Virus record (IMG/VR): IMGVR_UViG_3300032202_000029
Location: 1-45,524 of that record
Reading direction: 5' to 3' (one strand)
Length of the DNA stretch: 45,524 nt
Source: a virus
The position numbers and the translations under genes are program-made. Positions 1-45,524 of the stretch are shown piece after piece. The notes below the pieces were generated by a model. It made no database searches. It saw only the letters and a program-made list of their open reading frames with translations, and had not been told where the DNA came from. Each line of letters opens with the position of its first letter. The stretch's first letter is position 1.

Positions 1-55
1 CACGCCGTATCGCTACACCACGTTCGGTTACGGCAAGCATTTCCGCATCGGTCAA
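1..55. repeat. Terminal direct repeat, left copy (contig overlap)
   Basis: These 55 bases are identical to the last 55 bases of the window. An exact 55-base overlap matches a common assembler word length, so it most likely shows that the contig is circular rather than being a physical phage terminus. The unique genome is then 45,469 bases. The reading frame of a minus-strand gene continues cleanly through the join, which supports circular closure. Confidence 0.95.
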
Positions 56-133
56 TGGTTCGCCGGCGACAACCCGTCGCTGCGCCTCCATCAGATCGGC
101 GTCAATGACGCGCTGGTTCGGTGTGATTGGCAT
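1..133 (-). CDS. Hypothetical protein, 5' part (continues across the circular join)
   Basis: The start codon is the ATG at 133-131, and the frame runs off the left edge. Joining the window ends after removing one copy of the 55-base overlap gives an 84-residue protein that stops at 45348. It begins MPITPNQRVIDADLMEAQRR and is helical and charged with no membrane segment. I do not recognise a family. It starts inside the 3' end of the small membrane-protein gene at 102-251, and its stop overlaps the next start as TAATG, so it belongs to the minus-strand operon. A weak GGAGG-like element lies a few bases upstream of the ATG. Confidence 0.75.
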   Translation of the reverse strand, partial: MPITPNQRVIDADLMEAQRRVVAGEPLTDAEMLAVTERGVAIRR

Positions 134-251
134 ACGGAAACCTCCGCATCGACTTTCGGTATAGGTAGTCGGTGACGATGACGTACATCACACCACACCA
201 CCCAATGAAACAGACTGCAACAACGAAAGAAGTGATGATGATTGCTGTCAT
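102..251 (-). CDS. Small single-span membrane protein (49 aa)
   Basis: This short minus-strand frame encodes 49 residues. Residues 3-27 form one hydrophobic segment (TAIIITSFVVAVCFIGWCGV and following), and a basic stretch YRKSMRRF follows, predicting an N-out/C-in single-span topology. It is the first possible gene of the minus operon and overlaps the next start by 32 bases. The promoter -10 box at 260-265 ends only 8 bases from the ATG, so its message would be nearly leaderless; no good ribosome site is visible. The function is unknown. A holin-like or host-membrane role is possible but unsupported. Confidence 0.5.
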   Translation of the reverse strand: MTAIIITSFVVAVCFIGWCGVMYVIVTDYLYRKSMRRFPYANHTEPARH

Positions 252-259
252 GGCTTTCG

Positions 260-288
260 ACTCTAGTCGCCGTCGGCGACGTTGTCAA
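260..288 (-). promoter_or_regulatory. Sigma70-type promoter of the minus operon with an internal palindrome
   Basis: On the minus strand there is a perfect TTGACA (288-283), a 17-base spacer, then TAGAGT (265-260). The spacer contains the inverted repeat GTCGCC-GTC-GGCGAC (266-280), exactly between the two boxes, where a bound protein would block RNA polymerase. It points into the replication block that starts at 251/133. This is the best promoter seen for that block. Confidence 0.65.
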
Positions 289-307
289 CCGCATCCACCG
301 CATAAAC

Positions 308-336
308 TTGTATCGTCGATTCTCCACTGCTAGTGT
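308..336 (+). promoter_or_regulatory. Possible promoter for the helicase gene
   Basis: TTGTAT (308-313), 17 bases, then TAGTGT (331-336) with an upstream TG, an extended -10 form. It lies 57 bases before the helicase start and is divergent from the stronger minus promoter at 260-288. The match to consensus is only moderate. Confidence 0.35.
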
Positions 337-392
337 CGATCGTGTCCACCAGTTTCTTTCAATCGGCGACGTGTCGTCGATAGGAGATCGCT

Positions 393-1412
393 ATGGCCAC
401 ACAACCGTTACCCCCGCCTCCATCGATCTACACCGCAGCCGCCCTCCAATCCGCCGAATTCCCACCGCTACGCGCCGTCATACCTGGCTTGTTGTACAGC
501 GGATTCTCCCTGCTCGCCGGCAAGCCGAAGGAAGGGAAATCATGGCTGGCGTTACAGATGGCAGCTGCCATCGCCATGGGTACCCCGATACTCGAGCGAC
601 AAGTCCAGGCCGGACCGGTGCTCATCGTCGCGTTGGAAGACGGTGGTCGCCGTGTCCAGTCACGATTGCGTAAGCTGCTGTCGGATAAAGGACCATGGCC
701 GGAATGCCTCCACCTAGCCAACGAGTGGCCGCGCATCGGTGAGGGAGGCGAAGTGTATCTCCGTCGATGGATTACCAGCGTACGTGACCCTGCCGCCATC
801 TTCCTCGACCACTTCGGCCTCGTTCGCCCGATTCAGACACGGGAGTACAGCTATGCCGGCGATCAGGCCGCAGCGAGAGCAATCAAACTGATCGCCGATG
901 AGGCCGACATCCCTATCATGGCGATCTGCCACCTACGCAAGCGACAGGAGAAAGCGAAGCTGTATGATCCGATACAGGAAGTCAACGGAACGATGGGGCT
1001 TGTCGGTGCCGTCGACACCATATGTGTATTGGAGCGAGAACAACGATTCCAATCGACGTTGTTCGTCACTGGTCGCGATGTGGAGGATGAAGAAACAATA
1101 CAGATGCGCTGGCACAAGACGACGCAGGAATGGTTACTCGACGAAACAGCGGATTTGTTCGCAACAAAGGAAAGGAACGAAATCGCGACGTTGTTGCAAC
1201 AAGCACCAATGCCGATGACGATACGGGAAATGGAATTGGCGTTGCCGCATATCAAATACGAAACGTTAAGGAAACGATGTCGACGAATGTTGGAGGCAGG
1301 ACAGATATACGTTGCCGCAGGATCAGGCGAGCATCGCTACGATATCACGCCGGAAGCGATGGCAAACGTACGGATCGAACCGTCGTGGTTACGTCGGTTG
1401 CGGGGAGAGTAA
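393..1412 (+). CDS. RepA-like / AAA_25 replicative helicase ATPase
   Basis: A 339-residue RecA-fold ATPase of the hexameric RepA/DnaB-like type. The Walker A loop is GKPKEGKS at residues 43-50. ALEDGGRRVQSRL follows at about 80-92, as in AAA_25 proteins. Walker B is AAIFLDHF at about 134-141. The GLVGAVDT segment near 205 matches the conserved loop before the last core strands. The C-terminal 80 residues look like a winged helix (TIREMELALPHIKYETLRKRCRRML). The start is set by AGGAGA at 382-387, six bases before ATG. It probably unwinds DNA at the nearby iteron and AT-rich region. No primase domain is fused to it. Family confidence is good, and the exact role is inferred. Confidence 0.85.
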   Translation: MATQPLPPPPSIYTAAALQSAEFPPLRAVIPGLLYSGFSLLAGKPKEGKSWLALQMAAAIAMGTPILERQVQAGPVLIVALEDGGRRVQSRLRKLLSDKGPWPECLHLANEWPRIGEGGEVYLRRWITSVRDPAAIFLDHFGLVRPIQTREYSYAGDQAAARAIKLIADEADIPIMAICHLRKRQEKAKLYDPIQEVNGTMGLVGAVDTICVLEREQRFQSTLFVTGRDVEDEETIQMRWHKTTQEWLLDETADLFATKERNEIATLLQQAPMPMTIREMELALPHIKYETLRKRCRRMLEAGQIYVAAGSGEHRYDITPEAMANVRIEPSWLRRLRGE

Positions 1413-1643
1413 CGGTCGCTTGTTGCAACAATTCCGGTGGTCTCTGTGCATACCCCCGGTCTCTATGTCCCAAGGATGGGTCTATCGGGATATGTATGGT
1501 ACACCCCCCTGTCCCCTCTCTTTCTTCTTTATTATCATATACTTATAATATATTGGGAAAGGTGGGAAGGGGGAGTGCATAGAGGAGGTGATTAGTATAT
1601 ATTTATGATATCGTATATTTCCGCCCATATATAGGATGTACCG
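1413..1643. other. Non-coding region with AT-rich island, palindrome and orphan Shine-Dalgarno
   Basis: No convincing gene lies here. The stretch holds the palindrome TTGTTGCAACAA (1420-1431), C-runs around 1450-1515, and a strongly AT-rich island at about 1528-1640 that contrasts with the GC-rich genome. A perfect ribosome-site sequence AGGAGGTGAT (1583-1592) sits 12 bases before an ATG (1605) that opens only a 9-codon frame, MISYISAHI. The island could be the unwinding element of an origin next to the iterons at 1855-1960. Confidence 0.55.
1521..1549 (+). promoter_or_regulatory. Possible promoter of the ribbon-helix-helix gene
   Basis: A perfect TATAAT (1544-1549) lies 17 bases after TTTCTT (1521-1526), which is a poor -35 match. 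It would transcribe the orphan ribosome site and then the regulator at 1644. AT-richness alone could produce the -10 box. Confidence 0.35.
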
Positions 1644-1862
1644 ATGTCACAATCGATTCTGTTGAATCTACCTGATGACCTTGCCGATCGTGCGCGTGGT
1701 GCGGCCATCACCGAAGGAACCAACCTGACGTCATTCATCCGTCAATCAATCGAATACACCATCCGCCAACTCGAATTCCAGCGGCAGCAACAATACCCAT
1801 CGATCCCGCCACGACGGAAACGTGATGATCGTGTACGTGGATTGTGGGGGACGGTCGATTGA
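1644..1862 (+). CDS. Ribbon-helix-helix (CopG/Arc-type) DNA-binding protein
   Basis: A 72-residue protein. Residues 2-10 (SQSILLNLP) form the expected beta strand, followed by helix DDLADRARGAAITEG, the turn TNLT, and helix SFIRQSIEYTIRQLEFQ. This is the standard RHH order, with a basic tail PPRRKRDDRVRG. Such proteins bind DNA as dimers on short repeated half-sites. Its stop codon lies inside the first unit of an iteron array, so the array is the natural candidate for its binding site, as with autoregulated plasmid RHH proteins. GGA lies ten bases before the chosen ATG. It could control the helicase gene or the origin. Confidence 0.75.
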   Translation: MSQSILLNLPDDLADRARGAAITEGTNLTSFIRQSIEYTIRQLEFQRQQQYPSIPPRRKRDDRVRGLWGTVD

Positions 1863-1960
1863 CAAATCACGTACCGTGAAACGGCAATCGATTGACAAAT
1901 CACCATCGGTGAATCGATTGACAAATGTCGCAACGTGAAAGCGTTGGTCGATTGACAAAT
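1855..1960. repeat. Iteron array, three full units and a partial fourth
   Basis: The 13-mer TCGATTGACAAAT occurs at 1855-1867, 1888-1900, 1914-1926 and 1948-1960. In the first three units it is followed by exactly 8 variable bases and then GTGAA (1876-1880, 1909-1913, 1935-1939). Unit starts are 33, 26 and 34 bases apart. The conserved-variable-conserved pattern indicates protein binding sites rather than slippage. Each unit contains TTGACA, but no -10 box follows at 16-18 bases, so these are not four promoters. Position beside a helicase gene, an AT-rich island and an RHH gene suggests an origin or operator. Confidence 0.85.
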
Positions 1961-2007
1961 GCAACAGGGGGTAATCGCAACGGACGTCGCGATGGAGGTG
2001 GGAGGGG

Positions 2008-2035
2008 GCCGCGCCGCGCTCCGTCTGCGCGCGGC
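2008..2035. other. GC-rich stem-loop
   Basis: GCCGCGC (2008-2014) can pair with GCGCGGC (2029-2035) around a 14-base loop. It lies just after the iterons and has no T-run on either side. It may be part of the origin or a transcript end. The surrounding 1961-2044 shows no gene. Confidence 0.4.
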
Positions 2036-2044
2036 GAGGGTTGG

Positions 2045-2140
2045 TTATCGTCTGTCAATCCACCACGCCAGCATCGCTACCACGGCGACAATGGCAATGA
2101 TCGCCAACGCCGAATCGATGGCAGCGATCGCCGTCGGCAA
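2045..2140 (-). CDS. Possible 31-residue membrane peptide
   Basis: With a TTG start at 2140 this frame encodes 31 residues, mostly one hydrophobic helix (ALAIIAIVAVVAMLAWW) ending in basic IDRR. It is the last possible gene of the minus segment that starts at 4691, and it resembles the 31-residue membrane peptide at 4596-4691 in size and make-up. The start is uncertain: only GGATGG about 11 bases upstream could serve as a ribosome site, and the frame is open further upstream without ATG. Confidence 0.35.
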   Translation of the reverse strand: MPTAIAAIDSALAIIAIVAVVAMLAWWIDRR

Positions 2141-2184
2141 TGGCCAGCACCATCCGGCGAGACAGACGTTGACGGTGTATGGCG

Positions 2185-2526
2185 TCAATGGGTTAGATCC
2201 TCTAGGCCGAGTGATACCAACGCCTCGCGAATCGAGGCGTGTTGTTCCGGTAAACCGGCATCGATCCCGATCCAATACCCTTGATCTTTGTTCCACGTCG
2301 CCAATTCCCTAACGGCGTCAATAAACTCCGCCGCATTGGCGCATTCCGTCAACGTGGTATCGCCCTCGCAATAGGTGAATAGGATCAACCGTGTCGGGTT
2401 GATCCACGTGCCGAAGTACGATGCATCCTGTTGAGTGTCCACCTGACAGAATCCGTTGGCGTAGGAACAAAGGCCGAAATCGTATAGGTATCGATCGGCC
2501 GGGGCGAATTCTTTCGTTACCTTCAT
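2185..2526 (-). CDS. Hypothetical early protein (113 aa)
   Basis: The 113-residue acidic soluble protein starts at ATG 2526 with AGGAG immediately upstream. It contains four cysteines (C20, C27, C54, C62) without zinc-ribbon spacing, and ends LGLEDLTH. I do not recognise the family. It lies near the end of the minus-strand early segment, after the hairpin at 2566-2592. Confidence 0.7.
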   Translation of the reverse strand: MKVTKEFAPADRYLYDFGLCSYANGFCQVDTQQDASYFGTWINPTRLILFTYCEGDTTLTECANAAEFIDAVRELATWNKDQGYWIGIDAGLPEQHASIREALVSLGLEDLTH

Positions 2527-2565
2527 TCTCCTATCTCGCTATGCGATGGCAGAATCGCCACCGAT

Positions 2566-2592
2566 CAGCCTACGTTCTCCACGCGTAGGCTG
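2566..2592. other. Stem-loop between minus-strand early genes
   Basis: CAGCCTACG (2566-2574) pairs perfectly with CGTAGGCTG (2584-2592), loop 9 bases. No T-run follows on the minus strand, so this looks like a processing or stabilising hairpin rather than a simple terminator. The motif CGGTTAACGGTC lies nearby at 2615-2626 and recurs at 5922-5933. Confidence 0.45.
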
Positions 2593-2641
2593 TGCGGTAG
2601 GGACTCAACCAAAACGGTTAACGGTCAATCGTAATGCTCTA

Positions 2642-2776
2642 TTACTTCGTCGCGGTGCCGGTTCGATCGTCCATGTCGACACGGTAGGCGATCGCGATCG
2701 CTGGCTTGTCACAATGTCCCGAGCATGCGGGATAGGCGGGATCGGCGCATTCGCACAATGGGTTATCGGTTGTCAT
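2642..2776 (-). CDS. Cysteine-rich miniprotein (44 aa)
   Basis: The start is ATG 2776, chosen because AGGAGATCGACCG lies just before it; the same leader type precedes the DUF932 gene start at 3972. The 44 residues carry CEC near residue 8 and CSGHC near 18-22, a compact set of four cysteines and one histidine able to bind a metal ion. Such miniproteins are common in phage early regions; no specific role is known to me. Confidence 0.6.
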   Translation of the reverse strand: MTTDNPLCECADPAYPACSGHCDKPAIAIAYRVDMDDRTGTATK

Positions 2777-2837
2777 CGGTCGATCTCCTGTGGAGAAAGG
2801 GCGCGTCCATGCGCCAACGATCCGTCCATGGTTGGGG

Positions 2838-2861
2838 GGACAGACAAACGGCGTAGCCGTT
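2838..2861 (-). terminator. Possible terminator after the DUF932 gene
   Basis: Overlapping the DUF932 stop codon, AACGGC-TAC-GCCGTT forms a 6-bp stem on the minus strand and is followed by TTGTCTGTC, a weak T-rich tail. It may be partial, because the minus genes continue beyond it. Confidence 0.4.
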
Positions 2862-3972
2862 AGGCGGCCAATGCGGTGGCCTTTTCGTTGATCTGCCGCC
2901 ATTCACTCCGTGGCAATTCGATCACACTTGCGCCCATAACCTCCAATTCGGACGCGCGGTCGTAGCTGTCAACATCCTGCGACATACGCGTCACTGCATT
3001 ATGCAGTCCGTACCGCGTCAGGTCGCCGCCACGGATGAGATGTTGCAACACACTGGATGATTCGGCGTCGGATAGTTGTCTATCCTTCGCGAAAACCTCT
3101 ACGACCTTGACCGGATCGGCGTCAATATCATCCTGCGCCGCGTCGGTCAACGATGCCACGATCTCATCGTAAATCGGACCGCCGAGCATGGCTGGCACCA
3201 TATCCGACACTGTCGACCAAAATGCACGGTCAACCTGTCGTCGAGTGTCATCCGACAGGAGTTCACGTACGGTATCGTCTATCGACGAATCGGCCCGGCC
3301 AACGTGATACTTGCGCAGGCCGCTACCTTTCCAAACGGCGAGATTCGTACACCGAACCGTATGGATACCGGGCGATACCGACAGCGATCCCTTTCCTACC
3401 TCGCTGTTCCCGATTTCGATACCGGGCTCGATCACGTCCACCTTGTCATGCGTACCGAAGTCGAAAAATCCCTTTGTCACGATCTCCCGTTTCATCCCCG
3501 GTACGACCGCCTTGATGTACAACCGATCCTCGGTCACTTCACATGAAGTAACCTCCGCCTTGGCATCGATTAGTCGTGGGATGACTGCTTCGGCGAGATC
3601 GTAATTGTCGAGGCATCGAAACCGGTCCGACACGAATGCACGAGCCCGTCCATCCAACGTTCGGACCATGCGTTTCGTCGGGTCCGTGTGCCACCAATGG
3701 TTGATATTGGCGGCGAGAAGATCGGGCGCTATGTCCCTCATCCGGTCGTAATACTTCGCCGGAATCTTCGCCTGCTCGCCAATCTGTCGGTGGGCGGTCT
3801 GGTTCACGTCGTAGTACCCTTGCCCGGTGAGTTCAACCGCAAACTGGCGATTGTCACCTTCGCCTACGACTTGTGCCTCCATCGCGGCGGTGCTCGCGAC
3901 GAAATCACGTTTCGCATTGCGTTGGCGATCCAGTTCTGCGGCCAAGTCGGTCAATGATCTACCTTGCTTCAT
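2860..3972 (-). CDS. DUF932 family protein
   Basis: A 370-residue protein from ATG 3972, where GGAGATCGACAG stands directly upstream; an earlier in-frame ATG at 4032 has no ribosome site. The N-terminal part (QGYYDVNQTAHRQIGEQAKIPAKYYDRM), the central VRTLDGRARAFVSDRFRCLDNYDLAEAVIP, and a later HTVRCTNLAVWKGSGLRKYHVGR are typical of the DUF932 family. That family is found on phages and plasmids and has no settled function, though it is often linked to DNA repair or recombination neighbourhoods. It is by far the largest gene of the early minus segment. Confidence 0.8.
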   Translation of the reverse strand: MKQGRSLTDLAAELDRQRNAKRDFVASTAAMEAQVVGEGDNRQFAVELTGQGYYDVNQTAHRQIGEQAKIPAKYYDRMRDIAPDLLAANINHWWHTDPTKRMVRTLDGRARAFVSDRFRCLDNYDLAEAVIPRLIDAKAEVTSCEVTEDRLYIKAVVPGMKREIVTKGFFDFGTHDKVDVIEPGIEIGNSEVGKGSLSVSPGIHTVRCTNLAVWKGSGLRKYHVGRADSSIDDTVRELLSDDTRRQVDRAFWSTVSDMVPAMLGGPIYDEIVASLTDAAQDDIDADPVKVVEVFAKDRQLSDAESSSVLQHLIRGGDLTRYGLHNAVTRMSQDVDSYDRASELEVMGASVIELPRSEWRQINEKATALAA

Positions 3973-4035
3973 CTGTCGATCTCCAATGGGAATGTACGGC
4001 GGAAAACCTCGCCGCCAGGTGATAGCGTCCAATCG

Positions 4036-4077
4036 CTATCGATATGCCCCACCACCATCGATGGGGCATTGCGATAG
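4036..4077. other. Long two-part stem-loop
   Basis: ATGCCCCA (4044-4051) pairs with TGGGGCAT (4062-4069), and after a 2x2 internal loop CTATCG (4036-4041) pairs with CGATAG (4072-4077). The 14 paired positions fill nearly the whole gap between two minus-strand genes. There is no T-run, so mRNA processing or differential stability of the operon is more likely than termination. Confidence 0.55.
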
Positions 4078-4080
4078 GGA

Positions 4081-4350
4081 CTAGTCGAACTCGGCAATGA
4101 TTGCGTCTACTTCACGCGCGAGCGAGTTCGTTTTATCGGCTGCAACGTAACAGTCGAACCCGTTTCCGTCACGATAATCAATGCCGATTACCTGTACTCC
4201 ATCAGCCTGAAACATCGCGATCGATTCAATGAACGTGTTCGGCGGTCCAGGCAACCGCCACATCTCTGACCATTGGATCACTTCACGCGATCCGTCGCTG
4301 TTCGGGTTCTTGCATTCGCAACAGTTCCAAAGGAATTCTCGACTGTTCAT
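4081..4350 (-). CDS. Hypothetical protein with N-terminal Cys pair (89 aa)
   Basis: The start ATG 4350 overlaps the upstream stop as ATGA, the usual coupling in this operon. The 89-residue protein begins MNSREFLWNCCECKNPN; CCEC could be half of a metal site. The rest (VQVIGIDYRDGNGFDCYVAADKTNSLAREVDAIIAEFD) looks like a small alpha/beta domain. Family not recognised. Confidence 0.65.
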   Translation of the reverse strand: MNSREFLWNCCECKNPNSDGSREVIQWSEMWRLPGPPNTFIESIAMFQADGVQVIGIDYRDGNGFDCYVAADKTNSLAREVDAIIAEFD

Positions 4351-4568
4351 TCGTTCGGCTCCCATTGGTGCCCTCGGCAATATCCGCGTTCATCCTGATT
4401 GTCACAGTCGCCAATCGGAATCACTTCGCGTGGATCGTTGTCGAGCGCTGTCAATGCATCATCGTCGCGTCCTTTCCATTCATCGCCAAATACGAATTCA
4501 GCGCCACGATCCTCGATAACCGAACGAATGTACTGTTTCGTTGCGTTCATGTGCATAAAACCTGGCAT
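4347..4568 (-). CDS. Hypothetical acidic protein (73 aa)
   Basis: The start is ATG 4568 because AGGAGACAGACAA directly precedes it; the earlier in-frame ATG at 4586 would bury that site inside the gene. The protein has two acidic segments and a C-terminal CDNQDERGYCRGHQW with two Cys and one His. No family recognised. It is coupled to the next gene by a four-base overlap. Confidence 0.65.
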   Translation of the reverse strand: MPGFMHMNATKQYIRSVIEDRGAEFVFGDEWKGRDDDALTALDNDPREVIPIGDCDNQDERGYCRGHQWEPNE

Positions 4569-4595
4569 TTGTCTGTCTCCTGCCATTTGCCGTTG

Positions 4596-4691
4596 TCACG
4601 GTGCCAGCATCGCCAGCACCATCGCCAGAATAACGAACCCGACCGCCATCATCGCGGCGGTGGCGATTGCTTCGATATACTGTCTGATCAT
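4596..4691 (-). CDS. Small membrane peptide (31 aa)
   Basis: GAGGGA lies 9 bases before ATG 4691. The 31 residues MIRQYIEAIATAAMMAVGFV and following are one amphipathic-to-hydrophobic helix that ends LAMLAP. It is the first well-supported gene of the early minus segment, directly downstream of the palindromic operator at 4741-4763. The function is unknown. Membrane interference with the host or a holin-like role are possible, but not shown. Confidence 0.6.
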   Translation of the reverse strand: MIRQYIEAIATAAMMAVGFVILAMVLAMLAP

Positions 4692-4740
4692 CGTCGTCTG
4701 TCCCTCGTCGTTGTCTGTCGCTGTGCGTTATCGCTGAAGT

Positions 4741-4763
4741 CTAAACACTGCGCCAGTGTCTAG
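4741..4763. promoter_or_regulatory. Near-perfect 23-bp palindromic operator upstream of the early minus genes
   Basis: Two 10-base arms around a 3-base centre, CTAAACACTG-CGC-CAGTGTCTAG, with a single mismatch between arms. On the minus strand a TTGACG (4770-4765) stands immediately upstream, so a repressor bound here would sit where the promoter core should be; no good -10 box is visible. This is the clearest operator-like site in the window. Confidence 0.6.
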
Positions 4764-4864
4764 GCGTCAACGTGGCGCCGTCTGGCGTCTCTGCCGGCTC
4801 GTCGGTCCCGCTTGATGCGTCCGCCTTGCGGGGCGAGCCACAGCCACTGTGGGCTGTCTGGCAT
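4760..4864 (-). CDS. Possible Arg-rich peptide (34 aa)
   Basis: ATG 4864 opens a 34-residue frame, with SPQWLWLAPQGG followed by an arginine-rich tail. The frame can be extended to a TTG at 4924. Its stop codon overlaps the operator palindrome. There is no good ribosome site next to the ATG, so it is weakly supported. Confidence 0.25.
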   Translation of the reverse strand: MPDSPQWLWLAPQGGRIKRDRRAGRDARRRHVDA

Positions 4865-5011
4865 GGTCGGTCGGTTGGGTCGTTGGCGGTACTCCTCGCC
4901 GCGTCGCCGCGCGTAAGAAGACAATCCGTGTAATTGTAGTTGATGGTGGATAAGGTGTCTACGGTTTATTCGGTTGATACCATCATCTAACCGATAGGAT
5001 TTTGCTAAACT
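4865..5011. other. Intergenic stretch between divergent segments
   Basis: No supported gene. A hairpin AGCCACAG/CTGTGGGCT lies just left of it (4836-4854). TTGATA at 4974-4979 with TAGGAT at 4995-5000 has a short 15-base spacing and is a weak promoter candidate for the plus genes at 5012. Confidence 0.35.
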
Positions 5012-5296
5012 GTGACGGTGCGCAAGAGTTATGGTCTATCGTCAGGTTGTGGCTACGCGCCAAACGGTGCTGTCGGCATGCTACGCGGTCAACGTGTCAT
5101 CGCTGAATATCTCGACGTGTCTGTTGCAACAGTCAAGAAACTGCAACGCGACTATGGCATGCCATTGGTACCGTTACTTGGTGCATATTGGACCACGCCT
5201 TCACTTCTCGACGCATGGTTGCTTGATCAACTGGAGTTAGCGCAACGTGAACAACGCACTTTCAACGCCCGAGCACAGACTATCGACGGCGAGTGA
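5012..5296 (+). CDS. HTH DNA-binding protein (excisionase/MerR-like fold)
   Basis: The 94-residue frame opens with GTG at 5012; an internal ATG at 5078 is an alternative because upstream ribosome sites are weak. Residues about 24-75 (GQRVIAEYLDVSVATVKKLQ then YWTTPSLLDAWL) show a helix-turn-helix and a short wing followed by a recognition segment, as in small phage HTH_17-type proteins and in the N-terminal domain of some small terminases. TGTTGCAACA lies inside the gene at 5122-5131. It overlaps the next gene by 50 bases, suggesting joint expression. Confidence 0.6.
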   Translation: MTVRKSYGLSSGCGYAPNGAVGMLRGQRVIAEYLDVSVATVKKLQRDYGMPLVPLLGAYWTTPSLLDAWLLDQLELAQREQRTFNARAQTIDGE

Positions 5297-5651
5297 CGTA
5301 GGAAGACAGCTGAATCGGGGAGACCGTACGGTCCTACGCGCGCTCCTGGCTCGTTTTACCGTTGCCGAACCGACCATGGAAAGGTTGATCGCATGGGCGG
5401 ACCAGTATCCCGATCGTTGGGTCGCGTCGTTGTCTGCGCTTGGCCGGCTCGCTGGTCTCGCCGAGCATCATGTTGTCGATCATGGAGTTAAGGACATCGC
5501 TGACATGAGCGATGCGGAGGTCGAGGAACGACTAGCTCAGCTCGCGCAGCGTGTAACGGCTACCGACGTGGTTATACACGACCAACGTCGACACTTGCCC
5601 AAGCTAATCGAGGGCACCGTTGCGCCGGCCGACGTCGATCCACTTACCTAA
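5247..5651 (+). CDS. Hypothetical protein, small-terminase-like C-terminus
   Basis: A 134-residue protein from GTG 5247 with GGAG about 10 bases upstream. The segment PDRWVASLSALGRLAGLAEHH followed by IADMSDAEVEERLAQLAQRV recalls the C-terminal part of phage small terminases, which often carry a 'MSDAEL..RL' element. With the HTH protein just before it, the pair could supply the DNA-recognition function missing next to the large terminase. The likeness is by eye only, and a transcription or replication regulator is equally possible. Confidence 0.45.
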   Translation: MNNALSTPEHRLSTASDVGRQLNRGDRTVLRALLARFTVAEPTMERLIAWADQYPDRWVASLSALGRLAGLAEHHVVDHGVKDIADMSDAEVEERLAQLAQRVTATDVVIHDQRRHLPKLIEGTVAPADVDPLT

Positions 5652-5910
5652 ATGCGACATTTCGGCGGATAGATCTCACCTATAATCTGTCCCATTGTCT
5701 CAGTGCTTTGATTTCGAAGCATTCATGCCGAGATTCGCATTTAACAGTTTGGGTATTATGCGCACTAACGCTGTTGCGCACGTATCAACGGCGCTACCTG
5801 TATACATTTCCAGTATGTAGTTTCCGAAGGCACCCCCGCCGGGTGGGGGGTGTGCCCCCACCACCCGGATGCCTACAGATCCACCCCCACCACAATCCCC
5901 CATCCACCAC
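5652..5910 (+). other. Intergenic stretch with a strong GC-rich hairpin
   Basis: No gene is supported. CCGGGTGG (5839-5846) pairs with CCACCCGG (5861-5868), G-run and C-run extend the stem inward, and AGGCA/TGCCT (5828-5832, 5870-5874) can close it outside. It could end transcripts of the 5012-5651 pair, but there is no T-run after it. Confidence 0.45.
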
Positions 5911-5939
5911 TTGACAACATTCGGTTAACGGTCGATACT
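5911..5939 (+). promoter_or_regulatory. Sigma70-type promoter for the accessory plus operon
   Basis: A perfect TTGACA (5911-5916), 17-base spacer and GATACT (5934-5939) make one of the two best promoters seen. The spacer contains CGGTTAACGGTC (5922-5933), a 12-mer also present at 2615-2626, which could be an operator. It reads towards 6037 and the tRNA genes. Confidence 0.65.
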
Positions 5940-6036
5940 CATGCCTAGTGGCATAGCCGTAACGTCAATCGCTCGGTGAACAGGCGGAAACGACGGCGAA
6001 GGTGGATGTGGACAGACGAACATCAGGAGTAGACGG

Positions 6037-6351
6037 ATGAAGGTGAAATTGGCTCAGGCTCTCCTGCGGAGGAAAGAGTTGCAGGAGAAGGTCGATCGGT
6101 TACGACAGATCGACAATCGTGATCTGTACGAGGTGAAGACCGGACGGAAGCAAGCGCACGAGGGGATTGATGACATCATCGCTAAGGTGCCGAAAATGTC
6201 GTTCGACCAGTTCACGCACGCGTTCGACTGGCATGCGCGCGCCCTGCGTGAGGTCGATGCTGTCATTCAGCAAACGAATTGGACGGCGGAAGTACATATC
6301 GACGATCAGTTCATGGGAGATTATGTCGATCCTTACGTGAAGAAGGAGTGA
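6037..6351 (+). CDS. DIP1984-like (DUF6847) coiled-coil protein
   Basis: A 104-residue protein with AGGAGTAGACGG before the ATG. The opening KVKLAQALLRRKELQEKVDRLRQ and the closing WHARALREVDAVIQQTNWTAEV match the N- and C-terminal signatures of the DIP1984/septicolysin-like family, made of two long helices. The family is small, common in bacteria and phages, and has no firm function. It is the first gene after the promoter at 5911-5939. Confidence 0.65.
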   Translation: MKVKLAQALLRRKELQEKVDRLRQIDNRDLYEVKTGRKQAHEGIDDIIAKVPKMSFDQFTHAFDWHARALREVDAVIQQTNWTAEVHIDDQFMGDYVDPYVKKE

Positions 6352-6381
6352 GTTAGGTATAGCAGTGGCGGGCGCGGAGTG

Positions 6382-6400
6382 AAGGCTGGCACCGAGCCTT
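6382..6400. other. Short hairpin before tRNA-Ile
   Basis: AAGGCT (6382-6387) pairs with AGCCTT (6395-6400), loop 7 bases, no T-run. It may help processing between the upstream mRNA and the tRNA. Confidence 0.35.
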
Positions 6401-6435
6401 AATCGGTAGATGCGTCCGGATGTGTCGTTGCAGTC

Positions 6436-6509
6436 AATCGTATAGCTCAATTGGTCAGAGCACTTGCGTGATAGGCAAGGTGTTGACGGTTCGATTCCGT
6501 CTACGGTAG
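6436..6509 (+). tRNA. tRNA-Ile (GAU)
   Basis: A full cloverleaf can be drawn: acceptor AATCGTA/TACGGTA (6436-6442 with 6502-6508; first pair A-A is a mismatch), D arm GCTC/GAGC with GG in the loop, anticodon arm CTTGC/GCAAG with loop GTGATAG and anticodon GAT at 6470-6472, T arm GACGG/CCGTC around TTCGATT. U33 and A37 are present. CCA is not encoded and the discriminator is G rather than the usual A, so charging may be weaker than for the host tRNA. Confidence 0.8.
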
Positions 6510-6669
6510 CAGTACGGGGCCGGTCCCTAACAACCGGGGTATTCCGACTATCCGATTCGCTGACATTGAACGCACGACTGACCGAATGACAGTACAAAGG
6601 AACATAGGTTAACCGATTTCCGATTGACCATGCTCCGGACGCTGCTGCTACTTTTTTGTAGCCGGGTTG
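6510..6669 (+). other. Stretch between tRNA-Ile and the next gene
   Basis: No gene seen. A hairpin GCTAC-TTTTTT-GTAGC (6647-6662) lies just before the next start; its loop is all T, so it is not a normal terminator. It could hide or expose the start at 6670. Confidence 0.35.
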
Positions 6670-6858
6670 ATGAACGGAAAGAAAGCGAAACAGATCCGAC
6701 GGGTGTCGCAGACGACACAACTGCCGGCGCGGCAATTGAAGCGGGAATACCGACGGCGACAGTTGTACGTTACCGATTCCCGTCGGACGGGATGGTTGTC
6801 GTGGTGGCGAGGTGGGCAGGCGTTCATCGTGCCGTGGCGTCAACGACAATGGAGTTGA
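6670..6858 (+). CDS. Small basic protein (62 aa)
   Basis: ATG 6670 opens a 62-residue, strongly basic protein, MNGKKAKQIRRVSQTTQLPA and following, resembling a widespread type of small phage protein that starts with a 'GKKAKxxRR' element. It is tryptophan-rich at the end (WLSWWRGG, WRQRQWS), which suggests nucleic-acid binding. The ribosome site is poor. The next gene begins eight bases after its stop. Confidence 0.55.
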   Translation: MNGKKAKQIRRVSQTTQLPARQLKREYRRRQLYVTDSRRTGWLSWWRGGQAFIVPWRQRQWS

Positions 6859-6865
6859 ATCGGCG

Positions 6866-7216
6866 ATGGACGACGGCAAGCGTAACGGCGAAGTGCAGTT
6901 CGCATTTCACATCAAGTGGACGTATGAAGAACACGCCTTTACGTGTCGAATGTGTCGCGCAGAGAGTGACAAAGTGCCGTTGTTGGTTGATGAAAGCCAC
7001 GGTGATCCGATATGTGAGTTGTGTTGGAATACGTTGGGGATCGGCAAGCAGGACGAAAAGGGGAAATGGTCGTTCGACGAGACGGAACAGACGATGGCCG
7101 TTGCGCGGATGTTGAATTACACCATGGGAAGGTTAAACGTGTTCGATGGAATACCGACGTTGATGCACGAGCCGGGTGAGGATCCATACGTTGTTGAACC
7201 GGAAGGCGAACGGTGA
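6866..7216 (+). CDS. Zinc-ribbon-like protein whose 3' end overlaps tRNA-Glu
   Basis: The likely start is ATG 6866 with GGAG 12 bases upstream; an in-frame upstream start at 6812 would overlap the preceding gene. The 116 residues carry CRMC at about 27-30 and CELC at about 50-53, a spacing that fits a zinc ribbon. The last seven codons and the stop lie within the tRNA-Glu gene (7196-7216): the TGA is part of the tRNA D loop. Translation and tRNA maturation of one transcript would therefore exclude each other. Confidence 0.65.
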   Translation: MDDGKRNGEVQFAFHIKWTYEEHAFTCRMCRAESDKVPLLVDESHGDPICELCWNTLGIGKQDEKGKWSFDETEQTMAVARMLNYTMGRLNVFDGIPTLMHEPGEDPYVVEPEGER

Positions 7217-7270
7217 GCCACCAGACTTTCAATCTGGCGTTAGCGGGTTCGACTCCCGTCCGGTTCGCCA
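7196..7270 (+). tRNA. tRNA-Glu (UUC) with encoded CCA
   Basis: Acceptor GAACCGG (7196-7202) pairs fully with CCGGTTC (7260-7266). The D stem is short (GGC/GCC). The anticodon arm is CCAGA/TCTGG with loop CTTTCAA and anticodon TTC, and the T arm is GCGGG/CCCGT around TTCGACT. The discriminator is G (7267), followed by genome-encoded CCA (7268-7270). The 5' 21 bases are shared with the end of the preceding coding region. Confidence 0.9.
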
Positions 7271-7297
7271 TCACCTGCGGTGAAGGAGGACAAACAG

Positions 7298-7609
7298 ATG
7301 CCCCGACGAGCGAAGCGAGTTAGACCATCCTCCCTACCCCCAACAACGATCGTCCCTACCGTCACTACGATTGGTGCTATTGCCATCGTTACGGCGGTGA
7401 TGGTGACGGCGTGTGCCACCGTCGAGACGGTACGGGATGTCGTGTATGACGGCGCGTGGGAGGTGGGGTTGCGGTATTGTCGGGCACCGGAGGCGCGACG
7501 GCAGACATACCGAGACGGGATTGCTGATGAACTCACCAAACGGGCTGCGGCGGAGCCGGCAGGAACGATGGTGCCGAAGGACGTCGCGCTGACGTGTGGG
7601 TTGCGGTGA
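7298..7609 (+). CDS. Small lipoprotein
   Basis: AAGGAGG precedes ATG 7298. The 103 residues begin with basic MPRRAKRVR, then a hydrophobic segment ending AVMVTAC (about residues 20-40), a good lipobox with Cys after VTA. The mature part contains YCRAPEARRQTYRDGIADEL and ends LTCGLR. It should be lipid-anchored in the envelope. A role as an outer-membrane spanin is possible because no other lysis gene was recognised, but a matching inner-membrane spanin is not adjacent. Confidence 0.6.
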   Translation: MPRRAKRVRPSSLPPTTIVPTVTTIGAIAIVTAVMVTACATVETVRDVVYDGAWEVGLRYCRAPEARRQTYRDGIADELTKRAAAEPAGTMVPKDVALTCGLR

Positions 7610-7646
7610 CGACACGACGATGATCGTCGTGAAAAAGGTGAATGAC

Positions 7647-8276
7647 ATGAATCGAGGATATGTGGCAATTCTGCTGGATGAAACCGGATCGATGACCGGA
7701 CAAGAAGACCGTGTGGTTGGTGGGATCAACGAGTACGTCAACAAGTTGAGGACTGATCAGAATACGGAATACGAGATCGTGATACGGTTGTTCGATTCGG
7801 AACGTTGGCGAACATTCTTCAGTGGAACGCTGACGCAGTGTCCGACGATGGAAGCGAAGCATTATCGCCCTGGAGCAATGACACCGTTGTACGACGCGAT
7901 CGGACGGATTGTGTCCGAGGCGGAGGAAGCGGCTGCCGGGCGTCAGGTGTTGGTACTGATCGATACCGACGGAATGGAAAACGCCTCCCGAGAGCATACG
8001 CAGGAGTCGATCAAAGCGCAGATAACACAAAAGGAATCCGCTGGGTGGACGTTCGTCTTCCTTGGATCAGGAATTGACATTGTGCAGGCGCAGCAGGTTG
8101 CGCTTCAGGCGAGTGCAATAGGCGTGTTGGATTCAGCGACCATGAATGTCGACCATAGTCGGCGGAAAGCAGTGTACGGCGCGACGGGGAATGCGACTAT
8201 TCGTCGATTCACAGAAGGACCGGTGAAGTCATCTGGTCGATTCTACACAGAAGACGAACTGAAGAAAGGAGAGTAA
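7647..8276 (+). CDS. von Willebrand factor A (vWA) domain protein
   Basis: A 209-residue vWA protein. The metal-ion site motif is DETGS at residues 11-15 just after the first strand (YVAILL); the MIDAS threonine is in AMTPLYDAIGRI, and the third Asp is in VLIDTDGMENAS. The domain is nearly the whole protein and has no signal peptide, so it is probably cytoplasmic. ATG 7647 is chosen because the strand begins right after it, with AAGGTG upstream; ATG 7620 is an alternative. In phages vWA proteins are orphans of unknown target. No MoxR ATPase partner is nearby. Confidence 0.8.
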   Translation: MNRGYVAILLDETGSMTGQEDRVVGGINEYVNKLRTDQNTEYEIVIRLFDSERWRTFFSGTLTQCPTMEAKHYRPGAMTPLYDAIGRIVSEAEEAAAGRQVLVLIDTDGMENASREHTQESIKAQITQKESAGWTFVFLGSGIDIVQAQQVALQASAIGVLDSATMNVDHSRRKAVYGATGNATIRRFTEGPVKSSGRFYTEDELKKGE

Positions 8277-8310
8277 TGGCTATCACCGTCAATGACAGGA
8301 GGGCGTGACG

Positions 8311-8631
8311 ATGCCGAGTGGACTGTTGCCCATCATGCCGGGCTGTCGCGCGCTGATCGTGTTTGGGCACGGGCATACTTGCGCTCATTTTCTCGGCAAA
8401 GAGGTCGTGGTCGTGCGGCTGGAACCAGAGCCACCGCCATCGGGGGATTGCCGAAAATGTCGGTGGTGGATGATTGAAGGAGAAACGTTACCGCCGCCGC
8501 CATTTGGTCTCGACTGGTTCGCGTCTGAATGCGCCTTGATGCGGATCGACGGTCTCGACGACAGTCGAGCGGACAAGTTCGATGTCGAGGTGGTGCGGTC
8601 GATGGTCGACAGTGTCGGGGTGATGGAATGA
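8311..8631 (+). CDS. Hypothetical cysteine-containing protein (106 aa)
   Basis: ATG 8311 follows AGGAGGG at good spacing. The protein has GHGHTCAHFLGKEVVVVRLEP and CRKCRWWMIEG, giving a His/Cys cluster that could bind zinc, and a hydrophilic C-terminus. I do not recognise the family. Confidence 0.6.
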   Translation: MPSGLLPIMPGCRALIVFGHGHTCAHFLGKEVVVVRLEPEPPPSGDCRKCRWWMIEGETLPPPPFGLDWFASECALMRIDGLDDSRADKFDVEVVRSMVDSVGVME

Positions 8632-8683
8632 CGGCCGCCGACGCCTTGGCGAGAGTCGAATTGCTCATTTCGGAGAGTTGACG

Positions 8684-8998
8684 ATGCCTAACAACGCCGA
8701 AACGACGAGGGACGGGATGATGGTTAAGCCAGAATGGCTGGAACAGCGCGAACGTGATGAACGATTGCGGAAACGCATCGACGATGTTGGGATCGCCGTG
8801 CAAGCATGTTTCAATCAAGCAAATGCGCTCGGTTTTGTAACCCAGATGGAATGCCAGGGTGCAACGCGATCAGCCGATAAATATCAAGCTAAGGCTGAGG
8901 CACAATACCGCATCTTCATGGATGCCATGCATCGAATTGCTGACAGGCTAGACACCTTACTCGCCCACAACGACGAGGGACGCGATGATGGCCGCTAA
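8684..8998 (+). CDS. Hypothetical helical protein (104 aa)
   Basis: The start is ATG 8684 with GGAGAG upstream. The protein is hydrophilic and mostly helical, with charged segments QRERDERLRKRIDDV and RIFMDAMHRIADRLDTLL. It overlaps the next gene by 14 bases, as do most genes in this accessory cluster. The function is unknown. Confidence 0.6.
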   Translation: MPNNAETTRDGMMVKPEWLEQRERDERLRKRIDDVGIAVQACFNQANALGFVTQMECQGATRSADKYQAKAEAQYRIFMDAMHRIADRLDTLLAHNDEGRDDGR

Positions 8999-9200
8999 AG
9001 ATTTGAAGCTGACTCCGCATCAATTATCCCCTGATGCCTGGTGGTATGAAGACAATGGAGGGATTTCTATCTACACCAGCACAAGTCAACGTGCCAAAGA
9101 CTTTGAAGTAGATGGTGCAGTTCCTATTCATTCAGAAACACGTGTAACTTTTATTTCTTGGCGTTCGCTTCGCGCAGCACTGAAACGGAAAGACAAATGA
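8985..9200 (+). CDS. Hypothetical protein (71 aa)
   Basis: Two adjacent ATGs (8985, 8988) follow GAGGGA. The protein has alternating strand-like segments (GGISIYTST, AVPIHSETRVTFISW) and a basic end, like a small beta-rich fold. It is coupled to the next gene by an ATGA overlap. Family not recognised. The region from here to about 9.7 kb looks richer in A/T than the genome average. Confidence 0.6.
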   Translation: MMAAKDLKLTPHQLSPDAWWYEDNGGISIYTSTSQRAKDFEVDGAVPIHSETRVTFISWRSLRAALKRKDK

Positions 9201-9508
9201 CCAACTGGGCCGACCTCATCGATACCGACCCGGTTGGGGCATTCAAGCAACTTGAACCACACTTGGAGGGTTGGGGCACCGACCACCCGCTGGATGATAG
9301 ACCGCATGTTGCTCGTCTTCTATCCAACCTCGCCGCGCTGTGTGAGGAGATGGCGGCGGCGTTATCAGACGTTGCAACCGAAGAGGCACAGCGAGTTGCA
9401 GACGAATACGAAGCCAATGGTGAACAACGTATACCTTGTTTCTTCCAAGTCGAATGGATTGCAAAAGCACGAGCCGCCCTCGCCCGCCACAAAGGACGCG
9501 AGGAATGA
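9197..9508 (+). CDS. Hypothetical helical protein (103 aa)
   Basis: It begins within the previous stop codon (ATGA). An N-terminal TNWADLIDTDPVGAFKQLEPHLEGW is followed by two long Ala/Glu-rich helices ending ARAALARHKGREE. Family unknown. Confidence 0.6.
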   Translation: MTNWADLIDTDPVGAFKQLEPHLEGWGTDHPLDDRPHVARLLSNLAALCEEMAAALSDVATEEAQRVADEYEANGEQRIPCFFQVEWIAKARAALARHKGREE

Positions 9509-9720
9509 CCCCGCCCGTATGTAGTTACTGTCATCGACACGTCAAAAATAAGTATTATTTTTCGTTGCCTGTGCCTGGCGTGCGCGGATCGATGAGATGT
9601 GACCGTTGGTCGTGCAAACTTCTATTCTATCCATTGAACCGAAGAAAGATTCGGCAACGACAAAAGCCGGATTTGTTTGTTATAAAGCTGAAACTTGAAG
9701 CCTTGGGACTATGGAAATGA
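9505..9720 (+). CDS. Zinc-finger-like basic protein (71 aa)
   Basis: The ATG overlaps the previous stop. The protein starts TPPVCSYCHRHVKN, with a CxxC pair, and a second CDRWSCK pair follows at about residues 30-36, so it could bind zinc; the C-terminal half is very basic. Nucleic-acid binding is likely in general terms, but the target is unknown. Confidence 0.6.
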   Translation: MTPPVCSYCHRHVKNKYYFSLPVPGVRGSMRCDRWSCKLLFYPLNRRKIRQRQKPDLFVIKLKLEALGLWK

Positions 9721-10091
9721 CCACCATCCACGACTTGCGACGGGCTGCAGAGGCGATGATGTGCCCGCACTACGAAGAAAATATACAATGCACAGATGTG
9801 GTCGCCAATGACGAGAGTGAATTCAAACACAACTTAGCGTCTGTGTGCAGACGAGAACAATGTCCTCGTAAGGCTTTGTTCGACACTCTCGACGCAGCCG
9901 AGAAGTATTTGCGCGAGCGGGAGGTGTCAGTTGAAGTCATTGAAAGTATTGAAGGACGTTCTCTCTACATCGATGGCGTACATGTCGCGGGTCCTAAACC
10001 TTGGGGTGATGGCACATCCGTGCTTCGATGGAAAGGCCACCTAGCCGCATTCCTCGACCCAGACGATTCGACGGGAGGTGATGCCGAGTGA
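9717..10091 (+). CDS. Hypothetical protein (124 aa)
   Basis: ATG 9717 gives the four-base overlap used by the neighbouring genes; ATG 9711 is also possible. CPHYEENIQC and CRREQC near the N-terminus provide four cysteines; the rest has charged helices and the segment RSLYIDGVHVAGPKPW. It closes the tight gene string begun at 8684. Confidence 0.55.
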   Translation: MTTIHDLRRAAEAMMCPHYEENIQCTDVVANDESEFKHNLASVCRREQCPRKALFDTLDAAEKYLREREVSVEVIESIEGRSLYIDGVHVAGPKPWGDGTSVLRWKGHLAAFLDPDDSTGGDAE

Positions 10092-10325
10092 CGCCTGATA
10101 CAGTTGGGCCGAGAACAGCAGTTTAGCCTAGGACCGTTGGGCGCTGCGGCGTGGAAAGCAGACACGCAGGAGGTCGGATAGTGCTTGTGACTCATCGGGG
10201 CAGTGAAAACTGGAGAGTTTGCCGATTAGTCTACGGTTCGACTCCGTGGGGCACCCGTGAAACCAAAATCGGAAGCCAGCCTAGCGACTGGCCAGCGCCC
10301 GGCGGTCCTTTTATCGGAGATGATG
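10092..10325 (+). other. Non-coding stretch containing the tRNA-like element
   Basis: Apart from the element at 10180-10255, I see no gene. GCTGCGGCGTGGAAAGCAG and similar local complementarity may fold, but no T-run is present. GGAG at 10316-10319 belongs to the next gene. Confidence 0.4.
10180..10255 (+). tRNA. Degenerate tRNA-like element
   Basis: A T arm TACGG/CCGTG around the classic TTCGACT loop (10232-10248) is followed by GGGCACC, which pairs with AGTGCTT at 10180-10186 in six of seven positions, two of them G-U. A D-like arm (ACT/AGT with GGGG in the loop) is present. The anticodon arm AAAAC/GTTTG has only a six-base loop TGGAGA and one mismatch, so an anticodon (GGA, Ser?) cannot be assigned safely. 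It is probably a decaying tRNA or a tRNA mimic. Confidence 0.4.
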
Positions 10326-11027
10326 ATGAACACACTCACTATTCCGCTGCTAGCCGGCCAAACGCCCGCCGAGATGCAATTGGCACAAAAGGGTATGAAG
10401 GCATGGTGTGCGACGCGTAAGGTGGCCGCCGAAAGCAGAATCGCCCAACTGGAAGCGCACATCGCCGAAGGTGAGCAACATGGACTCAACATGCGCAGTC
10501 AGAAGACCATGCTGCGCAACGAAAAGAAACGACTGGCTGGATATCAGAAGGTCGCCGCAGCCCTATCGGCAGGATACTACCTCGTACCTAACTTCCCTGT
10601 CGATTGGTTCGCTATTCGTCGGACCGAAAGAAAGCCAAGGCGCGAAGAGTGCGACTGGTCGCATACTCAATTCACGCAATCCATGCGTCAGCTCGAGATC
10701 GGGAAAGGGCGTTATGTCGATCCTGTTCCTTTTCGGAGTGAGTACATTCGACGCGATCCTGAAGGCAAGACTACCAGGATATATTATCCGGTGAGTTTTG
10801 ATGAAGACATCACGCCACCTGCTGCGCTGGTAAATGCTGGATTGATGCCTCATCTAATTAAAGCGCTTCGAGCGAAAGTATTCGACGCTATCGGGTTGGT
10901 GCGAAACACACGCAGCCAAGGTCGTGATCCGATGCTGGTTGGCGCAATCAGCTTCGGCGGACCGAGCTATTCGCCAAAGGAACTTACCTTTCTGATCTCA
11001 TGGTGGATGGATTTTAAGGACTTCTAA
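10326..11027 (+). CDS. Hypothetical protein with coiled-coil N-terminus (233 aa)
   Basis: Three ATGs in a row start at 10320; 10326 has the best spacing (6 bases) to GGAG. Residues about 25-75 form a charged helix (ESRIAQLEAHIAEG, MLRNEKKRLAGYQKVAAAL). The middle is basic (IRRTERKPRREECDW), and the C-terminus contains GAISFGGPSYSPKELTFLIS and ends WWMDFKDF. I do not recognise the family; there is no membrane segment or signal. Confidence 0.6.
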   Translation: MNTLTIPLLAGQTPAEMQLAQKGMKAWCATRKVAAESRIAQLEAHIAEGEQHGLNMRSQKTMLRNEKKRLAGYQKVAAALSAGYYLVPNFPVDWFAIRRTERKPRREECDWSHTQFTQSMRQLEIGKGRYVDPVPFRSEYIRRDPEGKTTRIYYPVSFDEDITPPAALVNAGLMPHLIKALRAKVFDAIGLVRNTRSQGRDPMLVGAISFGGPSYSPKELTFLISWWMDFKDF

Positions 11028-11085
11028 TGCAACACGACAGACCCTGGAAACCCCGCTGGTTCGATGCCGCTTGAGGAGGGAGATG

Positions 11086-12246
11086 ATGGAACTGTTAATT
11101 GCCTCTCTTACGGGGACTCTCCTCGGGTGGACTGGCGCGATCATTTGGGCAGCATGGATATATAGAATGAAAGAAGATCGACCATTTAAATATCGTTCAT
11201 TCAATATCGTCACGATTGTTATCGTGTTCATCGTGCTGGCACTGGCTGTAACTGCAAAGCTCGAGGCCCACGAAGTCATCCAGCTGATCTACGAAGACGA
11301 GGCTGACCCGGCACCGACGCCAGAGCCACCTCCGGCAGACTGCCCTCGCGATGCTGGCGCCCTGAACTGGTATGTAGCACCGGAACCGGACGGTAAAGAC
11401 GACAATCTCGGTATCTGCGGCTCGCCCATGTTATCCCTGTCCCGGGCATTCGAGCGAGCTCGCGGCGCTGAGATACCGGTCACCGTGTGGGTCAAGGGTG
11501 GACGCTACGACGGCGAGGTCGTCGACAACCGTGCCTCCTATGAGCACGGATTGACGGTGCGCTGCTGGCCAGAAGAGATATGCACCATGAATGGCATGCA
11601 TGCGCGGTCATTCTTCTACCGTTACCGTGGGACGCCTGGTGGCTGCCAGAACATCACGTTCGAAGACATCAACGTGATCCAGTACATCAATTGGGGGTTC
11701 ATCTTCTCCGATCCCGAATTCCGCAATCAGCGCGAACGGCGCGACGAAAACTGGAACGGTTGCAACATTATCCGGAACGTGGGGTTCAGGGAAATCGGCA
11801 GCGAGTGGGGTTGTCGAGCTGGGTTCGATGGCCGTCGGTGTAAAGGATTCGGCGCCATCACCGGCCAGAACAGCGACGGCAACCTTGTCGAGAACGTCGA
11901 TTGCATCGATTTACTCAATGACAACGGCGGTGGAATTCACTGTATCTATTGGTCGAACGGCTCGAGCGACAATCACGTGGTCAACCCCCGTGCCACGAAC
12001 ATCAGCGCCCCTGCGTTCAAGTCACGAGATGACAGCAACAACAACGTATGGATGGGATTGCGCTGCGAGCGCGTCGATGTCTGTTTCTACTCAGGCATGC
12101 CAGACAGTCGACCTGAAGAAACGCAGGACCGCAACGCAACTGTGCAGATTGCTGTGGCGGCCGGAGTCGAGACGCGAGCGGAGTGCAAGCTGCAGCCAGG
12201 TGGGAGCACGAATCGAGCTAACTGCAGAAGAGTGTTTGCGCAATGA
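11086..12246 (+). CDS. Membrane-anchored beta-helix (pectate-lyase-like) protein
   Basis: A strong AGGAGGG precedes ATG 11086 (11083 is an alternative). Of 386 residues, the first 65 hold two membrane helices (about 3-24 and 45-62). An acidic, proline-rich linker (EDEADPAPTPEPPPADC) follows, then about 290 residues with the repeating strand-turn pattern of a right-handed parallel beta-helix (NITFEDINVIQYI, NIIRNVGFREIG, NLVENVDCIDLL, NHVVNPRATNI). Many cysteines suggest a disulphide-bonded, extracytoplasmic domain. It is not an ordinary tailspike because it is membrane-anchored. It may alter the host cell surface, for example superinfection exclusion; this is inference. Confidence 0.65.
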   Translation: MELLIASLTGTLLGWTGAIIWAAWIYRMKEDRPFKYRSFNIVTIVIVFIVLALAVTAKLEAHEVIQLIYEDEADPAPTPEPPPADCPRDAGALNWYVAPEPDGKDDNLGICGSPMLSLSRAFERARGAEIPVTVWVKGGRYDGEVVDNRASYEHGLTVRCWPEEICTMNGMHARSFFYRYRGTPGGCQNITFEDINVIQYINWGFIFSDPEFRNQRERRDENWNGCNIIRNVGFREIGSEWGCRAGFDGRRCKGFGAITGQNSDGNLVENVDCIDLLNDNGGGIHCIYWSNGSSDNHVVNPRATNISAPAFKSRDDSNNNVWMGLRCERVDVCFYSGMPDSRPEETQDRNATVQIAVAAGVETRAECKLQPGGSTNRANCRRVFAQ

Positions 12247-12250
12247 CAAC
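12229..12250 (+). repeat. 22-base near-identical direct repeat, copy 1
   Basis: It spans the end of the beta-helix gene and the first codons of the next one (ending GCGCAATGACAAC). It matches 12636-12657 at 21 of 22 positions. Together the copies bracket two small genes. Confidence 0.8.
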
Positions 12251-12449
12251 GCTAGCGACTTGGATACTAATTTTACTAGTTTACTGGCTTGGCATGGCTG
12301 TCGTGACAATGACTATACAAGACAAATTAGATTCTGCCGAGGCAACACCGGGCCGAATCTTTTCAGCCATTGTGTTGTGGCCTTTAACCACAATCATCGC
12401 AATTCAAATTCTGTGTAAGGATATTGCAGGCAGGAGAAAGCTAGAATGA
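12243..12449 (+). CDS. Two-span membrane protein (68 aa)
   Basis: It starts within the previous stop (ATGA). Hydrophobic segments at about residues 6-24 and 40-58 flank a short loop containing QDKLDSAEATPGR; the C-terminus is basic (KDIAGRRKLE). The topology resembles small holins or exclusion proteins. The DNA here looks more A/T-rich than the flanks, and the gene sits between two copies of a 22-base repeat, suggesting recent acquisition. Confidence 0.6.
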   Translation: MTTLATWILILLVYWLGMAVVTMTIQDKLDSAEATPGRIFSAIVLWPLTTIIAIQILCKDIAGRRKLE

Positions 12450-12634
12450 ACTGTAGCAACTGCAAATGGTGGAATTGTGATGTGCGCGGCATGAATGAAG
12501 CAATGACTGGTGTCAAGCATGGGCATTGCCTCAGATATCCGCCAACTATTCACGATGGCAGAAGTATTTTTCCCTTTACTAAAGAAACTACGTTTTGCGG
12601 TGAATGGAAGGAACACGAACCGACGGAATTGTGA
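12446..12634 (+). CDS. Cysteine-rich phage miniprotein (62 aa)
   Basis: It overlaps the previous stop by four bases. The layout CSNCKWW, GHCLRYPP, FPFTKETTFCGEW is a very common phage and bacterial miniprotein pattern, with four cysteines able to bind a metal ion. The biochemical role is not known. It is the second gene inside the repeat-bracketed insert. Confidence 0.65.
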   Translation: MNCSNCKWWNCDVRGMNEAMTGVKHGHCLRYPPTIHDGRSIFPFTKETTFCGEWKEHEPTEL

Positions 12635-12635
12635 T

Positions 12636-12657
12636 AGAGTATTTGCGCAATGACAAC
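12636..12657 (+). repeat. 22-base near-identical direct repeat, copy 2
   Basis: It matches 12229-12250 with one difference (A for G at the sixth base) and again carries the start codon of the following gene. Confidence 0.8.
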
Positions 12658-12895
12658 CAACGATTTATTCGATCGTTACGCCTACGCCGAACGTACGGTG
12701 TACGATGATGCCAAACTCGGCGCCGCACTCCGTTGTCGTCGGGTCGCGGCAGCTCTCGATGCTATCGTTGTGGCCGAAGCTATCGGCGTAACGCCTGCGT
12801 TCTTATCCATGTTGGAGAACGGCAAGCGGCGGTGGTCGGATGAGCGAATCGACGAATACCTCACCGCCATTGGCGAAACGGTAGCCGATTATTGA
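12650..12895 (+). CDS. XRE-family helix-turn-helix protein
   Basis: An 81-residue protein. KLGAALRCRRVAAALDAIVVA, EAIGVTPAFLSMLENGKRR and the following DERIDEYLTAIG give the five-helix XRE/Cro fold with recognition helix around residues 49-58. It is the last plus gene before the inverted tailspike, with five bases between the converging stops. It could regulate the accessory operon. Its start region duplicates that of the gene at 12243, so both may once have been the same junction. Confidence 0.75.
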   Translation: MTTNDLFDRYAYAERTVYDDAKLGAALRCRRVAAALDAIVVAEAIGVTPAFLSMLENGKRRWSDERIDEYLTAIGETVADY

Positions 12896-12900
12896 TCATG

Positions 12901-14607
12901 TCAGGTGATGTTGTTCCCGACGATGGATGCGCCGCCAGCGTTGCCGCTGTTGTTGAGGTTCGCCCCGGTGTTCCCGGTCAGGATATTGTACGAGATGATA
13001 ACGTCGGTTACAGCGTTGGCAACATCAATCCCATTTCCTCCGTTCAACCGTGCTCGGTTGCACATAACGATGGCTCGGTCGGCAGCGGTACTGTTGAATC
13101 GAATCCCGTCGAAAGTATTATCGAGACAGGTATTGCCGACCACGTTCATGTCGGCTTCATCGATGAGGATGCCGTTGTTGGCATTGTCGGTTACGATATT
13201 GCCGTTAACGATCGATTTCGGTACCTGCACCCATATTCCGTTGGCACAGCTGCGCACGTTATTGTCGCAAACAATAGCCTTTTCCGACGTCTGGACGATT
13301 ATGCCGTTGCCGATGAAATCCCATATCTCGTTGCCAATCGCATAGAAACCGAATGTCTTCTGCACATTGATGGCGGCTTCTGCTGACGTGGTCAATCCAT
13401 CGAGAAAATTACCGATGACATTGACACTGCGGATGAGCGTGGCACTACCGTTGAGATCGATCGCCTCCAATCCTGTACCTCGGATGGTGTTGCCGATGAT
13501 GGACACACCTTCGGTGGTAGCCGTGTCACTAAGATCCTGAAATAGGATACCGTAACGGAAACCCTCGATCGTATTGCCGATGATGGCCAACCGATTACTG
13601 TTGCCGATGCCAATCGCCCTGGCATTGAATCCACTACCGGGATCATTACCATCTATCATCGTATTGCCGATGATGACACCACGCTCTGCCCGCATGCCGA
13701 TACGGATTGCCGAATCGACGACGCCGTCGCAGTTGATCACATTGTTGCTGACGATGAAGTCCTTGATATCCATGCCAGTACCGTCAAGGATATCGATCGA
13801 TTCTCCGTCAGCGTTGGTTCCGCATCGATGCATCTGATTGGCATCAATGACTAACGTATGGCAACCGCCGTTGATATCGATCGCTTCGATGTCCGACTCG
13901 CCAAACCGATTGTGGTCGATAGTTATCCGTTCACAGACATTGACGTCGACATCGGTGATGACACCGGATCGATTCGCCGACACCTTGTCGAACACGTTCC
14001 CTGTTACCCGGCAGTTGATGCACGATCGTAGCCATACTGCGGCAGCGTGGTCGACGAATCGACATCCTTCCACCAGTCCGTTGGTGACGTTCTCCAGATG
14101 AATGCCGTGAATTTCAGCTGTCTGGGTTGGACGATCACCATTGATCCGCAGGTTGCGAATCGTGATATTGCTGTTGCCGCTGCCGACGGTGTCGTTTCGA
14201 ATGATGTAGTCGGTCCCCGTCCGGCCCGCTCCTGTCGCGTTGATGATCGACGTATCTCCATACCCGAACAGTGTGATATTGTCGCCGACCGTAATGATGG
14301 TCGTGCCGACATTGACGGTGGTGTTGGCCGGGATCATTACCGCACCTCCACCGTTTGCCTCAGCCGCGTCAATCGCGGCCTGCAACGCGCCAGCGTTGGG
14401 TGTCGAGCCATAGTCGAGCACGTTGAATACGGTATCGAATCGGTCGGCCAGTGTCCGAGCCTGGGTACCAGTGGTGGAGGTGACAGTGGAGGTCGAGACG
14501 TCGTCGAGGGCATTGACGCCGTTGAGAACGTTGTCGAATTCGGTGTTCAGCGCAACGGCGGTGAGGATTTCGCCTTGCTGCCAGACCTTGATTCGGGAGA
14601 TTGCCAC
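12901..14607 (-). CDS. Tailspike / parallel beta-helix receptor-binding protein
   Basis: A 568-residue protein. The first 30 residues (RIKVWQQGEILTAVALNTEF) match the short virion-attachment start seen in many tail fibres and spikes. FNVLDYGSTPNAGALQAAID then opens a pectate-lyase-type domain, and residues about 90-568 show steady beta-helix rungs with many N-x-I/V-x-G-N elements (VIGNTIEGF, SIIGNTIRGTG, SIVNGNIVTDN). It probably binds or cleaves host surface polysaccharide. No catalytic residues can be assigned by eye. It is on the minus strand between plus-strand blocks, so it needs its own promoter; the 54-base gap to 14661 is the only room, and no clear boxes are seen there. Confidence 0.8.
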   Translation of the reverse strand: MAISRIKVWQQGEILTAVALNTEFDNVLNGVNALDDVSTSTVTSTTGTQARTLADRFDTVFNVLDYGSTPNAGALQAAIDAAEANGGGAVMIPANTTVNVGTTIITVGDNITLFGYGDTSIINATGAGRTGTDYIIRNDTVGSGNSNITIRNLRINGDRPTQTAEIHGIHLENVTNGLVEGCRFVDHAAAVWLRSCINCRVTGNVFDKVSANRSGVITDVDVNVCERITIDHNRFGESDIEAIDINGGCHTLVIDANQMHRCGTNADGESIDILDGTGMDIKDFIVSNNVINCDGVVDSAIRIGMRAERGVIIGNTMIDGNDPGSGFNARAIGIGNSNRLAIIGNTIEGFRYGILFQDLSDTATTEGVSIIGNTIRGTGLEAIDLNGSATLIRSVNVIGNFLDGLTTSAEAAINVQKTFGFYAIGNEIWDFIGNGIIVQTSEKAIVCDNNVRSCANGIWVQVPKSIVNGNIVTDNANNGILIDEADMNVVGNTCLDNTFDGIRFNSTAADRAIVMCNRARLNGGNGIDVANAVTDVIISYNILTGNTGANLNNSGNAGGASIVGNNIT

Positions 14608-14691
14608 AGACTATGTCCTCTCGACGATCGATAGCTTGTGACGAAAGCATAGCAGGCAGACTTGTTGGCTGAAACCGGTCAGCCACCCCTC

Positions 14692-15003
14692 ATGCCGGGC
14701 GGTCCCTTCGATCCGATCGTGATAGAGCATCGGTTGCCGCTGGCCGAGGTTCGGCGTCGCTGCGCCAGCCTCGGTCCAGTCTATGCCTGTGCGGTGCTCT
14801 CCACCGATCGGCAGCGTTGCGTCATCTGGCTGCCGGAGGGGGCGCCGGCCTGGCTTGTCGAGCACGAACGGCTCCACTGTCGGGGCTATCTCCACTACCC
14901 CGGCACGACCCTCCTGTTCGACCCGACGGCGCCACACAACGCCGATCGCCTCGATGATCTCCGTTCGTTCTACCGCAAACTATTGAAAACGCTGCACAAA
15001 TAG
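14692..15003 (+). CDS. Zincin-motif (HExxH) small protein
   Basis: About 104 residues from ATG 14692, or 113 from TTG 14662; neither start has a good ribosome site. WLVEHERLHCRGYLHYP contains HERLH, a full HExxH zinc motif, followed by a Cys and a third His six residues on. A similar 'HExxHCxG' small protein is common in phages of Pseudomonadota and is usually left unnamed. The position directly before the large terminase suggests a late gene. A protease, a lysis enzyme or only a metal site are all possible. Confidence 0.6.
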   Translation: MPGGPFDPIVIEHRLPLAEVRRRCASLGPVYACAVLSTDRQRCVIWLPEGAPAWLVEHERLHCRGYLHYPGTTLLFDPTAPHNADRLDDLRSFYRKLLKTLHK

Positions 15004-15036
15004 ATTTTGCCTATCGGCTGTGCTAAGGTTTGCGGC

Positions 15037-16599
15037 ATGGACGCCGTCAACCATGCCGCCGATAGTTCGGAACTGGAGGAGGCCCTATTCCTCCAGCAAG
15101 TGTTGGCGTCTCGTCAGGCCGACGATCCCCTCCGCTCGTTCGTCCCTCACCAGAAACAGCAGACGTTCATCGATGCCGTCTTCTCTGGCCGGTGGAGTGA
15201 GGTCTGGTTTGCCGCCGCCAACCGGTCAGGCAAGAGCGACGCCGGAGCCTATGTCGGGGCGCGCCTGGCGCGCTACGGCCTGCCGGACAGCATGGTGCGC
15301 GACATCCATTGTGGCGACGGGATCACCGTCCGCGACCGCGCGACGGCCGGATGGGTGGTAGGGTTATCGTTTCCACTCGTCAACGAGACGGTCCAGCCGA
15401 AGTACCACGACAACGGTCAGCTGAAGCCAGGCGGGCACGCCCCTTTCATCCCGGAGCGGGAGATCAGCCGATGGGATAAGGACAGCAACTCCGTTCACCT
15501 GAAAATTGGATCAGTTGTCGGGTTCAAATCATGTGAGGCCGGCGCGCAGAAAATGCAAGCGGCCGGGCTAGACTGGATTCAGTTTGACGAGGTACCGCCG
15601 AAGCCAATCTTCGACGAGGTCGGCATGCGTTTGGAGGCAGGTCGACGGTTGTTCATCTTCGGCACAGCAACGCTCCTACCGCCGGAAGGTACGATGGGCG
15701 GTGTGCAGTGGTTGTACAGTGAACGAATCGAGCCGTGGCAAAATGATCCGCGTAGCGTGCCGTGGGCCATATTCGGCGCATCGATATACGACAACCCGCA
15801 TCTCGATCGGGCGGAAATCGCCAAGCTGGAGGCGAAGTACGATCCTGAGTCGGCCATCGGTCAGATTCGGCTGTTAGGGACATACCTCCCCGGCGTGACC
15901 GGTAGCCGTGCCTATCCTTCCTTCATGAAAGAAGTACATGTCTATCCCCAACCTCGACCGGCCGGGGTGCGGCCATTGGTGTGGTGTCTTGATTTCAATG
16001 TCGAACCGTTCATCACCACCGTTGGATGGCGTGATGGATGGACGTTCCGCTGCCTCGGCGAGGTGACGATGGAGCAGGGCAACATCGACGACATGGTCGA
16101 CTTGCTTCATCGAAACTGGACCAGTCACCATCGAGGAGAGGTATGGTTGTACGGCGATGCAACCGGCGGGGCAAAGACGTTGCAAGCGTCGGCACAGTCA
16201 ACCTGGCGTCTCATCACCAACGCTTTGACGATGAAGCGTATCCCGTATCAGAAGAAGGTGCCCGATGCCAACCCTTTCCAACGTGATCGAGTCAATGCGG
16301 TCAACGCCGCGCTCCGATCAGAGACAGGTGCGTCGTACATCGGCATCGATCCATCATGTGAGGAACTCATCGCCGATCTCAATGGCGTCCTACTCGACCG
16401 TCAAGGCGCAGTCAAAAAGGTGACGAAACCCAACGATCCTTACGCCCGTCGAACGCATGCATCAGATGGGTTTGGTTATTGGGTTACGTACGAGATGCCG
16501 GTGGCAGCTGTCGTCGAACCGATCCGTCAAGAGCAATGGCGGCGGGGTGCAGCGATGCCAAAGGCACCTGGCTATGGTTTCACCCAACGAACTGGATGA
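15037..16599 (+). CDS. terL: Terminase large subunit
   Basis: A 520-residue packaging motor. The ATPase has Walker A AANRSGKS at about 60-67 and Walker B LDWIQFDE at about 178-185. The RNase-H-type nuclease has Asp 319 (WCLDFNVE), Asp 374 (YGDATGG) and Asp 477 (THASDGFGYW). ATG 15037 is preferred over an upstream TTG because AAGG lies 8 bases before it and the family N-terminus fits. It translocates DNA into the capsid through the portal at 16755 and cuts it. No small terminase is adjacent. Confidence 0.95.
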   Translation: MDAVNHAADSSELEEALFLQQVLASRQADDPLRSFVPHQKQQTFIDAVFSGRWSEVWFAAANRSGKSDAGAYVGARLARYGLPDSMVRDIHCGDGITVRDRATAGWVVGLSFPLVNETVQPKYHDNGQLKPGGHAPFIPEREISRWDKDSNSVHLKIGSVVGFKSCEAGAQKMQAAGLDWIQFDEVPPKPIFDEVGMRLEAGRRLFIFGTATLLPPEGTMGGVQWLYSERIEPWQNDPRSVPWAIFGASIYDNPHLDRAEIAKLEAKYDPESAIGQIRLLGTYLPGVTGSRAYPSFMKEVHVYPQPRPAGVRPLVWCLDFNVEPFITTVGWRDGWTFRCLGEVTMEQGNIDDMVDLLHRNWTSHHRGEVWLYGDATGGAKTLQASAQSTWRLITNALTMKRIPYQKKVPDANPFQRDRVNAVNAALRSETGASYIGIDPSCEELIADLNGVLLDRQGAVKKVTKPNDPYARRTHASDGFGYWVTYEMPVAAVVEPIRQEQWRRGAAMPKAPGYGFTQRTG

Positions 16600-16813
16600 G
16601 GTACCGCGATGCTGGAGATGTCTCCGCCCGTTATCTGCCTTGTCAGCCCGTCTAGGCGTATGTGTCAGTTGCGTATCGAAGGCGGTGCATGCGGAAGGGC
16701 AGGATGATGGAACCGTTCCGTCACCGGGATATTCGTTCAACGTGGTAGACGACGATGCCGAGTCAACCCAATCCGATCGATCGCCCGATTTCCCCGACAT
16801 CTCCAACGGATGA
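16574..16813 (+). CDS. Zinc-ribbon miniprotein overlapping terminase and portal
   Basis: The frame starts at ATG 16574 inside the terminase end and runs 59 bases into the portal gene. The 79 residues contain CWRCLRPL and GVCVSC, two CxxC knuckles at zinc-ribbon spacing, followed by an acidic tail. The well-ordered cysteines argue that this is a real gene nested between its two neighbours. Confidence 0.55.
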   Translation: MVSPNELDEVPRCWRCLRPLSALSARLGVCVSCVSKAVHAEGQDDGTVPSPGYSFNVVDDDAESTQSDRSPDFPDISNG

Positions 16814-18695
16814 TCCGGTCGCTCTTGTCCAGTATATGCTCGACATGCGTCGAGAGTCGTTTCATGCCCGTCGTCTGCGCATGCGTCAGAACGAACTCAA
16901 CCGTCGTGCCGTGAAGGGGATGCAGGACTGGTCGCATAAGATCGAAGGACAGAGTCGAGAGTTCATTCCCAAGACGTCCGAGCTGCGCGAGCAATTCGCC
17001 GCCTTCATCAAGCGTGGACTCGTTCAGTTCGGTCAGTGGTTCAGCCTGGAACAGACCGGCCCGATGCCAGTCGACGTTCGTCAGGTGACGAAGTGGTTGG
17101 CGAAACAGTTGTCGTCTCTACCCGGCAGCGATGGCAATGACGAATCTATCGAGCTGAAGATCAGCGACGGATCGAAAGTGGGGTTGCTGGAGTCGGTCAT
17201 CGTTCTGAAGGTGACAGCACAACGTGAAACGGCAGTCCGGTATGCTCCGGTCGACGATGTCGAGGTTGAATCGATAATCGACAGCCGACGTCGATTGCGC
17301 ATCGATCTCATGCGGACAGAAGACTACTATCCCGACCCCACCGGCCGTGGTCTGTACGAAATTGGCGATACAGAAGAGGACTTCTCTTCGATAGAGGAAC
17401 TATCGCAAGGTGATGATCCCGTCTACGATCCCAACATCGTCATGGCGTTGCGTACCGATTTCGAGCGCGAAGAACGCGAGTTCGTCGAACGACGAAAGTT
17501 TGAACGGTTGCAGCATGTCGAACGAGCGAAACCGCGTCATCGTGTCCGTCTATCAGAATATTGGGGGACTATCCTCGACAGTAATGGTGGTGTGGCTGTC
17601 GGTCCTGTGCGTCTACCCGATGGTCGACGTGAGGTTCGTCCATTACGCAACGTCATGTTCACCGTGGCCAACGATCAGTTCCTCATCCGTCGTCCGGAGG
17701 TCAACCCGTACTGGCATGGTGAATCGGTGTTCGTCAAGATTCCACTCCTACGTGAGCCGTTCACCGTTTGGCACCGTGCCCTGTTCGACCAAGTCGTATC
17801 GCTCAACTTCTCACTGAATGAGATGTTCAATCTCATCCTCGACGGCGGACTCGCCGCCGTGTGGGGTGTGCGATCAGTGCGAAAGGATTTCCTTGAGAAT
17901 CCTCGGCAGGTGTCCGGTGGTGTGGCACAGGGTGCCACCTTGATTGTCAACAGCAACGCGCCTGCCAACGCTAAGGTGTATGACACGGTCAGTACTGGCA
18001 AGGTGCCACAGGACGCATTGTCAGCATATAACATCGTCGATCGAGAGCTGTTGCAGGCTGCTCACACCAACGATCTGAAGCTCGGCCTGTTGCCGCCGAA
18101 ACAGGTGAAGGCAACGGAAATCGTCGAAGCCAGCCAAAATCAGGCGGTCACGCTCGATGCCATCGTCACTGACATGGAACGCGGTCTTGCCATCCTTATC
18201 CGTCGCGCCTACATGGTCCTTATGCAGTACGCCGATGAGATCGACCTCATCGCCCTGTCCGACATCGTCGGGTTGCGCGACGCAGTTACGCTTACCGGTA
18301 TGTCGCCGGCCCGTCGTTTTCGCACCATGGTCGAGGGGTGTAAAGTACGGGTATTCGGTTTGTCGGCCACCCTCGCCCGCGCACGCGACTTCCAACGTAT
18401 CGTTGCCATCTTCCAGCTGGTTCAGTCGTCACCCATCCTGTTGCGCGCGTTCTTACGGAAATACTCCGCAGACAAGATGCTGACGCACGTGTTCAAGCTC
18501 ATCAATCTGAATCCAGAGCAATTCGAACGTGACGAGCAGGAAATCGAACAACTCCCGACCGAGATGCAGGAAATCATGCAGTTGTTTGGCGTGCTATCGC
18601 AGCGACCGGGCACATTGGCCATGCAGGCACAGCCGGGGGGCGAACCCGGCTTGCCATCGGAGATCAATCAAGAGGGACAGCCATCGGAAACGTAG
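16755..18695 (+). CDS. Portal protein (podovirus head-tail connector)
   Basis: At 646 residues the size fits podovirus portals. The region TVWHRALFDQVVSLNFSLNEMFNLILDGG, the LGLLPPKQVKATEIVEASQNQ segment and a long C-terminal helical part (ARDFQRIVAIFQLVQSS, EQEIEQLPTEMQEIMQLFGVLSQR) are portal-like. Twelve copies would form the ring at one capsid vertex that docks the terminase. The ribosome site before ATG 16755 is weak; coupling to the overlapping miniprotein may help. Confidence 0.85.
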   Translation: MPSQPNPIDRPISPTSPTDDPVALVQYMLDMRRESFHARRLRMRQNELNRRAVKGMQDWSHKIEGQSREFIPKTSELREQFAAFIKRGLVQFGQWFSLEQTGPMPVDVRQVTKWLAKQLSSLPGSDGNDESIELKISDGSKVGLLESVIVLKVTAQRETAVRYAPVDDVEVESIIDSRRRLRIDLMRTEDYYPDPTGRGLYEIGDTEEDFSSIEELSQGDDPVYDPNIVMALRTDFEREEREFVERRKFERLQHVERAKPRHRVRLSEYWGTILDSNGGVAVGPVRLPDGRREVRPLRNVMFTVANDQFLIRRPEVNPYWHGESVFVKIPLLREPFTVWHRALFDQVVSLNFSLNEMFNLILDGGLAAVWGVRSVRKDFLENPRQVSGGVAQGATLIVNSNAPANAKVYDTVSTGKVPQDALSAYNIVDRELLQAAHTNDLKLGLLPPKQVKATEIVEASQNQAVTLDAIVTDMERGLAILIRRAYMVLMQYADEIDLIALSDIVGLRDAVTLTGMSPARRFRTMVEGCKVRVFGLSATLARARDFQRIVAIFQLVQSSPILLRAFLRKYSADKMLTHVFKLINLNPEQFERDEQEIEQLPTEMQEIMQLFGVLSQRPGTLAMQAQPGGEPGLPSEINQEGQPSET

Positions 18696-18764
18696 TTACC
18701 GCAACAGAATCCACACGAGCACGATGACCAATAACAGAAACCATGCGGATACATCTACTCGCAT
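18696..18764 (-). CDS. Possible antisense 22-residue hydrophobic peptide
   Basis: ATG 18764 opens MRVDVSAWFLLLVIVLVWIL and two more residues, then TAA. The size and make-up fit a micro-membrane-protein, but it is on the strand opposite its neighbours, without a visible ribosome site, in the gap behind the portal. Chance is a serious alternative. The remainder, 18765-18830, holds a small AATAGG/CCTATT hairpin (18799-18817). Confidence 0.2.
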   Translation of the reverse strand: MRVDVSAWFLLLVIVLVWILLR

Positions 18765-18830
18765 AGGACGAAGCGTACGTCGTCGTTGAACGGCGACAAA
18801 TAGGAAAAATCCCTATTGTGAGGTATTGAG

Positions 18831-19163
18831 ATGCAAGAATTCCTAACCGCACAGAACATGTTACTGGCATTGTTGACAGTGGTTTTCGGTGCGTGGGCTC
18901 GAAACGTAAAAACCGGTGTCGCAGCGGTCGACAAGAGCCTCGGAACGGGATTGAGTTCGATTAGTGAGTTGGTACGATCGAATCAGATACGAACCGACGA
19001 GCGGTTGTTGATGATCGAAAAGCAATTGACCGAATTGGCGACACAGATGAAGGGATTCCAGGATTGGCAAGAGCAGCACATACGTCGTCCTCATCTGGAG
19101 GCGGTTGAGCGGTTGCAGGAGCATGAGGATCGACTGAAGACTCTAGAGGATAGGGTCGCATGA
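18831..19163 (+). CDS. Membrane-anchored coiled-coil protein (holin/spanin-like)
   Basis: GAGG lies 7 bases before ATG. Of 110 residues, about 8-23 (QNMLLALLTVVFGAWA) are a single membrane helix and the rest is a long, charged coiled coil (LLMIEKQLTELATQMKGFQ, EAVERLQEHEDRLKTLEDRV). This N-in single-span plus coiled-coil layout is that of an inner-membrane spanin or a small virion-associated membrane protein. With the lipoprotein at 7298 it could form a lysis pair, but they are far apart. Confidence 0.6.
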   Translation: MQEFLTAQNMLLALLTVVFGAWARNVKTGVAAVDKSLGTGLSSISELVRSNQIRTDERLLMIEKQLTELATQMKGFQDWQEQHIRRPHLEAVERLQEHEDRLKTLEDRVA

Positions 19164-19170
19164 GGATAGT

Positions 19171-19374
19171 ATGAACGATGAACTGAAGTATACAGCCGAC
19201 GATCTCCGCAAGATGACCGTTGGTGAGGCAAAGGTCGTTCTGGCTAAGGCATGTCGGATAGAAGGTACAGCCGTCGTGCGCCGTGCTGACGGTTCGGTTC
19301 GATACGACGATGTCACTTTGGCCGGAACCTACCACGAGGACAAAGGCGATGGACCCGAATCTGACATTGGGTGA
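19171..19374 (+). CDS. Hypothetical protein (67 aa)
   Basis: GAGG precedes ATG 19171. The N-terminal half is helical (YTADDLRKMTVGEAKVVLAKA), and RIEGTAVVRRADGSVRYDDVTLAGTY suggests a short beta hairpin. It overlaps the next gene by 26 bases. Function unknown; it lies between the portal and minor virion genes. Confidence 0.55.
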   Translation: MNDELKYTADDLRKMTVGEAKVVLAKACRIEGTAVVRRADGSVRYDDVTLAGTYHEDKGDGPESDIG

Positions 19375-19537
19375 GCTGGAAGGACGGCATGACGCGTTGG
19401 CCAATGCCTACGAACAGGCGTTAGCCGCGTACAACGCCGCCAAAACCAACCAGCGGCAAGCTAAGGAAGCATTGACCGCATTCCGCAGCGACTATGGTGA
19501 AGTCATGAAGGCGTTCGCCAAGGCCAAGGAGGCGTAA
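19349..19537 (+). CDS. Small coiled-coil protein (62 aa)
   Basis: ATG 19349, with GAGG about 9 bases upstream, opens one alanine- and glutamate-rich helix running nearly the full length (LANAYEQALAAYNAAKTNQR and following). It may be a structural or assembly factor. No family recognised. Confidence 0.55.
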   Translation: MDPNLTLGELEGRHDALANAYEQALAAYNAAKTNQRQAKEALTAFRSDYGEVMKAFAKAKEA

Positions 19538-19538
19538 C

Positions 19539-19916
19539 ATGGCGCTCACTCTCGAAACAGCGTTGCGTGATGATCTCGCGAACCAGATCGACGATACCAT
19601 CAACACTGGCGCCGGCACTGCGACGATCGAGTTTCAGACCTCAGGCGATGTCGAGGTCGCGACGATCAACCTGCAAAATCCGGCCTTTGGGGCGTCGTCG
19701 ACCGGCACCATTACGCTGCAAGGTACGCCGTTGCAAGATACTAATGCCACTGGTGGAACGACGGCACAGTTCGAACTCAACGATCGCGACAATACCAAAC
19801 AGCTGGAGGGAACGGTGGCGACGTCAGGTGCCGACATCAACATCTCTTCGACGGCGATCGGCGCCGGTGACACGGTCGAGCTGACGTCTTTCACCCTGAC
19901 CGTGCCGGCGTCGTAA
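19539..19916 (+). CDS. Beta-rich virion protein (125 aa)
   Basis: GGAGG stands before ATG 19539, one base after the previous stop. The sequence is Thr/Ser/Gly-rich with strand-turn repeats (GDVEVATINLQNPAFGASST, GTITLQGTPLQDTNATGGTT, VELTSFTLTVPAS), like small head-decoration or tail proteins. It sits in a run of beta-rich proteins with 20765. Exact role unknown. Confidence 0.6.
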   Translation: MALTLETALRDDLANQIDDTINTGAGTATIEFQTSGDVEVATINLQNPAFGASSTGTITLQGTPLQDTNATGGTTAQFELNDRDNTKQLEGTVATSGADINISSTAIGAGDTVELTSFTLTVPAS

Positions 19917-19947
19917 AGGGGTGTAACGACGGGAAAGGGAGACAAGT

Positions 19948-20256
19948 ATGGCCGATTTAACGCCGCAAGAACGGACGCAACTCCGACAGTTTATGGCGCA
20001 GAAAGCGACGGCCGATGGTACGCCTATAGCTTGGGTCAAAGCAGCCGTTAACGATACTGGTGATGCGTTGGCTAACTTGTTCGACGGAACAACGGTCCTA
20101 ACGGCTGCTGATTTTACGCCTTCGCGATCGCTTCAATCCTACTCTGTCGAACTCATCAACACGAATTCTCAACCGCATGGAGTGACCTTTACGAACCCAC
20201 AGAAAAAATGGCTTGGTGATTTCGTGTTCAACCTCATCTATCGAGCGGCAAACTAA
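19948..20256 (+). CDS. Hypothetical virion protein (102 aa)
   Basis: AAAGGGAGA precedes ATG. The first half is helical (TPQERTQLRQFMAQKATADG), the second beta-like (LQSYSVELINTNSQPHGVTF). The stop overlaps the next start as TAATG. The location suggests a tail or fibre accessory protein. Confidence 0.6.
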   Translation: MADLTPQERTQLRQFMAQKATADGTPIAWVKAAVNDTGDALANLFDGTTVLTAADFTPSRSLQSYSVELINTNSQPHGVTFTNPQKKWLGDFVFNLIYRAAN

Positions 20257-20762
20257 TGGCTACGCACCGCATTCCGATCCTTGGATGGAATACAGTGCCG
20301 GATAACTCCGGTGACGTCTTCCTTGAACCGTATTCCGTCAAAGCGACCAATGATGTGTGGGAGTATCTTGTCACTATTTTCGAGGATACTGCCACACGGA
20401 TCGGTTTGCGTGGAGCATTTGATGTTCCTCAGAATTACGTTGGCAGTCCGGTCATCATTGTGGTATGGACAGCAACGGCCACAACTGGTGCTGTCGAATG
20501 GGACTTCGATTACCGTTGCGTCGGAGGTAATGATATCGAGTCGCTAGATCAGACAGGGACACAACAGTCAGTCAACGCATCGGATAACGCTCCTTCCGTC
20601 GTCAATGAACGTTTGGAGGCGTCTCTATCATTGACCGCAGGCAATTTTGCAGCAGGTGACACTTGTCAGTTCGAACTTTTTCGTGATGGTACCGATGCCG
20701 GCGATACGATGTCTGCTGCGGCTATCGTCCATGCCCTCCTATTTGAATATGCGGATGCCTAG
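20256..20762 (+). CDS. Beta-sandwich virion protein (168 aa)
   Basis: Coupled to the previous gene by TAATG. The protein is mainly beta (VWEYLVTIFEDTATRIGLRG, PVIIVVWTATATTGAVEWDF) and ends with a strand-rich domain. It directly precedes the LamG repeat protein, so it may form part of the same fibre or be its adaptor. No named family recognised. Confidence 0.6.
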   Translation: MATHRIPILGWNTVPDNSGDVFLEPYSVKATNDVWEYLVTIFEDTATRIGLRGAFDVPQNYVGSPVIIVVWTATATTGAVEWDFDYRCVGGNDIESLDQTGTQQSVNASDNAPSVVNERLEASLSLTAGNFAAGDTCQFELFRDGTDAGDTMSAAAIVHALLFEYADA

Positions 20763-20764
20763 AT

Positions 20765-22855
20765 GTGGCCCGCAATTTCACATCCAGCGGAAGCGAACGT
20801 CTAACTAACACTTCTGCCGCACTCACGGCGCCGCCTTTCACGATGGCGTGTTGGGCATATTGTACGGACGACACTGACCTTCGTGTGTTGATGTCGTTTG
20901 GCGATACCAGTGCGAATTGGGACTATTGGCATCTTGCCAGAGAAGATAATACCAATACATTGGAATTTTGGGCGACCACTGCCTTTTTCCAGTGGAATGG
21001 TGCCATCAGCGCAACCGATTCCTTCCCTACTAATCAATGGGTGCACTGTTGTGGAGTAACGAGCGCTGCTGATAATCGACAAGTTTACTGTGATGGTATA
21101 GCGGGGACGGCAGGAACAACATCAATCGTGCCAAACAATGTTGATGGAGTATCCCTTGGCGTCATTCATAAAAATGGGTATCTCGGTCCTTACGATGGAA
21201 GAATGGCTCACGCCGCGATATGGAATGTCGCGCTAACTGTCGGAGAGATCAAAACCTTAGCGGCAGGAGCATCTCCATTTCGTGTACGCTCTGGTAACTT
21301 ATGGGCGTACTGGCCTTTGTTCGAAAATGGTGGTACAGCGGTTGACTTCTCCGGCAACAGTCGGAACTTGACCGAAACCGGAACGATTGAGGTTGCCAAT
21401 GGTCCGCCGGCGTGGCCGGTGTGGGGAATGGATGTTGGTTATTCTCCTGCTGCGGCCGGCCCGACCACCCATACTGCAAGCGGGACTCCATCATTACCTC
21501 TACTGACTACGTCCGGCGTCGCCGAAGTTATCAACACGGCATCAGGAACCCCACCTCTTCCATTAATCACGGCTGCCGGCACCGCTGAACGAATCCTCGA
21601 CGCATCCGGCGCTCCTACACTTCCATTACTGACCGCTGCCGGTGCCGCTACACGAATCCTGACCGCTGCCGGCACGCCGAGTCTGCCGTTGTCGACCGCT
21701 GCTGGTACGGCCAAGGTAGAACGATTCGCATCAGGCGCACCAGTCCTTTCATTGCCAACAGCATCCGGTGCTGCGACAGCGATGCGAATGGCGTCAGGCA
21801 CGCCTGTCTTACCATTGTTGACAGGAGCCGGCACTGCCGAGCGAATCATAGGCGCGTCCGGTGCACCGGCCATCGTGGTGATCACGGCAGCTGGTGTCGC
21901 CGAACGAATACTGACGTCCTCCGGCACACCTGTTTTGCCGTTGCTGGTATCGACCGGTACAGCCGAAAGGATTGTTGATGCTTCCGGTTCGCCGAGCTTG
22001 GCACTCATTACCGCATCAGGCGTTGCGGCCGTAACACGATTCGCGTCAGGTACGCCAGCATTGCCTTTGTTGACCGCGGCTGGTACGGCGTCTGTCGAGG
22101 GTGTGGTGACAGCGTCCGGTGCTCCTTCACTCCCGTTGCTGACTGCCGTCGGAACAGCGGAACGAATCCTGACAGCGACCGGCATACCAAACCTGGCGTT
22201 GCTTGTCGCGTCAGGTACGGCTGAACGTATCATCACATCTTCGGGCACGTCAGTATTGGCGTTGCTCACCGCTAGCGGCGTTGCCGCCGTCACTCGATTC
22301 GCTTCCGGCACACCTACGACCCCGTTGTTGACAGCGGCGGGTGACGCAACGACGGTACGCATCGCATCGGGAACGCCGTCTCTGCCGTTGGTCACAGCCA
22401 TAAGCGACGCAGCGGTCGGTCGGTCGGCGTCAGGCGCGCCGACATTGCCGCTGTTAACCGCAACCGGGACGGCTGAGCGAATCATCGGTGCAGTCGGTAC
22501 CCCATCGATCCCAGTCCTGATCTCGACAGGAGTTGCCGAACGTATCATTACTGCTGACGGCACGCCTGCTATCGTTCTTCCGGTCACAACCGGCATTGCC
22601 GAACGTGTACTGACGGCATCCGGCACGCCCGCCATCGCGGTCATCGAGGCCGCCGGCGTCGCCGAGCGACTGTTGGATGCCTCAGGATCGCCTACACTTC
22701 CGTTACCGATATCCGCCGGAACGGCGTCGGTCGAAGGTATCGTCAACGCGACGGGCGACCCGGTTCTGCCGTTGGTCACGGCCGCCGGTACGGCAACGGT
22801 GATCAGCCTGTCCATCCCGGACTTTCGCTTGACATGGCGGGTTCGTCGGAGGTAA
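20765..22855 (+). CDS. LamG-domain fibre protein with 21 tandem repeats
   Basis: A 696-residue protein from GTG 20765. Residues about 1-215 form a LamG/concanavalin-A-like domain (APPFTMACWAYCTDD, NQWVHCCGVTSAADNRQVYC, GRMAHAAIWNVALTVGEIK, NLWAYWPLFENGGTAVDFSG), a sugar-binding fold. Residues about 235-685 are 21 repeats of about 20-23 residues with consensus ASGTPxLPLLTAxGTAERI. Each repeat probably adds two strands to an elongated fibre. A short end SIPDFRLTWRVRRR follows. A host-surface-binding fibre is the best reading. The repeats differ enough in DNA to be stable, but repeat number could vary. Confidence 0.8.
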   Translation: MARNFTSSGSERLTNTSAALTAPPFTMACWAYCTDDTDLRVLMSFGDTSANWDYWHLAREDNTNTLEFWATTAFFQWNGAISATDSFPTNQWVHCCGVTSAADNRQVYCDGIAGTAGTTSIVPNNVDGVSLGVIHKNGYLGPYDGRMAHAAIWNVALTVGEIKTLAAGASPFRVRSGNLWAYWPLFENGGTAVDFSGNSRNLTETGTIEVANGPPAWPVWGMDVGYSPAAAGPTTHTASGTPSLPLLTTSGVAEVINTASGTPPLPLITAAGTAERILDASGAPTLPLLTAAGAATRILTAAGTPSLPLSTAAGTAKVERFASGAPVLSLPTASGAATAMRMASGTPVLPLLTGAGTAERIIGASGAPAIVVITAAGVAERILTSSGTPVLPLLVSTGTAERIVDASGSPSLALITASGVAAVTRFASGTPALPLLTAAGTASVEGVVTASGAPSLPLLTAVGTAERILTATGIPNLALLVASGTAERIITSSGTSVLALLTASGVAAVTRFASGTPTTPLLTAAGDATTVRIASGTPSLPLVTAISDAAVGRSASGAPTLPLLTATGTAERIIGAVGTPSIPVLISTGVAERIITADGTPAIVLPVTTGIAERVLTASGTPAIAVIEAAGVAERLLDASGSPTLPLPISAGTASVEGIVNATGDPVLPLVTAAGTATVISLSIPDFRLTWRVRRR
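21470..22805 (+). repeat. Coding tandem repeat array, 21 units of about 60-69 bases
   Basis: Within the LamG gene, units begin near codons for A/T-S-G-T/A-P and recur every 60-69 bases; I count 21. Subclasses alternate between endings AERI(I/L) and units with VTRF or VEG(V/I)V inserts, suggesting duplication of blocks larger than one unit. A 458-codon antisense open frame across this array is a by-product of its composition. Confidence 0.8.
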
Positions 22856-22881
22856 AACCGAAACTACTGGAGGAATATCCA

Positions 22882-23112
22882 ATGCCAGAAGTATTCAGCG
22901 AAGCCGATTTTCAGGCCGAGATGGACGCCGATACGCTGGCCCGAGCGAAGGAAATCGAGGCCAATCCCGATCGCGTCAACCGGGCCATCGACGCTGTTAA
23001 ACGCAAGGCTGCGGCCCTGAACGAGACCGCGGAAACCATCCGCCGCCCACCTGACGGTCCGAGTCAGCAGCTGATCCGGCAGGGATTCGTCAAGGTCGAG
23101 GTCTCCGACTGA
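22882..23112 (+). CDS. Hypothetical helical protein (76 aa)
   Basis: GGAGG sits 8 bases before ATG 22882, so this start is preferred to an in-frame one at 22834 inside the LamG gene. The protein is acidic then basic, all-helical (EADFQAEMDADTLARAKEIE, RAIDAVKRKAAALNETAETI). It is coupled to the next gene by TGATG. Function unknown. Confidence 0.6.
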   Translation: MPEVFSEADFQAEMDADTLARAKEIEANPDRVNRAIDAVKRKAAALNETAETIRRPPDGPSQQLIRQGFVKVEVSD

Positions 23113-23330
23113 TGCCGGCAGTATCGAAGGCGCAGCAAGCGTTCGCCGGTGCCGAGCTTGCTCGACGTCGGGCCGGGAAAGAGACCCGTTCCGACATGGA
23201 GACGTCGGAACTGCGCAAGTTAGCCAGCGCGCCAACGGCCAACCTACCAGAACGTGCCCGGCCGCGTGGCAGCGCGCCATTCACCGATGCCGAACTGGCG
23301 CAGGGTTACCGTCGTCTGTCGACGCCGTAA
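23112..23330 (+). CDS. DUF3008-like basic protein (72 aa)
   Basis: It begins MPAVSKAQQAFAGAELARRR, close to the 'MPAxSKAQQ' opening of DUF3008-like small proteins; the later SELRKLASAP also fits. These proteins often lie near phage head genes and have no known role. It is coupled on both sides by overlapping stop/start codons. Confidence 0.6.
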   Translation: MPAVSKAQQAFAGAELARRRAGKETRSDMETSELRKLASAPTANLPERARPRGSAPFTDAELAQGYRRLSTP

Positions 23331-23614
23331 TGTCCGCCGAAAGCAAGAAAAAGCTGCATCAGTACGCCCTGTGGTTCGACTACCATCGTCGTTCCATCAG
23401 CGATCCCGCTCAAGCACATCGCTTTACAATCAAGGCGTTAGACCAGATTGCGGACGTTCTGGCGTACCTTTGGCGCGATATCCACGATCTGGAACGGCGA
23501 AACAGTTCGCCTACGGCGTTGACCGATGCCGGGATCTGGTTGCCGACGCATCTCCGACGGGAAATGGCTGAACGAGAGATGCGCGAAAATCCCAATTCCG
23601 AGCTGAATGCCTGA
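23330..23614 (+). CDS. Hypothetical protein (94 aa)
   Basis: It starts in the previous stop (TAATG). The protein is helical and charged, with HQYALWFDYHRRSISDPAQA and RDIHDLERRN, and ends MRENPNSELNA. It overlaps the next gene by 8 bases. Not recognised. Confidence 0.55.
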   Translation: MSAESKKKLHQYALWFDYHRRSISDPAQAHRFTIKALDQIADVLAYLWRDIHDLERRNSSPTALTDAGIWLPTHLRREMAEREMRENPNSELNA

Positions 23615-23837
23615 GGTCGACCAACGGATTCGGGCACAGCGTGCCGCCCTTATCCTGGACGATATTCTCCCCGATGCAGAACGGCGGTGCATCGATGAAC
23701 TGGTCCGGGCGTGGCTCAATCGAGAGGCTGTACCGTTGGACAGCGCCGCCGCATGGGCTAAGATTGGGGCTATAGCCGAGCTTCGGTCGATGAAATCTGA
23801 CTATCGCGCACGAGGAATGGCAACTGATGGCAACTGA
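23607..23837 (+). CDS. Hypothetical protein (76 aa)
   Basis: All-helical (VDQRIRAQRAALILDDILPD, RRCIDELVRAWLNREA). Its last codons ATGGCAACTG are duplicated immediately as the start of the scaffold-like gene, so the two genes meet through a 10-base direct repeat. Not recognised. Confidence 0.55.
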   Translation: MPEVDQRIRAQRAALILDDILPDAERRCIDELVRAWLNREAVPLDSAAAWAKIGAIAELRSMKSDYRARGMATDGN

Positions 23838-24693
23838 TCCGGCCAGCGTCGACCCACTTGCAACGCCGGCACCGGCACCAACACCGGCACCTGTGCCTGC
23901 TGCCCCTACCGTGGCACCGGCCGCGCCGACCGCGCCAGTCATATCGGGCGATCCAACGACGACGCCGATTCCGGGACCAAGTCCGACACCGGCTCCGCCA
24001 GTTCCCGAGCCCGCGCCTGTACCGGCTGCGCCAGCCGCGCCCGCCGCTCCGCCAGCTCCCGCACCGACGGAGACGGTGGTCGTTGACGGTGTGGCATACG
24101 AGGTCGCGCCGGAAGTCGCTACCCAGATTCGACAACGCCAAGCGGCAACGCCATCGCCGGCACCGGCTCCTGCCGTACCAACACCAACGCCGACCGATCC
24201 CAACGCTGCGTTGTTGAACAGTATCCCTGACATCGATACACGCATCTATACCGACCCACGCGGGTTGATCAGCGATGTGTTATCGGCAACGCAGGCCAAT
24301 ATCGATCGGCAGGTAGAACGTCGAGTACGGGACAGCATGGCATCGGCGCGCACGGTCGACGAATTCTGGTCGTCGTTCTACCGCGATAACGACGATCTTG
24401 CCCCTGCCGACATGGTGGTGCGGCACATCGCCGATCGAGATGCCGGTCTGTACCAGACGTTAGGCCCAGCCGGATTCGTCCAGCATTTGGCTGACTCAGC
24501 CCGGCGAGAGGTGCTCCGCATCCGCGGTGGTACGCCACAACCCGGTCCCGAACCGAGACCGACCACAACTCCGAATCCAACGGAGCCTGTTGTCTCGCCG
24601 ACACCGCCTGGCGCACCGGCAGCAGAACCGGAGCCGGTCGTAGTGCAGTTGAAGAAACGTCAGGCTGTAAAGCGTAGTAGAGGTAACGTCTAA
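23827..24693 (+). CDS. Scaffold-like protein with Pro/Ala-rich N-terminus
   Basis: A 288-residue protein directly before the coat gene, the usual place of scaffolds. Residues about 8-80 are almost only Pro/Ala/Thr (disordered). TVVVDGVAYEVAPEVATQIRQR follows, then a helical middle (DPRGLISDVLSATQANIDRQ, RTVDEFWSSFYRDNDDLAPA), a second Pro-rich linker and a basic end (QLKKRQAVKRSRGNV), typical of coat-binding tails. The stop overlaps the coat start as TAATG. A virion decoration protein is a less likely alternative. Confidence 0.7.
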   Translation: MATDPASVDPLATPAPAPTPAPVPAAPTVAPAAPTAPVISGDPTTTPIPGPSPTPAPPVPEPAPVPAAPAAPAAPPAPAPTETVVVDGVAYEVAPEVATQIRQRQAATPSPAPAPAVPTPTPTDPNAALLNSIPDIDTRIYTDPRGLISDVLSATQANIDRQVERRVRDSMASARTVDEFWSSFYRDNDDLAPADMVVRHIADRDAGLYQTLGPAGFVQHLADSARREVLRIRGGTPQPGPEPRPTTTPNPTEPVVSPTPPGAPAAEPEPVVVQLKKRQAVKRSRGNV

Positions 24694-25637
24694 TGGCGCA
24701 ATTCACTTGGATCTTCGATGCCGAGACTGGCGTCTATAAGAACCATGCGCTCTCGCGTCGGTTGTTCATGGCAGCAGTCGAGGATAGTCACTTTGTCGAG
24801 CATACGCCCGTGGCCGAAGGCTATGGTCGTGGGCAAGGCGAGTCCATCACCTTCACCCGTGTATCGAACATTACCGAACCGACCGATCCGACGCTGTCGG
24901 AGACGGATCGCATCCCGGAAGACCCGTTCGACATCTCGACCAAGGCAATCACGGTCGAGGAACTCGGTCGGGCCGTGCCGAACACGTCGTTGTCGCAGGA
25001 TCTGTCAGCCTACGACATGGAGAACGCCATTCAGCGCAAGTTGACTGAGCAGATGCGGCTGTCGATGGATACGAAGGCGGCGACCGCGTTCAAGGGTGCC
25101 AAGATCAAATACGCCTGCACCGGCGTATCTTCGAACAACATCACGTCGAATGGTACATTCGGCGCAGCATCGACGGCGAACTGGAACGTGTTCCATGCTG
25201 AAGAGGTACACGACTATCTTTTCGACACGTTGCACGCGGCACCGGCCGTTGGTGACGACTACATGGGTATTTTCCGCACGCTCGGCATCCGAGGCATGAT
25301 GCGCGATCCCGATTGGGAGGAGTGGCACAAGTACACTGATCCGTCGGTCAAGTTCAACAGCGAAGTCGGTCGGATGGAGTCGATTCGCTTCATCAAGACC
25401 AACCATGCCAATGCCCTTGGCAAAGTCGGGACAGGATCGGTTCTCGGCGAAGGTGTCGTGTTCGGCGAAGATGCCGTCAAGATGGCTGTTGCTATGGAGG
25501 CCGAGCTTCGCAGTGCGATTCCCGATGATTTCGGCCGTAGCCGTGCTACGGCTTGGTACGGAATCATGGCGTGGGATCAGGTATGGGATACCGGTAACGC
25601 CGGCGAGGCGCGTATCGTTCACGTCGGATCGACCTAA
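24693..25637 (+). CDS. Major capsid protein, N4-gp56-like
   Basis: At 314 residues it fits N4-gp56-type coats. GQGESITFTRVSNITEP followed by LSETDRIPEDPFDISTKAIT and VEELGRAVPNTSLSQDLSAY is the family signature (loading of a strand pair then a long helix, NAIQRKLTEQMRLSMDTKAA). The later EVGRMESIRFIKTNHANALG and WYGIMAWDQVWDTG also fit. Translation is coupled to the scaffold-like gene, and a hairpin follows 8 bases after the stop, which may protect this abundant message. Confidence 0.85.
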   Translation: MAQFTWIFDAETGVYKNHALSRRLFMAAVEDSHFVEHTPVAEGYGRGQGESITFTRVSNITEPTDPTLSETDRIPEDPFDISTKAITVEELGRAVPNTSLSQDLSAYDMENAIQRKLTEQMRLSMDTKAATAFKGAKIKYACTGVSSNNITSNGTFGAASTANWNVFHAEEVHDYLFDTLHAAPAVGDDYMGIFRTLGIRGMMRDPDWEEWHKYTDPSVKFNSEVGRMESIRFIKTNHANALGKVGTGSVLGEGVVFGEDAVKMAVAMEAELRSAIPDDFGRSRATAWYGIMAWDQVWDTGNAGEARIVHVGST

Positions 25638-25644
25638 CGATCGA

Positions 25645-25662
25645 TGGTCCTTGGGCGGACCA
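25645..25662 (+). other. Hairpin after the coat gene
   Basis: TGGTCC pairs with GGACCA around TTGGGC. With no T-run it is more likely a stabiliser or partial attenuator than a terminator. Confidence 0.4.
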
Positions 25663-25684
25663 CTGAAACCGAGAGGACAGTAAC

Positions 25685-26107
25685 ATGGCGTTCACCCATA
25701 GCAAAGAGGAACATATCCTCGTACGCAACGCTTCGCTGGCGTCGGCTGCCGATGTCGGAAGTTGGGCGCCTGGATACATGCCACACATCGTCCGTGCTGC
25801 GGCCGTGGTATTCACCACGGGTGTCGACGCGACCGGGCAGCTGAAGCTCGACAAGCGCCCGACCGCCGGAAGCAATACCGGACGTGGCGATGGTGACGTG
25901 GCTACGCTCAACTACACCACGACGACTGGTGCTCAGGGTGCCGTTGTGTATAAGAATGAACTCAACGTCGAAATTCTCCCTGGAGAGGAGGTCGTTGCCG
26001 AGATCAGCGACGCCACGCCTACGGCGGGAGTCGGTCATGTCATCCTGTACATCGAACCTCGTTGGGAGGTTCCCGGCAATAACACCGATATGACCGCGAC
26101 GACGTAA
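25685..26107 (+). CDS. Head decoration / minor head protein (140 aa)
   Basis: GAGAGGAC precedes ATG. The protein is beta-rich (VRAAAVVFTTGVDATGQLKL, ELNVEILPGEEVVAEISDAT, GHVILYIEPRWEVPG), the layout of a small jelly-roll or decoration protein, and follows the coat gene. It most likely binds the capsid surface. Family not named. Confidence 0.6.
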   Translation: MAFTHSKEEHILVRNASLASAADVGSWAPGYMPHIVRAAAVVFTTGVDATGQLKLDKRPTAGSNTGRGDGDVATLNYTTTTGAQGAVVYKNELNVEILPGEEVVAEISDATPTAGVGHVILYIEPRWEVPGNNTDMTATT

Positions 26108-26123
26108 CGGCAACTCGCCGTTA
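26105..26123 (+). other. Hairpin between head genes
   Basis: TAACGGC pairs with GCCGTTA (loop AACTC), starting in the stop codon of the decoration gene. No T-run; possible mRNA processing or attenuation site. Confidence 0.4.
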
Positions 26124-26135
26124 GGGAGAAGGCCA

Positions 26136-26483
26136 ATGGCCGACATCGCAGCAAGTGACGTCACTGTCACCGTAATCGAGGAAAGGCGAGTTCAGAAGGA
26201 TCGGCGTAATCTCGTCTCGATCGCTTTCGGTGATGGTGCCTTAACCTATCCCTTGGGCGGCGTGCCGATGCCTGCCTTTGGTCAGTTTGCCATGCGGAGA
26301 AACCTGTCCCATCTCATCTTTTCCGACGCGGCATCTGGCAACGGCTACGTTCCCAAGTGGGACTACACCAACAACAAGATCAAGCTGTTCGAAAGCGGAA
26401 CGGCGTCAGCGCCGCTGGACGAAGCCGATGCGACCGACACACCTGCGGCGATGACGTTCTACGCCGAAGCAGTGGGGTGGTGA
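26136..26483 (+). CDS. Beta-rich virion protein (115 aa)
   Basis: GGGAGAAGG precedes ATG 26136. Strand-like segments dominate (SDVTVTVIEERRVQ, NLVSIAFGDGALTYPLGGV, PAAMTFYAEAVGW). It lies in the head region next to the decoration protein, and may be a capsid or connector component. No family recognised. Confidence 0.6.
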   Translation: MADIAASDVTVTVIEERRVQKDRRNLVSIAFGDGALTYPLGGVPMPAFGQFAMRRNLSHLIFSDAASGNGYVPKWDYTNNKIKLFESGTASAPLDEADATDTPAAMTFYAEAVGW

Positions 26484-26484
26484 C

Positions 26485-26916
26485 ATGCCGTTTTCGCTTA
26501 CGCCGCAGACCTTTCGCCATGTGAAGACGGAGGACGGCCGTACGTTGCGATTGCTCGACCGCGACAACGCTTACCTTCGGCTGTCTGTTGGTGGTGAATC
26601 CGTCCAACTGCAAGGTGGACAGGTATACGGTACTGGCGGTCATCGATTGACCGAGGATCAGTACCCAGGCTGGTTGGCCGACGAGCTGAAGAAGTGCAAT
26701 CCGCAAACGCTTATCGATATCGGTTGGCTGGAGCCGAAACCAGTCCCGCCTCCCGATCCAATGGCTGCTGCGCGTCATGCATTATCCCTGTTGTCGGATG
26801 AGGAACGTCTGGCATTGTTGGAGACCGCTCCTTTGCCGGCGGCAAGTGAGGCGCCACCTCCAACGGAACTCACCGCGGCCTCCGCCGCCGCGCATGAGGT
26901 CGATCCGCTAGCCTGA
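26485..26916 (+). CDS. Hypothetical virion protein (143 aa)
   Basis: It starts one base after the previous stop. The N-terminal half is beta-rich (GRTLRLLDRDNAYLRLSVGG, VQLQGGQVYGTGGHRLTEDQ), a linker KPVPPPDP follows, then a short helix LSLLSDEERLALLE and an Ala/Pro-rich tail. Unknown role in the particle. Confidence 0.55.
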   Translation: MPFSLTPQTFRHVKTEDGRTLRLLDRDNAYLRLSVGGESVQLQGGQVYGTGGHRLTEDQYPGWLADELKKCNPQTLIDIGWLEPKPVPPPDPMAAARHALSLLSDEERLALLETAPLPAASEAPPPTELTAASAAAHEVDPLA

Positions 26917-26932
26917 CAGCGACAACTGTCCT

Positions 26933-27277
26933 ATGGCCATGACGGTGTCATATCCTCAACGACGTAGGATGCGTGTTGAATGGACTGATCTTGCTGCTGG
27001 TGCGGTAGGGGAGTCAATAGATCTGCCTCGATTCGGTCAAAAGACGGTTTCCATGCGTACCGACACACCTGGCACGTCGAATGTATTGTTCGCCGGGTTC
27101 AATCTTGGCTCGTCCGAAGTCGTGTCGTTGCATGAGCCCGACGGTACGCTGATCGCGACGGCGAGTGAGGGACTGTTCTTCGTTGAAGAGAACCCTTCCT
27201 TCGTTCTTCCCGTCGCCCTTGCCGGTACGGGCGGACCTTTCGATATCGTGTTGGAAGTTGCAACCGGGTTAGGTTGA
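26933..27277 (+). CDS. Paralogous beta virion protein A (114 aa)
   Basis: It has the same ordered elements as the next protein (27281): RRRMRVEWTDLAAGAVGESI, then FGQKTVSM, then EPDGTLIATASEGLFFVEEN, then FDIVLEVA. The all-beta design fits a repeated head or tail subunit. ATG 26933 has no clear ribosome site; an ATG two codons on is also possible. Confidence 0.6.
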   Translation: MAMTVSYPQRRRMRVEWTDLAAGAVGESIDLPRFGQKTVSMRTDTPGTSNVLFAGFNLGSSEVVSLHEPDGTLIATASEGLFFVEENPSFVLPVALAGTGGPFDIVLEVATGLG

Positions 27278-27280
27278 TCT

Positions 27281-27634
27281 GTGGCCACCATCGTTCCCAC
27301 TGTCACCGCTCCGGGCAAGCGTCGTATCCGCGCCGTTTGGGCGAATATGGCGAGTGGTGACGTTGGCGCTGTCGTCGATATCGCTCGATACGCCGATAAA
27401 ACCGTGCAAGTTGATATCGGCACGGCTGGAGACGGTTCGTTGGAGATGCAGGGAAGCAACGACGGTACCACATTCGCCGCGATGAAGGAGCCAGACGGTA
27501 CAGTCATCACTGGCGTGACGACCGATGGTGAATTGTTCGCTCTACTGGAAAATCCACGCGATGTTCGTCCGTCGATCGCCGGCACAACCGGCTCCGGCTG
27601 GACGGTAACGCTCGAGGCGGTCGCAAGTGGCTGA
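27281..27634 (+). CDS. Paralogous beta virion protein B (117 aa)
   Basis: Starts with GTG. RRIRAVWANMASGDVGAVVD, YADKTVQV, EPDGTVITGVTTDGELFALL and WTVTLEAV align with the preceding gene, so the pair arose by tandem duplication. Overall identity looks modest, so the event is old. The stop overlaps the next GTG start. Confidence 0.6.
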   Translation: MATIVPTVTAPGKRRIRAVWANMASGDVGAVVDIARYADKTVQVDIGTAGDGSLEMQGSNDGTTFAAMKEPDGTVITGVTTDGELFALLENPRDVRPSIAGTTGSGWTVTLEAVASG

Positions 27635-28115
27635 TCAACCGCCAATGGACCTCCAGACGGCGCGTGGTGTCCTTCGCCAGATTGACACGGCGTTGCGTGC
27701 GTTTAAGCGGCTCGACGAAGTGCTGTACACCGCCCAACAACATGCCGATTACGAACGCACGATCGAGGCGAAACGACAGGAAGCGGCACAGGCTGAGGCC
27801 GCGACGAAGGCGTGCCAAGAGCAATTGGCACAAGCTCAGCGTCAACTCTCCGAAGCAAACGCGGCTCACGTGCAGACGATGCGTGAACTGTCCGCGGCAC
27901 ATGCGGCGAAAGTTGCCGAAATCAACGCCGATACCGACAGCCGAAGACAGCAAGCTGACGATACGGCTGCCAAGATAGCACACTCTATGGCCGAGGCGCA
28001 CCGCCAACACGATCGAGACAAATCGGCTCTGGCCGAGGAAATCAGACAGCTCTCCCACGAACGAGACGAACTAAAACGCGATCTTCGATCTCGTCTGGAA
28101 CAGATGGCAGATTGA
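27627..28115 (+). CDS. Long coiled-coil virion-operon protein (162 aa)
   Basis: GTG 27627 overlaps the previous stop. Residues about 30-160 are one Ala/Glu/Gln-rich coiled coil (ERTIEAKRQEAAQAEAATKA, CQEQLAQAQRQLSEANAAHV, LSHERDELKRDLRSRLEQM). It has no membrane segment. It may act as a molecular ruler or assembly factor; the terminator right after it ends the head-gene transcript. Confidence 0.6.
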   Translation: MADQPPMDLQTARGVLRQIDTALRAFKRLDEVLYTAQQHADYERTIEAKRQEAAQAEAATKACQEQLAQAQRQLSEANAAHVQTMRELSAAHAAKVAEINADTDSRRQQADDTAAKIAHSMAEAHRQHDRDKSALAEEIRQLSHERDELKRDLRSRLEQMAD

Positions 28116-28140
28116 GGACGCTGTCTAACGGTGGTGATGG

Positions 28141-28171
28141 AGGGGGCTCAGGCCCCCTTATTTGTTTGTAA
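28141..28171 (+). terminator. Rho-independent terminator after the head genes
   Basis: AGGGGGC-TCAG-GCCCCCT forms a perfect 7-bp GC stem with a tetraloop and is followed by TTATTTGTTTGT. It is the clearest terminator in the window. It separates head genes from tail genes at 28183, so read-through or a second promoter must express the tail genes. Confidence 0.85.
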
Positions 28172-28182
28172 GGTATGTATCG

Positions 28183-29139
28183 ATGGCGTTGCTACTGAAT
28201 GAGGAACTAATCGACGAAGGGCTGTACATCGGTCAGGAGAGTCCTGACGGTACGTCCGAGTACGAAAGCAAAGTCGTCGATTGGTACAATTGGGGCTTTC
28301 GCAAGGTCATCGTTGGTGGCGGTGAATTCCTGCCCGATTCGAACCCCGAATGGTGGTGGTTACGTAAGCAAGGGTCATTGATTCTGCAACCTATCATCGA
28401 TGCCGGCACCGTTGAAGTAACGAACAACACAACTACTGTCGACTTCTCCATCACGCCGACGTCGGCCGTCGATCGCCATCTGAAGGTCGAAGGTCATCCG
28501 GATGTATTCCGCGTCATCTCTCCCCGGACAAAGGCGACCGAATTCACGATCGACACCATCTACACCGGACCGACAAACGCTGCCGCATCGTATCGTCTGA
28601 TGCAGCTCGATTACGATCTGGCATCGGATTGTGATCGGTTGTTCTCTCGCATGTACGAATACCGTAACAACGTCCGTCATCGGCCCGGTATCGCCGGCGT
28701 CGATCTTTATCGTATGTGGGAGGAATATCCAATCGAGCAAGCGTCGCAAGGAACACCTGTCTTGTTTGCACCGTTAACCGATACCAGTGTCCGCTTCAGT
28801 CATTATGGCGGGTCCGAGGCCGACGACTTCCGCCGTGTCGAATACCGCTATCTATTCCAGCCATCCGATCTCGCCGACGATGCAAACGAGCCCATCATCC
28901 CACGGCGTCACCGTAGCGTGTTGTCGGAACTGCTCGGCTTCCGCATTCTGCGGGACAAAGGGAACAACCTCGACCGGATCATCTCCCAAATACAGGCGTC
29001 ATTGCGCGCGATGGAGCAAGAGAACAACGACCGTCTGTCCGACATCGACGACAACTATGGCCGTGTAGTTACCCGTCAACGGGATAGAGACCGGTTCCTC
29101 CGTCCGTTACGTACTGAATCCGGCAGCATTATCGGATAA
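28183..29139 (+). CDS. Head-tail connector / adaptor-like protein (318 aa)
   Basis: ATG 28183 follows AAGG at 8 bases. The N-terminus LNEELIDEGLYIGQESPDG, the strand-rich middle (TVEVTNNTTTVDFSITPTSA, FRVISPRTKATEFTIDTIYT) and a helical C-terminus (DRIISQIQASLRAMEQENND) fit a structural protein. Position between head genes and the tail-stabilisation-like gene suggests the ring below the portal. The assignment rests mainly on order. Confidence 0.5.
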   Translation: MALLLNEELIDEGLYIGQESPDGTSEYESKVVDWYNWGFRKVIVGGGEFLPDSNPEWWWLRKQGSLILQPIIDAGTVEVTNNTTTVDFSITPTSAVDRHLKVEGHPDVFRVISPRTKATEFTIDTIYTGPTNAAASYRLMQLDYDLASDCDRLFSRMYEYRNNVRHRPGIAGVDLYRMWEEYPIEQASQGTPVLFAPLTDTSVRFSHYGGSEADDFRRVEYRYLFQPSDLADDANEPIIPRRHRSVLSELLGFRILRDKGNNLDRIISQIQASLRAMEQENNDRLSDIDDNYGRVVTRQRDRDRFLRPLRTESGSIIG

Positions 29140-29144
29140 CATCC

Positions 29145-30755
29145 ATGGCCGATGTAGCAGAAGTCAGACGACAGCGCATTCCGTTAGGCCGTTTCGGCCT
29201 GTTCGGAATCGAGAACGAGGACGAACTCCCGCTAGGCGCTCTCGTCGACACAGACAACATGACCTTCGAAACCGGTGCCGTACGCAAGATTCGCGGCGCG
29301 ACGAAGTTCACGCCAAGTCCTCTTGCGGCCGGGATCATTGGCGGGTACTCCTTCCGTCCTGATGCTACTAACACCAGCGATGTCGTCGTGTTGTCGAATG
29401 GAGAGGTGTTGCTCGACAACGATGCCGATGGCGATTACGCCGATGGAACGGCTATCGGCAACGTACTGGCGTCTGGGTTGACCGTGTCTGGTACCGCACC
29501 CTTCTTTGTCACGGGAGGGAAAGAAGCCGCCGCTGGCAATCGGAAGTTGTTTCTGTTCACTGGCAAGAATGCTGTGCAGGTCTTGTCAGGTACCGGCACA
29601 ACGATGGCTGCTCTGGCCACGCCACCGGCGGATTGGGCTGGCGGCAATCAGCCTTTGGTCGGGCTAATTCATGAGGAACGGTTGTGGGGTGCCGGCAACC
29701 TCAACGCACCCCATACGTTCTACTACAGCACGGCCGGCGATCATGAGGATTTCACCGGTGTCGGCTCCGGTTTCATCGCTGTCTATCCGGGCGAGCATGA
29801 CGGTATCATCGGTGCGGCATCGTTTGCTGGTTTTATCGTGGTGTTCAAGAAGCCGTCGGGCGTATACCTAGTCGACACGCGTGATCCTGACGACGCCAAT
29901 TGGAAACCTCGCCGTCTGTCCGGCGTCGATGGCGCTACCGGACCGCATGGTGTCATTCCTATCGACAACGACATCTTGTTCATGACGTTGACTGGTGACT
30001 GGCATCGAGTGTCGCAGCTGTCCATCGATACCTTCAGTGTGCCGTCTGTCGTTCGTGAAGCCGGTATCGACGAATGGCTACGCAACAACGCTAATCTAAC
30101 CCAGATCGAACGTACGCGCGGTATCTACTACTACGCCAAGCGTCAGATCATCATGACGTTGCCGAAAACGTCATCCCTGATCAACGACGCACAGCTCACT
30201 CTCGACACCAACCTACGTGAAACGTCACGATTCCATTGGGGCACGCGCGACGTCGCCGAAGCGATATGGTTACGGAAGGATACCGACAACGTCGAACGTC
30301 CGGTCATCGGCGACGATGTTGGCGACGTATACAAGCTCGACCAAGCCGTTTCAGACAAGGACGGCAATGCCTATCCTTTCCTCATCCAAACCGCAGAAAC
30401 CGATCTATCCGTCGTCGATCCTGATCTCGGCGCCGTCAATAAGAATGGACGGTTTCTGGAGCTGGCATTCGGCGTCGAAGGGTTGTTCTCGCTTGACGTC
30501 GATGTCATCTGGGATGGCCGTCTCGGCGAAACCGTACGTTTCGAACAAGCGGGTGTGTTCGGATTCGTTCTCGACACCGACAGGTTAGGAACGGGTATTC
30601 TCGGTCCGTCGCGTAAGACGTCGGTTATTCGTCGTCGAATAGGCGGCTCCGGTCGCGCCTTCAGCTTGCGCATGTACAACACACAACTGACCGGAACGGT
30701 CATCATCTATCGGTTAACGCTAGGTTATACCATCGGAAGTGAGGAACTGCGGTAA
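29145..30755 (+). CDS. Tail stabilisation/tubular protein (P22 gp10- or T7 gp12-like)
   Basis: A 536-residue beta-rich protein. Near the start, RIPLGRFGLFGIENEDELPL, LVDTDNMTFETGAVRKIRGA and FTPSPLAAGIIGGYSFRPDA give the 'NM-x-G-A-V-R-K-R-x-G' opening seen in podovirus tail-tube or stabilisation proteins. Propeller-like blades follow (KLFLFTGKNAVQVL, ERLWGAGNLNAPHTFYYSTA, GFIVVFKKPSGVYLVD, NDILFMTLTGDWHRVS). It would plug the portal/adaptor and carry the tail. This gene is the main reason to call the phage a podovirus. Confidence 0.7.
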   Translation: MADVAEVRRQRIPLGRFGLFGIENEDELPLGALVDTDNMTFETGAVRKIRGATKFTPSPLAAGIIGGYSFRPDATNTSDVVVLSNGEVLLDNDADGDYADGTAIGNVLASGLTVSGTAPFFVTGGKEAAAGNRKLFLFTGKNAVQVLSGTGTTMAALATPPADWAGGNQPLVGLIHEERLWGAGNLNAPHTFYYSTAGDHEDFTGVGSGFIAVYPGEHDGIIGAASFAGFIVVFKKPSGVYLVDTRDPDDANWKPRRLSGVDGATGPHGVIPIDNDILFMTLTGDWHRVSQLSIDTFSVPSVVREAGIDEWLRNNANLTQIERTRGIYYYAKRQIIMTLPKTSSLINDAQLTLDTNLRETSRFHWGTRDVAEAIWLRKDTDNVERPVIGDDVGDVYKLDQAVSDKDGNAYPFLIQTAETDLSVVDPDLGAVNKNGRFLELAFGVEGLFSLDVDVIWDGRLGETVRFEQAGVFGFVLDTDRLGTGILGPSRKTSVIRRRIGGSGRAFSLRMYNTQLTGTVIIYRLTLGYTIGSEELR

Positions 30756-31165
30756 TGCCGCTACGTGTCGGAATGGCGGCGGACAGTGACTACCCATCCC
30801 TGTACGCATTATCAGGATTCCATCCGACACCGGAAACCGGCGAGATCGGCTTCCCGACCATTGTGGCGAAGGATGAAGTTACAGGAGAGATTGCCGGTTT
30901 CATTGCCTCACGCGTCGATGCCGATCGGATAACCGCCCGCAATCTCTGGGCGCCTGGACGTGCCCGACTGGCGGCGAAACTCGTCACTATCTACGAACGG
31001 TATCTATTATCCCTCGGCATCACGAGCTATTATTTCATTGTCAGTCGACGCCAGCCGCAGATGTATGCCGTCGCGACGCATCTGGAGCAAGAAGGGTTGG
31101 CAGAGCGAATCGGCCAAAGCGAAGACGATAACGCAATAGCGTACATTCGTCGGATCGGAGGATAG
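30755..31165 (+). CDS. GNAT-like acetyltransferase domain protein
   Basis: Coupled to the tail gene by TAATG. LRVGMAADSDYPSLYALSGF, then TIVAKDEVTGEIAGFIASRV, RARLAAKLVTIYERYLLSLG and SYYFIVSRRQPQMYAVATHL follow the strand/helix order of a GNAT fold. The normal acetyl-CoA loop (Q/RxxGxG/A) is not seen; instead there is APGRARLAAKL, so enzymatic activity is doubtful. GNAT-like proteins in tail operons are common in podoviruses and of unknown purpose. Confidence 0.55.
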   Translation: MPLRVGMAADSDYPSLYALSGFHPTPETGEIGFPTIVAKDEVTGEIAGFIASRVDADRITARNLWAPGRARLAAKLVTIYERYLLSLGITSYYFIVSRRQPQMYAVATHLEQEGLAERIGQSEDDNAIAYIRRIGG

Positions 31166-31169
31166 CCCT

Positions 31170-31916
31170 ATGGGTGGCGGTGACGGTGATCGAGTCGAAG
31201 TGCAAGAGCCGTCCGAAGAGGAACGGGAAGCACAGCGACTCCAGTTGCAAATCCTGCAACGCCAGGAACGCGAATCGCGCCTGTTGGCGCCGTTCCTGTT
31301 TGAAGATCTTGGCCTGCGTCCCCTCTTCGAAGGGCCAGAGATCGTCGGGTTTGAGGAACTGGCGCCCGAGCCCATCACCGCTGCGCGTGAGGAGGTCGAA
31401 CTCGGTCTGTTGGAACGGACGTTGGCTGCCTTGTCGGGCGAGCTGCCGGTTGACCCGGCACTGGAATCGCGCCTGGCCGAAGCCGAGGAACGACTCAACG
31501 AACAGCTCATCCGCGATTTCGGCAGTGTTGCCGCAGCCCGATCCTCGTCAGCCGGCATCGCACGTCTGGCCGAGTTCGACGAATTCCGCGAGAACACCCT
31601 TGCTGCTGCCCGTCGGGGTGAGCTGTCGCTGGCAGAACAGCTGTCCGTGGCTGAGGCCGGTGTACGTCAAGCACAAACCACAGCCGATCTCGCTAGCATC
31701 ATCAGCGTCGCCGGTCGTCCTTTCGGCCAGGCATCGACATCTCCTGGCGCATTCGCCAGCGCACTTGGCCAGCAACGGTTGCAACGGGCCGGTATTGAAG
31801 CGCAGGGCGTCGGTGGCAACATCGACCCATTCGCAGCCATCATCGGTTCGGTTGCCGGTCCCGCATTCGGACGTGTCGGCACACGATTTGGCGGCGCCAT
31901 CCCACTTCCATTTTGA
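31170..31916 (+). CDS. Virion internal/ejection-like protein (248 aa)
   Basis: GGAGG stands 7 bases before ATG 31170. The first half is acidic and helical (PSEEEREAQRLQLQILQRQE, ALESRLAEAEERLNEQLIRD), the second Gly/Ala-rich (ASIISVAGRPFGQAS, FAAIIGSVAGPAFG) and able to enter membranes. It is the first of three consecutive large helical late proteins, the standard arrangement of podovirus ejection proteins that leave the capsid before DNA. Confidence 0.6.
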   Translation: MGGGDGDRVEVQEPSEEEREAQRLQLQILQRQERESRLLAPFLFEDLGLRPLFEGPEIVGFEELAPEPITAAREEVELGLLERTLAALSGELPVDPALESRLAEAEERLNEQLIRDFGSVAAARSSSAGIARLAEFDEFRENTLAAARRGELSLAEQLSVAEAGVRQAQTTADLASIISVAGRPFGQASTSPGAFASALGQQRLQRAGIEAQGVGGNIDPFAAIIGSVAGPAFGRVGTRFGGAIPLPF

Positions 31917-31918
31917 TC

Positions 31919-33850
31919 ATGGCTAACGGATTCGCACAAACACTCGCCCGTACCATCGCCTCGACGGCACCGTTAGGCGTGCAGGCGGAAATTGCCGCCG
32001 AAGGTCGTCGAGAGACACAGGCATTCCAACGCGAACAACTGGCCGAACGCTTGGCAGCAGAGCGTCAGGCCGCCGCCGAACGTCAGCGTACTCAACTCTT
32101 CACCAACCTGTTGACGACTGCCATCCGTGCGGAGGACCCGGCCGATCGTAAGGCGATACTGACGTTGATGGGCGGTATTGATCCTGAAGCGACCAAGGCG
32201 CCCGAGTTCAAGGCATTCACTTCGGCACTGACATCGGGCAGTCCCGATCTCCGTGCCCAAGTAGCTGATGCCATCGGGTCTGCCGACCCGGCCCAGATGA
32301 CCCGTGTTCTCAGCCTGGCTGCCGGGCAGATCCGCGACCCAAAGGAACGGTTCGACGCGATGGAGGCCATTCTGGGTCCGCTGTCGCGCCGAGTGCAGAT
32401 TCAGCAAATCGAGGGAGGTGTACCGCCAGGCCGGCCCGTCGGAGGTACACCTGTTACCGTACCAGCAGGCGCACCTTCCGCCCTCAGTCCATCGGGACAG
32501 CTGGCTGCAATGTTGGAGGAGGCTGAGCGTGGCCCGTTTCGCCGTCCTGACGTCGGTGCCGTTGCCCCTATTGTACGGGCGGCTGAACGTGAAGCGTTAG
32601 GCGGTCCAACGGCCATGGCGGCACCTGGCGCAGCGCCAACTATCCCTGAACGAGCGCCAGCGCCATCGATCACCACACGGCCGATTCCAACGCCTGCTGT
32701 TGCCCCTGCCGCGCCGGGCACTGTGCCAGCGGCAGCCACTGGTCTGACTGCGCAGATCGACGCGCTGTCACAGCGCAAGGCCGACATCCAACGCATTGGT
32801 GGTCCAGAGGCCACTGCCGCGGCGGCTGCTCTACAGACCCGTATCGATTCGTTGCGCGAGCGCCGTGACCGATTGGAGGGTACTGGTGGTGTCGTGAACC
32901 TCGTTCGAGGTGACACGACCGTTCCGGTCATTGCCGGCAGCGAACGTGAGCGTACGTTGGTTGCGCAGGGATTCGGCCGCGGACCTGTCGAACGGATCGA
33001 ACGTTTTGACGAGAGCGCGCCCGTCCCCCGCGTCATCACCGGCTTGCTGGGGCTGCCGCCCATGCGAGCGGGAGAGGCATTCGAACGGGGTATCGCGCTC
33101 GACGTGTCCGACGTCGAAGCACGGGAACTCAGCCGAATCGGTGGCACGACCAAGTCCGCCATCCGCACTGCCCGGACGGTCGCCCGATCGGTTCGCGGCG
33201 CCGATCTGGCCGGTCGACCGGAACTCCTCGGCACAGCCGGCCGCATCGCCACCGGGTTGAAGGGGTTCGTCTCCCAACTGGAGGGTCTGACCCGACTGCT
33301 GTCACCGGAGAACGCTGGCGTCACTGTGCGCGTCCTCAACCCCGATCAAGACCCGCTCGACCCGACCAACCGACTATACGACACCGTGTTCGCCCGAGCC
33401 GGTATCGGGGCGCAGGCGGCCGAAATCCGGTCTCTATTCACCGACCTGGCCTTCACCGTAGCGAAGTCGTTCGACCCCGGTGGCCGAATTAGTGATCAGG
33501 ACATGCTCCGGGCATTCGAGACGATCGGAGGCAATCTCGGCGACCCTGGGGCCGTCGATCGAGTGCTGGACAGCGTCGTGAACCGGTTAGAACTCCGGTT
33601 CAGCGATCGACTAACCGAGCGACTCGGTGCCGCCCCAGAACGGGTCGTGGAGAGCGATCGGTCGCTCCGCCAGCATTTTGGCCCGATAATTGCTGCGCTG
33701 CCGCAAGAAACCATGCCGGCAGCCGACAAGGCAGTGGTCCAGCAGGCGTTGCCAGCCATCCGGGCAGGTACCGTCTCGCCGGAGGTGGCCGAGCGGCTGT
33801 CGACCTCGACGCTGCAATGGCTGGCGGACAACCTCGTCCTGCCGAGGTAG
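31919..33850 (+). CDS. Large internal virion/ejection-like protein (643 aa)
   Basis: ATG 31919 has no strong ribosome site and lies two bases after the previous stop. The N-terminus is a highly charged coiled coil (EGRRETQAFQREQLAERLAA), and about residues 170-280 are Pro/Ala-rich and disordered. Helical segments follow, with DALSQRKADIQRIGGPEATA and DSLRERRDRLEGTGG. No lysozyme or transglycosylase motif is visible. Assigned by order and composition. Confidence 0.55.
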   Translation: MANGFAQTLARTIASTAPLGVQAEIAAEGRRETQAFQREQLAERLAAERQAAAERQRTQLFTNLLTTAIRAEDPADRKAILTLMGGIDPEATKAPEFKAFTSALTSGSPDLRAQVADAIGSADPAQMTRVLSLAAGQIRDPKERFDAMEAILGPLSRRVQIQQIEGGVPPGRPVGGTPVTVPAGAPSALSPSGQLAAMLEEAERGPFRRPDVGAVAPIVRAAEREALGGPTAMAAPGAAPTIPERAPAPSITTRPIPTPAVAPAAPGTVPAAATGLTAQIDALSQRKADIQRIGGPEATAAAAALQTRIDSLRERRDRLEGTGGVVNLVRGDTTVPVIAGSERERTLVAQGFGRGPVERIERFDESAPVPRVITGLLGLPPMRAGEAFERGIALDVSDVEARELSRIGGTTKSAIRTARTVARSVRGADLAGRPELLGTAGRIATGLKGFVSQLEGLTRLLSPENAGVTVRVLNPDQDPLDPTNRLYDTVFARAGIGAQAAEIRSLFTDLAFTVAKSFDPGGRISDQDMLRAFETIGGNLGDPGAVDRVLDSVVNRLELRFSDRLTERLGAAPERVVESDRSLRQHFGPIIAALPQETMPAADKAVVQQALPAIRAGTVSPEVAERLSTSTLQWLADNLVLPR

Positions 33851-33853
33851 CTC

Positions 33854-35896
33854 ATGGCCAACGCCATCCTGGACGAACTGGACCGCCGTAGAGCCGCGTC
33901 AGGCGGCGCACCGGCTCAGCCAGCCGTTCCCCCGTCGCCGACCGTAGCGCCTCAGGAGCGTACAGCAGCGCAGCCTACGCCCCTTTCTCGCCCGATCGCG
34001 CCGGTTTCGCCTGTTGCTGACGTGGCTGGAGAGACGATCCAGGCTTCTCGGCCGGCGTTTCTGGCAACCGGGAGTATGGTTGGCGGCGCCCTCGGCGCGG
34101 CGGCCGGACCCCCTGGCATCGTCGCTGGAGCGGCCATGGGGACGATGGCGGCCAACGCCGCGTTCAACCTGACCATGGACGCGGCACGGCTGACCGGGGT
34201 GCGGAACTTGCCCCCACCCAAGGCAGCCCTCGATCGGCTCGATGAATCAGTCAGGGAGGGGTTCATCGACGCTGCCTTTGGCCTCGGCATCCCGGCCCTC
34301 GGCCAGCTTGCTCGGGGTGGTCGGGCCATGCTGCTGAAGGCGGGCGGAGCAACGGATGAGATGCTGGATGAGGCCCGACGGGCAAGCGGGGTCTTTGGCG
34401 TCGACCTCGCCCCAACCAACTTCGAAGAGTTCCGGTTCGGCCGATTCTTCTCGAAGGTCATCGGCAAGCTGCCATTCGTACGCAAGCCGCTGGAGCGGTC
34501 GTTTTTGGCGCAGGGACGGCAACTGGCCGAGGCGCAGGAATTCTTGTTCGCTCGGGTTGGACCGACGTCGAACTTGGCCGATCTCGGTATGGACATGAAC
34601 TTCATTGTCGACAGACGATTTGCCGTCTTTCGGCGATACATGAACATGCTCTATGGTCGGGCTCGTCGGATGGCGGACGACACATTCATCCCGACAGAGC
34701 ATTTCCGTAGGGGGGCGCAGGATCTACGCGATGCGTTGGTGGGGAAGTTCGGCGATCTGACAAGGGGTACCAACCCATCACATCCATCGGTCCGGTTCCT
34801 GCGTGAGCTGGAACAGATGATTGCGGAGAATCCGCAAACCGTGCCCTTCAACCGGTTCGATGGACTATCGATCAAGCTCGATGACATTCGCAACGTAGCG
34901 AAGAATGATGGCGTAGCGACGACGCATCTGACGCAGTTCGATGGCCAGTACATGGATTCGGCAATGACGAATCTGTGGCGACAGACTGGCGCTGATGCGG
35001 CAGAACGACCGATGCTGCGCCCGGCCAACGACGTACGTGAAGCGTTCGCCCAGGCCGACGGTACCTACGGCAGGCTAGCCGCCGAGTTCCAAACCCCGAC
35101 TGCTCGACGATTGGAACGGATCGCCCCACGCCGATTCCGTCCTGGCCTGACCCAGCCTGGTACACGCAATCCTGACGAGGCGATGAATATCGTGTTGAAC
35201 AAGTCGGGAGAGGAATCGCCGCAAGCGATGCGTGATCTCCGTGGGTTGTTGTCACGCTCACCAGGTACGTTTGATCGGGCGGCTCGTGCGCAGCTGGACA
35301 AAGCGTGGGCGAAGGCAATCGACACGTCGAACCTCCGCTTCGAGCAGGGGCTGGCGAATGGTGAACTGACTATCGATGCCTTTCGTAAGCAGCTCGGTCT
35401 CGACAATCCGCAAGGGCTACGCTACGCCGCAACGCAGGAGATGCTGCGGACATCGGGCGTACCGATCGAGCGTTTGGCCGAGTTCACCAATCTAATGCAA
35501 AAGGTGGCGGCGAGCGCGCCGGATGATCTCAACGTGTTCCTCGGTCGGAGAGTCGCTATTGGTGGTGTACGTGGATTGATCAATGCACTGGTGCCGGGCG
35601 CCGTCGTGTCGGGTGCCGGTGGAGGGCAGGGACCGATCCAGGCAGCCGGTGCAGGCATCCTCGGCGGCATTGCCTCGGTAGTCGGCATGCGGCACATGTC
35701 GAAGATCGTCAGCGACCCCCGCACGTTCGATATCGTGTCCGGACTGTACAACACCGTGCTCGACGACACAGTTAGGTTCGCTCGTCGTCGGGCAGCGGTG
35801 ATTGGGATAGTACGCGTGTTGGAACCGGATGCGACGCCGGCTGCGCAGGAACAGGCGGCGGCAGTGACGATGTTGCCGAATGTGCCGACGCCGTGA
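33854..35896 (+). CDS. Large internal virion/ejection-like protein with membrane-active segments (680 aa)
   Basis: GAGG precedes ATG 33854. After a Pro-rich start, residues about 70-105 (MVGGALGAAAGPPGIVAGAAMGTM as overlapping glycine zippers) and about 590-630 (GAVVSGAGGGQGPIQAAGAG and following) are Gly/Ala zippers that can insert in membranes. Between them lies a long helical region. This fits the protein that builds the trans-envelope channel for DNA. It is the last late gene, with two bases before the opposing stop at 35899. Confidence 0.6.
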   Translation: MANAILDELDRRRAASGGAPAQPAVPPSPTVAPQERTAAQPTPLSRPIAPVSPVADVAGETIQASRPAFLATGSMVGGALGAAAGPPGIVAGAAMGTMAANAAFNLTMDAARLTGVRNLPPPKAALDRLDESVREGFIDAAFGLGIPALGQLARGGRAMLLKAGGATDEMLDEARRASGVFGVDLAPTNFEEFRFGRFFSKVIGKLPFVRKPLERSFLAQGRQLAEAQEFLFARVGPTSNLADLGMDMNFIVDRRFAVFRRYMNMLYGRARRMADDTFIPTEHFRRGAQDLRDALVGKFGDLTRGTNPSHPSVRFLRELEQMIAENPQTVPFNRFDGLSIKLDDIRNVAKNDGVATTHLTQFDGQYMDSAMTNLWRQTGADAAERPMLRPANDVREAFAQADGTYGRLAAEFQTPTARRLERIAPRRFRPGLTQPGTRNPDEAMNIVLNKSGEESPQAMRDLRGLLSRSPGTFDRAARAQLDKAWAKAIDTSNLRFEQGLANGELTIDAFRKQLGLDNPQGLRYAATQEMLRTSGVPIERLAEFTNLMQKVAASAPDDLNVFLGRRVAIGGVRGLINALVPGAVVSGAGGGQGPIQAAGAGILGGIASVVGMRHMSKIVSDPRTFDIVSGLYNTVLDDTVRFARRRAAVIGIVRVLEPDATPAAQEQAAAVTMLPNVPTP

Positions 35897-35898
35897 TG

Positions 35899-36168
35899 TC
35901 ATTGATTCTGTAGTTGTATCTCTACCTGTTCCGCAATCAACGTTTCGATGATGTCGAGCATCTGTTCGGCAGGGGTGATGTCGTTCTTCGTTTCTTCCGG
36001 TATGTGTAATTCATCTGCGCACTTCGGACAGAAGTGGAGAACGACGGAATTGGTGTACGTCATGTACGTCGCTGCGGCAATCGCTAACGGACGCCAATCC
36101 TTCGGTGTGCTTTTACCGTTCAACGGACCGGACATGTGTTTGCACTTTGAACATTGACAGACGTACAT
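35899..36168 (-). CDS. Zinc-ribbon protein (89 aa)
   Basis: GGAGG lies about 8 bases before ATG 36168. CQCSKCKHM near the start and CPKC at about residues 47-50 form a zinc ribbon with CxC/CxxC pairs; the C-terminus is acidic and helical (EQMLDIIETLIAEQVEIQLQ). It is the last gene of the minus replication block. Precise role unknown. Confidence 0.65.
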   Translation of the reverse strand: MYVCQCSKCKHMSGPLNGKSTPKDWRPLAIAAATYMTYTNSVVLHFCPKCADELHIPEETKNDITPAEQMLDIIETLIAEQVEIQLQNQ

Positions 36169-36229
36169 TATTCGATCCTCCAGGTTGAGCCGATATCGAC
36201 GAACGATCGACTACCGGCGATGATGGTTT
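36169..36229. other. Short gap in the minus block
   Basis: Sixty-one bases with only the ribosome site of the gene at 36168. No hairpin with a T-run was found. Confidence 0.4.
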
Positions 36230-36442
36230 TCATTTCGGCACCCATACATGGCGGCCCTCGTCGACCATCTTGGCATGTTGACGGCAGTATTCACCGTTGG
36301 GTCCGTGGCCGCGTTTGCGTAGGCATTGATGGGTCAAGACGGGATAGGTAGGAACCGAAGCGATGCAGCGGTCAGGATCTTCCAGTGTACCGTCGGGATT
36401 GCCCGCCCATCGATTGTATCGACGTAACTTACGTTTCGTCAT
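36230..36442 (-). CDS. Cys/His miniprotein (70 aa)
   Basis: ATG 36442 overlaps the polymerase stop as ATGA, so it is translated with it. The protein begins MTKRKLRRYNRWAGN (basic) and ends with CLRKRGHGPNGEYCRQHA, plus an earlier Cys in DRCIAS, making a compact metal-binding end common in phage miniproteins. It may assist the polymerase but this is only positional. Confidence 0.6.
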   Translation of the reverse strand: MTKRKLRRYNRWAGNPDGTLEDPDRCIASVPTYPVLTHQCLRKRGHGPNGEYCRQHAKMVDEGRHVWVPK

Positions 36443-38916
36443 TGCCACGCTACCGCTTGACAGTCGCCCCACGATCGGTCGCTCACCTTGATCTCGCACG
36501 GAATCGTCAGTGGATCGTCGTACGGCACCGTTACCGACATACGCTGTTGTATCATCTGGCGATACGGCCACATCTGCGTCGGAAACTGCATCAATAAACT
36601 GTCATGGCCCTGCAACAGTACTTCGACCCATGGCAGCGTCGATTCGATCGTCATCCACGCCCGGTTCGTCACACATGCGACGGTCGACTGTGGTAGCCAT
36701 GCCAACATCTCCCTCAACATGGCGTCGTTGCTGTCGCCGAAAAATATCTTGTGGTAGCCGAGCTTATTCCATATCCGGGCGGGATTCTGTTGGGCGGCAG
36801 CGGCAGTACGGTTGTGCCACTGTCCGATGCCGGGGTGAGCGGTCATCCATCGACGTTGAGCAGTTTCCGCTTCATGAATGGTAATGCCGCAGGCGGATGA
36901 TGCTGTACGGGGATGGCCGCCATAGTTCGTCAGATGGATGAACCGTTTGCAGAGATCGTAGTTCGTCATCTTGACGACGGCACCGGCTTCAGAATAGACG
37001 TCGACGCCCTCAGCCAATTGTTGCTTCAGTTCAGCATCATCCGCTTCCCATACAACTACATGCAAATCGGCTTTGACGAGATCGACATCCGCCATTAGAC
37101 AACCGTCGTCGGGGATAAGCATCTTCCGCACTTCGGCGGCGAGAGCGATGTCAGGATCGCCAACGGCGTCAATCGATTTTTGTGCAGTACGTTCGGTGAT
37201 CAGGTTTTGCAGGTTGGTACCGGTGTCAAAAACGGTCAGGCCGGACGACATACGAAACGTTTCTGTTCCGGCCGGGTCGATGGTTGAACGGATACGATCG
37301 CCGTCGGGATCGAGCCATGCCCCGACGAGGTTGTTGCGCATTCCGTCTAGCTTTCGCTTGGCCAGCATTCGTTGAGCTGTTGCACCAGCAACAGTGCCGC
37401 TATCGCGATCAGCTATTCGTTCCAACGCTTTTTGATCGCACGTACGCCGCCCTTGCTGATTGGTGATCGCTTTCGCCCCAAGTACGTCATACATGACGAC
37501 GATCGTTTTCTTCGCATCGTCGTACCATGGTCGGTCGTTGACCGAAGGATTGACCGATTCCAATTCGTTGACGATTTCACCGAGACGTTGGTCGATCATG
37601 CGCCCGGCTTGTTCCTTCGCCCGGTGATTGATACGAATTCCACGCAACGTCCGCTTGACGCAGGCGGGCCACAGCTTCCGCATTTGGAAATCGTATTGTT
37701 CGCGCAAACCGTACATGTCGATCAACCCGTCTTCGGCATTCATGCATTCGACAGTGGTGACGGCGTCACGACAGTTGTATCGCCAGTACTGTTCCTCGTC
37801 GAGCGGGATGCGGTTGTACTCTTTCAGTTCGTCCTTCCAGTAAACGTGCCACCGACAGTACATGCTCGACAGGAAATCGAGTCCCTTACGCATCGTCGGT
37901 TCCTTCCCTTTGGCCGAAGTGCGTGTTTTGCCGGCAGGACGTTCGCCACCTTTCCCATCTGGGTAAATGACAGACTGTGCGACGGCAGTATCATCGACGA
38001 TGTTCGGCAGCCATCCCCAATGCCGGGCGAACATCTGGTTGTCGTAAATGAAATATTGACCGACGCACTGTGCATTGGGGTGGGTCAGACAATGTCGCAA
38101 GGCGACAATGATGGTTGCTTCCTGTTGCGTTGTCCAATACGACTCACCACTGGCACGGACGAAGGGAATGCAGATCGCTTCACGATCGCTGAAGGCCAGT
38201 CCGATACAGGAGATGTGCCCGGCAACGAATTCGAGATCGACGCCGATACGTATCGGTTGTTGGTGCAACGCCGTCCACAACCACGAAATGACGGTGTCAA
38301 CCTGTTCCCATGTTGGACGGACAAGGAAATTGAATTCAGGCGGTTCCCACAATGTCGCGTCGGCGAGTCCGTCCATCGCTCGACCGAGGTCGTGCCCGAC
38401 TACCGCGCGGAGGTTGCGCTGGCGCATCGTGGCGGCAGGGTGGTATGTTGGCATCACCATCGTCTCACCGAATACCTTGTCGGCGTACAACATCGATCCA
38501 CGCCAACGTTTGATACCAGTTTTACCGGTCAGTGCCCACAACGCTGTATTGCCGAAGGCAATAATCATGCGCGGGGCAACGTGCTCCAGTTCAGCGACTA
38601 GTTGTTGGATACCTTGAACAACGATCGGTCGGGCATGTCGTCCATGGATGTGTATCGTGTCGTGTTCGCGTCGTGATGCAAACCATTGATCGATGTCGTT
38701 CGCTTTTTTCCCCGTGTCGGGCGGCTTGGCGTTGATGACGTTGGTGATGAAACAGTGTTGGCGGTTGATACCGGCATTGCGTAACAGTCGGTTGCATTCG
38801 TATCCGGCCATGCCGACGAACGGGCGTCGGGCGCGATCTTCATCCCGGCCGTATGCCTCGCCGACAATAGCGATGTCGGATGGGCAAGGGCCTTCACCGT
38901 GGCCGAGCGTGGTCAA
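36439..38916 (-). CDS. UDG-like domain fused to family A DNA polymerase
   Basis: 825 residues. N-terminal part (about 15-185) is uracil-DNA-glycosylase-like: IVGEAYGRDED (17-27), RPFVGMAGYE (31-40), ITNVINAKPP (57-66), MIIAFGNTALWALTG (117-131), PTYHPAATMRQ (156-166). Proofreading exonuclease follows with D227/E229 (GVDLEF), D292 and Y380-D384. Polymerase motif A is DLVKADLH at 612-619 (D for the usual E), motif B KRFIHLTNYGG at 657-667, motif C GHDSLL at 770-775 (S for the usual E). The start is TTG 38916 overlapping the upstream stop; no ATG lies before the first UDG motif. The complete four-Cys iron-sulphur pattern of family 4 UDGs is not seen. It is presumably the replicative polymerase. 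Confidence 0.85.
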   Translation of the reverse strand: MTTLGHGEGPCPSDIAIVGEAYGRDEDRARRPFVGMAGYECNRLLRNAGINRQHCFITNVINAKPPDTGKKANDIDQWFASRREHDTIHIHGRHARPIVVQGIQQLVAELEHVAPRMIIAFGNTALWALTGKTGIKRWRGSMLYADKVFGETMVMPTYHPAATMRQRNLRAVVGHDLGRAMDGLADATLWEPPEFNFLVRPTWEQVDTVISWLWTALHQQPIRIGVDLEFVAGHISCIGLAFSDREAICIPFVRASGESYWTTQQEATIIVALRHCLTHPNAQCVGQYFIYDNQMFARHWGWLPNIVDDTAVAQSVIYPDGKGGERPAGKTRTSAKGKEPTMRKGLDFLSSMYCRWHVYWKDELKEYNRIPLDEEQYWRYNCRDAVTTVECMNAEDGLIDMYGLREQYDFQMRKLWPACVKRTLRGIRINHRAKEQAGRMIDQRLGEIVNELESVNPSVNDRPWYDDAKKTIVVMYDVLGAKAITNQQGRRTCDQKALERIADRDSGTVAGATAQRMLAKRKLDGMRNNLVGAWLDPDGDRIRSTIDPAGTETFRMSSGLTVFDTGTNLQNLITERTAQKSIDAVGDPDIALAAEVRKMLIPDDGCLMADVDLVKADLHVVVWEADDAELKQQLAEGVDVYSEAGAVVKMTNYDLCKRFIHLTNYGGHPRTASSACGITIHEAETAQRRWMTAHPGIGQWHNRTAAAAQQNPARIWNKLGYHKIFFGDSNDAMLREMLAWLPQSTVACVTNRAWMTIESTLPWVEVLLQGHDSLLMQFPTQMWPYRQMIQQRMSVTVPYDDPLTIPCEIKVSDRSWGDCQAVAWQ

Positions 38917-39299
38917 TGAACCGTCACTTCTTCAATACGATTGCGTTCGACGAGGAACACACCGATTGACGTCATCCAACGGTTAACATCTGTTTCCAAC
39001 AGCGGAAGATCCTTCATGTAAACGTGACTGTACCATACTGCCTGTCTGAACGTGGCGCCGAATGTTTCTCTACCGAGAGAGTCTCGCGTAATCTCGATGA
39101 GGGTGCGTCTAATTTCAAACACATCGCCCGGTTTTAGATGTTCTATTGCGGCGTTTCGAAGGTGATCAAACACTTCCTCTTCATTGCTGAATGGCGTAGA
39201 CGATCGGCTGAACCACTCTTCGCTATAGGCAACAGCCCCGCCCTTCTCACTTCTATGAAGCGGTGTGATCGTGCGCTGTCGACGTGGCTTTGACGTCAT
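38913..39299 (-). CDS. Hypothetical protein (128 aa)
   Basis: GAGGAAGACA lies before ATG 39299, inside the end of the upstream gene (47-base overlap). The N-terminus is basic (TSKPRRQRTITPLHRSEKGG); the rest is strand-rich (FEIRRTLIEITRDSLGRETF, FGATFRQAVWYSHVYMKDLP). It is coupled to the polymerase by a four-base overlap. Family not recognised. Confidence 0.6.
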   Translation of the reverse strand: MTSKPRRQRTITPLHRSEKGGAVAYSEEWFSRSSTPFSNEEEVFDHLRNAAIEHLKPGDVFEIRRTLIEITRDSLGRETFGATFRQAVWYSHVYMKDLPLLETDVNRWMTSIGVFLVERNRIEEVTVH

Positions 39300-39546
39300 T
39301 GTCTTCCTCGTTTACAGGTGGTAATCGACGAATAGCACGGCATGGTTCACCGTCGATGCTGATATGACCGTTCTCGATCATCTGTTGATATACGCGAGAG
39401 ATGATCTCCGACGTCAGCTTGCCTGGAGAATCATACGTAAACAGTTGTGTGTCGCGTATCGTTTCCAGTTTGGTCAGAGTTTTTTCGTTGAGCCGGACAG
39501 AATGTGTCGTATACTCTCGTCCATCAGGAGTCTCTTTGACATGCAT
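39253..39546 (-). CDS. Possible small DNA-binding protein (97 aa)
   Basis: GAGGTG sits 7 bases before ATG. The segment THSVRLNEKTLTKLETIRDT followed by SPGKLTSEIISRVYQQMIEN has a strand-helix-helix order like ribbon-helix-helix proteins, although the turn is longer than usual. The C-terminus is acidic and probably disordered. It may be a regulator of the polymerase gene pair that it overlaps. Confidence 0.5.
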   Translation of the reverse strand: MHVKETPDGREYTTHSVRLNEKTLTKLETIRDTQLFTYDSPGKLTSEIISRVYQQMIENGHISIDGEPCRAIRRLPPVNEEDNDVKATSTAHDHTAS

Positions 39547-39567
39547 GTTGTCACCTCGTTGGAACGT

Positions 39568-40098
39568 TTATACCATACGTAAGATCCGTCCCCATTGTTC
39601 GAAGTAGACGCTGAATTTCGCCGGACGATGGCCAAAGTAGGTCAGCATCGATCCTTGCATGTTTCCTTTCACTGGTTGCATGGTGGCCGGATCGACGAAT
39701 GATATTCGCCGAGAGAAGAACAGCACCCTCGGCGCCTCCAGTAAGCTGTACGCCCACGTATCGCCATGAGGTGTCGGTGTCAATAGGAAAATTTCCCCTC
39801 TGAACGTGGCATACTCTCCCCATGTCTTGTCAACCCATTGACCGGTTTCGCTGAATGGGGGGTTGCACCAGGTTACTTCAGCATCCCAATCATTCCACAG
39901 CCCGTTTTTTGTTTCTTCCTTGACGTATATCTCTGGCGCCTGAATGTAATGTTGGTTGGCAGTAACAGACGTGGCGGGGTCGAGGTCAATCTTTCCGGCA
40001 AACGCTTTCACCCCGGCAATCAACCACTCTGGCGTCATCCACTCGTCCTTCGGTGTCGCTGCGATCGCGGGTTGTAACACGTTGTCATTCATGAACAT
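39568..40098 (-). CDS. Phage N6-adenine DNA methyltransferase (Dam type)
   Basis: A 176-residue enzyme from ATG 40098 (ATG 40092 possible). KDEWMTPEWLIAGVKAFAG and IDLDPATSVTANQHY are the hallmark opening of the phage Dam family, and WCNPPFSETGQWVDK contains the catalytic NPPF. It methylates adenine, probably in GATC, using S-adenosylmethionine, and is not accompanied by a restriction gene. It may protect phage DNA or steer replication initiation. GATC and CGATCG look very frequent in this genome; I have not counted them. Confidence 0.9.
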   Translation of the reverse strand: MFMNDNVLQPAIAATPKDEWMTPEWLIAGVKAFAGKIDLDPATSVTANQHYIQAPEIYVKEETKNGLWNDWDAEVTWCNPPFSETGQWVDKTWGEYATFRGEIFLLTPTPHGDTWAYSLLEAPRVLFFSRRISFVDPATMQPVKGNMQGSMLTYFGHRPAKFSVYFEQWGRILRMV

Positions 40099-40294
40099 GT
40101 TTCCAGGTATTGTATCGAACAGCATCCCAAACAGTTCCGTGCGGCACGTCGATTAGGCGAGATAAGCACCTGATGCAGAATCCACGTCGATGCATTCGCC
40201 TTAGCCATCGCACCCTACGCTCGATTAGGCGTGCATTATGATGCGCCTCGCCAACCGGCATGCCGAACACGGACCGTTTGATTTTTCGCTTCAC
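40085..40294 (-). CDS. Small HTH protein (69 aa)
   Basis: GTG 40294 or ATG 40261 starts it; neither has a clear ribosome site. GEAHHNARLIERRVRWLRRM, then FCIRCLSRLIDVPHGTVWDA and YNTWKHVHE match a common phage HTH protein pattern ending in a conserved 'TW-H' element. It is very basic and likely binds DNA. It overlaps the methylase gene by 14 bases. Confidence 0.65.
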   Translation of the reverse strand: MKRKIKRSVFGMPVGEAHHNARLIERRVRWLRRMHRRGFCIRCLSRLIDVPHGTVWDAVRYNTWKHVHE

Positions 40295-40303
40295 GAGAAT
40301 CGT

Positions 40304-41125
40304 CTAGCTTGCCCCTGGCACCGGGCCGAATGGGCTCGGCGGAAACTCTGCTGGGTCGACCACGACATCTCCACCGCTGCCGTCATTCGGCATTGGCGGG
40401 ACCGGTCCAGGAACGGTGCCGGGCATTGGCGTGACGACGGCCGTAGGCGGCACAGGCGGCACGTGTGTCGGTGGTTGTGCCGGCGGCGCCGGTGGAGCCG
40501 TTTCACTTTGCGCCGGCAACTGTCCACCTCCCTGCTTGAGCAGACCGACGAGATCGGCTTCGCCGCCCTTCGCCTCACGCCGAAGCAGATCCTTCTGCGC
40601 CTTGACGAGATAGTCCTCTTCGACCTCTTCCTTCGCTTCGATGGTCATGTTCTTCCAGCTCGCCTGACACGTCGCGATCATCTGGTCTTCGGTGTAGGCT
40701 TGGCGGAGTTGCTCATCACGGATACGAATGGCACGTGCCCAGGCGATGACCGTACGTCCGATCCGTCCTGCGCCACCTCCGGCCGCACGTCCTCGCGTCG
40801 GCCATTTCCCGGCGAACATCTCGGCCGCCGTCGCTTTGGCATCACGACTCGATTCCAACCGTCGCTGAATGCCGTACATCAACCCGATCGTCTTCAGATA
40901 CGGCGACAGGTTCGATTCGTGCGTGACATTGCCGAGTTCGTCGGTCAGTGTTTTCAGGATGAATTGACACTGTGTGTTGTCGTCGAACATGCACGTCAAC
41001 ACTCCATTGTCGGTGTCGAATGTCTTGTCGACGAGCTTCTTTCCGGTAGGGGTTTCGGGTGGGGTAGTGGATTGTGCCCGCCCCCGCCCTGTCTTCTTCT
41101 TTGCCGCTACTTTCTTTCTTGCCAT
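40304..41125 (-). CDS. Hypothetical replication-block protein with Pro-rich tail (273 aa)
   Basis: GAGGTG precedes ATG 41125. Basic start (ARKKVAAKKKTGRGRAQ), then a folded part with LTCMFDDNTQCQFILKTLTD and LKTIGLMYGIQRRLES, a helical middle (AKATAAEMFAGKWPTRGRAA, EDQMIATCQASWKNMTIEAK) and about 70 Pro/Val-rich residues at the end. The bipartite design recalls DNA-binding accessory proteins, but I do not recognise the family. A plus-directed terminator sits just upstream. Confidence 0.6.
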   Translation of the reverse strand: MARKKVAAKKKTGRGRAQSTTPPETPTGKKLVDKTFDTDNGVLTCMFDDNTQCQFILKTLTDELGNVTHESNLSPYLKTIGLMYGIQRRLESSRDAKATAAEMFAGKWPTRGRAAGGGAGRIGRTVIAWARAIRIRDEQLRQAYTEDQMIATCQASWKNMTIEAKEEVEEDYLVKAQKDLLRREAKGGEADLVGLLKQGGGQLPAQSETAPPAPPAQPPTHVPPVPPTAVVTPMPGTVPGPVPPMPNDGSGGDVVVDPAEFPPSPFGPVPGAS

Positions 41126-41191
41126 AGTCGTTCACCTCATCTAGAATTGTGATTGCAGCGGGAGTCTCCTCCCATATGAGCGTGAGCCTTT

Positions 41192-41223
41192 AGGCCGGTC
41201 ATCCCCGATCGGCCTTTTCTTTG
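41192..41223 (+). terminator. Terminator facing against the minus operon
   Basis: AGGCCGGTC (41192-41200) pairs with GATCGGCCT (41207-41215) with one G-U pair, loop ATCCCC, followed by TTTTCTTTG on the plus strand. It is between two minus-strand genes and has no plus gene upstream, so it would stop antisense transcription rather than the operon. Confidence 0.6.
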
Positions 41224-41233
41224 TCAGTCGTCA

Positions 41234-41992
41234 TCAAGCGCCGGTATTGCCACCGGGAAATCCAGGCATGTTGGTGCCTGGGATCGGGGTGAAGGGCGTG
41301 GCGGGTGGTGTACCTGCGACAGGTGCGGCGGGTGCCGCCGGTGCCACTGGCGCTGATGGTACTGGCGCTGGGTGTGCCGGTGTTACGGCTCCTGTCGTTG
41401 CGGCGAATGGTGGCATACCCACAGGGGTAACATTCGGTGGCGGTGTAGATGGTGCCATCGATGGAACAGGCGGTGTAGGAGCCATGGCCGGGGTAGATGG
41501 GTACGCCGCACCGGGTGGTATGGAATACGCCGGCGGACCACCCGCAGGTGCGGCTGGAACCGCTCCAGTTCCGCCTGGCGCAGAGACCGGACCTAACGTC
41601 GTCGCATTGGTAAACTGGCCCGACTGTTCGTACCGTGCCATCACCCGTTGGTTCATCAACATCGCGGGCGCCCACTGCTGGCCTTCGACATTCTGACCGA
41701 GGATCGTGCGCAACCGACCGAGTTGCACATTCTTGCCTGGGCTAAAATCGATGTCGTTGCCATCCGGTGTCAGGTCAAGCCAGAACGTTTTCCTTGCCGG
41801 TGGCTTGTCAACATGTGCGTCAGCGCGTAACTGTATCTCCAGCACGGGGCGCTGTTGCTGTCCGGCCAGGCGGAACTCCCATCCGACAATCGTCGATGGA
41901 CCTTCGAACCCGTTCGGAATAGCCTCGTACTCGGTGCTGTTGGCGTGTGTCCACACGCGCTGCGACCATGCTTGCGGATCAAATCCGTTCAT
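41234..41992 (-). CDS. DUF669/SSB-like protein with Pro/Ala-rich tail (252 aa)
   Basis: The first 120 residues, beginning MNGFDPQAWSQRVWTHANST, look like a single-strand-DNA-binding or DUF669-type beta fold (TIVGWEFRLAGQQQRPVLEI, FWLDLTPDGNDIDF, LRTILGQ). The last 120 are Pro/Ala/Gly-rich and disordered. It follows the AAA_24 ATPase, the usual pairing of Sak4-like recombinases with an SSB-like partner. No clear acidic tip is present. Family call is moderate; partner role is inferred. Confidence 0.55.
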   Translation of the reverse strand: MNGFDPQAWSQRVWTHANSTEYEAIPNGFEGPSTIVGWEFRLAGQQQRPVLEIQLRADAHVDKPPARKTFWLDLTPDGNDIDFSPGKNVQLGRLRTILGQNVEGQQWAPAMLMNQRVMARYEQSGQFTNATTLGPVSAPGGTGAVPAAPAGGPPAYSIPPGAAYPSTPAMAPTPPVPSMAPSTPPPNVTPVGMPPFAATTGAVTPAHPAPVPSAPVAPAAPAAPVAGTPPATPFTPIPGTNMPGFPGGNTGA

Positions 41993-42009
41993 GATGTCGT
42001 ACCTTTAGG

Positions 42010-42927
42010 TTAGATTGGGGGAATGGTCGCAGCCGAATTCGGTGGCTGGACGTTCGTTGGCGCCGATGGGGCGCCGGGTTGCTGTTGCGCAGAGAGATCG
42101 ACTGTGGTGTGTTGTGCTCGCTGCCACCAATTGGTCAACAACGGGCGGAAATCCTGCGGTAGCCCATCGGAGATGGGCAGGTTTCTTCCCTTCACATCGG
42201 CATCAATCGACGCAGTCGACCACGTAAATTCGACACCCGTCTTCACCGCCCGCACGACATCGTTGAACATCCGTGCCCAATCGGCAACGTTGGCCTGCCC
42301 AACCACGTGCGGAAACTTTTTCGTTTCGCCCGTTGCCTTCGTGTACGCAATACGCAAGTGGCCGAGAAGGACATACGTACACCACGTATTGACGGGGAGG
42401 TATTCGCCAAACAACGTCAGTTCCGATTGCATCACCAACCCGATCTGTTTGTTGGTGGTATTGATTTGTCCGCCGAGAAGATACCGTTCGGCCGCCTTGT
42501 TGATGCCGGACAATCCGTCGATGGCCAGCGCCCGATCGAACCCCCAAGTCGTGACGTCGCCCATCTCTTTGCCGCAGCGATCACAAGTTGGATTCTTCAG
42601 TGCGGAGAGCAGGTGCAACCACGGTGCGGCGAGCGAATCGCGATCGGCACCATTGATCGGCACCGACGTTTGACTTTTCCCGGTGAGAATGTCCCACGGC
42701 GTCGATGCCAACGTTCGTGCCTGCGCGATCATCTGGTCGAGAGTTTCGGTGATTGGCCGAATGAATTGGTAGTGCATGTACGGACAGGGCACGTCGGCAA
42801 CGATTTCCATGGCCGGTTCGAGGAAAATGACGAACGTTTCGAGATTGGCCATCGACAACGTTCTCAACGACGTTGTTTTACCGCTGCCGGGCTCGCCGAG
42901 TAGGAGGACGCTAGGGGCTGGTATCAT
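42010..42927 (-). CDS. AAA_24 / Sak4-like recombination ATPase
   Basis: 305 residues from ATG 42927, which overlaps the previous stop (ATGA) and has GGAG upstream; the frame is open further upstream but other genes lie there. Walker A is GEPGSGKT at 11-18, and Walker B is in ALAIDGLSGINKAAE. A CDRCGKEMGD insert just before it could bind zinc. The RecA-like AAA_24 group includes phage single-strand annealing/strand-exchange proteins of the Sak4 type. The C-terminal 40 residues are Pro/Ala/Gln-rich. It probably works with the SSB-like protein and the nuclease at 43321. Confidence 0.75.
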   Translation of the reverse strand: MIPAPSVLLLGEPGSGKTTSLRTLSMANLETFVIFLEPAMEIVADVPCPYMHYQFIRPITETLDQMIAQARTLASTPWDILTGKSQTSVPINGADRDSLAAPWLHLLSALKNPTCDRCGKEMGDVTTWGFDRALAIDGLSGINKAAERYLLGGQINTTNKQIGLVMQSELTLFGEYLPVNTWCTYVLLGHLRIAYTKATGETKKFPHVVGQANVADWARMFNDVVRAVKTGVEFTWSTASIDADVKGRNLPISDGLPQDFRPLLTNWWQRAQHTTVDLSAQQQPGAPSAPTNVQPPNSAATIPPI

Positions 42928-43148
42928 TGCGGTGGCTCCGGTAAGCCGAGTTTGGCGAATGCTTCTTTGTTGTGCTTGAGACGCAGGCGCAACTTTTGCA
43001 TGTCGGTTGGGTGGTAATGACCGTTCTCCAACGCGTCGGCGAGGAATTCGATATCGTTCAGCATCAGCCGGACAGTTTGGAGAAGCCATGTGTCAATAGC
43101 ATGTCTGCCCACCTGTTCAGTCGGTGGTGGGATCGTTTGCTCAGTCAT
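42924..43148 (-). CDS. Hypothetical helical protein (74 aa)
   Basis: ATG 43148 overlaps the upstream stop as ATGA. The protein is helical with LLQTVRLMLNDIEFLADALE and KLRLRLKHNKEAFAKLGLPE. It sits between nuclease and ATPase genes and is translated with them. Not recognised. Confidence 0.6.
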   Translation of the reverse strand: MTEQTIPPPTEQVGRHAIDTWLLQTVRLMLNDIEFLADALENGHYHPTDMQKLRLRLKHNKEAFAKLGLPEPPQ

Positions 43149-43324
43149 CCAAATTCTACCTTCTGCGTGATAGCGTTCAACCATGCCGCTTGCTTGTCGA
43201 TCAGTAATTTATCACTGTAGTTGTCGACGAGATCGTTGATGAAGTCGTATTCACGTTCCGTCAGCTTGTGGACGGAATCATCTTCGAGACAATGGGCGCA
43301 TTGTTTGTCTTGAAACGTGTTCAC
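43145..43324 (-). CDS. Hypothetical CxxC protein (59 aa)
   Basis: GTG 43324 overlaps the nuclease stop (GTGA) and has GGAG about 8 bases upstream, so it is preferred to the ATG at 43348. The protein has DKQCAHCLEDDSVHKLTERE near the start and a helical remainder. The CxxC plus His could bind zinc. Unknown function. Confidence 0.6.
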   Translation of the reverse strand: MNTFQDKQCAHCLEDDSVHKLTEREYDFINDLVDNYSDKLLIDKQAAWLNAITQKVEFG

Positions 43325-44292
43325 CCTCGTTGCTCCAACGGGTCCCATCGATCCACATGATAATCTGTGTCGATGAACGCCATCGGGTCATTCGCCAAGC
43401 ATAACTTCATGTACTCACACGGCCGGTTGAACGCTGTGCATCCGTCGGCGAAATCCCACTTCCACAACCCTGTCTTCCAGCAATTCACCATCTCGACAAC
43501 GGTGATTTTCAGCATGCGCAACCAGCGATCAATCTGCATGTCCGTAGGTAACACCATCGTCTCGACTAGCTCGATACGATCGGATAACGGCGCCACGCCG
43601 CGAATGACAATTCCCTTCACTGGCACGCCAAGCTGGCGCAAGCCCCAGGTATAGCCGAGGAATTGGTTTCGCAACCGGAACTTGTCATGCCAAGACGAAT
43701 CGATTGACGTTCCCGACGACTTATCGTCAAACCCCATCTTCCATCCTGTGGGGAACATCTCAACGACCATGTCCGCTCGAATGGCGTAGTACAGCCGTCG
43801 ACCAGTTACTGGATGAACTGGAACATCCGGAATGGGTATAGGATGTACGATCTCGATCGCTGGTGCACCTGTTGCCGTACGAATGGGTCGGGCTGGTTCG
43901 ATGCCTAACGGCCACTTCTCCAGGTATAGCGCCAACGACGAAACACATGCCTCCAACGACTTGTTCCGCTCAGTCCATTTTCCTTCCTCGATGCGGACTG
44001 GCCAATCGCCCCACTCGGTGAATATAGCGCGTACGCCATCGGCGAGACATTGATGCGGTTGTTTTTGATGGAGATAGAATGCTCGCCGAGCGATCTCCAG
44101 CCCCTTGGCCAAACATCCGCCAAAGTGCAGATGGATGTTAGGTGCTTTCGGTCGATAGCCGAGCACATGCTCGATCATCATTTTGTATTGACAGAGACGG
44201 AAATGGCTGACGATTGTGGCGTCGAGGACGTGAGGGAAGACCGGTTGGATGGCTGACGTTGGCCGTGGTTGCGCTGTCATTGGCCTGGCCAT
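43321..44292 (-). CDS. PD-(D/E)XK exonuclease with Cas4-like iron-sulphur cysteines
   Basis: 323 residues from ATG 44292 after GAGGGA. The nuclease core has D174 (AIRADMVVE) and D189-D190-K191 (GFDDKSSG), then QFLGYTWGLRQLG as motif IV. Cys 34 (FRLCQYKM) and Cys 285, 292 and 298 (GCTAFNRPCEYMKLC) form the N-/C-terminal four-cysteine set that holds an iron-sulphur cluster in Cas4/RecB-like nucleases. It should resect DNA for the neighbouring recombinase ATPase. No CRISPR array is present, so it is not an adaptation Cas4. Confidence 0.8.
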   Translation of the reverse strand: MARPMTAQPRPTSAIQPVFPHVLDATIVSHFRLCQYKMMIEHVLGYRPKAPNIHLHFGGCLAKGLEIARRAFYLHQKQPHQCLADGVRAIFTEWGDWPVRIEEGKWTERNKSLEACVSSLALYLEKWPLGIEPARPIRTATGAPAIEIVHPIPIPDVPVHPVTGRRLYYAIRADMVVEMFPTGWKMGFDDKSSGTSIDSSWHDKFRLRNQFLGYTWGLRQLGVPVKGIVIRGVAPLSDRIELVETMVLPTDMQIDRWLRMLKITVVEMVNCWKTGLWKWDFADGCTAFNRPCEYMKLCLANDPMAFIDTDYHVDRWDPLEQRG

Positions 44293-44336
44293 GGTTGTCC
44301 CTCGTCGTCAATCATCTGTACTTGCCAACCGTGCAT
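44277..44336 (-). CDS. Possible 19-residue frame (remnant of a zinc-ribbon gene)
   Basis: ATG 44336 opens MHGWQVQMIDDEGQPWPGQ, overlapping the second ATG of the nuclease gene as ATGA. Upstream in the same frame, with no start codon, lie codons for CARC, so the whole looks like a zinc-ribbon miniprotein that lost its start or uses an unusual one. Confidence 0.25.
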   Translation of the reverse strand: MHGWQVQMIDDEGQPWPGQ

Positions 44337-44364
44337 TAGGCATCGTGCGCAGGCGCGGCGCCGG

Positions 44365-44643
44365 TCACGGTTCGATGTACCGATCGTCCGCCCGCTCGGC
44401 CGACTGGAGGAACCTTTCGCCTTCCGACGTCAGTATGCCGTCCTTCATCAACAAGGTGTAGTCCGTCACGTTCGGCGATTCGTTCATGTCGTCATGATGA
44501 TGCGCCCAAAACACGGCATATAGCTCGGCCGGTACCATTGGGTTGACGTAGGAGTAAATCGCCACGCATGGCGGATCGCCAGGATAAACACCCTCGTTCT
44601 CCAGCATGGTGCGGATGATGTCGGGGTTGTTGATGGTGCTCAT
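44365..44643 (-). CDS. Hypothetical protein (92 aa)
   Basis: It starts in the previous stop (TAATG). The sequence has PPCVAIYSYVNPMVPAELYA and HHHDDMNESPNVTDYTLLMK, ending with a helical ILTSEGERFLQSAE. Histidine-rich middle; no family recognised. Confidence 0.6.
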   Translation of the reverse strand: MSTINNPDIIRTMLENEGVYPGDPPCVAIYSYVNPMVPAELYAVFWAHHHDDMNESPNVTDYTLLMKDGILTSEGERFLQSAERADDRYIEP

Positions 44644-44963
44644 TATCGTTGCCGCCGTCGCCTGTCGATGGTTCGTTGTATCTGATCGAGAATGGCGAGG
44701 TGATCGTTTCGCTTGCGAAACACCAACACGTTACGATCATCCCCCTCCAACCGAATGAGCAAATCCCACCATCCTTCGTACCGTGGATCGTCGACCGGGC
44801 ACAGCCGTCTAGCGACATAGAATTGCTCGCGTAGAGCAATTGCGGCCGACTCGTCGTCGCAGGGCGGATCGTTGAGCGCCAACGGCGGGCTTGCCGTCGC
44901 TGCATCCCACGTCGCGATCAGTCGTCCGTCGACCTTGTCAAATGAATCAGGCGGGGTTGGCAC
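44643..44963 (-). CDS. Hypothetical protein (106 aa)
   Basis: GTG 44963 lies in the end of the upstream gene (17-base overlap). The protein contains WDLLIRLEGDDRNVLVFRKR and a very basic end TIDRRRRQR. It may bind nucleic acid. Not recognised. Confidence 0.55.
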   Translation of the reverse strand: MPTPPDSFDKVDGRLIATWDAATASPPLALNDPPCDDESAAIALREQFYVARRLCPVDDPRYEGWWDLLIRLEGDDRNVLVFRKRNDHLAILDQIQRTIDRRRRQR

Positions 44964-45348
44964 TTGTTACCGATTCCGATAGTTTCCTCGTCGTCGACTC
45001 GCCGAGAATGTACTCAACGTCAATGACTTCGCGGGCGGCGAATCCGTGCCACCCAACCTTGTACAAGTAATTATGCGCGATCTGCATCGTGCGTAGGCTA
45101 CTGCGCCATCGTAACTGGTCGCACTGACCTTCGAGATCGTCACCTCCGTCAATCTGGCATAGCACGATCACCGGCCTATCTGTTCGCTGGTCGTATCCTG
45201 CCCGATCGAGCAACCATCGTTCCTTTGGATTGTCGCCCATCATTCGCACCGCCATGGCCGGAATGAACGTCGCACGATCACGTATCTCGATGATCTTGAC
45301 GTCAAGGCTGTTGTACAGGCCGAGATCGATAGTTTCGTCGTCGATCAT
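44947..45348 (-). CDS. Hypothetical protein (133 aa)
   Basis: ATG 45348 shares a base with the upstream stop (TAATG). Strand-rich (IDLGLYNSLDVKIIEIRDRA, TDRPVIVLCQIDGGDDLEGQ) with a helical segment SLRTMQIAHNYLYKVG. It looks like a compact alpha/beta protein; family not recognised. Confidence 0.6.
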   Translation of the reverse strand: MIDDETIDLGLYNSLDVKIIEIRDRATFIPAMAVRMMGDNPKERWLLDRAGYDQRTDRPVIVLCQIDGGDDLEGQCDQLRWRSSLRTMQIAHNYLYKVGWHGFAAREVIDVEYILGESTTRKLSESVTSANPA

Positions 45349-45524
45349 TACCCGTCCCCCATTGGCGGAAACGGCGTACCTCGCTCGACGTTTGGCAGAT
45401 ATTTCCGCATCAACCCGACAAGGTCGTGTTCCTTACGTATCCCCTTTGCCGCCGCTTTCTGTATCGCCTCACGCCGTATCGCTACACCACGTTCGGTTAC
45501 GGCAAGCATTTCCGCATCGGTCAA
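45348..45524 (-). CDS. Hypothetical protein, 3' part (continues from the left end)
   Basis: The C-terminal part of the 84-residue protein that starts at 133. The visible end is RKEHDLVGLMRKYLPNVERG and then a Pro-rich tip. Positions 45470-45524 repeat 1-55, so those codons must be counted once. Confidence 0.75.
   Translation of the reverse strand: MTDAEMLAVTERGVAIRREAIQKAAAKGIRKEHDLVGLMRKYLPNVERGTPFPPMGDG
45470..45524. repeat. Terminal direct repeat, right copy (contig overlap)
   Basis: Identical to positions 1-55; see the left copy. It marks the circular join. Confidence 0.95.

Follow-up and report, generated by a model that had tools for sequence, protein, structure and literature searches.

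For environmental phages, replication origins are, to our knowledge, mostly unknown, and the question here is whether one can be located in the virus record IMGVR_UViG_3300032202_000029, analysed over its whole length (the window, 45,524 nucleotides). The first-pass annotation had proposed that a RepA-like helicase gene, an AT-rich island, a gene for a ribbon-helix-helix (RHH) protein and a repeat array together form a plasmid-like initiation module in a lytic phage of linear podovirus type. All four elements lie where that annotation had placed them, according to Pfam, base composition, AlphaFold2 (AF2) modelling with Foldseek searches, and exact sequence matches. We consider it probable that the phage origin, together with its control gene, occupies the region that follows the helicase stop codon and extends to about 2062, the region serving for initiation and the RHH protein for its tuning.

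Anatomy of the region

The features discussed below are the following.

393..1412, + strand: initiator-helicase gene, 339 aa, with a RecA-like AAA_25/RepA core and a C-terminal winged helix
1167..1346, + strand: predicted winged helix, residues 259-318, from the secondary structure of the AF2 model
1257..1295, + strand: recognition helix ETLRKRCRRMLEA, located by alignment
1441..1457 (left) and 1569-1585 (right), no strand: weak 13/17 inverted repeat flanking the island, found by eye
1466..1471, - strand: GGGACA site 1, the core predicted by the family code for K293
1510..1515, - strand: GGGACA site 2, the same predicted core
1525..1634, no strand: AT-rich island, a candidate for the unwinding element; no other 110-bp stretch of the genome is as rich in AT
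1644..1862, + strand: gene for a predicted ribbon-helix-helix protein, 72 aa (AF2 and Foldseek)
1855..1867, + strand: 13-mer copy 1, exact match, overlapping the RHH stop codon
1888..1900, + strand: 13-mer copy 2, exact match
1914..1926, + strand: 13-mer copy 3, exact match
1948..1960, + strand: 13-mer copy 4, exact match, without the GTGAA block
2009..2038, no strand: GC-rich hairpin past the array (whole-region z -1.9)
2053..2060, - strand: inverted GATTGACA core, from the genome motif count

The product of 393-1412 appears to be a replicative helicase of the AAA_25/RepA type, as judged from its profile match (Pfam AAA_25, E=4e-25, above the cut-off), the Walker A motif GKS kept in the alignment, and a predicted RecA-like core. 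Its AF2 model (mean pLDDT 86) is matched by Foldseek to DnaB, RepA (1nlf) and T7 gp4, and its best relative of solved structure by sequence (PDB) is RSF1010 RepA (E=1.5e-5). The model ends in a winged helix composed of helices 259-270, 277-283 and 289-301 and strands 305-308 and 315-318; these three helices and the wing align with those of homologues. K293 of the recognition helix stands at the site whose residue, in the homologues, determines one base of the repeats, and is directly followed by R, where homologues usually have T. Given this R and the strong divergence of the protein (end branch of 5.2 on the tree), its specificity may be altered. An alignment of eight helicase sequences was also tried as a search query and set aside as too divergent. 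As a separate observation, a perfect 12-bp palindrome, TTGTTGCAACAA, is found at 1191-1202, near the end of the helicase gene, and again at 1420-1431, just past its stop codon, with a 10/12 variant at 3040.

The protein encoded at 1644-1862 has no match in Pfam or PHROG. In its AF2 model (mean pLDDT 73) a short N-terminal stretch precedes helices 11-24 and 28-50, and the top Foldseek matches are RHH proteins, e.g. Arc, PutA, CopG and antitoxins, at weak scores (prob ~0.99, E ~0.1-0.5, none at E<=0.001). The model is thus consistent with the strand-helix-helix order of RHH proteins at these weak E-values, the N-terminal strand not being formed in the monomer. No toxin partner was identified beside the gene.

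Downstream, TCGATTGACAAAT is present in four exact copies, at 1855, 1888, 1914 and 1948 (spacing 33, 26 and 34 bp); the rest of the genome contains no copy with 0 or 1 mismatch. In shuffled sequence, a 9-mer was never found four times within 250 bp. Three of the four copies extend into 8 variable bases and GTGAA, so that the earlier description of a 3.5-unit array whose variable core is 8 bases long holds, as three full units and a fourth copy without GTGAA. The motif GATTGACA occurs six times in the genome, five of them at 1857-2060 (four direct, one inverted). In units 1 and 2 a dyad is maintained by letter changes that compensate each other (TCACG-TAC-CGTGA in one, TCACC-ATC-GGTGA in the other), which would suit a dimeric protein. 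The array at 1855-1960, which begins 443 bp past the helicase stop codon, is the only non-coding array in the genome. The sole other notable repeat cluster, at 13490-13690, was considered as a second origin and ruled out, as it consists of coding repeats of a right-handed beta-helix protein (12901-14607, - strand), probably a tail spike, whose repeats resemble an iteron array at the DNA level.

Scans of IMG/VR for the 13-mer core returned mostly coding repeats. The exceptions are two phages (L235/L236 and L239) that carry CGATTGACAAA arrays with a 36-bp period, at 5063-5260 in L236 and at 2576-2656 in L239; CGATTGACAAA has the same 11 letters as the array studied here. In both, the array lies inside an initiator-like gene common to these otherwise unrelated phages (proteins 37% identical), with a Toprim gene downstream in L236. 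Our phage genome contains no homologue of this gene that would account for the common letters.

Between the helicase gene and the RHH gene, the island at 1525-1634 is 67.3% AT, compared with 61.8% for the runner-up 110-bp stretch of the genome, and it may also hold the promoter of the RHH gene. Both GGGACA sites are located directly behind the helicase gene and adjoin the island; two occurrences in 231 bp compare with 0.09 expected (P=0.004, uncorrected for the choice of motif). Within 1583-1634 the island also contains AGGAGGTGATT, a long anti-Shine-Dalgarno match preceding a 9-codon ORF (1605-1634), with unusual spacing both to that ORF and to the RHH start.

Concerning the genome as a whole, positions 1-55 of the record are repeated exactly at 45470-45524. 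The assembly is therefore circular, with a circle of ~45,469 bp and an arbitrary record start, and the label of a linear podovirus is not borne out. Pfam and PHROG scans of the genome found no integrase and no partition ATPase; despite this, a lytic lifestyle is not established, because many genes have no known relatives. A turn of the GC skew at 1.5-2.0 kb, proposed earlier as a check, is absent: the cumulative minimum lies at 5,974, where gene direction changes, and skew was dropped as origin evidence. Near relatives identified through portal and capsid proteins have the structural half in common. Among these 37 records, one has a weak match to the helicase and none has the RHH gene; searches of IMG/VR with exact peptide patterns likewise returned no close relative with either protein, and no relative retaining the two genes together was found. 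As the near capsid relatives do not have this helicase, the helicase/RHH module is left without a close comparison. Neither the missing skew turn nor the missing relatives speak for or against an origin at this place. AAA_25 genes are present in three distant capsid relatives; in one of them, L113, a dense iteron-like array of the GTAAGCACA type (760-935) lies ~500 bp upstream of the AAA_25 helicase gene and not behind it. Elsewhere, the phage genome has a single gene of 825 aa (36439-38916, - strand) for a family A DNA polymerase fused with a uracil-DNA glycosylase domain of the family 4 type, and two tRNA genes, Ile(GAT) at 6436-6510 and Glu(TTC) at 7196-7270.

Repeat arrays and recognition helix in the helicase family

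Homologues of the helicase were gathered from plasmids, IMG/VR and genomes, and in 79 of them the C-terminus was covered. An array was scored when a 7-mer was repeated beyond chance within 350 bp 3' of the helicase match. By this measure, 57% of the 79 homologues have a significant repeat behind the helicase, whereas in the same loci the figure is 4% for the 350 bp on the 5' side, 4% further 3' and 5% inside the gene. The arrays are tandems with 8-9 bp spacing and inverted copies ~20-60 bp off, often overlapping the gene end, and have the cores GGGACA, CGGACA, GTGACA, TTGGACA, TTTGACA and GGAACA.

Comparison of the arrays with the winged helices revealed a simple correspondence between one residue, X in the pattern R-X-T-C-x-R-M of the recognition helix, and a single base in the repeats. 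In 57/57 scorable loci, K or R at this position is accompanied by GGACA and Q by TGACA, with mixed arrays in 4 further loci; this final count used a stricter recognition-helix pattern and was taken on the same data set in which the code had been spotted. On a tree based solely on the ATPase portion, residue and motif each switch about 8 times, and they do so jointly at 4/4 switches on well-supported branches; the loci are related to each other, and four independent switches cannot by themselves reach P=0.05. Sister phage loci of the same layout illustrate the correspondence: L137 (780-880) combines Q with TTTGACA, and L123 (1890-1985) combines K with TTGGACA in its main copies. A pair from Kitasatospora likewise has R with GGGACA (L194) and Q with GTGACA (L203), while among other phage loci L127 has K with GGGACA and L129 has Q with a mixed array. 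Across L155-L234, mostly actinobacterial genomes, the code is seen in the 350 bp that follow the helicase match on its 3' side. Where arrays overlap the coding end, the encoded VP repeats (L127) become VT repeats (L126, L129) as the motif differs. From the covariation of residue and base we infer that helicases of this family use the winged helix to bind the arrays that follow their own genes. No description of such a code was found in the open-access literature, subscription journals being outside the search.

The phage departs from its homologues in several respects. It has no enriched 7-mer in the 350 bp starting at 1380 or at 1413; its array starts well beyond the stop codon, with the RHH gene in between, whereas those of the homologues start at the gene end; and its copies are spaced 26-34 bp, compared with 8-9 bp. 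Moreover, the 13-mers contain TTGACA, where GGACA would be expected from K293. The two GGGACA sites do agree with the code for K293, and they occupy the place where it would put the whole array, but with only two copies they are far fewer than in homologues.

Origin model and competing readings

The origin is likeliest at this region because the helicase gene is followed, on its 3' side, by the sole non-coding array of the genome, whose TTGACA core and additional inverted copy fit the family. In the model that we favour, the 393-1412 protein would be a self-targeting initiator helicase of the RepA/DnaB-like type, presumably hexameric, whose C-terminal winged helix would recognize short repeats 3' of its own gene. 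Once it is bound, the AT-rich island at 1525-1634 would open and the helicase would load, and the PolA-type polymerase of the phage might then extend primers made by some primase. Initiation would most likely be tuned by the RHH protein, whose gene separates helicase and array and which could act as a transcriptional repressor or as a competitor at the repeats. That the region is a module for replication initiation is supported mainly by the arrays of the helicase homologues and by the covariation of residue and base, both of them sequence comparisons.

As for the binder of the 13-mers, the winged helix of the helicase and the RHH protein appear equally serious candidates. It is conceivable, at clearly lower probability than the favoured model, that the RHH protein binds the 13-mers, as repressor sites or sites that throttle initiation, and that the helicase has its own sites in the two GGGACA copies and in degenerate repeats around the AT-rich island (1413-1590). 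The presence of two sites of the predicted K293 type right behind the helicase gene would be accounted for in this way, and so would the RHH gene directly abutting the array and the compensating dyads of units 1 and 2. On the plasmid pATHE01, too, an AAA_25 helicase is accompanied by an RHH gene of the CopG family, and there is a precedent in PrpA, an RHH antitoxin that binds origin iterons (PMC7848731). However, the array follows the RHH gene and does not precede it, its TTGACA core and inverted copy match the pattern of the helicase family, and the GGGACA pair falls far below the site numbers of homologues. Most of the weight we give to RHH binding would also imply an origin here.

Two further explanations seem less likely than these origin-linked ones. 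TTGACA is the -35 consensus, and the array has the RHH gene on one side and genes of the opposite strand on the other, so that it could be a transcription signal between convergent genes (tandem promoters, a terminator region or other). We regard this as improbable, since no -10 hexamer lies 16-18 bp from any copy, no promoter was called there and the 13-mer is conserved well past the hexamer; TTGACA as a promoter was rejected on the first of these grounds. Lower still in our estimate stands a partition site (centromere) bound by the RHH protein, the phage persisting as a prophage in plasmid form. In favour of this reading, some RHH proteins are known to act at centromeres through sites that resemble iterons. 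In mycobacteriophages that encode repA, a parS of five repeats follows closely behind that gene (PMC7157519). Against it, no ParA- or ParM-like gene was detected in Pfam and PHROG scans of the genome. The preferred reading is therefore still that of an origin fired by the helicase and tuned by the RHH protein.

Relation to known replicons and implications

The idea of a plasmid-like module is supported as far as replication initiation is concerned, through the arrays of the homologues and their covariation with the helicase; the closer precedent is the initiator helicase of satellites and PICIs and not the classical Rep-protein iteron plasmid. In SaPI Rep and SCCmec Cch2, origin repeats 3' of the helicase gene are bound by the C-terminal domain of the protein (PMC7581432), and the origins of PICIs, situated directly behind rep, have an AT-rich region with a set of iterons on either side (PMC6092414). 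Common to these and the phage are a helicase with a C-terminal DNA-binding domain (predicted in the phage) and short repeats 3' of its gene, which in PICIs lie around an AT-rich region. By contrast, the core of the phage helicase is of the RecA-like AAA_25/RepA type, the likeness to SaPI Rep being one of layout and description, the RHH gene is interposed between helicase and array, and the element is a whole phage and not an island. Measured against the PICI arrangement, the AT-rich region is present, the exact iterons lie on one side only, and the RHH gene lies between.

RSF1010 RepA resembles the phage helicase both as its best PDB sequence match and in fold (1nlf). In RSF1010, however, a separate protein, RepC, melts oriV before RepA is loaded (PMC8965321), whereas the phage helicase has a predicted winged helix of its own and no RepC-like gene was seen in the genome. 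Homologous systems are pATHE01 from Caldicellulosiruptor bescii and the actinobacterial AAA_25-winged-helix loci, in which the helicases are 30-40% identical and repeat arrays lie at the 3' end; pATHE01 has its CopG-family gene in addition. Their 8-9 bp tandems overlap or adjoin the gene end and the scorable loci obey the code, unlike the phage array, which does neither. At pMBL6842, a replicon that encodes an RHH protein and whose origin combines an AT-rich element with iterons, PrpA competes with RepB for the iterons (PMC7848731); the phage RHH gene differs in having no identified neighbouring toxin, and its product is a candidate DNA binder by predicted fold. Lactococcal phage F13 provides a case of a phage-encoded 5'-3' helicase of the RepA/AAA_25 type, GP46 (PMC8965321), with no established link to an origin. 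For a two-protein origin switch of the kind considered here, no description was found for phages.

Layouts of a similar kind behind the RepA-type helicase are found in plasmids, actinobacterial loci and phages, and the helicase family itself spans actinobacterial genomic loci, small plasmids and phages. More speculatively, and with rather low confidence, these may represent a widespread family of initiator helicases that mark their own origins with a simple code, to which the phage would add a divergent member with a new type of iteron and an RHH co-regulator inside the origin. The practical rule is to start from a gene for an AAA_25 helicase with a winged helix, inspect the DNA beyond the stop codon and predict one base of the iteron from one residue of the protein, and the code might allow incompatibility groups to be read from sequence. 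For this environmental phage, the anatomy of the region and the family-wide covariation together provide a concrete and testable origin.
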